Below are positions 1 through 35,296 of a DNA stretch of 35,296 nucleotides, in pieces. Location of the stretch: the NCBI RefSeq assembly GCF_016841685.1, contig NZ_JAENYR010000037.1:1-35296 (forward strand), in the 5' to 3' direction. The notes below the pieces were generated by a model that was not told the origin of the DNA, ran no database searches, and worked only from the letters and a program-made list of their open reading frames with translations. Source of the DNA: Thiohalomonas denitrificans. Lineage in GTDB: Bacteria; Pseudomonadota; Gammaproteobacteria; Thiohalomonadales; Thiohalomonadaceae. The translations under genes and the position numbers were made by a program. Position 1 is the first letter of the stretch. Each line of letters starts with the position of its first letter.

Positions 1-40
1 CTGCTCTCTGGATTCCCGCCTCCGCGGGAATGACGGGGGA
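1..40. repeat. Short palindromic intergenic repeat at window edge
   Basis: ATTCCCGC (12-19) and GCGGGAAT (24-31) form an 8-bp stem around a 4-base loop, followed by TGACGGGGG. This resembles the dispersed 'GGATTCCCGC...GCGGGAATGACG' hairpins common in proteobacterial intergenic DNA. It may continue left of the window. A terminator role for dnaQ is possible, but it is about 240 bp past the dnaQ stop and has no clear T-run. Confidence 0.55.
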
Positions 41-279
41 GTGAGCAGTTACAAAAATCGTTGGATCAGGTCTTTCTGCACTGAACCGGCATATCTGTAC
101 CGATAAGAGTTCGAGGCACGGGTTCAGCTTTAACTGGGCTCTTCCGGGGGAATGCCGAAGCACCCGGGAGCCTGGCCCGAGAAGCTGTGGTCCAGGCAGC
201 AAACAGTGTGGCACTCAGAGCCGCGCTAACGAGCCAAGGCCAGGCGGGCTGCGCAGGAATAGCGAGGGAGAAGGTCCGG
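41..279. other. Gap downstream of dnaQ, no supported gene
   Basis: This 240-bp stretch lies between the edge hairpin and the dnaQ stop. An open frame runs through it on the minus strand, but it continues deep into dnaQ in another frame and shows no family resemblance. I see no RNA gene and no convincing terminator here. Confidence 0.4.
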
Positions 280-993
280 TTACTGCTCCAGCTCTTTCCA
301 GACACAGGTGCCGCCGGCCTTTTCCACCGCCGTGAGAGCGGCCTGGTGGGCGCTGAGTTCGACATCCGTCGCCCGCACCACCTTAAGGGGGGGCCGCTCG
401 GCAGTAATCCGACGAATTCCAACTTCGGTTGAGGAGTCGGTACCGGTCGTTCCACTGCCCAGTGACAACGCCGTCTGCCCACCGGTCATTCCCAGGTAAA
501 CGTCGGCCAGGATTTCCGCATCAAGAAGCGCCCCGTGCAGATCACGGCGCGTGTTGTCGACACCATAACGTTTACAGAGGGCATCGAGATTGTTCTTCTG
601 ACCGGGGTGGAGCCGACGCGCCAGAAACAGCGTATCCAGTACGCTGCAGAGTTTTCCTATGCTTCCCGATTTACGGCCAAGCAGCGTCAACTCGTTGTTG
701 ATGAAACCGACATCAAACGGCGCATTGTGAATAACCAGTTCCGCACCCTGGATGTAGGCCAAAAAATCTTCGACGATATCCTCGAAACGGGGTTTGTCGG
801 CAAGAAACTCATTGGTAATGCCATGCACTTCCATGGCCCCGCTGTCGATCAACCGATCAGGCTGCAGGTAGACATGGTAGTTATTGCCGGTTAGCCGGCG
901 ATTGAGCAATTCGACACAGCCGACTTCGATAATACGGTGGCCATCACGGTACTCCAGGCCGGTGGTTTCTGTATCGAGAACAATCTGTCGCAT
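280..993 (-). CDS. dnaQ: DNA polymerase III epsilon subunit (3'-5' proofreading exonuclease)
   Basis: This is the proofreading subunit of the replicative polymerase, which removes misincorporated nucleotides within the alpha-epsilon-theta core. The 237-residue protein is close to the usual length of about 243. It shows the DEDDh exonuclease motifs: DTETTG near residues 7-12 (ExoI), HNAPFDVGFINNEL near 90 (ExoII) and HGALLDAEILADVYL near 153 (ExoIII, with the catalytic His and Asp). The C-terminal third is low in recognisable motifs, as expected for the alpha-binding tail. The ATG follows a purine-rich GGGGGCA stretch. It lies downstream of rnhA on the same strand with a 43-bp gap, an arrangement shared with Pseudomonas (in E. 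coli the two are divergent neighbours). Identification is secure. Confidence 0.97.
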   Translation of the reverse strand: MRQIVLDTETTGLEYRDGHRIIEVGCVELLNRRLTGNNYHVYLQPDRLIDSGAMEVHGITNEFLADKPRFEDIVEDFLAYIQGAELVIHNAPFDVGFINNELTLLGRKSGSIGKLCSVLDTLFLARRLHPGQKNNLDALCKRYGVDNTRRDLHGALLDAEILADVYLGMTGGQTALSLGSGTTGTDSSTEVGIRRITAERPPLKVVRATDVELSAHQAALTAVEKAGGTCVWKELEQ

Positions 994-1015
994 GTATCTG
1001 CCCCCATTTACCTAA

Positions 1016-1036
1016 AAAACGCAAAGACGCAAAGGG
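1016..1036. repeat. CGCAAAG half-repeat abutting the rnhA stop
   Basis: Two CGCAAAG units (AACGCAAAGACGCAAAGGG) directly touch the rnhA stop codon (TCA at 1037-1039 on the plus strand). This is the same motif family as the inverted-repeat elements at 7145-7375 and, in CGCAGAG form, at 13241-13354, but only one arm is present. Confidence 0.6.
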
Positions 1037-1504
1037 TCACTTCTTGCCGAGTACCAGCTCATCGATGCCGCGATTGGCCAATTGGTCCGCCCGTTCGTTC
1101 TCTGGATGGCCCGTATGTCCCCTGACCCACTCCCATTCGACTTCATGCGCAATCAGGGCTTCATCCAGTTGTTTCCACAGATCCACGTTTTTGACCGGTT
1201 TCTTGCCGGCCGTAAGCCACCCGCGGATCTTCCAGTTCGGCATCCATTCGGTGATCCCTTTCATGACGTACTGGGAGTCGGTGGTCAGCTTGACCCGGCA
1301 CGCCCGCTTCAACGCGCGAAGTCCGGCGATAGCCGCAGCAAGCTCCATACGATTGTTCGTCGTTTCGGCTTCACCACCGAAGAGCTCTTTTTCCTTCCCG
1401 CGGTAGCGCATAACCACTCCCCAGCCTCCCGGGCCGGGATTTCCACGGCAGGCTCCATCGGTATATATCTCCACGAGTTCGTTATCGTCGCAGTCGACTT
1501 TCAT
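1037..1504 (-). CDS. rnhA: Ribonuclease HI
   Basis: This enzyme degrades the RNA strand of RNA:DNA hybrids (R-loops, primers) in the cytoplasm. The 155-residue product matches the single-domain E. coli enzyme in length. The catalytic carboxylates are visible: Asp in [16 protein letters not shown], Glu in NNRMELAA, Asp in TDSQYV and the last Asp in [13 protein letters not shown], which also supplies the catalytic His. I start at the ATG at 1504; a TTG one codon upstream is in frame but less likely. It lies between the methyltransferase (77-bp gap) and dnaQ, all on the minus strand, so the three may be cotranscribed. The stop codon abuts a CGCAAAG repeat. Confidence 0.97.
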
Positions 1505-1581
1505 CAAAATCGGTTGTTTCCAGTTTTCATCAAGGACGGCGCCATCGCGAGGGACTACTACCCTTTATGGCCGAAAGCGGT

Positions 1582-2370
1582 TTATCGGGAATTATTCACA
1601 CTCGGCTTGGCCAATCCATTGGGGACCAATGCACGGCGCGGCCGCCAGCGAGGCCGGATCGGTGTAAGTGTCGTTACGCGTTTTTTCGCCACCAATGCAT
1701 AAGCACCGGCCAGCATCAGACCAGCGCGTCCGCCAGCTCGCTCAACGAACTGAAGGCGCTCCATCAGGCCTTGCTGCGAAAAAGGGGGACGAAAAAAATA
1801 ACCGCGAGCCACTACGGTATCAAAGCCGAGTAGTGCCAGCCAGTCCTTCACCCGGGTCGGCGTATAGAAATGGGAACACCAGGGCAAACGGCCGCGCCAA
1901 CGGCTGGCGGCGCGGCGAATCCCCCACATGCTCAGCGGATTGAAGCCGAGGATAACGACGTGTCCCTCCGGGATCAGCGTTCGTTCCACCTCCCGCAACA
2001 CCTGATGAGGTTCGGCACTCAACTCGAGCGCATGCGGCAAAAGCACAAGGTCGAGGCTATCGGAAAGCATCGGCAGGTGGTGGTGTTCGGCGATACAGCG
2101 TTCGACCCCACGGGGGGGTTCCACCTTTGTATTCGGATCGAGATCCAGTTCCATGCGATGCGTTATACGACTGGAGCGGGTCAGGTCCGCCGAATTCGGC
2201 CGCCCCACCTGCAGCAGGTGGTAGCCGAACAGGTTTGACAACACCATATCCAGTACCGCTTGCTCCTGCTTGAGCAACAGCTTGCCGAGCGATGTGTCAT
2301 ACCAGTCGCGCAGTTCCTGCCAGGCGACAGGGTCCGGGGTAGATTGGTTTTCGATAAGCCGATTTCTCAT
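1582..2370 (-). CDS. Class I SAM-dependent methyltransferase-like protein (YafS-type position)
   Basis: A 262-residue protein with a methyltransferase-11-like core. LPMLSDSLDLVLLPHALE and HQVLREVERTLIPEGHVVILGFNPLS correspond to motifs around the post-I acidic region and the fourth strand. Motif I, normally a glycine-rich ExGxGxG loop, reads LLQVGRPNSADL here, so SAM binding may be altered. Its place between gloB and rnhA matches yafS in E. coli and PA1814 in Pseudomonas; neither substrate is known to me. It starts with ATG at 2370, just past a divergent intergenic region shared with gloB, with no strong Shine-Dalgarno. The fold call is fairly sure; the substrate is unknown. Confidence 0.8.
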   Translation of the reverse strand: MRNRLIENQSTPDPVAWQELRDWYDTSLGKLLLKQEQAVLDMVLSNLFGYHLLQVGRPNSADLTRSSRITHRMELDLDPNTKVEPPRGVERCIAEHHHLPMLSDSLDLVLLPHALELSAEPHQVLREVERTLIPEGHVVILGFNPLSMWGIRRAASRWRGRLPWCSHFYTPTRVKDWLALLGFDTVVARGYFFRPPFSQQGLMERLQFVERAGGRAGLMLAGAYALVAKKRVTTLTPIRPRWRPRRALVPNGLAKPSVNNSR

Positions 2371-2568
2371 GCTGGACGTTTAGAACCATTCACCACCAAA
2401 CGTCTCGGACAGGCCCCTAGAGCGTAACGAAGCCCATGGCCTGCTGCCAAGGCCGATTCAACGTATCTCGCGGACTGACCTGTGCTCACGGCACACCGTC
2501 CGTAACTGCCCGGTTTTTCCAGGATCGAAGAGTTGACCGGCTTCGGTTCCACTGCCACCATCCGCCGT

Positions 2569-3342
2569 ATGGCAATTTCAATACGAGGCATTCCCGCCTT
2601 TGAAGACAATTATATCTGGTTTATCGGTGCTTCCGGCAGCCTCCGTGTCGCCGTGGTGGACCCGGGCGACGCCGATCCGGTGATCGAGGCACTGGAGCGC
2701 GATGGCCTTGAGCTATCGGCCATTCTCGTCACCCACCTGCATGGCGACCACACCGGCGGTATTCAAGACCTTGTTGATCGTTATCCGGCACCGGTTTACG
2801 GCCCACCAGACGAGCGTATCACGACAATCGACCACCGGGTAAGCGAGGGCGATATCATCCGTTTGGGTGAAGGCCTTACTCTGCAAGTCCTGGATACCCC
2901 GGGTCACACCTGTTTTCATGCCTGTTACCACGGTGAGGGCTTTCTGTTCAGCGGCGATACGCTGTTCACGGGCGGCTGCGGCAAGCTGTTCGAGGGCACC
3001 CCGCAACAGATGCACGCCTCCCTCGAAAAGATCGCCGCCCTGCCGGACGATACCCTCGTCTACTGTGCCCACGAATATACCCTGGCCAATCTCGCTTTCG
3101 CCCGGATAGCGGAACCGGACAACCCCGATATCCGGAACCGCCAGGCGGAAGCCCAAAATCTGCGCGATCAAGGCAAACCGACGGTCCCATCAGCCTTGGG
3201 GCTCGAGCGGATGACCAATCCTTTCCTTCGCTATAACAATCCGAACCTGAAAGCGTCCGCGGAACGCTTTGCCGGCCGCCCGCTCACACCGGGCGCCGAG
3301 GTTTTCACCGTGGTCCGATACTGGAAAGATACTCTCGACTAG
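2569..3342 (+). CDS. gloB: Hydroxyacylglutathione hydrolase (glyoxalase II)
   Basis: This enzyme hydrolyses S-D-lactoylglutathione to D-lactate and glutathione, the second step of cytoplasmic methylglyoxal detoxification. The protein is a metallo-beta-lactamase-fold enzyme: THLHGDHTGG near residue 55 gives the HxHxDH dinuclear metal site, GHTCFHACYHG and FSGDTLFTGGCGKLFEGT supply further ligands, and CAHEYT near 166 carries the last conserved His. The C-terminal PSALGLERMTNPFLRYN segment is typical of the glutathione-binding domain. I start at the ATG giving MAISIRGIPAFEDNYIW, the usual N-terminus (257 aa); an in-frame TTG 12 codons upstream is unlikely. It is divergent from the methyltransferase and followed by mltD on the same strand. 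Confidence 0.96.
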   Translation: MAISIRGIPAFEDNYIWFIGASGSLRVAVVDPGDADPVIEALERDGLELSAILVTHLHGDHTGGIQDLVDRYPAPVYGPPDERITTIDHRVSEGDIIRLGEGLTLQVLDTPGHTCFHACYHGEGFLFSGDTLFTGGCGKLFEGTPQQMHASLEKIAALPDDTLVYCAHEYTLANLAFARIAEPDNPDIRNRQAEAQNLRDQGKPTVPSALGLERMTNPFLRYNNPNLKASAERFAGRPLTPGAEVFTVVRYWKDTLD

Positions 3343-3458
3343 GTGATAGGTTTCACAGTCACACTTCAGCCTATCCTGCAGTATAGTTTTCCTAACCGCC
3401 ATAATGGCCCAATCAACTCGGGGTTGCGTCCGCAAAGGGGCCTCTTTACTATTTCGCC

Positions 3459-5197
<1,739 letters not shown>

Positions 5198-5239
5198 AAA
5201 GTCTGTCGCTGGTGGACATCATGGGCAACCATCTTTTGC

Positions 5240-5446
5240 CTATCGTGGCAGTAGGAAGGCGAGCAGGAGTACGCTGATGGTCAGAATAATGAAGTAGATG
5301 ATGAATTTTTTCTGCACGTCGAGACGGCCCCGCTTCTGAAAGTGCGATGGAGCTCCGCAATGCATGCAGTTGGGGTGATTATCGGGGATATCCCGTCCGC
5401 AATAGAGGCAGCGGACCAGCTCGACATCTTTTTTACCTTCTTCCAT
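5240..5446 (-). CDS. Small zinc-ribbon, single-pass membrane protein
   Basis: I do not recognise a named family. The 68-residue product has an N-terminal CxxC...CxxC zinc ribbon (CLYCGRDIPDNHPNCMHCG, about residues 13-31), a short basic linker (HFQKRGRLDVQKK) and a C-terminal hydrophobic helix (FIIYFIILTISVLLLAFLLP, about 48-67) ending in Arg. It looks like a cytoplasmic zinc ribbon tethered to the inner membrane by its C-terminus. The start is the ATG at 5446; a GTG immediately upstream is also possible. It lies about 70 bp downstream of yejF on the same strand, between yejF and the convergent mltD, and could be a late gene of the yej operon. The clean domain order makes it a real gene despite its size. 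Confidence 0.75.
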   Translation of the reverse strand: MEEGKKDVELVRCLYCGRDIPDNHPNCMHCGAPSHFQKRGRLDVQKKFIIYFIILTISVLLLAFLLPR

Positions 5447-5519
5447 CACTTCACGCCCACCAAATGGGTCATTATTCCCATGAATTCATGAATTTTCCAG
5501 TACAAACAGCAACCAGACT

Positions 5520-7136
5520 CTAGCCGATGTCCTGCAACAACGCAGCATCCAGCAGAGTCCGGGTATACTCGTGATGCGGATGATCAAAGACCGCCCCGGT
5601 CTCCCCCTCCTCCACAACACGCCCCTCGCGCATCACCATAACACGATGGGCTACGGCTCTGATTACACGCAGGTCATGGGAAATAAACAGATAACTCATC
5701 CGTCTACGGCGCTGCAGGTCACGCAAAAGCTCCAGTACCTGCTTCTGTACCGAAACATCCAGTGCGCTGGTGGGCTCGTCGAGAACCAATAGCTCCGGCT
5801 CCAGGACGACCGCTCGGGCCACGGCAATCCGCTGGCGCTGCCCTCCGGAAAATTCATGGGGATAGCGATCCAGCATCGACTCCTCGAGCCCAACCTCCCC
5901 CATTACCTTGATAGCGCGCCGGCGCCGCTCGTCCCTGGAAAGATCGGGAAAGTGGAGCCGCAGCCCCTCATCCAGGATCCGTGCGACGGTCATGCGCGGC
6001 GACAGTGACGAATAGGGGTCCTGAAACACGACCTGAAAATTGCGCCGCAAAGGACGCAACTGGCGACCGTTGAGTGGATCCAACCGTTTCCCTTTGAAAC
6101 GAATTTCACCTTCGCAGCTCTGCAGCCGCAGCAGACACATCCCGAGCGTTGACTTGCCAGACCCCGACTCACCCACGATGCCGAGGGTTTCACCCGGTCG
6201 GATGGCGAGGGTAACATCATCGACCGCACGCACCTCGCCGACCTGCCTGCGAAAAAAGCCCGACTTGATGGGGAAAAAGCAGCGCACGCTGTCACCCGAC
6301 ATCACGGGCGAGTTGGCCGCCAGCGCACTTCGGTCTTCGCCGGCCAGCAACGGTTCCGGCTCACTGGCCAAAAGGTGGCGAGTATAGGGGTGTTTCGGTT
6401 TCTCGAACAACTCGGCCACCCCCGCCTGCTCCACCAGTCCGCCATTTTGCATGACACAGACACGCTGTGCGAAATGGCGCACCATGTTCAGGTCATGGGT
6501 GATCAACAGTATTGCCATGCCGAACTCCCGCTGGAGGCGATTCAGCAACTCGAGTATCTGCTTCTGGATCGTCACATCGAGAGCCGTGGTCGGTTCATCG
6601 GCGATGAGTAGTTTGGGCCGGCAAGCCAAAGCCATGGCTATCATGACACGCTGCCGCTGCCCCCCCGAGAGCATATGGGGAAAGGCATCGAAGCGCTTCT
6701 CGGGTTCCGGGATACCCACCATATCAAGGAGTTCAAGCATACGGTTTTTGGCCCTGGCAGGGTCGAGTCCCTCATGGATCATGACCGGTTCCATTAGCTG
6801 ATCACCAATGGTATAGACCGGATTGAGGGAGGTCATCGGTTCCTGAAAGATCATTGCCACATCCCGGCCGCGCACACCGCGAATCGCTTTTTGAGGGGCC
6901 TTCAACAGATCCCGCCCTTGAAAAAGAATCCGGCCGGTCGGGTAATCGCTCTGGCTCGTATCATGCAGACGCAGCACGGACAGCGCGGTCACGGATTTTC
7001 CCGATCCCGACTCGCCGACCAGCGCCACCTTCTCCCCTTCACCAACGGAGAAGCTCACGCCGTGCACCACCTCATTGCGCTCCCCGGGAACGCCGAAGGC
7101 GACGGACAGGTTTTCGATTTCCAACAATTGGCTCAT
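5520..7136 (-). CDS. yejF: Dual-ATPase subunit of microcin/oligopeptide ABC importer
   Basis: This 538-residue protein is a tandem fusion of two ABC ATPase domains that power peptide uptake through the YejBE permease. Each half has Walker A GESGSGKS (about 39-46 and 323-330), a signature (LSGGQRQR, about 158; FSGGQRQR, about 432) and Walker B (LLIADEPTTALD; LLVLDEPTSALD). The length matches E. coli YejF (about 529). The ATG at 7136 is preceded by a repeat-laden 249-bp gap from yejE, unlike the tight spacing of the other yej genes, so readthrough or a separate promoter must supply transcription. It is last of the four transporter genes on the minus strand. Confidence 0.93.
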   Translation of the reverse strand: MSQLLEIENLSVAFGVPGERNEVVHGVSFSVGEGEKVALVGESGSGKSVTALSVLRLHDTSQSDYPTGRILFQGRDLLKAPQKAIRGVRGRDVAMIFQEPMTSLNPVYTIGDQLMEPVMIHEGLDPARAKNRMLELLDMVGIPEPEKRFDAFPHMLSGGQRQRVMIAMALACRPKLLIADEPTTALDVTIQKQILELLNRLQREFGMAILLITHDLNMVRHFAQRVCVMQNGGLVEQAGVAELFEKPKHPYTRHLLASEPEPLLAGEDRSALAANSPVMSGDSVRCFFPIKSGFFRRQVGEVRAVDDVTLAIRPGETLGIVGESGSGKSTLGMCLLRLQSCEGEIRFKGKRLDPLNGRQLRPLRRNFQVVFQDPYSSLSPRMTVARILDEGLRLHFPDLSRDERRRRAIKVMGEVGLEESMLDRYPHEFSGGQRQRIAVARAVVLEPELLVLDEPTSALDVSVQKQVLELLRDLQRRRRMSYLFISHDLRVIRAVAHRVMVMREGRVVEEGETGAVFDHPHHEYTRTLLDAALLQDIG

Positions 7137-7144
7137 AGTCGATT

Positions 7145-7375
7145 AACCGCAAAGGCGCAAAGAGCGCAAAGGTGATAACGGCTCCTTCTCCAGGGCAGAT
7201 CAATCCCGGTCAAGCGCCAGTGCGGTTTCCTGTTACGGAATCGCACCGGCTCGAGACGGCTATTGAGAACAAGCTCTTGGTACTTACGCAATCTTTAATC
7301 CCTTCTTTGCGCTCTTTGCGCCTTCACCTACATGGATGTAGGTGAGGGGCGTGAGCAGGAGCGGAAGCCTTGCGG
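7145..7375. repeat. CGCAAAG inverted-repeat element between yejE and yejF
   Basis: The left arm (7147-7171, CCGCAAAGGCGCAAAGAGCG onward) and right arm (7303-7324, CTTTGCGCTCTTTGCGCC) are reverse complements over about 20 bp, giving an element of roughly 200 bp inside the yej operon. The right arm seems to be interrupted: after TTTGCGCCTT comes a compact hairpin (TCACCTACAT / ATGTAGGTGA, 7324-7345) and about 25 further bases, and then CCTTGCGGTT resumes the sequence expected from the outer part of the left arm. Transcribed, the arms could form a long stem between yejE and yejF. Confidence 0.7.
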
Positions 7376-7385
7376 TTCGTTGCAG

Positions 7386-8498
7386 TTACCCACGCCGCGG
7401 ATCCAGCGCCTCGCGAATCGCCTCACCGATGAATATCAGCAGCATCAGCGTGCCCACCAGCACGATAAACGTACTGAGAGAGAGCCACCAGGCATCAATG
7501 TTGTCCTTACCCTGGGACAGCAACTCGCCCAGACTCGGTGTGGTGGGAGGCACGCCGAGGCCTAAAAAGTCGAGGCTGGTCAGCGCCAGGATGGCACCGC
7601 TGATCCGAAACGGGAGGAAAGTGATCACCGGCGTCATGGCATTGGGCATCAGGTGCCGAACCATGATGGATCGATTGGGGACGCCGAGCGCCTGGGCGGC
7701 CCGCACGTAATCCATGTTGCGCCCCTTGAGGAATTCGGCCCTCACATAATCGGCCAGCCCCATCCACCCGAACAGCGAAAGTAGGACGATCAGGAGCAGC
7801 AGACTGGGCTCGAAGATCGAGGCGAAGATAATCAACAGGTAGAGTTCGGGCATGGAGCCCCAAACTTCGACGAAGCGCTGAGCAAACAGGTCCACCTTGC
7901 CGCCGAAATACCCCTGCAGTGCACCGGCCACCATACCGATGAAAGTACCGATGGCGGTCAGCGCCAGGGCAAAGATCACCGATAGCCGAAACCCGTAGAA
8001 AAGCCTCGCCAGCACATCCCGCCCACGGTCATCGGTTCCCAGCAGGTTCTGCTCCGATGGAGCTGCCGGATTGGGATTGTCGGCCCAGTAACTGATCGTA
8101 TCGTAGCTGTAAGGGTTCGGTGGATAGATCGCCCAGTTCTCCCCACGAGTGATCTTTTCCTTGATGTAGGGGTCCAGGTAATCGGCTTCGGTCGGAAAAT
8201 CACCACCAAAGGTGGTCTCCGGGTAGGTTTGGAAGACCGGGAAGTAGTAGGCATCCTGATAGTGCACGACCAGTGGCGTGTCGTTGGATAGGAACTCGGC
8301 AAACAGACTCAGCCCGAACAGAACAACGAATAGCCAGAGACTGTAATATCCGCGCCGGTTGTTCCTGAAGCGCCGCCAAGCCCGCGCATAAGGCCCCCGC
8401 ATCGCCGGACTCGGTCCATTACTGCGCACGGCAGCACCGCCTTCATACCGACTGCTGCCGTTTGGCGGGCGTGTCTGAGTGGAGGGGCGTGCAGTCAT
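7386..8498 (-). CDS. yejE: Peptide ABC transporter permease (YejE)
   Basis: This is an inner-membrane permease of the microcin C/oligopeptide importer and partners with YejB. The 370-residue protein has an N-terminal membrane helix (about 48-66, SLWLFVVLFGLSLFAEFL), a long periplasmic insertion rich in Tyr and Pro (about 68-145), then a BPD_transp_1 domain with several membrane helices. The EAA-like coupling loop is RAAQALGVPNRSIMVRHLMPNAMTPV (about 266-291), and a GLGVPPTTPSLGELLSQG segment follows. It is longer than E. coli YejE (341) mainly through a polar N-terminal tail of about 35 residues. Its ATG overlaps the yejB stop by 4 bp, indicating translational coupling. Confidence 0.93.
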   Translation of the reverse strand: MTARPSTQTRPPNGSSRYEGGAAVRSNGPSPAMRGPYARAWRRFRNNRRGYYSLWLFVVLFGLSLFAEFLSNDTPLVVHYQDAYYFPVFQTYPETTFGGDFPTEADYLDPYIKEKITRGENWAIYPPNPYSYDTISYWADNPNPAAPSEQNLLGTDDRGRDVLARLFYGFRLSVIFALALTAIGTFIGMVAGALQGYFGGKVDLFAQRFVEVWGSMPELYLLIIFASIFEPSLLLLIVLLSLFGWMGLADYVRAEFLKGRNMDYVRAAQALGVPNRSIMVRHLMPNAMTPVITFLPFRISGAILALTSLDFLGLGVPPTTPSLGELLSQGKDNIDAWWLSLSTFIVLVGTLMLLIFIGEAIREALDPRRG

Positions 8499-9544
8499 CG
8501 CATGGACTCGAACTGGATTCGCGGGTCGATCACCACGTAGGCGATATCGGTCAGCAGTTTGGCAATCAGCCCCATCAGCGTGAACAGAAAGAGCGTACCG
8601 AGCACCACCGGGTAGTCACGCTTCAGGACCGACTCATAGGAGAGCAGGCCAAGACCGTCCAGGGAAAAGATGGTCTCGATAAGCAGACTTCCGGTAAAAA
8701 AAGCACCGATAAACGCCGCAGGAAAATTGGTCACAAGGGGGATGGTAGCGTTCCGGAAGACATGCTTGTAGAGCACGGTGCGTTCGGCGAGCCCCTTGGA
8801 ACGGGCAGTCAGCACATACTGCTTTCGGATCTCCTCCAGGAAGCTGTTCTTGGTCAACATCGTCATGATGGCGAAACTGCCTACCACCAACGAGGTAATC
8901 GGAAGCACCATATGCCACAGGTAGTCGAGGATCTGCTGCCACCAGGGTAGTTCACTCCAGTTGTCGGACACCAAACCGCGCAGGGGGAACAGGTCCAGGA
9001 AACTCCCGCCTCCGAGCAGTACCAACAGGGCGATGCCCAGCACGAAGCCGGGAATGGCATAACCGATGAGAATGATCGTGCTGGTGATCACGTCGAAGGA
9101 TGTCCCATCGCGCACCGCCTTGGCGATGCCCAGCGGGATGCAGATCGAATAGGTGAGAATGAAGGTCCACAGACCGAGGCTAATGGAAACCGGCAGCTTG
9201 GAAATGATCAGGTCGATAACCGACTGTGGATGAAAAAAGCTGTTACCGAAATCGAACGTCAGGTAATTGCCCATCATGACGACAAAACGCTCCCAGGGGG
9301 GTTTGTCGAATCCGTAGAGTTCCTGGAGTTCCGCAATGCGTTGCTGATCGAGACCCTGGGCACCCCGGTAGAGCCCCTGCGTCCCGGCGGCCGCTTCACC
9401 TCCCCCGGCTTGCCCCTGAAGCTGGTGAACCAGCTGCTCCACGGGCCCCCCCGGCACGAACTGAATCACCACAAAGGTAATGAGCATGACCCCGAACAGG
9501 GTCGGCAGCATCAACAGTAGGCGTTTGAGGATATAGGCCGCCAT
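8495..9544 (-). CDS. yejB: Peptide ABC transporter permease (YejB)
   Basis: This is the second inner-membrane permease of the importer. The protein begins AAYILKRLLLMLPTLFGVMLITFVVIQFVPGGP, the classic first helix of the DppB/OppB family, and carries the coupling loop LTARSKGLAERTVLYKHVFRNATIPLV in the C-terminal half. About six membrane helices are visible, and the 349-residue length fits the family (about 364). I choose the ATG at 9544 because it overlaps the last base of the yejA TGA stop (TGATG), a common coupling arrangement; the 12 extra upstream codons (MAARTTNGNGFL) overlap yejA and are not family-like. A Gly/Gln/Ala-rich insert (about 43-62) interrupts the periplasmic loop after helix 1. 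Confidence 0.93.
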   Translation of the reverse strand: MAAYILKRLLLMLPTLFGVMLITFVVIQFVPGGPVEQLVHQLQGQAGGGEAAAGTQGLYRGAQGLDQQRIAELQELYGFDKPPWERFVVMMGNYLTFDFGNSFFHPQSVIDLIISKLPVSISLGLWTFILTYSICIPLGIAKAVRDGTSFDVITSTIILIGYAIPGFVLGIALLVLLGGGSFLDLFPLRGLVSDNWSELPWWQQILDYLWHMVLPITSLVVGSFAIMTMLTKNSFLEEIRKQYVLTARSKGLAERTVLYKHVFRNATIPLVTNFPAAFIGAFFTGSLLIETIFSLDGLGLLSYESVLKRDYPVVLGTLFLFTLMGLIAKLLTDIAYVVIDPRIQFESMR

Positions 9545-11352
9545 CAGGAACCCGTTTCCGTTGGTTGTTCGGGCAGCCACCAGGTCTCAAGGGCCCAATC
9601 GGTGGCATTGTAGTAGAGCGGCAGCGTATCCGGATGTGCCAGCCGCTTTCTGAAGGCTACCCGGTGCTCCGCGATATACCAGTTGGGGACCAGGTATTCC
9701 CCATTCAGCAGGACCCGATCGAGCGCATGCACCGCCGTGACCAGCGCGTCGCGGTCAGGGGCAAACACCACCTTTTCGACCAAGGCATCCACGACCGGGT
9801 CCTGGATCCCCATGAGATTACGGGAGCCTTCCTGATCGGCCGATTGGGAGTGAAACGTCCCGATCAGCTCATTTCCCGGCGATTGCGACTGACCAAACGA
9901 GGCCACCATCATGTCGAAATCGAAGCTTTTGGCACGGCGTTCATAGAGCGCCGCGTCAACCGTGCGATATTTCATTTCGATGCCAAGTTTCGCCAGGTTT
10001 CTTGCAAACGGCGCGGCAATCCGCAGAAAACCTTTCTGGAACAGCATGAGATCGATCTGAAATGGCCTACCGTCGGCATTGCGAAGGGCGCCGTCGCGGT
10101 AGTGCCAGCCGGCTTCATTGAGCAGGCGCTGCGCCTCTATCAGATTCTTCCGCAGTCCGTGTGGTTCGACGCTCGGCGGTTCCCACTCCTTGGTAAAGAT
10201 TTCGGGAGAGAGTTGGTCGCGATAAAGCTCCAGCAGCGCCAGTTCGTCGCCGCTCGGCAGTCCCGTCGCTGCCAGCTCGGAGTTGCTGAAGTAACTGTCG
10301 CAGCGTTCATACTGGTCGTAGAAGAGGTTGCGATTGGCCCATTCGAAATCGAAAGCGAGCGTAATGGCGCGGCGAACCCGCTTGTCCTGGAAGATCGGGC
10401 GGCGCAGGTTGAACGCAAAACCCTGCATACCGAGATTGTTCTGGTGATCGAAAGTGGTCTTCTGTATGGGACCATTCTCGAATTTGGACCCGGTATAGTC
10501 CCGTGCCCACTGCTTGGAGTTGTTCACCAGGTTGAAGTCGAACTCACCCGCCTTGAACGCCTCCAGCTGCACCGTACTGTCACGATAATAACGGAACGTC
10601 ACCCGCTCGAAATTGAACATGCCGCGCCGGACGCCGAGGTTGCTGGCCCAATAATCGGGCTTGCGCCGGTAGGTGATACTTTTGCCCAGATCATAGCTCT
10701 CTACTCGATAGGGTCCGCTGGCCACCGGTTCATCCAGTACCACCTCATCGAAGGATCGATCGCCCACCCAACGTTCCGAGAAAACCGGGATCTGGCCGGC
10801 GATCATGTGGAGTTCGGGATTGACCTGTGCGAATTCGAAACGGAGGGTGCGCTCGCCGAGCACGACCGCGCGCTCGATGTCGGACCAGTAAATCCGGAAT
10901 TGCGGATGGGCCTGGGAACTCTTGAGGGTATCGAAAGAGAACTTCACATCCTGTGCCGTGACAGGCGAACCGTCCGAAAACCGGGCATCGGGGTTAATCC
11001 GGTAGGTAATCGACAGGCGGTCCTCCGCCAGTTCCGCATCCTCCGCCAACAGCCCGTATTGGCTAAACGGCTCATCCAGACTGGAATCCATCAATGTCTC
11101 GAATACCAGCGGATCGAGCCCCGCCGCTCCGGTGCCCCGCAGCAGGAAAGGATTGAGGCTACTGAAATTGCCGAGCGCGGAGAGCGTGAGGTGACCTCCC
11201 CGGGGTGCATTCGGATTGACGTAATCGAAGTGTTCGAATCCTTCCGGGTACTTGGGCTCATAGCCGAGTGCCAAAGCGCCCGCTGCATGCGCAACAGGGA
11301 CTCCGGAAAGTGCCAGAGAAAGACCCATCAGCAACAAAAAAATCCGAAACAT
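9544..11352 (-). CDS. yejA: Periplasmic peptide-binding protein of the Yej importer
   Basis: This solute-binding protein (SBP_bac_5 / DppA-OppA class) captures oligopeptides or microcin-C-like peptides for YejBEF. The ATG at 11352 gives a good Sec signal peptide, MFRIFLLLMGLSLALSGVPVAHA, cleaved before AGALALG. The mature part shows family landmarks: HFDYVNPNAPRGGHL, NPFLLRGTGAAGLDPLVFETLM, a DARFSDGSPVTAQDVKFSFDT segment and RRAITLAFDFEWANRNLFY. About 602 residues agrees with E. coli YejA (about 604). An in-frame start 14 codons upstream would spoil the signal peptide. It is first in the yejABE(F) set, divergent from the fabI remnant, so its promoter lies in 11353-11520. Confidence 0.93.
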   Translation of the reverse strand: MFRIFLLLMGLSLALSGVPVAHAAGALALGYEPKYPEGFEHFDYVNPNAPRGGHLTLSALGNFSSLNPFLLRGTGAAGLDPLVFETLMDSSLDEPFSQYGLLAEDAELAEDRLSITYRINPDARFSDGSPVTAQDVKFSFDTLKSSQAHPQFRIYWSDIERAVVLGERTLRFEFAQVNPELHMIAGQIPVFSERWVGDRSFDEVVLDEPVASGPYRVESYDLGKSITYRRKPDYWASNLGVRRGMFNFERVTFRYYRDSTVQLEAFKAGEFDFNLVNNSKQWARDYTGSKFENGPIQKTTFDHQNNLGMQGFAFNLRRPIFQDKRVRRAITLAFDFEWANRNLFYDQYERCDSYFSNSELAATGLPSGDELALLELYRDQLSPEIFTKEWEPPSVEPHGLRKNLIEAQRLLNEAGWHYRDGALRNADGRPFQIDLMLFQKGFLRIAAPFARNLAKLGIEMKYRTVDAALYERRAKSFDFDMMVASFGQSQSPGNELIGTFHSQSADQEGSRNLMGIQDPVVDALVEKVVFAPDRDALVTAVHALDRVLLNGEYLVPNWYIAEHRVAFRKRLAHPDTLPLYYNATDWALETWWLPEQPTETGS

Positions 11353-11520
11353 CAGCCGTTTATATTCCCAAATGTGCGTGTGCCCGCCCGACACCCAAGC
11401 GCTCGTTTTTTGTCGTTATCGGTTGTATCATTGTCGGCTTCGAGGGGGCAGGGCCGGCACTTGCTGGTCCGTCGAACACGATAGTCAGTATAGAGAAACA
11501 GAACAACAGGAATTTCGCCA

Positions 11521-11808
11521 ATGGGCTTCTTGCACGGTAGACGTGCCCTGATCGCCGGCATGGGTAGCAACCGGCCCATCGCCCGGGGCCTCGCGAGACC
11601 CATACACCGGGACGGTACTCAGCGCGCAGACTTCGATATCGATCACCAAATCAGCTCCTGTAGCATCCAAGCATTAGGCAAGGTCGGCCGCCGTATGTTC
11701 CGTGGAGCGGGTCTGCCGGTGTTTTTCAATGGCCCGGGTCCGATCCACCCCGAAAACCTCCGGTCTGTGACGCGGGCAAGTGTCTTGGAAATGCCGACTT
11801 TGATATAA
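11521..11808 (+). pseudogene. fabI: Decayed fabI (enoyl-ACP reductase) remnant
   Basis: The 95-codon frame opens MGFLHGRRALIAGMGSNRPIARGLARPIHRDG, which follows the FabI start (MGFLxGKRxLVxGxASxxSIAxGIAxAMHREG). It then jumps from about residue 40 to a stretch resembling FabI from about residue 115: ISSCSIQALGKVGRRMFRGAG against ISxYSFxALAKAGRxMM, and then PENLRSVTRASVLE against PNYNVMGMAKASLE, where the catalytic Tyr and Lys appear lost. So about 70 internal codons are missing and the C-terminal third is gone; it stops at TAA. An AGGA Shine-Dalgarno-like site 9 bases upstream survives. In Pseudomonas, fabI occupies this position between ppiD and the peptide transporter, which supports loss in place. 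A short functional protein is possible but unlikely. Confidence 0.8.
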
Positions 11809-11923
11809 AGATCGATTGGGAAAGGACGCCTGTGGGCGGCCTCGCTTGCCTCTCCCGAAGCAGAAATCATGAGGCTAAGGGATTGGATGTCTAAAACAAC
11901 GCAAAAAACTGACTGAATTGCCT

Positions 11924-13237
11924 ATGTCCGCACTTACGCCACTTCGTGAAATGCCCACCGAGAACATTTTCCGGCCCGGCGACGTCTTCGTCCTGTTCGG
12001 CGAATTGTTTGGTCGTGGCTACGCCAATGGTCTTATCGATGAGGCTCGCAAGGCCGGGATGACCATTCTCGGCATCACTGTCGGACGCCGGGATGACGAA
12101 AACCAGCTGCGCCCGCTCACCGACGAGGAACTGAAGGAGGCCGAAGCCAATCTGGGCGGGCACATCATCAATATCCCGCTGATGGCCGGCTTCGATCTGG
12201 ATGCGCCCGAGGCAACACCGACACCAACCGACATGCTGGCGCAACTAAAGCTCTCCAACTGGCAGGAGGCGAAGCTGGACTGGGCCCATATCGAGCGCTG
12301 CCGCGAGATGGGAACACAGCGATTCAGATCGTCGCTGGCAACGGTGATGGAGGAACTGGACGGATTGATCCCCGACGGCGCCAATGTGTTTTTCGCCCAT
12401 ACCATGGCAGGTGGTATCCCCAAGACCAAGGTCTTCCTGGCCATCGCCAACCGGATCTACAAAGGTCGCGGTGATCGCTTCCTCTCCTCGCGAGCCCTCC
12501 TCGACAGTGATCTCGGCAAGATGATCCTGATGAATTTCGACGAAGTGACCGCCAATACTTTCGAGTATCTCATCGAGGGTAGCACCCGCATTCGCAAACG
12601 TCTGGCGGAGACCGGCGGTGAAGCGCGTTACACCGCCTATGGCTATCACGGCACCGAAATCCTGATTGGCGGCGAATACCAGTGGCAAACCTATACGAGC
12701 TACACCCAGGGCTATGCCAAAATGCGCCTCGAGGATCACGCCGAAGCGGCCTGGCAGCAGGGTGTCAAGGCCACCGTATTCAACTGCCCGGAGATCCGCA
12801 CCAACTCGAGCGACATCTTCGTCGGCGTGGAGTTATCGCTGTTTCCACTGCTCAAGGCACTCGAGCGCGAGAATGACGGCGCCTGGGCGAAGGAGCAGTG
12901 GACGGTGTGCCAGGAACTGCTCAAGGAGGAAGTACAGCTCCAGGAGATTCTGGACAAGATCGAGGCCTACAACAGCGACCCCACCATCGCCCGATTCCGA
13001 AATTTCGACGCCTGGCCGATGGACAACACGGCGGAGCTGGCTGAGGTGATGGTCGGCACGTCGGAGGAAATCACGAGACTGCACAAGGATCGGAAGGCGC
13101 TCATTACTGATCACCTCAGCTCGCTGGTCCTCGAGGGGACCGGCCCGCTCATCTTCCATGAGGCCTCTAACCCTCACGCTCCGGTGCTATGGCTCAACCA
13201 CGACATCATCGCCCGGCAACTGAACAGGATGCACTAA
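11924..13237 (+). CDS. SDR-like protein, probable FabMG-family enoyl-ACP reductase
   Basis: The 437-residue protein has a Rossmann-like N-terminus (GDVFVLFGELFGRGYANGLIDEARKAGMTILGITVGRRD, about 19-57) whose GELFGRGYA loop resembles an SDR nucleotide-binding turn. Later landmarks are FFAHTMAGG (about 156), a MNFDEVTANTFEYL helix, a tyrosine-rich YTSYTQGYAK (about 257-266) and VKATVFNCPEIRTNSS, which parallels the RVNAISAGPIRT segment after the FabI active site. Tyr and Lys are spaced Y-x5-K and Y-x8-K; the latter is the FabV/TER spacing. From memory this resembles proteins annotated as FabMG, a triclosan-tolerant enoyl-ACP reductase; I cannot confirm by search. Its place right behind a broken fabI suggests it supplies the final reduction step of fatty-acid elongation. 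I prefer the ATG at 11924 to a TTG two codons earlier. Confidence 0.65.
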   Translation: MSALTPLREMPTENIFRPGDVFVLFGELFGRGYANGLIDEARKAGMTILGITVGRRDDENQLRPLTDEELKEAEANLGGHIINIPLMAGFDLDAPEATPTPTDMLAQLKLSNWQEAKLDWAHIERCREMGTQRFRSSLATVMEELDGLIPDGANVFFAHTMAGGIPKTKVFLAIANRIYKGRGDRFLSSRALLDSDLGKMILMNFDEVTANTFEYLIEGSTRIRKRLAETGGEARYTAYGYHGTEILIGGEYQWQTYTSYTQGYAKMRLEDHAEAAWQQGVKATVFNCPEIRTNSSDIFVGVELSLFPLLKALERENDGAWAKEQWTVCQELLKEEVQLQEILDKIEAYNSDPTIARFRNFDAWPMDNTAELAEVMVGTSEEITRLHKDRKALITDHLSSLVLEGTGPLIFHEASNPHAPVLWLNHDIIARQLNRMH

Positions 13238-13240
13238 ACC

Positions 13241-13354
13241 CCGATTGCACCGCAGAGGCGCAGAGAGCGCTGGGTATTTTGATTGGAAACAGGAGGAGCA
13301 GAGAGTACCCGCCAAACTGTTCCCTCTGCGCCTCCGCGTCTCTGCGGTGATCGG
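13241..13354. repeat. CGCAGAG inverted-repeat element
   Basis: Left arm CCGATTGCACCGCAGAGGCG (13241-13260, continuing CAGAGAGC) and right arm CTCTGCGCCTCCGCGTCTCTGCGGTGATCGG (13324-13354) are imperfect reverse complements enclosing about 55 bp. This is the widespread ACCGCAGAG(A/G)CGCAGAG type of intergenic repeat, related to the CGCAAAG element in the yej operon. It lies between convergent genes and could act as a 3' hairpin for both. Confidence 0.75.
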
Positions 13355-13367
13355 TTTCAAGGCCTGC

Positions 13368-14678
13368 TCAAGCACGCTCCGGTGCCGCTTCAACCCCCCG
13401 CCCGACTTGGTCGTTGTCCCCCTGCAGTATCCCCTTCTCGCCTTCCAGGCGTCCGATGATGACCGCGCCACAGGAATCCCCGAAGGTGTTTACGGCCGTA
13501 CGGGTCATATCCAGGATGCGATCAACGGCCAGGATCAAGCCGATTCCCTCGGCGGGCAAACCGATTGCCGCGAGGATAATGGTAATCGCCACCAGGCTGG
13601 CCGCGGGTATCCCGGCGACGCCGATGGAGGTAAGCAGCGCCAGAGTCACAATCGTGAACTGCTGGGCAAAGGAGAGATCGAGCCCATAGGCCTGGGCAAT
13701 GAAAATGGCGGCCACGCACTCATAAAGAGCCGTGCCGTCCATGTTCATCGTGGAGCCCAGCGGCAGAACGACGCTGCTGGTACGGTTGGACACACCGGCG
13801 TTCTTCTCGACACACTCCATGGTCAATGGCAGGGTCGCCGCGGAAGAAGCGGTAGAAAATGCCGTCAGCAGTGCCGGTGCCATGGCCTGGTAGTGGCGCA
13901 ACGGATTCACTCGCGCCACTAGCAGCAGCAACAGCGGCATGGTGATGATGAAATGAAAGGCAAGCGCCCCCAGAACCGTAAAGAAGAAGGCCATCAGGGG
14001 AGCGAAGGCCTCAAGCCCGGTGGTCGCCACCACTTTGGCGACCAGGGCAAACACACCGAGAGGGGCGAACTTCATCACCCAGTCGGTGATGCCCATCATT
14101 GTCTGGAAAATGCCTTGCCAGAAATTGTATTGGGCTTCGGCATAGTCCTCCTGGATGCGAGTCATGAAATACCCGAACAGCAGGCTGAAAAAGATCAGCC
14201 CCAGCATCTGACCGTCGGCGGCTGCAGCGACCACGTTCGCGGGCACCATGCGCAGGAATACCTCTGCGACATCCCCCATACCCCGTCCCGCGACGCGCTG
14301 TTCGATCTGGCTGGTATCGGCGCTGAAACCGAAGACCTCTCCCGGATCGCCGTTGACTACGCCCGGGGCGAAGAGATTGACCAGCACCAGCCCCACCAGA
14401 ATGGCGAGCAGGCTGGTGCTGAAGTAGTAAAGCACCGTCCTTGACCCGAGGCGGCCCAGCCCCCGCGCACCACCAACACCCGCCACCCCGGTGACGATCG
14501 CAGCCACCACCAGGGGCACGATAAGCATCTTCAGCGCATTAAGGAACAGCGTGCCGACAAAGTCGAACAGCTGATAGAAGGTGATGCCGAACAGACCGGC
14601 ATCCTGGCCGGCACTAAAGCCGGCGGGAACCGCAAGGCCCAGCGCAATGAAAATCTGCCAGTGAAGCTTTAGCCGCAT
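13368..14678 (-). CDS. Dicarboxylate/glutamate:cation symporter (DAACS family)
   Basis: This inner-membrane secondary transporter takes up glutamate/aspartate or C4-dicarboxylates with H+ or Na+. At 436 residues it matches GltP/DctA. Diagnostic motifs are present: the serine-rich hairpin FSTASSAATLPLTMECVE (about 275-292), VVLPLGSTMNMDGTALYE with the NMDGT unwound helix (about 303-320), and GVAGIPAASLVAITIIL for hairpin 2. About eight membrane helices are visible, starting HWQIFIALGLAVPAGFSAG. It is convergent with the FabMG-like gene and downstream of a MITE-like element. It is not part of the Pseudomonas-type backbone at this site, so it may be a later insertion. Substrate cannot be decided from sequence alone. 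Confidence 0.92.
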   Translation of the reverse strand: MRLKLHWQIFIALGLAVPAGFSAGQDAGLFGITFYQLFDFVGTLFLNALKMLIVPLVVAAIVTGVAGVGGARGLGRLGSRTVLYYFSTSLLAILVGLVLVNLFAPGVVNGDPGEVFGFSADTSQIEQRVAGRGMGDVAEVFLRMVPANVVAAAADGQMLGLIFFSLLFGYFMTRIQEDYAEAQYNFWQGIFQTMMGITDWVMKFAPLGVFALVAKVVATTGLEAFAPLMAFFFTVLGALAFHFIITMPLLLLLVARVNPLRHYQAMAPALLTAFSTASSAATLPLTMECVEKNAGVSNRTSSVVLPLGSTMNMDGTALYECVAAIFIAQAYGLDLSFAQQFTIVTLALLTSIGVAGIPAASLVAITIILAAIGLPAEGIGLILAVDRILDMTRTAVNTFGDSCGAVIIGRLEGEKGILQGDNDQVGRGVEAAPERA

Positions 14679-14744
14679 TATCCCCCCTATTCCGGTCGCA
14701 GACTGCTGTGGAGCATACCGGATCCGACGGGGGCAGAGTAGGTG

Positions 14745-14995
14745 CCAGAAGCCTGTCCGAGAATAGCGACCGTTGCGAGCGCAAGACGGATTGAGTCAGA
14801 TTTTCCGGCCATCTGAGGCAAATACGACTGCATGGACGCAGTCGTTAGAGCGATGCGCCATGGATGGCGGTAGCAGAGAATGTCTGGAACCTGGTCTCGA
14901 GGATGCCCGAGCCGACGAGTGCAGGGAAGCACTCGGTAGAGCGAAGCAGGATGCCCGAGCCGAGTAGGTCAGTCTCTTCTCGGACAGGCTCCTGG
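14745..14995. mobile_element. MITE-like element with CCTGTCCGAGAA terminal inverted repeats
   Basis: AGCCTGTCCGAGAA (14750-14763) and TTCTCGGACAGGCT (14977-14990) are perfect 14-bp inverted repeats; with one mismatch they extend to CCAGRAGCCTGTCCGAGAA. The roughly 240 bp between them has no credible coding frame but contains internal direct repeats (GGATGCCCGAGCCGA at 14902-14916 and 14950-14964). Size, terminal repeats and absence of a gene fit a miniature non-autonomous element. No target-site duplication is obvious. Confidence 0.65.
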
Positions 14996-15085
14996 TGCTT
15001 GGATGAGAAAGAACAGGGTCAGGCGCGCAGGAGACCGGACGTTGAGCGCCCGAGCCTTATGCGCACGCCGTGACCCGCCGTGCTT

Positions 15086-16987
15086 CTATTGAGATGTTTC
15101 GATATCCGCACGCTTCCGCAGGGCATCGACCAGCCCCGAGTAGACATGTTCACTCGCAGCCTGCCGCAGTACCTGGCGAGCCTGTTGGCGCTGCCCTTCC
15201 CCTACGTCGGTCTGACCCGGCTCGACACCGTACAAGGCGATGACAGCCTGATCACCCGAAGCGAGTGTTACGGCACGCGCGGTCGGCGTTTCTCCTGCGG
15301 GACGAGGCATACCAAACACCGCATCGATGATTGGGCGTTCGGGCTCGGATGCGCCCCGTTCCAGTGCAGCCACCTCCTGCCACTCCTGACCGACCGCCTC
15401 GGCTACCTCGCTGGGCGCCTCGCCCGCGTTGATCTGCTCGACCAGGGCAGCAGCTTTTTCGGTGGTCAATGCGGCCATTTGCTGGCTTCGCAGAAGGGAA
15501 CGGATCTCCTCCTCAACCTCATCGAGAGGCTTTTTAGTCGCCGGATAGTGATCGCGAACCCGCAGGACCACCAAGCGTCCCGAGTCCAGTTCGATGGTCT
15601 GACTGTTATTGCCACGCGAGAGAACATCCTCACTGAAAGCCGCGTCGACAAACTTACTATCGGCAGCCACCCCCTCTTCGGCCCCGTCGCCAGGGAAGGC
15701 TTCGGTCTCCTTGATTTCGAGTCCTAGCTCTTCCGCGGCAGGTTCCAGCGAGTCCGGCTGCTCATAGGTCAGGTTCGCCAGGCGATCCGCCAAATCATAG
15801 AAATACTCATCGGCCTGTTCACGGCGCACATCCTCCCGGATCTGCTCGCGAACGGCAGAGTACGGTTCGACCTCACTCTCCCGGACCGCCTCGAGTTTGA
15901 TGATGTGATAGCCGAACTCACTGCGAACCGGTTCGCTGAATTCGCCCTCTTGCATGGTAAACACCGCTTCTTCAAAAGCCGGCACCATTGCACCACGTCC
16001 AAAGAAGCCGAGATCACCGCCATCACTGGCCGATCCGACGTCGTCGGAATACTCTTTGGCCAGTTCCGCCAGGGAGGCGCCCTCATCCAGACGGGCCACA
16101 ACCTCCTGCACCTTTTCCTCAGCCGCCTGCACCTCGGTCTCGGTCGCATCGGAATCCACCGCAATCAGAATGTGCCGGGCGCGGCGCTGTTCCGGTGTCC
16201 GGTAATTCTCCTCGTAAGCGTCGTAGCGCGCACGCAGGACCGACTCTTCTATCTCGAACCCCGAAGCCAGCTCTTCCCGGTTCAGCTCCAGGTAGGCGGC
16301 TCTCACGCGTTCAGGGACCATGAAGCGGTTCGGGTGCTCCTCGTAGTAAGCGACTATCTCGTCTTCGGTCACCGTGATCTCATCCGCAAAGCGGTTCGCC
16401 GGAAGGCGCAAATAACCGATATGCCGCTTCTGATTCTGTACCCGCAGATAGGCGTCCACCTGACGCTCGGTGATGAAGTCCGTCGCGACGAACCCCCGAT
16501 AGAGCTGCTCGGTCATGAGGTCACGCCGGACCTGGGACTCGAAATAAGCCGGTTGCATACCTTGCTGTGACAGTAGCTGCTCGTAGCGTGCGCGATCAAA
16601 ACCGCCTTCGCCCTGGAACGCCTCGATGCTGCGAATGCTCTGGGACAGATGCGCGTCGGAGATCCTAAGACCATTATCCACGGCGGCCTGGAGTAGCAAC
16701 TCCTGCCGGATCAGCTTCTGGAGAACCTGCCGCTTGATCTGCTTCTCGGGTAACAGGTCCAGATTGAAGTCGGCCCCCAACTGCTCCTGCAGCTGCTGCC
16801 GCTCCTGGTAGTAGGCGCGTTGCAGCTGCTCCTTGGAGATGGTCACACCATCCACCTCTGCTGCCGGAGCCCCGCGACCACCACCGAAATACTCGTTCAC
16901 GCCCCATAGCGCAAACGGAACACTAATCAGGATAACGATCACCCAGGCGATCCACCCTTGCGCCCTCTGGCGAATTAAATCAAGCAT
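15086..16987 (-). CDS. ppiD: Periplasmic folding chaperone/peptidyl-prolyl isomerase PpiD
   Basis: An inner-membrane-anchored periplasmic chaperone that assists folding of newly exported proteins near the Sec translocon. It has a short cytoplasmic N-terminus, one membrane anchor (GWIAWVIVILISVPFALWGVNEYF, about 11-34), a SurA-like N-terminal chaperone region (about 40-200), and a parvulin domain (about 265-365: RARHILIA, SDDVGSASDGGDLGFFGRGAMVPAFEEAVFTM, SEFGYHIIKLE). A C-terminal domain follows. Length 633 agrees with E. coli PpiD (623). It follows tRNA-Asp/tRNA-Val and hupB on the same strand, the usual order in gammaproteobacteria. The tRNA terminator at 17116-17148 probably separates its transcription from hupB. 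Confidence 0.95.
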   Translation of the reverse strand: MLDLIRQRAQGWIAWVIVILISVPFALWGVNEYFGGGRGAPAAEVDGVTISKEQLQRAYYQERQQLQEQLGADFNLDLLPEKQIKRQVLQKLIRQELLLQAAVDNGLRISDAHLSQSIRSIEAFQGEGGFDRARYEQLLSQQGMQPAYFESQVRRDLMTEQLYRGFVATDFITERQVDAYLRVQNQKRHIGYLRLPANRFADEITVTEDEIVAYYEEHPNRFMVPERVRAAYLELNREELASGFEIEESVLRARYDAYEENYRTPEQRRARHILIAVDSDATETEVQAAEEKVQEVVARLDEGASLAELAKEYSDDVGSASDGGDLGFFGRGAMVPAFEEAVFTMQEGEFSEPVRSEFGYHIIKLEAVRESEVEPYSAVREQIREDVRREQADEYFYDLADRLANLTYEQPDSLEPAAEELGLEIKETEAFPGDGAEEGVAADSKFVDAAFSEDVLSRGNNSQTIELDSGRLVVLRVRDHYPATKKPLDEVEEEIRSLLRSQQMAALTTEKAAALVEQINAGEAPSEVAEAVGQEWQEVAALERGASEPERPIIDAVFGMPRPAGETPTARAVTLASGDQAVIALYGVEPGQTDVGEGQRQQARQVLRQAASEHVYSGLVDALRKRADIETSQ

Positions 16988-17115
16988 CGGTACTCCGATT
17001 ATTCCGGTTATCTGGAAATCTGCCCAGTCGGCTCTATTCGACCGCGGAAGGCCTGAAGCGTTCTCCGGGCCGACAGATTTTTGGTTTACTATGCGCCTTC
17101 GATAATGAACGGCAT

Positions 17116-17148
17116 AAAAAAAGGGCGCAACTGCGTTGCGCCCTTTTT
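17116..17148 (-). terminator. Rho-independent terminator after tRNA-Val/tRNA-Asp
   Basis: GGGCGCAA (17123-17130) pairs with TTGCGCCC (17136-17143) around a 5-base loop. On the minus strand it is followed by seven Ts, just past the tRNA-Asp 3' end. It also has a five-T run on the plus side, so it may work in both directions. Confidence 0.9.
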
Positions 17149-17152
17149 AGGA

Positions 17153-17229
17153 TGGCGGAGTGGACGGGACTCGAACCCGCGACCCCCGGCGTGACAGGCC
17201 GGTATTCTAACCAGCTGAACTACCACTCC
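17153..17229 (-). tRNA. tRNA-Asp(GTC)
   Basis: The minus strand folds into a full cloverleaf: acceptor GGAGTGG pairs with CCACTCC, discriminator G, encoded CCA. The anticodon stem CCGGC/GCCGG holds the loop CTGTCAC, giving anticodon GTC. The T arm carries GGTTCGAGTCC. Confidence 0.97.
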
Positions 17230-17242
17230 TGAACTCAAATTT

Positions 17243-17318
17243 TGGTGGGTGCTGAGGGGATCGAACCCCCGACCCTCGCCTTGTAAGGGCGATGCTCTCC
17301 CAGCTGAGCTAAGCACCC
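17243..17318 (-). tRNA. tRNA-Val(TAC)
   Basis: The minus strand folds into a cloverleaf with acceptor GGGTGCT/AGCACCC, discriminator A and encoded CCA. The anticodon loop CTTACAA gives TAC. It lies 13 bp upstream of tRNA-Asp and 15 bp downstream of hupB, so the three may share a transcript ending at the hairpin at 17116-17148. Confidence 0.97.
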
Positions 17319-17333
17319 TGGACCAAAGGCGCG

Positions 17334-17606
17334 CTAGTTTACTGCATCCTTAAGCGCTTTGCCAGCCTTGAAACTGGGCATTTTCGATGCTGCGATTTCG
17401 ATCGACTCACCAGTGCGCGGATTACGGCCGGTACGAGCGGCCCGCTCGCGAACCAGGAAAGTGCCGAAACCGACCAGGTTCACCTGCTCACCGTTTTTAA
17501 GCGCGCCGCTCACGGCGTCAAACATCGCGTCTACTGCACGACCCGCAGCCGCTTTGGAAATGTCGGCACCAGCGGCGACCGCGTCGATCAACTCGGATTT
17601 GTTCAC
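17334..17606 (-). CDS. hupB: DNA-binding protein HU-beta
   Basis: A nucleoid-associated histone-like protein that bends DNA without sequence specificity. The 90-residue protein is standard [31 protein letters not shown] for the dimerising helices, [30 protein letters not shown] for the beta arms with the RNPRTG tip, and a closing [11 protein letters not shown] helix. Translation starts at GTG 17606 with a strong AGGGGAGAG ribosome site six bases upstream. It lies between lon and tRNA-Val, as in Pseudomonas, with a 247-bp gap from lon that has room for its own promoter. Confidence 0.97.
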
Positions 17607-17799
17607 AGAAAACTCTCCCCTTGTGATTATTTGAGTTCGGTGTCTCGGAATGAAACGAGATTAAGTCCGCCTGCAAAAAAACACCGCCTCATCTCCCGTG
17701 GGCGGCTGCGCGACACTCGGTTTTATACCAACTGGCTTCGAGATGTGTCAAGCAACCCTTCGCGGCTTTGAGGCAATGGTAACGGTTTCGGTCATTACC

Positions 17800-17820
17800 G
17801 GGGCCGCGAAAAGCGGCCCC
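17800..17820 (-). terminator. Strong 3' hairpin after lon
   Basis: GGGGCCGC (17800-17807) and GCGGCCCC (17813-17820) form an 8-bp GC stem with a GAAAA loop, 34 bp past the lon stop. There is no T-run on the minus side, so it may protect the 3' end or work with Rho rather than act as a classic terminator. Confidence 0.5.
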
Positions 17821-17853
17821 GATCGGTCCATACCCTTGCATACCACTACAGAT

Positions 17854-20274
17854 CTAATGCGTATGCACTGTTTTGACGCCGCCCGATTTCCCTTTCTGCT
17901 CGACCAGTTCCACACCCTCTCCTTCTGGAAGCGGCTCCGGCTTGCGCGCCAAGGCGATATCCAGCACCTGATCGATCCAGTTGGCGGGACAGATCTCCAG
18001 CTTTTCCTTGATATTTTCCGGCACCTCTTCGAGATTGCGTTCGTTCTCCTCGGGGATGATCACGGTCTTGATCCCCCCACGATGAGCCGCAAGCAGCTTC
18101 TCCTTGAGGCCACCGATGGGCAGCACCTCGCCCCGTAGCGTTATCTCGCCGGTCATCGCGACATCGGCACGCACCGGAATGCCGGTCAACGCCGATACCA
18201 GAGCGGTACACATGCCCACACCGGCCGATGGGCCATCCTTCGGAATCGCGCCCTCGGGGACATGAATATGGATGTCGCTGTTTTCGTAGAAATCGGGGTT
18301 TATACCGAGCATCCGGGCACGGCTGCGGACCACACTCATCGCGGCCTGGATCGACTCCTTCATCACGTCGCCCAACTGACCGGTGACCACATTCTTGCCT
18401 TTGCCGGGCATTACCGCCGTCTCGATGGAGAGCAGCTCGCCACCCACCTCGGTCCATGCCAGGCCCGTCACCTGACCGACCCGGTCGGCCTCGTCGGCCA
18501 ACCCGTAACGGAAGCGGCGCACACCGAGGAAATCGTTGAGGTTCTCCCCGTTCACCACCACCTTCTTTTCCTTGGGCTTCAGCTGAATCTCCTTGACCAC
18601 CTTGCGGCAGACCTTCGCGATCTCCCGCTGCAGGTTGCGAACTCCGGCCTCACGGGTGTAATGGCGGATGATGCCATAGAGAGCGTCGTCGGTGATCTCC
18701 AGTTCACTCTCTTTCACCCCGTTCGCCTTCAGCTCCTTCGGCACGAGATAGCGCTTGGCGATATTGAGCTTCTCCTCCTCGGTATAACCGGCGAGACGAA
18801 TCACTTCCATTCGGTCGAGCAGCGGACCGGGAATATTCATGGAGTTGGATGTCGCGACGAACATTACGTCCGACAGGTCATAATCCACTTCCAGATAGTG
18901 ATCGTTGAAGGTGTGATTCTGCTCCGGATCCAGCACCTCCAGCAGCGCCGAAGCCGGATCGCCACGGAAATCCATCGCCATCTTGTCGATTTCATCCAGC
19001 AGAAACAGCGGATTTCGGGTCTCCGCCTTCGCCAGGTTCTGGATAATCTTACCCGGCAACGAACCGATATAGGTCCGGCGATGCCCCCGGATCTCGGCCT
19101 CATCGCGTACACCACCCAGACTCATGCGCAAGAACTTGCGGTTGGTGGCTCGGGCGATGGACTGCCCCAGGGAGGTCTTACCCACCCCCGGCGGCCCCAC
19201 CAGGCAGAGGATCGGCCCCTTGAGCTTCCTGACACGCTGCTGAACGGCCAGATACTCGAGTATGCGCTCCTTGACCTTGTCCAGCCCGTAGTGGTCCGTC
19301 TCGAGCACCTCTTCGGCCTTGGCCAAATCGTGGCGCACTCGGGTCTTCTTCTTCCAGGGCACCGATACCAGCCAATCGATGTAGTTGCGCACCACCGTTG
19401 CCTCGGCCGACATGGGCGACATCATCTTCAGCTTGTTCATTTCGGTGGTGGCCTTGTCCTTGGCCTCCTTGGTCATACCTGCCTTTTCGATCTTGTTTTC
19501 CAGGTCCTCAATCTCGTTAGGCACATCCTCCATGTCACCCAATTCCTTCTGGATGGCCTTCATCTGCTCGTTGAGATAGTACTCGCGCTGACTCTTCTCC
19601 ATCTGGCGCTTGACGCGACCACGGATACGCTTTTCCACCTGAAGCAGGTCCAGCTCGGATTCAATCACACCTAGCAGGTATTCAAAGCGGTCGCGCAAAT
19701 CGGCGATTTCCAGGATTTCCTGTTTCTCGTCGATCTTGAGCGACATGTGGGCGGCGATGGTATCCACCAGCCGGTGGGAATCCTCTATGCCTGAAAGAGA
19801 GGTCAGCACCTCCGGCGGAACCTTTTTGTTCAGCTTCACGTACTGGTCAAACTGGTTCAGTACCGATCGTGACAACACTTCCCCTTCCCGCTCATCCAGC
19901 GGTTCCGATTCGAGCATGTCCACCTGTGCGGTAAAGAACTCGTCAGTCGGCAGGAAGTGGGCGATTTTCGCCCGCTGGTCGCCTTCGACCAGCACTTTCA
20001 CGGTTCCATCCGGCAGTTTCAGCAACTGCAGGATGTTGGAGACGGTACCAATCCGATAAATATCGTCCTGGCCCGGGTCATCCTCCCCGGCGCTCTTTTG
20101 CGCGACAAGCAGGATCTCCTTGTCATCTGCCATGGCCGCCTCAAGGGCTTTGATGGACTTATCGCGGCCGACAAAAAGCGGAATCACCATGTGCGGATAG
20201 ACCACTACATCCCGCAACGGCAGGACAGGCATGGAGCGCATCTGGTCGGTCACTTCGGAACTCTTGTCCGTCAT
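17854..20274 (-). CDS. lon: ATP-dependent protease Lon
   Basis: A cytoplasmic AAA+ serine protease that degrades misfolded and short-lived regulatory proteins. The 806-residue protein has the LonN substrate domain ([23 protein letters not shown] at the start), a coiled middle, an AAA+ module with Walker A GPPGVGKT (about 360-367) and Walker [12 protein letters not shown], and a C-terminal protease domain with Ser in PKDGPSAG (about 683) and Lys in [16 protein letters not shown] (about 726). I start at the ATG at 20274, which has AAGAGG upstream; 38 extra in-frame codons further up are not Lon-like. It ends with a hydrophilic tail ([12 protein letters not shown]) longer than in E. coli. clpX transcription stops at a hairpin upstream, so lon has its own promoter. 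Confidence 0.97.
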
Positions 20275-20360
20275 TGAGGGCACCTCTTCGTGGGTCACGG
20301 CTCGCCGTATACGTGAAGCCGTGCCGATTAAAACCTGAGTAACTTGCTTGATTATTGAAT

Positions 20361-20389
20361 ACTTTGGGACAGCTAATGGAAGAATCAAG
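20361..20389 (-). promoter_or_regulatory. Possible heat-shock (sigma-32) promoter of lon
   Basis: On the minus strand CTTGATT (20389-20383) and TCCCAAAGT (20369-20361) are 13 bp apart, resembling CTTGAAA and CCCCATNTA. The predicted start is about 80 bp upstream of the lon ATG, in the gap after the clpX terminator. lon is a sigma-32 target in E. coli. The -10 match is only partial. Confidence 0.35.
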
Positions 20390-20446
20390 GCTCAAGCTGA
20401 TCCAGAGGATTCACAATTCACCAGAGGATCGCAAGGGTCAGGGGTT

Positions 20447-20478
20447 AAAAAAAGGGCCGGCTTGACCGGCCGGCCCTT
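20447..20478 (-). terminator. Rho-independent terminator of clpX
   Basis: AAGGGCCGG (20452-20460) pairs with CCGGCCCTT (20470-20478). On the minus strand the stem is followed by a run of seven Ts (from 20453 down to 20447). It lies about 33 bp past the clpX stop and isolates tig-clpP-clpX from lon. Confidence 0.9.
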
Positions 20479-20510
20479 GATTCGACACTGCTACAGGTGT
20501 TGCGTTCCGC

Positions 20511-21791
20511 TCAATCAGTAGCCGCCGCCGACTTTTCAGACCCCTTGTAGATAAGCAGCGGTTCCGATTCACCGTTAATCACGCCATTATCGATAACAAC
20601 CTTGCTGACCCCGTCCATGGAGGGGAGGTCATACATGATGTCCAGCAGTACCGACTCGAGAATCGACCGGAGCCCGCGGGCGCCGGTCTTGCGCTGCATG
20701 GCCTTGGTCGCCACGGCCATTAGAGCGTCCTCGCGCAGCTCGAACTCCACGCCCTCCATCTCAAACAGCTTGGTATACTGCTTGGACAGGGCATTCTTCG
20801 GCTCCGTGAGGATCTGAACCAGCGCCTCCTCGTCCAGCTCCTCCAGTGTGGCATGAACCGGCAAGCGCCCCACGAATTCCGGAATCAGCCCGTATTTGAC
20901 CAGGTCTTCCGGCTCGACGGTCTGAACGACCTCGCTCGCGCTCCTGGTAGTGGCCTTGCTTCTCACCTCGGCGGCAAAACCGATACCACCCTTTTCGGAG
21001 CGGTCGCGAATCACCTTCTCGAGCCCGGAAAACGCGCCACCGCAGATGAACAGCATGCCACTGGTGTCCACCTGCAGAAACTCCTGCTGCGGATGTTTGC
21101 GGCCACCCTGCGGCGGAACCGAGGCGACAGTCCCTTCGATAAGCTTCAGCAAAGCCTGCTGCACACCCTCGCCGGAAACATCACGGGTAATCGACGGGTT
21201 GTCCGACTTACGGGAAATCTTGTCGATTTCATCGATGTACACAATGCCACTCTGTGCCTTATCGACATCGTAATCGCACTTCTGCAGCAACTTCTGAATG
21301 ATGTTCTCCACATCCTCGCCGACATATCCCGCCTCGGTCAGCGTGGTGGCGTCGGCAATGGTGAACGGCACGTTGAGCAACCGCGCCAGCGTCTCCGCCA
21401 GCAGGGTTTTGCCGCTACCGGTGGGGCCGATCAGGAGAATATTGCTTTTCGACAGCTCGACTTCGTCTTTCTTGAGGCCGGCCTCCAGGCGTTTGTAGTG
21501 GTTGTACACCGCCACGGAAAGCACCTTTTTGGCCCGCTTCTGCCCGATCACGTACTCATCGAGACTATCGTTGATCTCGTGGGGCGTCGGCAGTTTACTC
21601 CGGGAAGTGCCGGTCGCGTCCTCCTGCACCTCTTCACGGATAATATCGTTGCAAAGTTCAACGCACTCATCACAGATGAAGACGGAAGGACCGGCGATCA
21701 GCTTCCGTACTTCATGCTGGCTCTTTCCGCAAAAAGAGCAGTACAGCAGCTTGCCATTATCTTCGCCCGTATTTTTACTCTCGTCGCTCAT
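20511..21791 (-). CDS. clpX: ATP-dependent unfoldase ClpX
   Basis: The AAA+ unfoldase that recognises tagged substrates and threads them into ClpP. The 426-residue protein has the N-terminal C4 zinc-binding domain ([11 protein letters not shown]...ICDECVELC, about 18-47), Walker A GPTGSGKT (about 122-129), Walker [11 protein letters not shown] (about 183-192) and the RKH-type pore region [13 protein letters not shown]. The C-terminal small domain includes [12 protein letters not shown]. It follows clpP by 109 bp on the same strand and ends before a clear terminator, so tig-clpP-clpX is one plausible transcription unit. The start ATG follows GGGGAAGG. Confidence 0.97.
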
Positions 21792-21900
21792 CAGCCTTCC
21801 CCATCCGAATGCCGGGTATCTGTCTTACAACATGCAGGGTCAGAGCCTATTTTTCAAGCCCGACCCGGTTACTATGTTATTGGTTCCGCCCGGCGCCGGG

Positions 21901-22554
21901 TTATTTACCCACCGTCGAGAGGGTCGCTTCACGATTTTCGAGCACGGAGTCGATCAATCCATACTCGATGGCCATTTCACCACTCATGAAGTTGTCACGC
22001 TCGGTATCCGCCTGAATGCGTTCGAGCGGCTGCTTCGTGTGCTTGGCCAGGATCCCGTTGAGCCGGGCACGCGTATCCAGGATCTCCCTGGCATGGATCT
22101 CAAAGTCCGTAGCCTGGCCCTGGAATCCACCCAGAGGCTGATGGATCATCACTCGGGAGTGAGGCAACGCATAGCGTTTGCCCTCAGCACCGCCGGCAAG
22201 CAGTATCGCCCCCATGCTGGCCGCCTGACCGATGCACAGGGTGCTCACATCCGGTTTGATGAACTGCATCGTGTCATAGATCGAAAGCCCGGCGGTAACC
22301 GCACCGCCCGGCGAATTGATGTAGAGATGGATATCCTTGTCCGGGTTTTCCGATTCGAGGAACAGCAGCTGGGCTACCAGCAGGTTCGCCGAGTAATCCT
22401 CGACCGGCCCCACCATGAAAATGACCCGTTCCTTGAGCAGTCTCGAATAGATATCGTAGGCGCGCTCGCCGCGCGAAGTCTGCTCCACTACCATGGGCAC
22501 AAGACCCACGTTGGAAATCGTATGCCCTTGATTCATGGTGTTGTTATCGGTCAT
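21901..22554 (-). CDS. clpP: ClpP protease proteolytic subunit
   Basis: The serine peptidase that forms the double-heptamer chamber served by ClpX. The 217-residue protein shows the catalytic Ser in [14 protein letters not shown] and His in [15 protein letters not shown], with the Asp expected in the TERDNFMS region. The [19 protein letters not shown] strand-helix is characteristic. The N-terminal residues [15 protein letters not shown] are a probable propeptide, cleaved before about residue 15, as in E. coli. It lies 25 bp after tig, consistent with cotranscription, and has a purine-rich AAGGGATAGG ribosome site. Confidence 0.97.
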
Positions 22555-22579
22555 CGTTACCTATCCCTTTTGAGTTTCA

Positions 22580-23878
22580 CTACTGCTGAGGGTTCATGAG
22601 TTCATCAAAGCCCTTGGACTTCTCGCTGACTTTCGCCCGCTCCAGAACCCAATCCACGACACGATCTTCGAGCACTACCGACTCCACCTCACCGAGGCGG
22701 CGCTGATCGCCGAAGTACCAGCTCAGGACCTCTTCGGGTTTCTCATAGCTGGCTGCAATCTTCTCAACCGCCGCCCGCACCTGGTCGGATTCCGCCTTGA
22801 GTTCATTGCGCTTGATGATTTCGGCGAGGATCAGGCCGAGGGTCACACGCTTGGCAGCCTGCTCCTCGAACATGGAGGGGGATAGATCCGGCCCCTGCTT
22901 GCCTTGCGGCACTTGCATGTTTTGCCGCATCTGCTCGAGAAGCGCCTGGCTTTCGTTTTCGATCAGTGCCCTGGGAATCTCGACCTTGTTCAGCTCGACC
23001 AGCTTGTCCATCACCTGCTGTTTGACCCGGCCTTTCAGGGATTGTTCAAGCTCGCGTTCCATGTTGTCGCGAACTTCCTTTTTGAGGGCTTCGGCGCTCT
23101 CGACTCCAAAACGCTTGGCGAACTCGTCGTCAATCTCCGGCAGATTGGGCTGCTCGACCGCGTGAATTTTGACCTGGAACTGGACCGGCTTACCGGCGAC
23201 TTCCTTATAACCATAGTCGTCCGGGAAACCAAGATCGAGGGTACGCTCCTCACCGGCCTTCGCGCCCTTCAGCCCCTCTTCAAAACCTGAAATCATGCGG
23301 CCGCTGCCAAGGGTCACGGGGACATTCTCACCTTCACCGCCCTGGAAGGACTCACCATCGATGGTGCCTTTGAAGTCGACCACCACCCGGTCGCCCTCCC
23401 GGGCTTCGCGGTCGACCTTCTCCCACTCGGCGTTCTGTTTACGCAGGGTATCCAGCATCCTGTCGACATCGGCATCGGTCACCTCGGCAGTGACCTTTTC
23501 GATCTCGGCACCCTCCAGAGAGGCAGGCTCCACTTCGGGCATTACCTCGAAGATGGCAGTGTAAGCAAATCCTTCTGCATCCTCGTCGCCCTCTTTCGGT
23601 TCAATCCGGGGATGACCGGCGGGACGAAGGTTTTCCCGGGCCACGGCTTCATAGAAGCTGGATTGCACCATTTCCCCGAGGACCTCCTGGCGAACCTGGC
23701 TGCCGTAACGGCTTTTGACCACCTTCATCGGCACTTTGCCAGGCCGGAAACCCTTGATACGAGTGGTGCGCGCCATCTGCTGGAGACGCTTGTCAACCTC
23801 CCGGGAAATCTGCTCCTCGGGGAGGTCAACGGTCATGCGGCGCTCGAGTCCGCCAGTCGCTTCTACTGAAACCTGCAT
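22580..23878 (-). CDS. tig: Trigger factor
   Basis: A ribosome-bound chaperone and peptidyl-prolyl isomerase that receives nascent chains at the exit tunnel. The 432 residues match E. coli (432). The N-terminal domain has the ribosome-binding signature GFRPGKVP (about 44-51). The central FKBP-type domain spans about 150-245 (GDRVVVDFKGTIDGESFQGGEGENVPVTLGSGRMISGFEEGL...). The C-terminal helical arms end with KGFDELMNPQQ. An AAGGAG site lies five bases before the ATG. It opens the tig-clpP-clpX unit, downstream of tRNA-Leu. Confidence 0.97.
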   Translation of the reverse strand: MQVSVEATGGLERRMTVDLPEEQISREVDKRLQQMARTTRIKGFRPGKVPMKVVKSRYGSQVRQEVLGEMVQSSFYEAVARENLRPAGHPRIEPKEGDEDAEGFAYTAIFEVMPEVEPASLEGAEIEKVTAEVTDADVDRMLDTLRKQNAEWEKVDREAREGDRVVVDFKGTIDGESFQGGEGENVPVTLGSGRMISGFEEGLKGAKAGEERTLDLGFPDDYGYKEVAGKPVQFQVKIHAVEQPNLPEIDDEFAKRFGVESAEALKKEVRDNMERELEQSLKGRVKQQVMDKLVELNKVEIPRALIENESQALLEQMRQNMQVPQGKQGPDLSPSMFEEQAAKRVTLGLILAEIIKRNELKAESDQVRAAVEKIAASYEKPEEVLSWYFGDQRRLGEVESVVLEDRVVDWVLERAKVSEKSKGFDELMNPQQ

Positions 23879-23994
23879 CTTAACTCCTTGAGATTTCTAC
23901 AATTCAATAGCGTGAAAACCGATGGACAAAACCTTCACTTGGGAATCACACAAAACCTGTTCGAAGCAGATCACCGCCCCGACCCTGATGTAAA

Positions 23995-24079
<85 letters not shown>

Positions 24080-24165
24080 TAAAATTCCGGGGATTATACA
24101 AAGAGAAGGGGTGCACGGACAGAGGGCGTACGTTTCCGCGCATAACCGCATGATAGTGGCATTTA

Positions 24166-24193
24166 AAAAGCAAAGACCCCTCACGTGAGGGGT
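24166..24193 (-). terminator. Terminator after tRNA-Lys
   Basis: The palindrome GACCCCTCACGTGAGGGGTC (24174-24193) forms an 8- to 9-bp stem. On the minus strand it is followed by TTTGCTTTTT. It separates tRNA-Lys from tRNA-Leu. Confidence 0.8.
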
Positions 24194-24205
24194 CAACTAC
24201 GTATC

Positions 24206-24281
24206 TGGTGGGCCGTCAAGGATTCGAACCTTGGACCTACTGATTAAGAGTCAGCTGCTCTACCAACTGAGCTAACGGCCC
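24206..24281 (-). tRNA. tRNA-Lys(CTT)
   Basis: A minus-strand cloverleaf with acceptor GGGCCGT/ACGGCCC, discriminator A and encoded CCA. The anticodon arm GCTGA-CTCTTAA-TCAGT gives CTT. It is the boundary gene of the copper cluster on this side. Confidence 0.96.
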
Positions 24282-24340
24282 CGTGAAGGTCACCTAGTAA
24301 ATCAAATTCGGCGGCAGCGATCAAGCCCAACTTCGAGATT

Positions 24341-24359
24341 GAGGGCAGTCGCACTGCTG
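24341..24359 (+). promoter_or_regulatory. Possible sigma-54 promoter of the SafE-like gene
   Basis: GGGCAGTCGCACTGCT has GG and GC ten bases apart, the required -24/-12 spacing, with GGCA and TGCT partly matching TGGCAC and TTGCW. The predicted start is about 34 bp before the GTG. No CATATG palindrome is seen upstream, so support is weaker than for the exbB promoter. Confidence 0.3.
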
Positions 24360-24402
24360 TTCTTTTGATAACATAGTCGTTCAACCGCATGCGTGGAAAG
24401 TC

Positions 24403-25110
24403 GTGGAGTTTCCCCTAATTGCCGGATTCATTGTCGGCCTGTTCAATACCCTTCACTGTGTCGGAATGTGCGGAGGGATAATGGGTGCGCTTACCTTCAG
24501 CCTGCCCGCCGAGGTGCGCGAACGACGCCCGCGACTTCTGACCTATCTGGCCGCTTACAACAGCGGCCGCATTCTCAGCTACGCTGCAGCCGGCGCCCTG
24601 CTCGGCGGACTGGGTGGAAGTCTGCTCGGCATCTTTGGCGATCGGGGGCACGCGCTGCTGCAAGGACTCGCCGCTCTCCTGATGACCGGTATCGGCTTGT
24701 ATATCGCCGGTTGGTTTCCCAAATTCGCGTTGGTGGAGCGACTCGGCATACCGTTATGGCGCCGTCTCGAACCGCTCGGGCGCAGGATGCTGCCGGTTCG
24801 TTCTCCCGTACAGGCCCTGCTATACGGGACCATTTGGGGCTGGCTTCCGTGCGGTACTGTTTACAGCATGCTGCTCTGGACCGTCGCGGCCGAGGGACCG
24901 GTTGAAGGCATGCTCGCAATGGCCGCATTCGGAGCCGGTACTTTACCTGCCGTTATGGGCGCGGGTATGCTTACCGCATGGCTGGGCCGCATCAGCCGCC
25001 GTCCCGCGATTCGTCGTGTTGCCGGCATGAGCCTGATCGCACTGGCTATCGGCAGTGTTGCCCTCATAGAGCCACTGCACCAATTAGGACCTTCGCTTTC
25101 TATCCACTAA
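24403..25110 (+). CDS. SafE/DsbD_2-type membrane protein (probable copper/cytochrome-oxidase-related transporter)
   Basis: A 235-residue polytopic protein of the 'sulfite exporter TauE/SafE' (DsbD_2-like) group, members of which are often found with cytochrome oxidase assembly genes. About six membrane helices are visible. The N-terminal helix holds FNTLHCVGMCGGIMGAL (about 14-30), a His-Cys-Met-Cys cluster typical of the family and suited to metal or thiol chemistry, and WGWLPCGTVYSMLLW (about 146-160) carries the second conserved Pro-Cys-Gly. Translation starts at GTG. It lies between tRNA-Lys and the sigma-54 activator (11-bp gap, same strand), and the cluster's other genes are for copper import, so a role in moving copper or reductant across the inner membrane is my inference. 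Confidence 0.8.
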   Translation: MEFPLIAGFIVGLFNTLHCVGMCGGIMGALTFSLPAEVRERRPRLLTYLAAYNSGRILSYAAAGALLGGLGGSLLGIFGDRGHALLQGLAALLMTGIGLYIAGWFPKFALVERLGIPLWRRLEPLGRRMLPVRSPVQALLYGTIWGWLPCGTVYSMLLWTVAAEGPVEGMLAMAAFGAGTLPAVMGAGMLTAWLGRISRRPAIRRVAGMSLIALAIGSVALIEPLHQLGPSLSIH

Positions 25111-25121
25111 AGTGATTAGGC

Positions 25122-26078
25122 ATGAGCTCATTCGAAAAAGAACTACTGGGTGGTGCCCCCGAATTCCAGGCGGTGATCCGTTCCGCTGAAGTGATCGCCG
25201 CAACTGACGTTACCGTCCTGATCCTGGGAGAGAGCGGCACCGGAAAAGAACTGCTGGCCCGAGCGGTCCATGCTCAAAGCAGACGGGCAGAGGCGCCGTT
25301 TGTGACCATCAACTGCGCCGCCCTGCCGGAAGGACTCGCCGAATCCGAGCTCTTCGGCCACTGCAGAGGTGCGTTTACCGGGGCGGTCAACGAAAATGGT
25401 GGACGCGTGCGGGCGGCCGAAGGCGGAACCCTGTTCCTGGACGAGATCGGCGAACTTCCTCCGGCTATCCAGGCCAAACTGTTGCGTTTTCTCGAATCCG
25501 GCGAATGCCAGGCAGTGGGGAGCACCTACTGCCGTCAGGTCAATACCCGCATTATTGCTGCCACCCATCGCAACCTGCACGCGCTGGTTCAGGAAGGCCG
25601 CTTCCGTGAAGACCTCTATTACCGGCTTAACGTAATACCGCTGGAAGTACCACCCCTTCGCCATCGCACCGGTGACACTCTGCGGCTGGTGCCGATATTC
25701 ACCCGCCAGCTGTCCGACCAGCACGGGTTAGAGACGCCGCGCCTCCTGCCCGAAGCCCTCGATGCGATGAGAACCTACGATTGGCCCGGCAACATCAGAG
25801 AGTTGCGCAATGTTTGCGAACGGCTGGTAATCCTTTTCGGCGGACGCGAGGTCACGGTGGATAACCTTCCCGCCGAAATACGGCGTAAGAAAACCACCGC
25901 CACCCGGGTTAACGGGTTCGAGCTTCCGGAAGGGGGGATTCGTTTCGACCAGCTGGAGCAGTCGCTGCTCCTCCAGGCGCTGGAAAAAAGCCGCGGCAAT
26001 CGCAGCCGGGCCGCCCGTCTGGTCGGACTCACCCGCGATACCTTTCTCTATCGTCTGAAGAAGTATGCGATCGGCTGA
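25122..26078 (+). CDS. Sigma-54-dependent activator lacking an N-terminal sensor domain
   Basis: A bacterial enhancer-binding protein that uses ATP to open sigma-54 promoters. The 318 residues go straight into the AAA+ domain: Walker A GESGTGKE (36-43), GAFTGA sigma-54-contact loop (83-88), Walker B GGTLFLDE (101-108), sensor/R-finger region FREDLYYRLNVIPLEVPPLR (161-180) and WPGNIRELRN (221-230). A Fis-type helix-turn-helix ends the protein (about 283-315, SRGNRSRAARLVGLTRDTFLYRL). There is no receiver, GAF or PAS domain, as in PspF. Unusual cysteines occur at 81 (next to GAFTGA), 129, 137 and 232. Its best target in the window is the -24/-12 promoter with paired palindromes upstream of exbB. 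Confidence 0.93.
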   Translation: MSSFEKELLGGAPEFQAVIRSAEVIAATDVTVLILGESGTGKELLARAVHAQSRRAEAPFVTINCAALPEGLAESELFGHCRGAFTGAVNENGGRVRAAEGGTLFLDEIGELPPAIQAKLLRFLESGECQAVGSTYCRQVNTRIIAATHRNLHALVQEGRFREDLYYRLNVIPLEVPPLRHRTGDTLRLVPIFTRQLSDQHGLETPRLLPEALDAMRTYDWPGNIRELRNVCERLVILFGGREVTVDNLPAEIRRKKTTATRVNGFELPEGGIRFDQLEQSLLLQALEKSRGNRSRAARLVGLTRDTFLYRLKKYAIG

Positions 26079-26156
26079 AGCTACCGGGTGATTCGCATCA
26101 CAATATCCACAAAGGCATTGATCGGGCAGGAGGCGGGACTCCCCTCCCGCACCAGC

Positions 26157-26186
26157 AAAAAGGGCGCACCATGGTGCGCCCTTTTT
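26157..26186. terminator. Bidirectional terminator between convergent units
   Basis: The 20-bp perfect palindrome GGGCGCACCATGGTGCGCCC (26162-26181) is flanked by five As and five Ts. It lies between the sigma-54 activator (plus) and the copper chaperone (minus) and should terminate both. Confidence 0.93.
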
Positions 26187-26200
26187 CATGCAACGGGGAT

Positions 26201-26689
26201 TTAATGGCCCATGGAGCTATGGTCCATTTTTCCACCGCTCATGCCGCCCATGGAGCCGCTGGCACGGACCTCGTACATCAATTCCATTTTCTCTCCATCC
26301 GCAAACTCGAGCGTTACCGGCACTTTTTCGCCCGCCTTCAGCGCCTGTTTCGGCTTCATGAGCATCAGGTGATATCCCTTCGGCTCGAATGTGACAGACC
26401 CGCCCGCCGGAATCGTCACTTTCATTTGATGGACCATCTTGGCCAACCCGTCCTCTACGATGGTTTTGTGCAGCATCACATTGTCGTAAGCGGGGCTCTG
26501 CGCGGCCACCAGGGCGCGCTCCTGTTCACCATGGTTATGGACCACCATGTAGCCCGCCATGGCCTTGGAAGTCGGAGGCGCCTCCCGAATCCATGGATTC
26601 TCCACCATCACCCCGTTTCCAGCGGCCTGTACTGCGGCGGACAGACAGAGGAACGCTGGAATCACCAGTGTCTTTAGCACTTTCATCAT
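26201..26689 (-). CDS. Periplasmic copper chaperone PCu(A)C
   Basis: A DUF461-family cupredoxin-like chaperone that carries Cu(I) in the periplasm, in known cases for the CuA or CuB site of cytochrome oxidases. The signal peptide is MMKVLKTLVIPAFLCLSAAVQA. The diagnostic H-x10-M-x21-HxM copper motif is exact: His74, Met85, His107, Met109. The C-terminus has a Met/His-rich tail (GSMGGMSGGKMDHSSMGH) that can bind more copper. The 162-residue length fits. Two adjacent ATGs (26689, 26686) follow GGGAAGAG. It is last in the exbB-exbD-tonB-receptor series, 69 bp after the receptor and just before the bidirectional terminator. Confidence 0.95.
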   Translation of the reverse strand: MMKVLKTLVIPAFLCLSAAVQAAGNGVMVENPWIREAPPTSKAMAGYMVVHNHGEQERALVAAQSPAYDNVMLHKTIVEDGLAKMVHQMKVTIPAGGSVTFEPKGYHLMLMKPKQALKAGEKVPVTLEFADGEKMELMYEVRASGSMGGMSGGKMDHSSMGH

Positions 26690-26709
26690 CTCTTCCCTTC
26701 TCGGTTGTC

Positions 26710-26744
26710 AAAAAAACACAAACCTCCACCGGAACGGTCCGGTG
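26710..26744 (-). promoter_or_regulatory. Hairpin between receptor and chaperone genes (possible attenuator)
   Basis: CACCGGA (26727-26733) and TCCGGTG (26738-26744) form a 7-bp stem with a 4-base loop. On the minus strand the stem is followed after about ten bases by seven Ts. The gap from stem to T-run is long for a terminator, so partial attenuation or RNA processing is as likely. Confidence 0.35.
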
Positions 26745-26758
26745 ACAGGCTTTTTCAC

Positions 26759-28711
26759 TCAGAATTGTGCCGAGGCCTGTAGCCATAGGGTACGGCCCGG
26801 CTCGTTGACCCTTTCAACCTGCTCAAACCCCTCGATATCGACGCCTCCCTTACTAAGATGCTCGACGTAGGTCTTATCCAGCACGTTATCGATCCCGGCC
26901 GTTAGTTTGACATTTTCGCTGGGCCGATAACCGGCATGCATGGATAATACCCCGAAGCCGGGGGTGGTACCGAAATCCTGTCCGGCAATCGAGCCGCTAC
27001 CGACATCCACGCGGTCCTGTTCCGCCGCCGCGCGCAACAGGACGCCGGCCAGATAGGTCCGGTTATCGTAATCCAGTGCCAGCGTCCCCTCGAGCGGAGG
27101 GATCTGGGCCAGCGCCCTGTCGTCGGTTTCGTTCTCCCCGCGCACATAGGCCAGGGTACCGGTCATCCGCCAGTCGGCAGCGAACTTCCAGGTCAAATCT
27201 CCCTCCAGGCCATAGGTAACCGCGTCTATATTGCGCGCCTGTCCACCCTCCCAATCGATAAGGATGTAATCCTGGATGTCGGCGTAGAACGCCGCCAGGT
27301 TTCCGGCCAGCGCCGGGGTCCCGTAGCCGAGCCCCAGATCCAGCTGGGTATTGACTTCGGGATCCACCTCGAAGGTCTTGTTGCGTTCCCAGAAGTCGGG
27401 CGAACGTTCTGCGCGACCGAGGCCGGCGAACACCGTTACGGGCGATTGCAGGCTGCGTTCATAGCGCACGAATGCACCGCGGGTGGTGTCCTCGTCCCCG
27501 GTTCCCGGCGATGCCCCTCCCACCTCGATCTCCTCCACCGTGGTATCCGTGCGATCCATTCGCACACCGGCGAAAAGCGCATCCCGGACATTCAGTTGAT
27601 GTTCGAACTCGGCAAACACCCCGGTGCGGGAGAAGGAGAGATCGTCCATGCGTGGCTTGCTGTCGAAATCGGGATCCGGGGCGGAGGCCATCGCCTGAGC
27701 CCCTCGTTTACTGTGTTGATCCTCCTGGTAGTCGATACCAAGGGTGGCAAACGTCATCCCGCCCAGATTGAGGTCCATGCTGGCCCGTGCCCCTGTGGTA
27801 TCCCGGTCGGGATTCATCACCATTTTCATCATGCCGGGCTCGCGCAGCGTGTAGTTATCCATGACGTGATCGACGTAGTTGGTGTAATACTGCAGTTCCA
27901 GCTTCTCGACGTTTCGAGAGAGGCGCATCTTCTCGAACTTCAGACCGTAACCCTCCCGCTCAAAAGCGGACCCATCCAGCGAACGATCGGCATAGGCCGC
28001 TTCGCCATCGCTGCGATCAATCGACAACTCGAGCCGAGTATCCTCACTGGGCGTCCAGCCGCCAATCGCCGTACCGCTCCAGCGCCGATACTCGGAATGA
28101 ATTTCGGTGCCGTCACCGTCCTCGTAATCATCCACCTCGGACCGGGTACCAATCACACGAAGAAATCCCTTCTGCGCCCCCAGCGTAGCATCCACCACCT
28201 GATCGTTGCGGCCATAGCTGCCCACCAGGCCGTTGGCAAAGAAGCGCTGGTCCGGTTCCTCGAAACGTTCGGTGCGCCTCTCGAACAGAACCGTACCCGC
28301 TACGTTACCCGGCCCATAAAGAACCGTCTGGGGCCCCTTGATCACGGTAACCTCATCGAAGGAGCCGGGATAGATATAGGCCGTCGGCGGGTCCATGCGA
28401 CCACCACAACCCCCGAAAAGATAATTACCGTCCTGCAGTATATTAAGACGTGAGCCCGCCAAACCGCGCAGCACCGGATCCCCGGATGTTCCGCCCTTGC
28501 GCACCACGGAAAAACCGGCGATGTTCTTGAGGAAATCGGCACCATCGGCGGCGGGCACCGGCTGCCGCGGCGCCTTGGGATCGGTGGTCACCACCAGCGG
28601 ATCCGACATGGTGGGCGCGGTGACCACAACCGTGCCGATATCCTCCGCACCGGCCGCCAGAGGCAATAGCCCCAGAGCAAGGGCACAGCAAAGCTTTTTC
28701 TCTTTTATCAT
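26759..28711 (-). CDS. oprC: TonB-dependent outer-membrane copper receptor (OprC/NosA family)
   Basis: An outer-membrane barrel for copper import, energised by TonB. The signal peptide MIKEKKLCCALALGLLPLAAGA is followed by a TonB-box-like DIGTVVVTAPT and a plug domain with FLKNIAGFSVVRKGGTSGDPVLRGLAGSRLNIL and EVTVIKGPQTVLYGPGNVAGTVLFE. The OprC-type copper site is visible: CxxxM in GGCGGRMDPPTAY (Cys102, Met106) and HxM in YVDHVMDNY (His282, Met284). The barrel ends in the terminal Phe of ASAQF. I start at 28711 (650 aa); a start nine codons earlier adds a charged MSRFLKEKT. It follows tonB by about 36 bp. Confidence 0.94.
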   Translation of the reverse strand: MIKEKKLCCALALGLLPLAAGAEDIGTVVVTAPTMSDPLVVTTDPKAPRQPVPAADGADFLKNIAGFSVVRKGGTSGDPVLRGLAGSRLNILQDGNYLFGGCGGRMDPPTAYIYPGSFDEVTVIKGPQTVLYGPGNVAGTVLFERRTERFEEPDQRFFANGLVGSYGRNDQVVDATLGAQKGFLRVIGTRSEVDDYEDGDGTEIHSEYRRWSGTAIGGWTPSEDTRLELSIDRSDGEAAYADRSLDGSAFEREGYGLKFEKMRLSRNVEKLELQYYTNYVDHVMDNYTLREPGMMKMVMNPDRDTTGARASMDLNLGGMTFATLGIDYQEDQHSKRGAQAMASAPDPDFDSKPRMDDLSFSRTGVFAEFEHQLNVRDALFAGVRMDRTDTTVEEIEVGGASPGTGDEDTTRGAFVRYERSLQSPVTVFAGLGRAERSPDFWERNKTFEVDPEVNTQLDLGLGYGTPALAGNLAAFYADIQDYILIDWEGGQARNIDAVTYGLEGDLTWKFAADWRMTGTLAYVRGENETDDRALAQIPPLEGTLALDYDNRTYLAGVLLRAAAEQDRVDVGSGSIAGQDFGTTPGFGVLSMHAGYRPSENVKLTAGIDNVLDKTYVEHLSKGGVDIEGFEQVERVNEPGRTLWLQASAQF

Positions 28712-28747
28712 CGTTTTCTCTTTTAAAAAGCGGGACATTTCAATTCA

Positions 28748-29470
28748 TTAGCGAAGCGCAAAGGTCATCCTGAAAGAAACCTCGAGCGGCAACGCTACCG
28801 TCTCCGGCGGCATGGGCATCGGCAGGGCCGCTTCAACAGCATCCTTCGCGGCCGCTTGCAGAACGCTGTTTTTCCCGGCCGTGTGAAGGCCCCGAATTTC
28901 ACCCCTCTCCCGGATCGAAAAGGTCACCTCCACCTCCCCTTGAATCCCCCGGCGGCGTGCCGCGCGGGGGTAATGTTTATGCCCTTCAATCCGGGCGATA
29001 AGGCGGGCGAAATATTCGTTTTTCTCCCGTTCGGTCAGTTTCGGGTCATTCACTGCCTGCCCGGCGACCGCCGGGGGCAGTTCCATCGCCTTTTCTGCAG
29101 TCGGCTGTGACGGCGACGGTGGCGCTTGCGGCTGCGGCTCCGTTTCGACCGGCTCTGGACGCATCTCCGGTTCGGGTCGCTGCACCGGTTCCGGCTCAGG
29201 TTCGGGTTCCGGCTTTGGTTCGGGCTCCGGCTTCGGCTTCGGTTTCGGAGGCTCGGGTTCAGGCTCAGACGGCTTATCAACCGCCTCTGGCGGCACTTCC
29301 GGCGGAGGCGAAGCCACGGAACGAAAACTGACTCGCGTTACCGCCTGTTGCTGGTTTGGAAGCGGCTCTTCCGCACCCAGCCGAGCACCAGCGTTGAGGA
29401 ACAGACTTCCATGAACCATCGCGGAGATCAGAAACGCTCCAACCCAGATCCCTGCATCGCGCCGTCTCAT
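28748..29470 (-). CDS. tonB: TonB energy-transducing protein
   Basis: It transmits proton-motive force from ExbBD to the outer-membrane receptor. The 240-residue protein has one N-terminal membrane helix (IWVGAFLISAMVHGSLFLNAG, about 8-28), a long periplasmic EPEP/KPKP region (about 55-125) and a C-terminal domain (about 150-240) with HKHYPRAARRRGIQGEVEVTFSIRERGEI, the conserved YPxxAxxxxxxG core. Its ATG overlaps the exbD stop by 4 bp. Because it lies between exbD and the copper receptor, it is probably a dedicated TonB for that receptor. Confidence 0.95.
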   Translation of the reverse strand: MRRRDAGIWVGAFLISAMVHGSLFLNAGARLGAEEPLPNQQQAVTRVSFRSVASPPPEVPPEAVDKPSEPEPEPPKPKPKPEPEPKPEPEPEPEPVQRPEPEMRPEPVETEPQPQAPPSPSQPTAEKAMELPPAVAGQAVNDPKLTEREKNEYFARLIARIEGHKHYPRAARRRGIQGEVEVTFSIRERGEIRGLHTAGKNSVLQAAAKDAVEAALPMPMPPETVALPLEVSFRMTFALR

Positions 29471-29868
29471 TTCGTTTCGGTTACGATGTCCACTGCTTCG
29501 GCCCCGGCCTTCCGTGCCTTATCCAGAACCTTCACCGCCGAACCGAGATCTGCACCGCGATCCCCGCGAATACGTACGATGCGATTCTCACGCTGCTCCA
29601 GAGAGCGGCGTAGCGTAGCTTCCAGGGCCTCGGGCTCGACCACATGATCATTCACCAGAAAGCGGCCCTGGGCATTGATGATCACTTCCAGTTGACCATC
29701 CTCCCCGGTGGCCTCACCACTTTCCGCCACCGGCAGATCGATATTGAGGGCCTCTTCCCGCACAAAATGCGAGGTCAGCATGAAGAACACCAGCAGCAGA
29801 AAAACGGCATCGATCAGCGGCGTCAGGTTGGGCATTTGCGTGGCACGCCGCCGCCCTTCAAAGTGCAT
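29467..29868 (-). CDS. exbD: ExbD biopolymer transport protein
   Basis: The proton-channel partner of ExbB in the inner membrane. From the ATG at 29868 the protein is 133 residues: a short cytoplasmic N-terminus (MHFEGRRRATQMPNLTPLID), the essential membrane Asp at residue 20, a helix AVFLLLVFFMLTSHFV, and a periplasmic domain ending KAGAEAVDIVTE. An in-frame start 19 codons earlier lies inside exbB and gives a basic leader unlike ExbD. It overlaps exbB by 11 bp and tonB by 4 bp, so all three are translationally coupled. Confidence 0.95.
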   Translation of the reverse strand: MHFEGRRRATQMPNLTPLIDAVFLLLVFFMLTSHFVREEALNIDLPVAESGEATGEDGQLEVIINAQGRFLVNDHVVEPEALEATLRRSLEQRENRIVRIRGDRGADLGSAVKVLDKARKAGAEAVDIVTETK

Positions 29869-30520
29869 GGAGCACTCCGTCCCGATGGTGCACCGCTCCC
29901 TCCTCCGTATCCGACTCCGGGGCATGCGGAAGCCGTTCCAACACGAGGGAAGCGCACGCCTTCATGGACTGTGCACGACGGTCCGCCATCCCTTCCAGCA
30001 GGTGCAGAATGAGCAGGACGGGGATGGCTACTGCAAGCCCGACGCCGGTCGTGACCATCGCCTCCCAGATGCCGCCGGCCAGGGCCTGTGCGTCTACCCT
30101 GCCTCCAGCGGCCTCGATAACCATAAAGGCCTTGATCATGCCCGTGATGGTGCCGAACAGTCCAAGCAGCGGCGCGGTGTTGCCGAGAATGGCCAGGGTT
30201 CGAAAGCCCCGTTCCATGCGCTGCAGTTCCTGAGAGCCTACCCGCTCTGCAACACGACTCAGTTCACGGATTCCCTCATTGCTGGCCTCGAGCACTGCGC
30301 TCATGACATTCACTTCCGGGCCCCGGTGCCGGGCCGTCAGCTTGCCGAGCCCACCCACATGGAGCGCCGAGCGGGCCTGACTCCCGAAATTGTTGGGGAC
30401 GCGGCCAAGCAGCGAAAAATGGATCAAACGCTCGACAATGATGGTCAAAGCCACCAGGGAATAACCGGCCAGGATCCACACCACTGGTCCGCCTTTCGCG
30501 AACAATTCCGAAATCATCAT
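29858..30520 (-). CDS. exbB: ExbB biopolymer transport protein
   Basis: A pentameric inner-membrane MotA/TolQ/ExbB proton-channel protein. The 220-residue product has a first helix GGPVVWILAGYSLVALTIIVERLIHFSLL (about 10-38), a cytoplasmic loop with RMERGFRTLAILGNTAPLLGLFGTITGMIKAF (about 100-132; the second helix begins here) and a third helix TTGVGLAVAIPVLLILHLL (about 156-175) with the conserved Thr/Gly face. Two adjacent ATGs open it, without an obvious Shine-Dalgarno. It is the first gene of the copper-receptor operon, about 60 bp from the predicted sigma-54 start site. Confidence 0.95.
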   Translation of the reverse strand: MMISELFAKGGPVVWILAGYSLVALTIIVERLIHFSLLGRVPNNFGSQARSALHVGGLGKLTARHRGPEVNVMSAVLEASNEGIRELSRVAERVGSQELQRMERGFRTLAILGNTAPLLGLFGTITGMIKAFMVIEAAGGRVDAQALAGGIWEAMVTTGVGLAVAIPVLLILHLLEGMADRRAQSMKACASLVLERLPHAPESDTEEGAVHHRDGVLHAL

Positions 30521-30555
30521 TATGGTCGCACCGTCCGAAACAAGAGCAAAACAGA

Positions 30556-30579
30556 ATTGACCGCACCGGTGCGGTCAAT
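30556..30579 (-). promoter_or_regulatory. Perfect 24-bp palindrome at predicted exbB transcript start
   Basis: ATTGACCGCACC (30556-30567) is followed by its exact reverse complement. It begins at about +1 of the predicted sigma-54 transcript. As DNA it could be an operator for a dimeric repressor; as RNA it would fold into a 5' leader hairpin. It does not match the CueR or CsoR operator patterns I know. Confidence 0.65.
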
Positions 30580-30590
30580 CGTGGCGTTCT

Positions 30591-30607
30591 TGCAGAAGGC
30601 ATGCCAA
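30591..30607 (-). promoter_or_regulatory. Sigma-54 (-24/-12) promoter of exbB operon
   Basis: The minus strand reads TTGGCATGCCTTCTGCA, against the consensus TTGGCACGGNNNTTGCA. GG and GC are exactly ten bases apart, and the -24 box TTGGCA is perfect. The predicted start is near 30580, about 60 bp before the exbB ATG. A sigma-54 activator gene lies in the same cluster. Confidence 0.75.
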
Positions 30608-30656
30608 ACATAACCCACTGATAAAATTCATCATTGCGGAAAAAAGGCGGCTGCGT

Positions 30657-30694
30657 GTGTGGCATATGACACGGCAGCCGCGGCATATGCCGCG
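30657..30694. promoter_or_regulatory. Paired CATATG-centred palindromes, probable activator binding sites
   Basis: Site 1 GTGGCATATGACAC (about 30659-30672) is a palindrome with one mismatched pair; site 2 CGCGGCATATGCCGCG (30679-30694) is perfect. Their centres are 21 bp apart, two helical turns, and lie at about -86 and -107 from the predicted exbB start. This is the usual place for enhancer sites of a sigma-54 activator. Both share GGCATATG.C. Confidence 0.65.
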
Positions 30695-30757
30695 CGGGCA
30701 TTCCAGCACGGGCGATTGCCGAGGAAGAAGTGGATCTTGAGAAGGCGCAGGAAAGAC

Positions 30758-30788
30758 AAAAAAAAAGCTTAGGCGATGCCTAAGCTTT
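30758..30788 (-). terminator. Terminator of the tRNA-Pro/Arg/His cluster
   Basis: AAAGCTTAGGC (30764-30774) pairs with GCCTAAGCTTT (30778-30788), an 11-bp stem around a 3-base loop. On the minus strand it runs into a T-tract (30766 down to 30758). It lies just past tRNA-His and isolates the tRNAs from the copper operon. Confidence 0.93.
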
Positions 30789-30794
30789 CTTGTA

Positions 30795-30871
30795 TGGGGT
30801 GGACGAGGGGACTTGAACCCCCGACCACTGGAGTCACAATCCAGGGCTCTACCAACTGAGCTACGTCCACC
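30795..30871 (-). tRNA. tRNA-His(GTG)
   Basis: A minus-strand cloverleaf: acceptor GTGGACG/CGTCCAC, with the extra 5' G(-1) opposite C73 typical of His tRNA, and encoded CCA. The anticodon stem CTGGA/TCCAG holds TTGTGAC, giving GTG. Confidence 0.96.
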
Positions 30872-30896
30872 ACTGTACTTTGTACTACCGGGCATT

Positions 30897-30973
30897 TGGC
30901 GCGCCCGGCAGGACTCGAACCTGCGACCCTCGGCTTAGAAGGCCGATGCTCTATCCAGCTGAGCTACGGGCGC
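30897..30973 (-). tRNA. tRNA-Arg(TCT)
   Basis: A minus-strand cloverleaf: acceptor GCGCCCG/CGGGCGC, discriminator G, encoded CCA. The anticodon loop CTTCTAA gives TCT. Confidence 0.96.
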
Positions 30974-31009
30974 CTTGATCGAGCCTTTTGTCCCCACTTC
31001 GGGACGTTC

Positions 31010-31086
31010 TGGTCGGGGTAGAGGGATTCGAACCCCCGACATCCTGCTCCCAAAGCAGGCGCGCTACCAGACTGCGCTATACCCCG
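31010..31086 (-). tRNA. tRNA-Pro(TGG)
   Basis: A minus-strand cloverleaf: acceptor CGGGGTA/TACCCCG, discriminator A, encoded CCA. The anticodon loop TTTGGGA gives TGG. The order Pro-Arg-His on one strand next to folD matches the Pseudomonas arrangement as I recall it. Confidence 0.96.
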
Positions 31087-31323
31087 AGTATTTCGCGAAA
31101 CGACTCAGGAAACCGTTATGTGCGCGAGGAAGCCGGCGATGATACCCATCAAGTCGCCCGTCGTCAATCGCCTGTCCCTTCAACATCAGGGCAACCGCCT
31201 ACTTTGAAGCGAGCACCAAGCTTGTGTATGCGTTTACCCGGAAGATCCCCGGCCGGCTTGGCGTCAATCGGACCCCATGCGAGAATTACACGTTTTTCAC
31301 GGTCGTTCCAAACGGGGCAGCGA

Positions 31324-32178
31324 ATGAGCGCACAGATCATCGATGGTAAAGCCACCGCGGCGGCAATCCGCAGTGAACTGAAACAAAAGGTAGACGAACG
31401 CCTCGCGGCCGGCGGCCATGCACCCGGACTGGCGGTGATCCTGGTTGGCGAAGATCCCGCTTCCCGGGTCTATGTGGCGCACAAGCGCAAGGATTGCGAC
31501 GAGGTAGGCTTCAACTCGGTCTCTCACGATCTCTCGGCAGACACCTCACAGGAGAAACTGCTCGCACTGATCGACGATCTCAATGCCGATCCGGCCATAG
31601 ACGGCATTCTGGTCCAGCTGCCACTGCCGAAGCAGATCGACACCCAGGCAGTGATCGAGCGCATTGATCCGTACAAGGATGTCGATGGCTTCCACCCCTG
31701 CAACGTGGGGCGCCTGGCCCTGCGCATGCCGACCCTGCGCCCCTGCACGCCACGCGGTGTGATGACCCTGCTGGAAGGTACAGGCGAGCCTCTGGAGGGC
31801 AAGAACGCAGTCGTAGTGGGCGCCTCCAACATCGTTGGACGTCCCATGGCCCTGGAACTGCTGATGGCCCGCTGTACCGTCACCATCTGTCACAGCAAGA
31901 CACGCGATCTGCGGGCCCACCTGGCCGGTGCCGACATCGTGGTGGCTGCGGTCGGGATCCCCGAATTCATAAAGGGCGAGTGGATCAAGCCTGGAGCGAT
32001 GGTGATGGATGTGGGTATCAACCGCCGGGAGGATGGCCGATTGGTGGGCGATGTGGAGTTTGATAGCGCAAGGGAGCGCGCAGGCTGGATTACGCCGGTG
32101 CCGGGCGGTGTCGGCCCCATGACCCGCGCTACCCTGCTCCAGAATACCTTTGACGCTGCCGTGCGCCGGGATTCCTGA
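31324..32178 (+). CDS. folD: Bifunctional methylenetetrahydrofolate dehydrogenase/cyclohydrolase
   Basis: It interconverts 5,10-methylene-, 5,10-methenyl- and 10-formyl-tetrahydrofolate in cytoplasmic one-carbon metabolism. From the ATG at 31324 the 284-residue protein matches the family exactly: [12 protein letters not shown] at the start, [23 protein letters not shown] with the catalytic Lys of YxxxK (YVAHK, about 50-54), [22 protein letters not shown], the NADP-binding [18 protein letters not shown], and [20 protein letters not shown] longer in-frame extension upstream overlaps tRNA-Pro and is not coding. It stands alone on the plus strand, with a 237-bp leader that could hold its promoter. 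Confidence 0.97.
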
Positions 32179-32223
32179 CCGACAGGGAGCAGTGGCGGAA
32201 AACGCTGTTGCCCCGTCAGCGGC

Positions 32224-32550
32224 TCAACGGTGCTTGGCGACGACGTCATCGACCCAGCTAAGGGCTGCGGCGACGTTGGGAAAACCAATCGTGCTGGTGA
32301 CGAGGATGATGGCGTGCCGCACCTCGTCCGGAGTGGCCCCGGACTCCAGGGCGCGCCGGGCATGGCTATGGACAGCACCTTCCGAGCGCAAGGCAGCGGC
32401 GGCGCCCAACTGCACCAGGTGCGCCATCTTGTCCTCCAGGGGGCCGGCCTTGCGTACCGCCGCTCCCAACTCATCGACGGCTTCGATAAAGCCGGGATAA
32501 CGCTCCTGAATCGACTGGTGCCAACCGGGTTTAGGGGCTTGCTCGGACAT
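32224..32550 (-). CDS. Carboxymuconolactone-decarboxylase (AhpD-like) family protein
   Basis: A small 108-residue all-helical protein of the CMD/AhpD fold: YPGFIEAVDELGAAVRKAGPLEDKMAHLVQLGAAAALRSEGAVHSHARRALESGATPDEVRHAIILVTSTIGFPNVAAAL. It keeps the family His and the GATPDEVRHAI helix, but the CxxC of peroxidase-type members is absent (SEGAVHSH), so it is unlikely to be a thiol peroxidase. The second of two ATGs (32550) is five bases from GGAGG and is preferred. It is convergent with folD, 45 bp away. Function unknown. Confidence 0.82.
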   Translation of the reverse strand: MSEQAPKPGWHQSIQERYPGFIEAVDELGAAVRKAGPLEDKMAHLVQLGAAAALRSEGAVHSHARRALESGATPDEVRHAIILVTSTIGFPNVAAALSWVDDVVAKHR

Positions 32551-32553
32551 CAT

Positions 32554-32723
32554 GACCTCCGCGACGAATAAGGTATTTCAGTCCACATAATAGCCGCCCT
32601 TCCCCACCTCAACCGAACTCGTTACTGCTGTCCGGAAGCAGTGGCAGGAACCGCATGTTCGCTACCGGTCCAATGGCAGTGCCGTTTAGGCCTCCTGAAG
32701 AACTTAGCGAACCATTGAAGCTC
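32554..32723. other. Upstream region of the CMD-like gene
   Basis: About 170 bp between the CMD-like start and the repeat array. It should contain the minus-strand promoter of the CMD gene, but I see no convincing consensus. Confidence 0.3.
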
Positions 32724-33376
32724 GAACCACGGGGAACACGGGGCACACGAGGGAGAAAATATCCGAACAACTTGTTGTACCCCGTGCTCCACGTGTACGC
32801 CGTGGTTACCCGTTCTTCATTGATTCTGGCCTTGTGCAGCAGGGGGTACGGCTCGCAATGACGTCCGCGTTCTCTCGAGTCGCTTGGTGGATGCGCTTCG
32901 CTTATCCCACCCTACCAGGTGATTACTCTGAACCACGGGGAACACAACCTGTTTTACCCCGTGCTCCCCGTGTACCCCGTGGTTACCAGCTCTTCATTGA
33001 TTCGGGCCTGCACAGCAGGGGGTACGGCTCGTAAAAACGTCCGCGTTCTCTCGATTTGCTTGGTGGATGCGCTTCGCTTATCCCACCCTACCAGGTGATT
33101 ACTCTGAACCACGGAGAACACGGGCGCACGGGGAAGAAAAAACTGAACAACTTGTTTTACCCCCTGGTCCCCGTGCTCCCCGTGGTTACCAACTCTTCAT
33201 TTTCCGCGTTCTCTCGAGTCGCTTGGTGGATGCGCTTCGCTTATCCACCCTACCCGTCGATTACTCCGAACAGCCGGGAAACGAACAACCTGTTTTACCC
33301 CGTGCTCCCCGTGTACCCCGTGGTTACCAGCTCTTCATTGATTCGGGGCCGCGCAGTGACGGGGTTGGGCTGGCAA
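32724..33376. repeat. Three-module tandem repeat array in the folD-cysS gap
   Basis: Module A is an inverted repeat: GAACCACGGGGAACACGGGG on the left and CCCCGTGTACCCCGTGGTTACC on the right, at about 32724-32810, 32930-32988, 33107-33190 and 33270-33330 (left arm decayed). Module B (CTCTTCATTGATTCGGGCC...CAGCAGGGGGTACGGCTCG) follows at 32811, 32990, 33191 (internally deleted) and 33331. Module C (GGTGGATGCGCTTCGCTTATCCCACC, a REP-like hairpin) follows at about 32885, 33062 and 33223. So the A-B-C unit of 165-205 bp is repeated 3.5 times, ending a few bases before the cysS stop. Confidence 0.9.
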
Positions 33377-33382
33377 TGAATT

Positions 33383-34792
33383 CTACTCCCGGCGCCAGGT
33401 GGTCCCCCCGGGCGAATCCTCGAGCACGATCCCTTGCGCCTGGAGTTCATCGCGGATGCGATCGGCGGTGGCGAAGTCCCGGTTCTGGCGCGCCAGGATG
33501 CGTTCCTCGATGAGCTTGTCGATCTCCTCATCCGAGGGTCCGCCGGCTGCAGCACCGCCTCGGAGAAACGCCTGCGGGTCCCGCTGCAAGAGCCCGAGCA
33601 GACCCGCCAGAGACATGAGCAGCGCGCCGTACCGACCGGCCCGCTCCGGCTCCGAATCCCGGCAACGATTCATCTCGTGGGCCAGTTCGAACAGGACCGC
33701 CAGCGCCTCGGAGGTACCGAAATCATCATCCATGGCCGCATAGAAGCGTTCGGCGTGACCGTCCGGTTCCCCCGCTTCCACAGGTGGCAAATCGAGCCCC
33801 TTCATTGCGTTGTAGAGCGTGGTGAGCGCGGCCTTGGCACTCTCCAGATGCTGGTCCGAATAATTGAGAGGACTGCGGTAGTGGCTGGTGAGGATGAAAT
33901 AGCGCACCACCTCCGGGTCGTACTGCTTGAGCACGTCCCGGATGGTGAAGAAATTGCCCAGGGACTTGGACATCTTCTCGTCATCGATGCGCACGAACCC
34001 GTTGTGTAGCCAGTAATTGACAAATTTACAGCCGCAGGCGCCCTCGGACTGGGCAATCTCGTTTTCGTGGTGGGGAAACTGCAGGTCCAGCCCGCCACCA
34101 TGAATATCGAAGTGTTGACCCAGACTGTGGGTCGACATGGCCGAACACTCGATGTGCCAACCCGGCCGGCCCTTGCCCCAGGGCGAATCCCAGGCCGGCT
34201 CGTCCGGTTTGGCCGCCTTCCAGAGCACAAAATCGAGCGGGTCCCGCTTCGCCTCCCCGACCTCCACCCGTGATCCGGCACGCAGGTCATCGGGGTTCTT
34301 TCCGGAGAGCCGGCCGTATCCCTCGAAACTGGAGACGTCGTAGTAGACATCGCCGTTATCCGCCGGGTAGGCATGATCCTTTTCGATCAGCATCCCGATC
34401 ATGTCGATGATCTGGGACATGTAGAGGGTGGCACGCGGCTCCTCATCGGGCTCCTCGACGCCGAGCGCCTTCGCATCCTCGTGCATGAAGCCGATGAAGC
34501 GTTCGGTCAGTGCACCGATATCCTCGCCGTTTTCATTGGCGCGGGCGATGATCTTGTCATCGATGTCGGTGATGTTGCGCACGTAGGTCACGTGCTCTTC
34601 GCCATAGAGATGGCGGAGGTAGCGGTTAATCACATCGAACACCACCAGCACGCGGGCGTGTCCGATATGGCAGTAGTCATACACCGTCATGCCGCAGACA
34701 TACATCCTCACCCGCTCGGGATCGATGGGAACGAACGGCTCCTTCTTGCGGGTGAGATTGTTGTGGACCTTGAGTTCGTGCTGATACGCCAT
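33383..34792 (-). CDS. cysS: Cysteinyl-tRNA synthetase
   Basis: A class I synthetase that charges tRNA-Cys in the cytoplasm. The 469 residues agree with E. coli (461). [15 protein letters not shown] (about 33-47) gives the first zinc Cys and the HIGH motif; [10 protein letters not shown] (about 209-218) and the [20 protein letters not shown] segment give further zinc ligands; [10 protein letters not shown] (about 272-281) is the KMSKS loop. The C-terminal DALR/anticodon part ends with [23 protein letters not shown]. It starts at the ATG at 34792. Its stop lies immediately after the tandem repeat array, and it faces folD across the array and the CMD gene. Confidence 0.97.
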
Positions 34793-35145
34793 GGTTGGTT
34801 CCTGATGGGTTGACTACCGACTACACACACACCGCCTCCCCACACGCCGGCCCGGTGCGAACCGGCCACGAGATGAAATTTCGGGTGAGTCCGGGCATAG
34901 CCGCAAATGGTAGCCGAATCACGGAATCATCACCAATAGCGCCTGACGCCCGCGGGGACGCGTCCTCACTACTTGAGCTCCTCGGCGAATCTCTGCACAC
35001 TCCGTGCCTCTGCGGTGCACCTGTATATTCTTGGCGCCTGTTGCTTTGGAGATCAACAAAGCGACCTCCCGACAAACTGCATACTTTGAAGCGAGCGATA
35101 TAAGGGCACTCCTGTCAAATCCAATGGTTCTGCTCTTGATGAACT
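34793..35145. other. Gap upstream of cysS with decayed repeats
   Basis: No credible gene. It should contain the cysS promoter near 34800-34850. CTCTGCACACTCCGTGCCTCTGCGGTGCACC (34988-35018) looks like a decayed CGCAGAG arm of the 13241-13354 type. The rest shows nothing I can name. Confidence 0.4.
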
Positions 35146-35296
35146 TGCCCCCCTGCTGCGCAAGCCGAATCAGTGACGAACTCTTAGCCGTCATTGCGAG
35201 CCGTACCCCCTGCTGCGCAGGCCCGAATCGGTGACGAACCTTTAGCCGTCATTGCGAGCCGTACCCCCTGCTGCGCAGGCCCGAATCAGTGACGAA
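35146..35296. repeat. 58-bp tandem repeat running off the window end
   Basis: A 58-bp unit (AGCCGTCATTGCGAGCCGTA, then CCCCCTGCTGCGCAGGCCCG and AATCRGTGACGAAC) is repeated about 2.6 times; matching points at 35186 and 35244 give the period. It is the reverse complement of module B of the array beside cysS. The array probably continues beyond the window. Confidence 0.9.

Follow-up and report, generated by a model that had tools for sequence, protein, structure and literature searches.

In Thiohalomonas denitrificans, a sigma-54 regulon for copper acquisition is in all likelihood switched on by a local activator (hereafter, ACT) through paired palindromes. We analyzed a stretch of 35,296 nucleotides (hereafter, the window; contig NZ_JAENYR010000037.1 of assembly GCF_016841685.1), in which gene identities, an intact copper site in the encoded receptor, and an element conserved together with ACT are observed. 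That ACT binds the palindromes, that transcription depends on rpoN, and that an insufficiency of copper is the trigger are inferences, made without binding, transcript, or mutant data. ACT would bind two TGYGKCATATGMCRCA palindromes 20–22 bp apart and contact sigma-54 RNA polymerase at a downstream -24/-12 promoter, switching on an operon whose products import copper across the outer membrane (ExbBD-TonB and an OprC-type receptor) and handle it in the periplasm (PCu(A)C). Genes that this element would serve in relatives are those for OprC or other TonB receptors, exbB, tonB, or PCu(A)C, either beside ACT or elsewhere in the genome.

Profile matches (PF and TIGR models) confirmed the gene order that the sequence-only reading had proposed, an exbB-exbD-tonB-OprC-PCu(A)C operon facing a DsbD_2 gene ("SafE") and a sensor-less sigma-54 activator. 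The operon, on the minus strand, starts with exbB (29858–30520; PF01618), followed by exbD (29467–29925; PF02472), tonB (28748–29470; PF03544), the OprC-type TonB-dependent copper receptor (26759–28738), and, as its last gene, the PCu(A)C copper chaperone (26201–26689; PF04314, 1.9e-38). The listed exbD frame overlaps exbB, and its start likely lies near 29868 instead. The PCu(A)C translation contains H-x10-M-x21-H-x-M, the motif of this protein type, and by domain and motif the gene qualifies as a PCu(A)C copper chaperone. The receptor scores 665.3 bits against TIGR01778 (cut-off 472.45), matches the OprC structure 6fok (E 2.1e-161), and has the CxxxM and HxM copper ligands of OprC at C111, M115, H291, and M293, all conserved. 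It is, by these matches, a TIGR01778 OprC/TonB-dependent copper receptor with an intact copper site, whereas copper transport itself is inferred.

The ACT gene (25122–26078, plus strand) encodes an AAA+ domain (PF00158, 1.4e-68) with GAFTGA at residues 83–88 and a Fis-type HTH (PF02954, 1.6e-13; residues 276–315), without an N-terminal sensor domain. Its translation shows GESGTGKE, GAFTGA, and LFLDE, with most such positions invariant or nearly so among 30 sequences. ACT meets the criteria of an NtrC-family enhancer-binding protein; that it hydrolyzes ATP and activates sigma-54 RNA polymerase is predicted from sequence alone, and a sigma-54 gene was found in the same genome (PF04552). Our search of genome contigs gave 43 relatives (44–71% identity over the best segment), and a viral-contig scan kept 80 loci, every one at 50% identity or less. 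ACT stays under the cut-offs of the PspF (273.8 bits; 443.55 required) and NifA (333.7 bits; 528.85 required) models, and its nearest solved structure by sequence is ZraR (1ojl). Locus L239 (genome G222 and, given the same 455-aa frame, probably G324) was rejected as ACT despite scoring 410 bits against the ACT profile: its extension is a receiver domain, so that these two matches are a related response regulator. The cysteines C129 (43/49 sequences) and C232 (38/49) are common in ACT; conserved cysteines as a direct copper site were set aside because C65 is generally present in the activator family and NtrC, too, has a Cys close to C232.

Because ACT has no input domain, a partner is likely, and the first candidate for a sensing role would be the adjacent SafE (24403–25110, plus strand; PF13386, 4.3e-48), with the motifs HC(19)xGMC(23) and WLPC(150)G. 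The AlphaFold model of SafE is all-helical (mean pLDDT 83.9); a CcdA/DsbD fold is suggested by the PF13386 sequence match alone, as we found no match to PDB sequences at E 0.1 and none with Foldseek at E 0.001. SafE might be a dedicated membrane sensor that gates ACT by direct contact and releases it when the Cys/His site is copper-free, a tentative idea that we hold to be possible but on balance unlikely. It is favored by gene position (SafE immediately precedes ACT, in the same orientation, at 30/54 loci and, in another set that overlaps the first, at 25/47; the SafE stop and the ACT start often overlap), by the invariance of H18, C19, M22, C23, and C150 (32/32), by a single 607-aa SafE-ACT frame at L067, and by the finding of SafE elsewhere in the genome in 27 of the 28 examined ACT+ genomes without SafE beside ACT. 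The adjacency that the sequence-only reading had pointed out stands, but specificity does not: SafE is present in 15/39 ACT- genomes (E 1e-60 or better), and about half of the ACT loci have no SafE directly upstream. This lack of linkage and the occurrence without ACT weaken SafE as a dedicated partner and imply a separate function for it. The fusion comes from one MAG, and a frameshift error is possible because stop and start overlap at the junction, out of frame by one base; long open frames at ACT in some other genomes contained no in-frame SafE fusion. Slightly more doubtful is the broader proposal that this transporter-like DsbD_2 membrane protein, with its invariant His/Cys site, is a copper sensor directly gating ACT. 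The two would form a copper-starvation signaling pair, fused in one genome, with TonB receptors of several kinds under its control throughout the Gammaproteobacteria. If such a sensing pair exists, the controlled receptors may include ones for unknown copper complexes.

Upstream of exbB, the -24/-12 box TTGGCATGCCTTCTGCA (30591–30607, minus strand; start predicted near 30580) contains the only zero-mismatch match in the window to TGGCAYGN5TGCW. It has what defines a sigma-54 promoter, a GG-N10-GC core within TGGCAC-N5-TTGCW that is conserved upstream of the gene; a transcript starting 11–12 nt past the -12 element and rpoN dependence are predictions. The proximal palindrome TGTGGCATATGACACG (30658–30673) and the distal palindrome CGCGGCATATGCCGCG (30679–30694), neither assigned to a strand, are proposed ACT sites without binding data. 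Both the exact GG-N10-GC spacing and the placement of two palindromes 21 bp apart, at about -86 and -107 from the predicted start (cores at 30661–30670 and 30682–30691), agree with what had been read from the window beforehand. With zero mismatches, the 16-bp palindrome form occurs at these two sites only in the 3.79-Mb genome. With up to two mismatches there is no genome-wide excess (113 vs. 108 for a reversed control), and one-mismatch GGCATATGNC sites in the window (10 vs. a shuffle mean of 7.75) are not above chance; lone sites therefore mean little, and we relied on conservation and pairs instead. The box by itself was abandoned as a search key, as a loose scan gave many matches per locus (at least dozens in several). 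A shared 5'-UTR hairpin was likewise discarded as the means of control: no common structure stood out among 18 folded promoters, with a stable hairpin in the window (z -1.6) and the sister species (z -1.5), and L053 reaching -1.7.

Conservation at orthologous loci was the test that could have refuted the sequence-only reading, and the palindromes and box passed it. The composite element (two TGYGKCATATGMCRCA palindromes 20–22 bp apart, then a -24/-12 box) is present at 20 of 54 non-redundant ACT loci, vs. 0–1 in each of ten shuffles. The sister species (L071) has an identical box, an identical distal palindrome, and a proximal palindrome with one base changed; L079 and L083 have boxes similar to that of the window upstream of exbB. 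Of 23 boxes at ACT loci, 18 are upstream of exbB, tonB, PCu(A)C, or a TonB receptor, whether OprC-type or other; three precede a DUF4198-like gene that neighbors a receptor of this kind, and two have no plausible gene. Within the stretch examined, the strict element is absent at 34/54 loci. A further scan found it at 7/67 loci, 32 of which are re-scans of the first set; of the seven positives, two (L206 and L210) are repeats of L030 and L038, and a third, L239, is no ACT locus. We derived the palindrome consensus from the window, L079, and L083 ahead of the first scan, and the spacing limit was tightened to 20–22 bp after the result of that scan was known. The 54-locus count leaves out five duplicates and the short loci L013–L027, and some retained loci are closely related. 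Distances from palindrome to box group near 57, 66–71, 78–81, 87–94, and 100–102, plus stragglers (a periodicity statistic on them is inflated by site pairing), and the inner A-W-W-T of the palindromes is strongly conserved, with the caveat that sites were picked by a consensus containing it.

Genomes with ACT tend also to have a TIGR01778 receptor (among 369, an ACT match was found in 51, a receptor in 44, and both in 20; Fisher 3e-8), and the element follows ACT. Under the strict rule, it precedes receptors in 9/20 ACT+ vs. 0/24 ACT- genomes. The best composite score within 450 bp upstream of receptors is higher in 18 ACT+ than in 24 ACT- genomes (p = 5e-8), reaching at least 31.5 in 16/18 vs. 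1/24 (by family, 12/14 vs. 1/17); taken singly, the palindrome gives an AUC of 0.94 and the box 0.90. The 18 genomes omit two of the 20 ACT+ ones, the window and G258 (only 9 bp of its contig precede the match), and G241 also belongs to the discovery set (as L058). Because the minimum palindrome-to-box distance was cut from 60 to 55 after a distance of 57 was seen in the ACT+ genome G176, the score comparison is tuned in this respect, whereas the strict-rule count is not. The sole ACT- exception, G067, turned out to carry a sensor-less ACT (E 6.6e-92; 320-aa frame) with 420 bits to the ACT profile, vs. at most 347 for the best activators of nine other genomes and for eleven own-genome paralogues of ACT. 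It was reassigned to ACT+ only after its score was seen, and the re-search for weaker ACT covered 6/24 ACT- receptor genomes. Five of seven ACT+ receptors that lie far from ACT or on another contig have the strict element (G015, G140, G205, G309, and G366), and the ACT+ receptors of G181 and G143 score like controls. Owing to these receptor comparisons and the 20/54 loci, the predicted link between activator, palindromes, and copper-receptor promoters is well supported, and conservation backs the main interpretation of the sequence-only reading; direct binding, rpoN dependence, and the signal stay inferred.

A second TonB receptor type occurs in 15/45 ACT+ vs. 1/68 ACT- genomes (113 searched; G222 and G324 are counted among the 45, and 12 of the 15 matches come from the family of the window). 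An element-like upstream score was found at 14 of 16 such receptors, against a random-window null that contains true sites; the type lacks the element in the genome of the window and in the sister species. G016 (84% complete) has the second receptor type with an element-like upstream region (33.6) but shows no ACT-like match beyond NtrC-type proteins. The copper tetrad C-M-H-M is found in the window and in 19/20 ACT+ receptors (the twentieth is truncated), and equally in ACT- receptors (23/23). The receptors of L053, L054, and L067, and the two checked of the second type, did not align at this tetrad; copper is thus not proven for them. These observations leave some room for ACT acting via the element on a signal other than copper shortage, such as electron-acceptor or redox state via oxidase assembly, or another metal complex. 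We give this perhaps one chance in a few: several receptor types are controlled, some of them unaligned at the tetrad, one divergent target is DUF4198-like only below threshold, and DsbD_2 proteins belong to a thiol-redox superfamily. Against it, genes for PCu(A)C and TIGR01778 receptors are found repeatedly downstream of the element, and in Methylococcus capsulatus, clusters that respond to copper limitation, one of them with an induced TonB system, are marked with putative sigma-54 promoters (PMC4831470). Copper shortage, although inferred, is probably the inducing signal.

The palindromes could instead belong to another widespread regulator, CRP/FNR-like or NifA-like, with a fortuitous -24/-12 match and ACT as a bystander. 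CRP/FNR-like sites have the form TGTGA-N6-TCACA and NifA-like sites TGT-N10-ACA; the outer TGTG...CACA and the TGT-N10-ACA form of the palindromes resemble these, and the NifA model does score ACT below its cut-off. However, the element tracks ACT rather than receptors (it is sub-threshold at 23 receptors of genomes without detected ACT), and the conserved inner A-W-W-T, albeit in consensus-picked sites, and the clustered distances also argue against this explanation, which we consider improbable. That a GC-rich intergenic stretch holds palindromes and a GG/GC box by chance, with exbB transcribed from a sigma-70 promoter, fits the chance-level frequency of one-mismatch sites but is contradicted by the conservation data and by the absence of any sigma-70-like match at 30300–30900, and can practically be dismissed.

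Control by ACT, if true, would explain how outer-membrane copper-uptake genes are regulated, and many related bacteria carry the paired motif upstream of such genes. With a candidate activator, DNA motif, and promoter type named, the control of copper uptake can be tested in relatives that have all of these, such as Thioalkalivibrio. The motif can also flag further copper-uptake genes, for example the second receptor type, which is nearly confined to ACT+ genomes among those searched.

PspF consists of an AAA+ domain and a Fis HTH without a sensor domain. ACT resembles PspF and other NtrC-family proteins lacking the N-terminal domain in layout and in likely control by a partner, but falls under the PspF model cut-off and has copper-uptake genes as neighbors. 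ZraR, also a metal-linked sigma-54 activator, is described as a response regulator that belongs to a two-component system dealing with zinc and heavy-metal stress (PMC12316311), whereas ACT has no receiver domain. The sMMO operon of methanotrophs, reported as sigma-54 dependent with a dedicated activator, MmoR (PMC5874634), and as expressed at low copper (PMC7994243), differs in that MmoR controls methane monooxygenase rather than copper uptake and, in the excerpts at hand, is close to GAF-type regulators (PMC5874634). The claim that no sigma-54-controlled TonB copper operon had been described needs a qualifier because of the M. capsulatus clusters with putative promoters, for which the available portions of the paper name no activator, upstream palindromes, or OprC link (PMC4831470). 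Of this activator, motif, and regulon, our literature search (titles, abstracts, and passages) found no description. For the P. aeruginosa oprC gene, the authors state, in the part available, that nothing is known about how it is down-regulated (PMC8610252), and for Bordetella CrtA, post-transcriptional control by CruR is reported in the accessible text (PMC12914433). OprC of Pseudomonas aeruginosa and CrtA of Bordetella are, like the receptor of the window, TonB-dependent copper receptors, and the latter has its C-M-H-M site in common with OprC.

Annotation of the window bore out the gene content claimed by the sequence-only reading. On the minus strand, exbB, exbD, tonB, an OprC-type receptor gene (26759–28738) and a PCu(A)C chaperone gene are closely spaced in this order, and convergent with this exbB operon, on the plus strand, lie the genes of a DsbD_2 membrane protein (SafE, 24403–25110) and a sigma-54 activator (ACT, 25122–26078), the latter with an AAA+ domain and a Fis-type helix-turn-helix only and no input domain. 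Sigma-54 itself is encoded in this genome. The receptor scores well above the curated cut-off of TIGR01778, the model for OprC-type TonB-dependent copper receptors (665 vs 472 bits), aligns with P. aeruginosa OprC across nearly its whole length, and keeps the copper ligands of the C-xxx-M and H-x-M motifs (C111, M115, H291, M293); the residues mutated in OprC, according to the available text of that study, are C143, M147, H323 and M325 (PMC8610252). Near cysS (33056–33513), overlapping mechanical frames share one short recurring stretch (NNLFYP, PVVT-like), which suggests, from sequence alone, a degenerate direct repeat.

The promoter features described in front of exbB were confirmed as well. 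The -24/-12 box (TTGGCATGCCTTCTGCA, 30607–30591) has the exact GG-N10-GC spacing, and two palindromes 21 bp apart (30661–30670 and 30682–30691) lie upstream of it. Single palindromes are not rare in the window; the 16-bp form with zero mismatch occurs in the 3.79-Mb genome only at these two sites. The exbB promoter region showed nothing resembling a sigma-70 promoter. Immediately past the predicted exbB transcript start is a perfect 22-bp palindrome (TTGACCGCACCGGTGCGGTCAA, 30556–30581), whose counterpart in the sister species is imperfect; no shared hairpin stood out among 18 folded promoters.

Palindromes and box are conserved at orthologous loci. In the sister species (L071, genome G019; same genus, ACT 94% identical), the box and one palindrome are identical and the other palindrome has one base changed. 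No TIGR01778 receptor was found there at E 1e-25; the same promoter and palindromes still precede exbB, exbD, tonB and PCu(A)C, with the OprC gene missing between the last two. The exbB promoters of two other genera of the family (L079, L083) have the box and related but degenerate palindromes. A consensus-based scan of 54 non-redundant ACT loci (687 kb), using a strict rule (two palindromes 20–22 bp apart, 60–134 bp ahead of a box), found the element at 20/54 loci vs 1, 0, 0, 0, 0, 0, 1, 1, 0 and 0 in ten dinucleotide shuffles. The 20 positive loci hold 23 boxes: 18 are ahead of a TonB receptor (OprC-type or other), exbB, tonB or PCu(A)C, three (L074, L076, L077) are ahead of a DUF4198-like gene adjoining such a receptor, and two (L030 and one of the pair at L041) lack a plausible target. 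The strict element was absent from the scanned stretch at 34/54 loci, whose targets, if any, may lie elsewhere. One genome (G154) has two ACT copies, one of which (L231) has a composite element ahead of ACT itself and a further box facing a divergent gene, an arrangement suggesting that this ACT may control itself.

As an independent test, one set of 369 gammaproteobacterial genomes was searched for both ACT and TIGR01778. ACT matched in 51 genomes (the match in G222, and probably that in G324, is a related response regulator that carries a receiver domain), the receptor was found in 44, and both were found in 20 (Fisher 3e-8). By the strict rule, the element occurs at 9/20 receptor loci from genomes with ACT (ACT+) vs 0/24 from those without (ACT-). 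We also scored 450 bp upstream of receptors, with the minimum palindrome-box distance lowered after inspection of six ACT+ upstreams. Scores range from 29.7–40.2 in 18 ACT+ genomes vs 23.7–34.4 in 24 ACT- genomes (Mann-Whitney p=5e-8), and each part alone separates the groups (AUC: palindrome 0.94, box 0.90). Taking a score >=31.5 as presence, the element is found in 16/18 ACT+ vs 1/24 ACT- genomes, or 12/14 vs 1/17 by family; two ACT+ receptors (G181, G143) score like controls. In the sole high-scoring ACT- genome (G067), a sensor-less ACT had narrowly missed the 1e-92 cut (E 6.6e-92); its ACT profile score is 420 bits, and the best activators of nine other re-searched genomes, and the eleven paralogues in the window's own genome, reach <=347 bits. 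Moving G067 to ACT+ gives 17/19 vs 0/23, although a second search for a weaker ACT covered no more than six of the 24 ACT- genomes with a receptor. The link between ACT and the element is not mere neighbourhood, because five (G015, G140, G205, G309, G366) of seven ACT+ receptors on another contig or distant from ACT carry the strict element.

A different TonB receptor (type L074:10993–13332) occurs in 15/45 genomes with an ACT match, 12 of these from the window's own family, vs 1/68 ACT- genomes; the exception (G016) is 84% complete and has an element-like upstream score. Upstream scores are >=32.7 in 14/16 cases, a value reached by ~1% of random windows, and fall below it only in the window's genome and the sister species. 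Since two cases checked show no alignment at the OprC copper tetrad, the substrate of this receptor is unknown. At L074, L076 and L077, the element lies between this receptor and a divergent gene, whose product at L074 and L076 has sub-threshold DUF4198 similarity. In the window's genome (L249:651–3714), this receptor has no element upstream and is followed by another small membrane protein, DsbD_2-like by eye.

In 43 promoters selected for having the element, the distances from good palindromes to the box are mostly ~57, 66–71, 78–81, 87–94 and 100–102 bp, with a few stragglers. These clusters step by about one helical turn, as would be expected if bound activator must face the polymerase; the formal periodicity statistic is inflated by site pairing.

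SafE as the sensor for ACT is conceivable but rather unlikely. It lies directly upstream of ACT at 30/54 loci (25/47 in an overlapping set), and all 32 sequences compared share its H18, C19, M22, C23 and C150. SafE is also found at E 1e-60 or better in 15/39 ACT- genomes, and elsewhere in 27/28 ACT+ genomes lacking it beside ACT. It may instead serve more widely as a copper or redox membrane protein, one often co-transcribed with ACT. In a Methylothermaceae MAG (L067:5013–6836), DsbD_2 and activator form a single 607-aa open frame; at the junction, a stop and a start overlap one base off this frame, which leaves room for a frameshift error. Two close ACT relatives in longer frames (L239, 455 aa with a receiver domain; L063, 571 aa) may show the ancestry of the sensor-less form.

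The interpretation that the local activator controls the copper-import operon via sigma-54 is supported; ACT binding, rpoN dependence and a copper signal are predictions. The claim that sigma-54 control of TonB copper uptake is undescribed holds with a qualification. A literature search found no account of this activator or its motif, but the nearest prior art, a copper-limitation study of M. capsulatus, describes, in its accessible portions, three clusters that respond to copper, one of them containing a TonB system, and marks putative sigma-54 promoters on them (PMC4831470). As far as the sources available to us go, nothing is known of OprC down-regulation, per its authors (PMC8610252), Bordetella CrtA is controlled post-transcriptionally (PMC12914433), and sigma-54 is already known to drive the sMMO operon, with MmoR as activator, under low-copper conditions (PMC5874634, PMC7994243). 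As a molecular kind, the combination of sigma-54 with an enhancer-binding protein and paired upstream sites is already known; what appears new is its application to copper import, along with the family of sensor-less activators and the motif.
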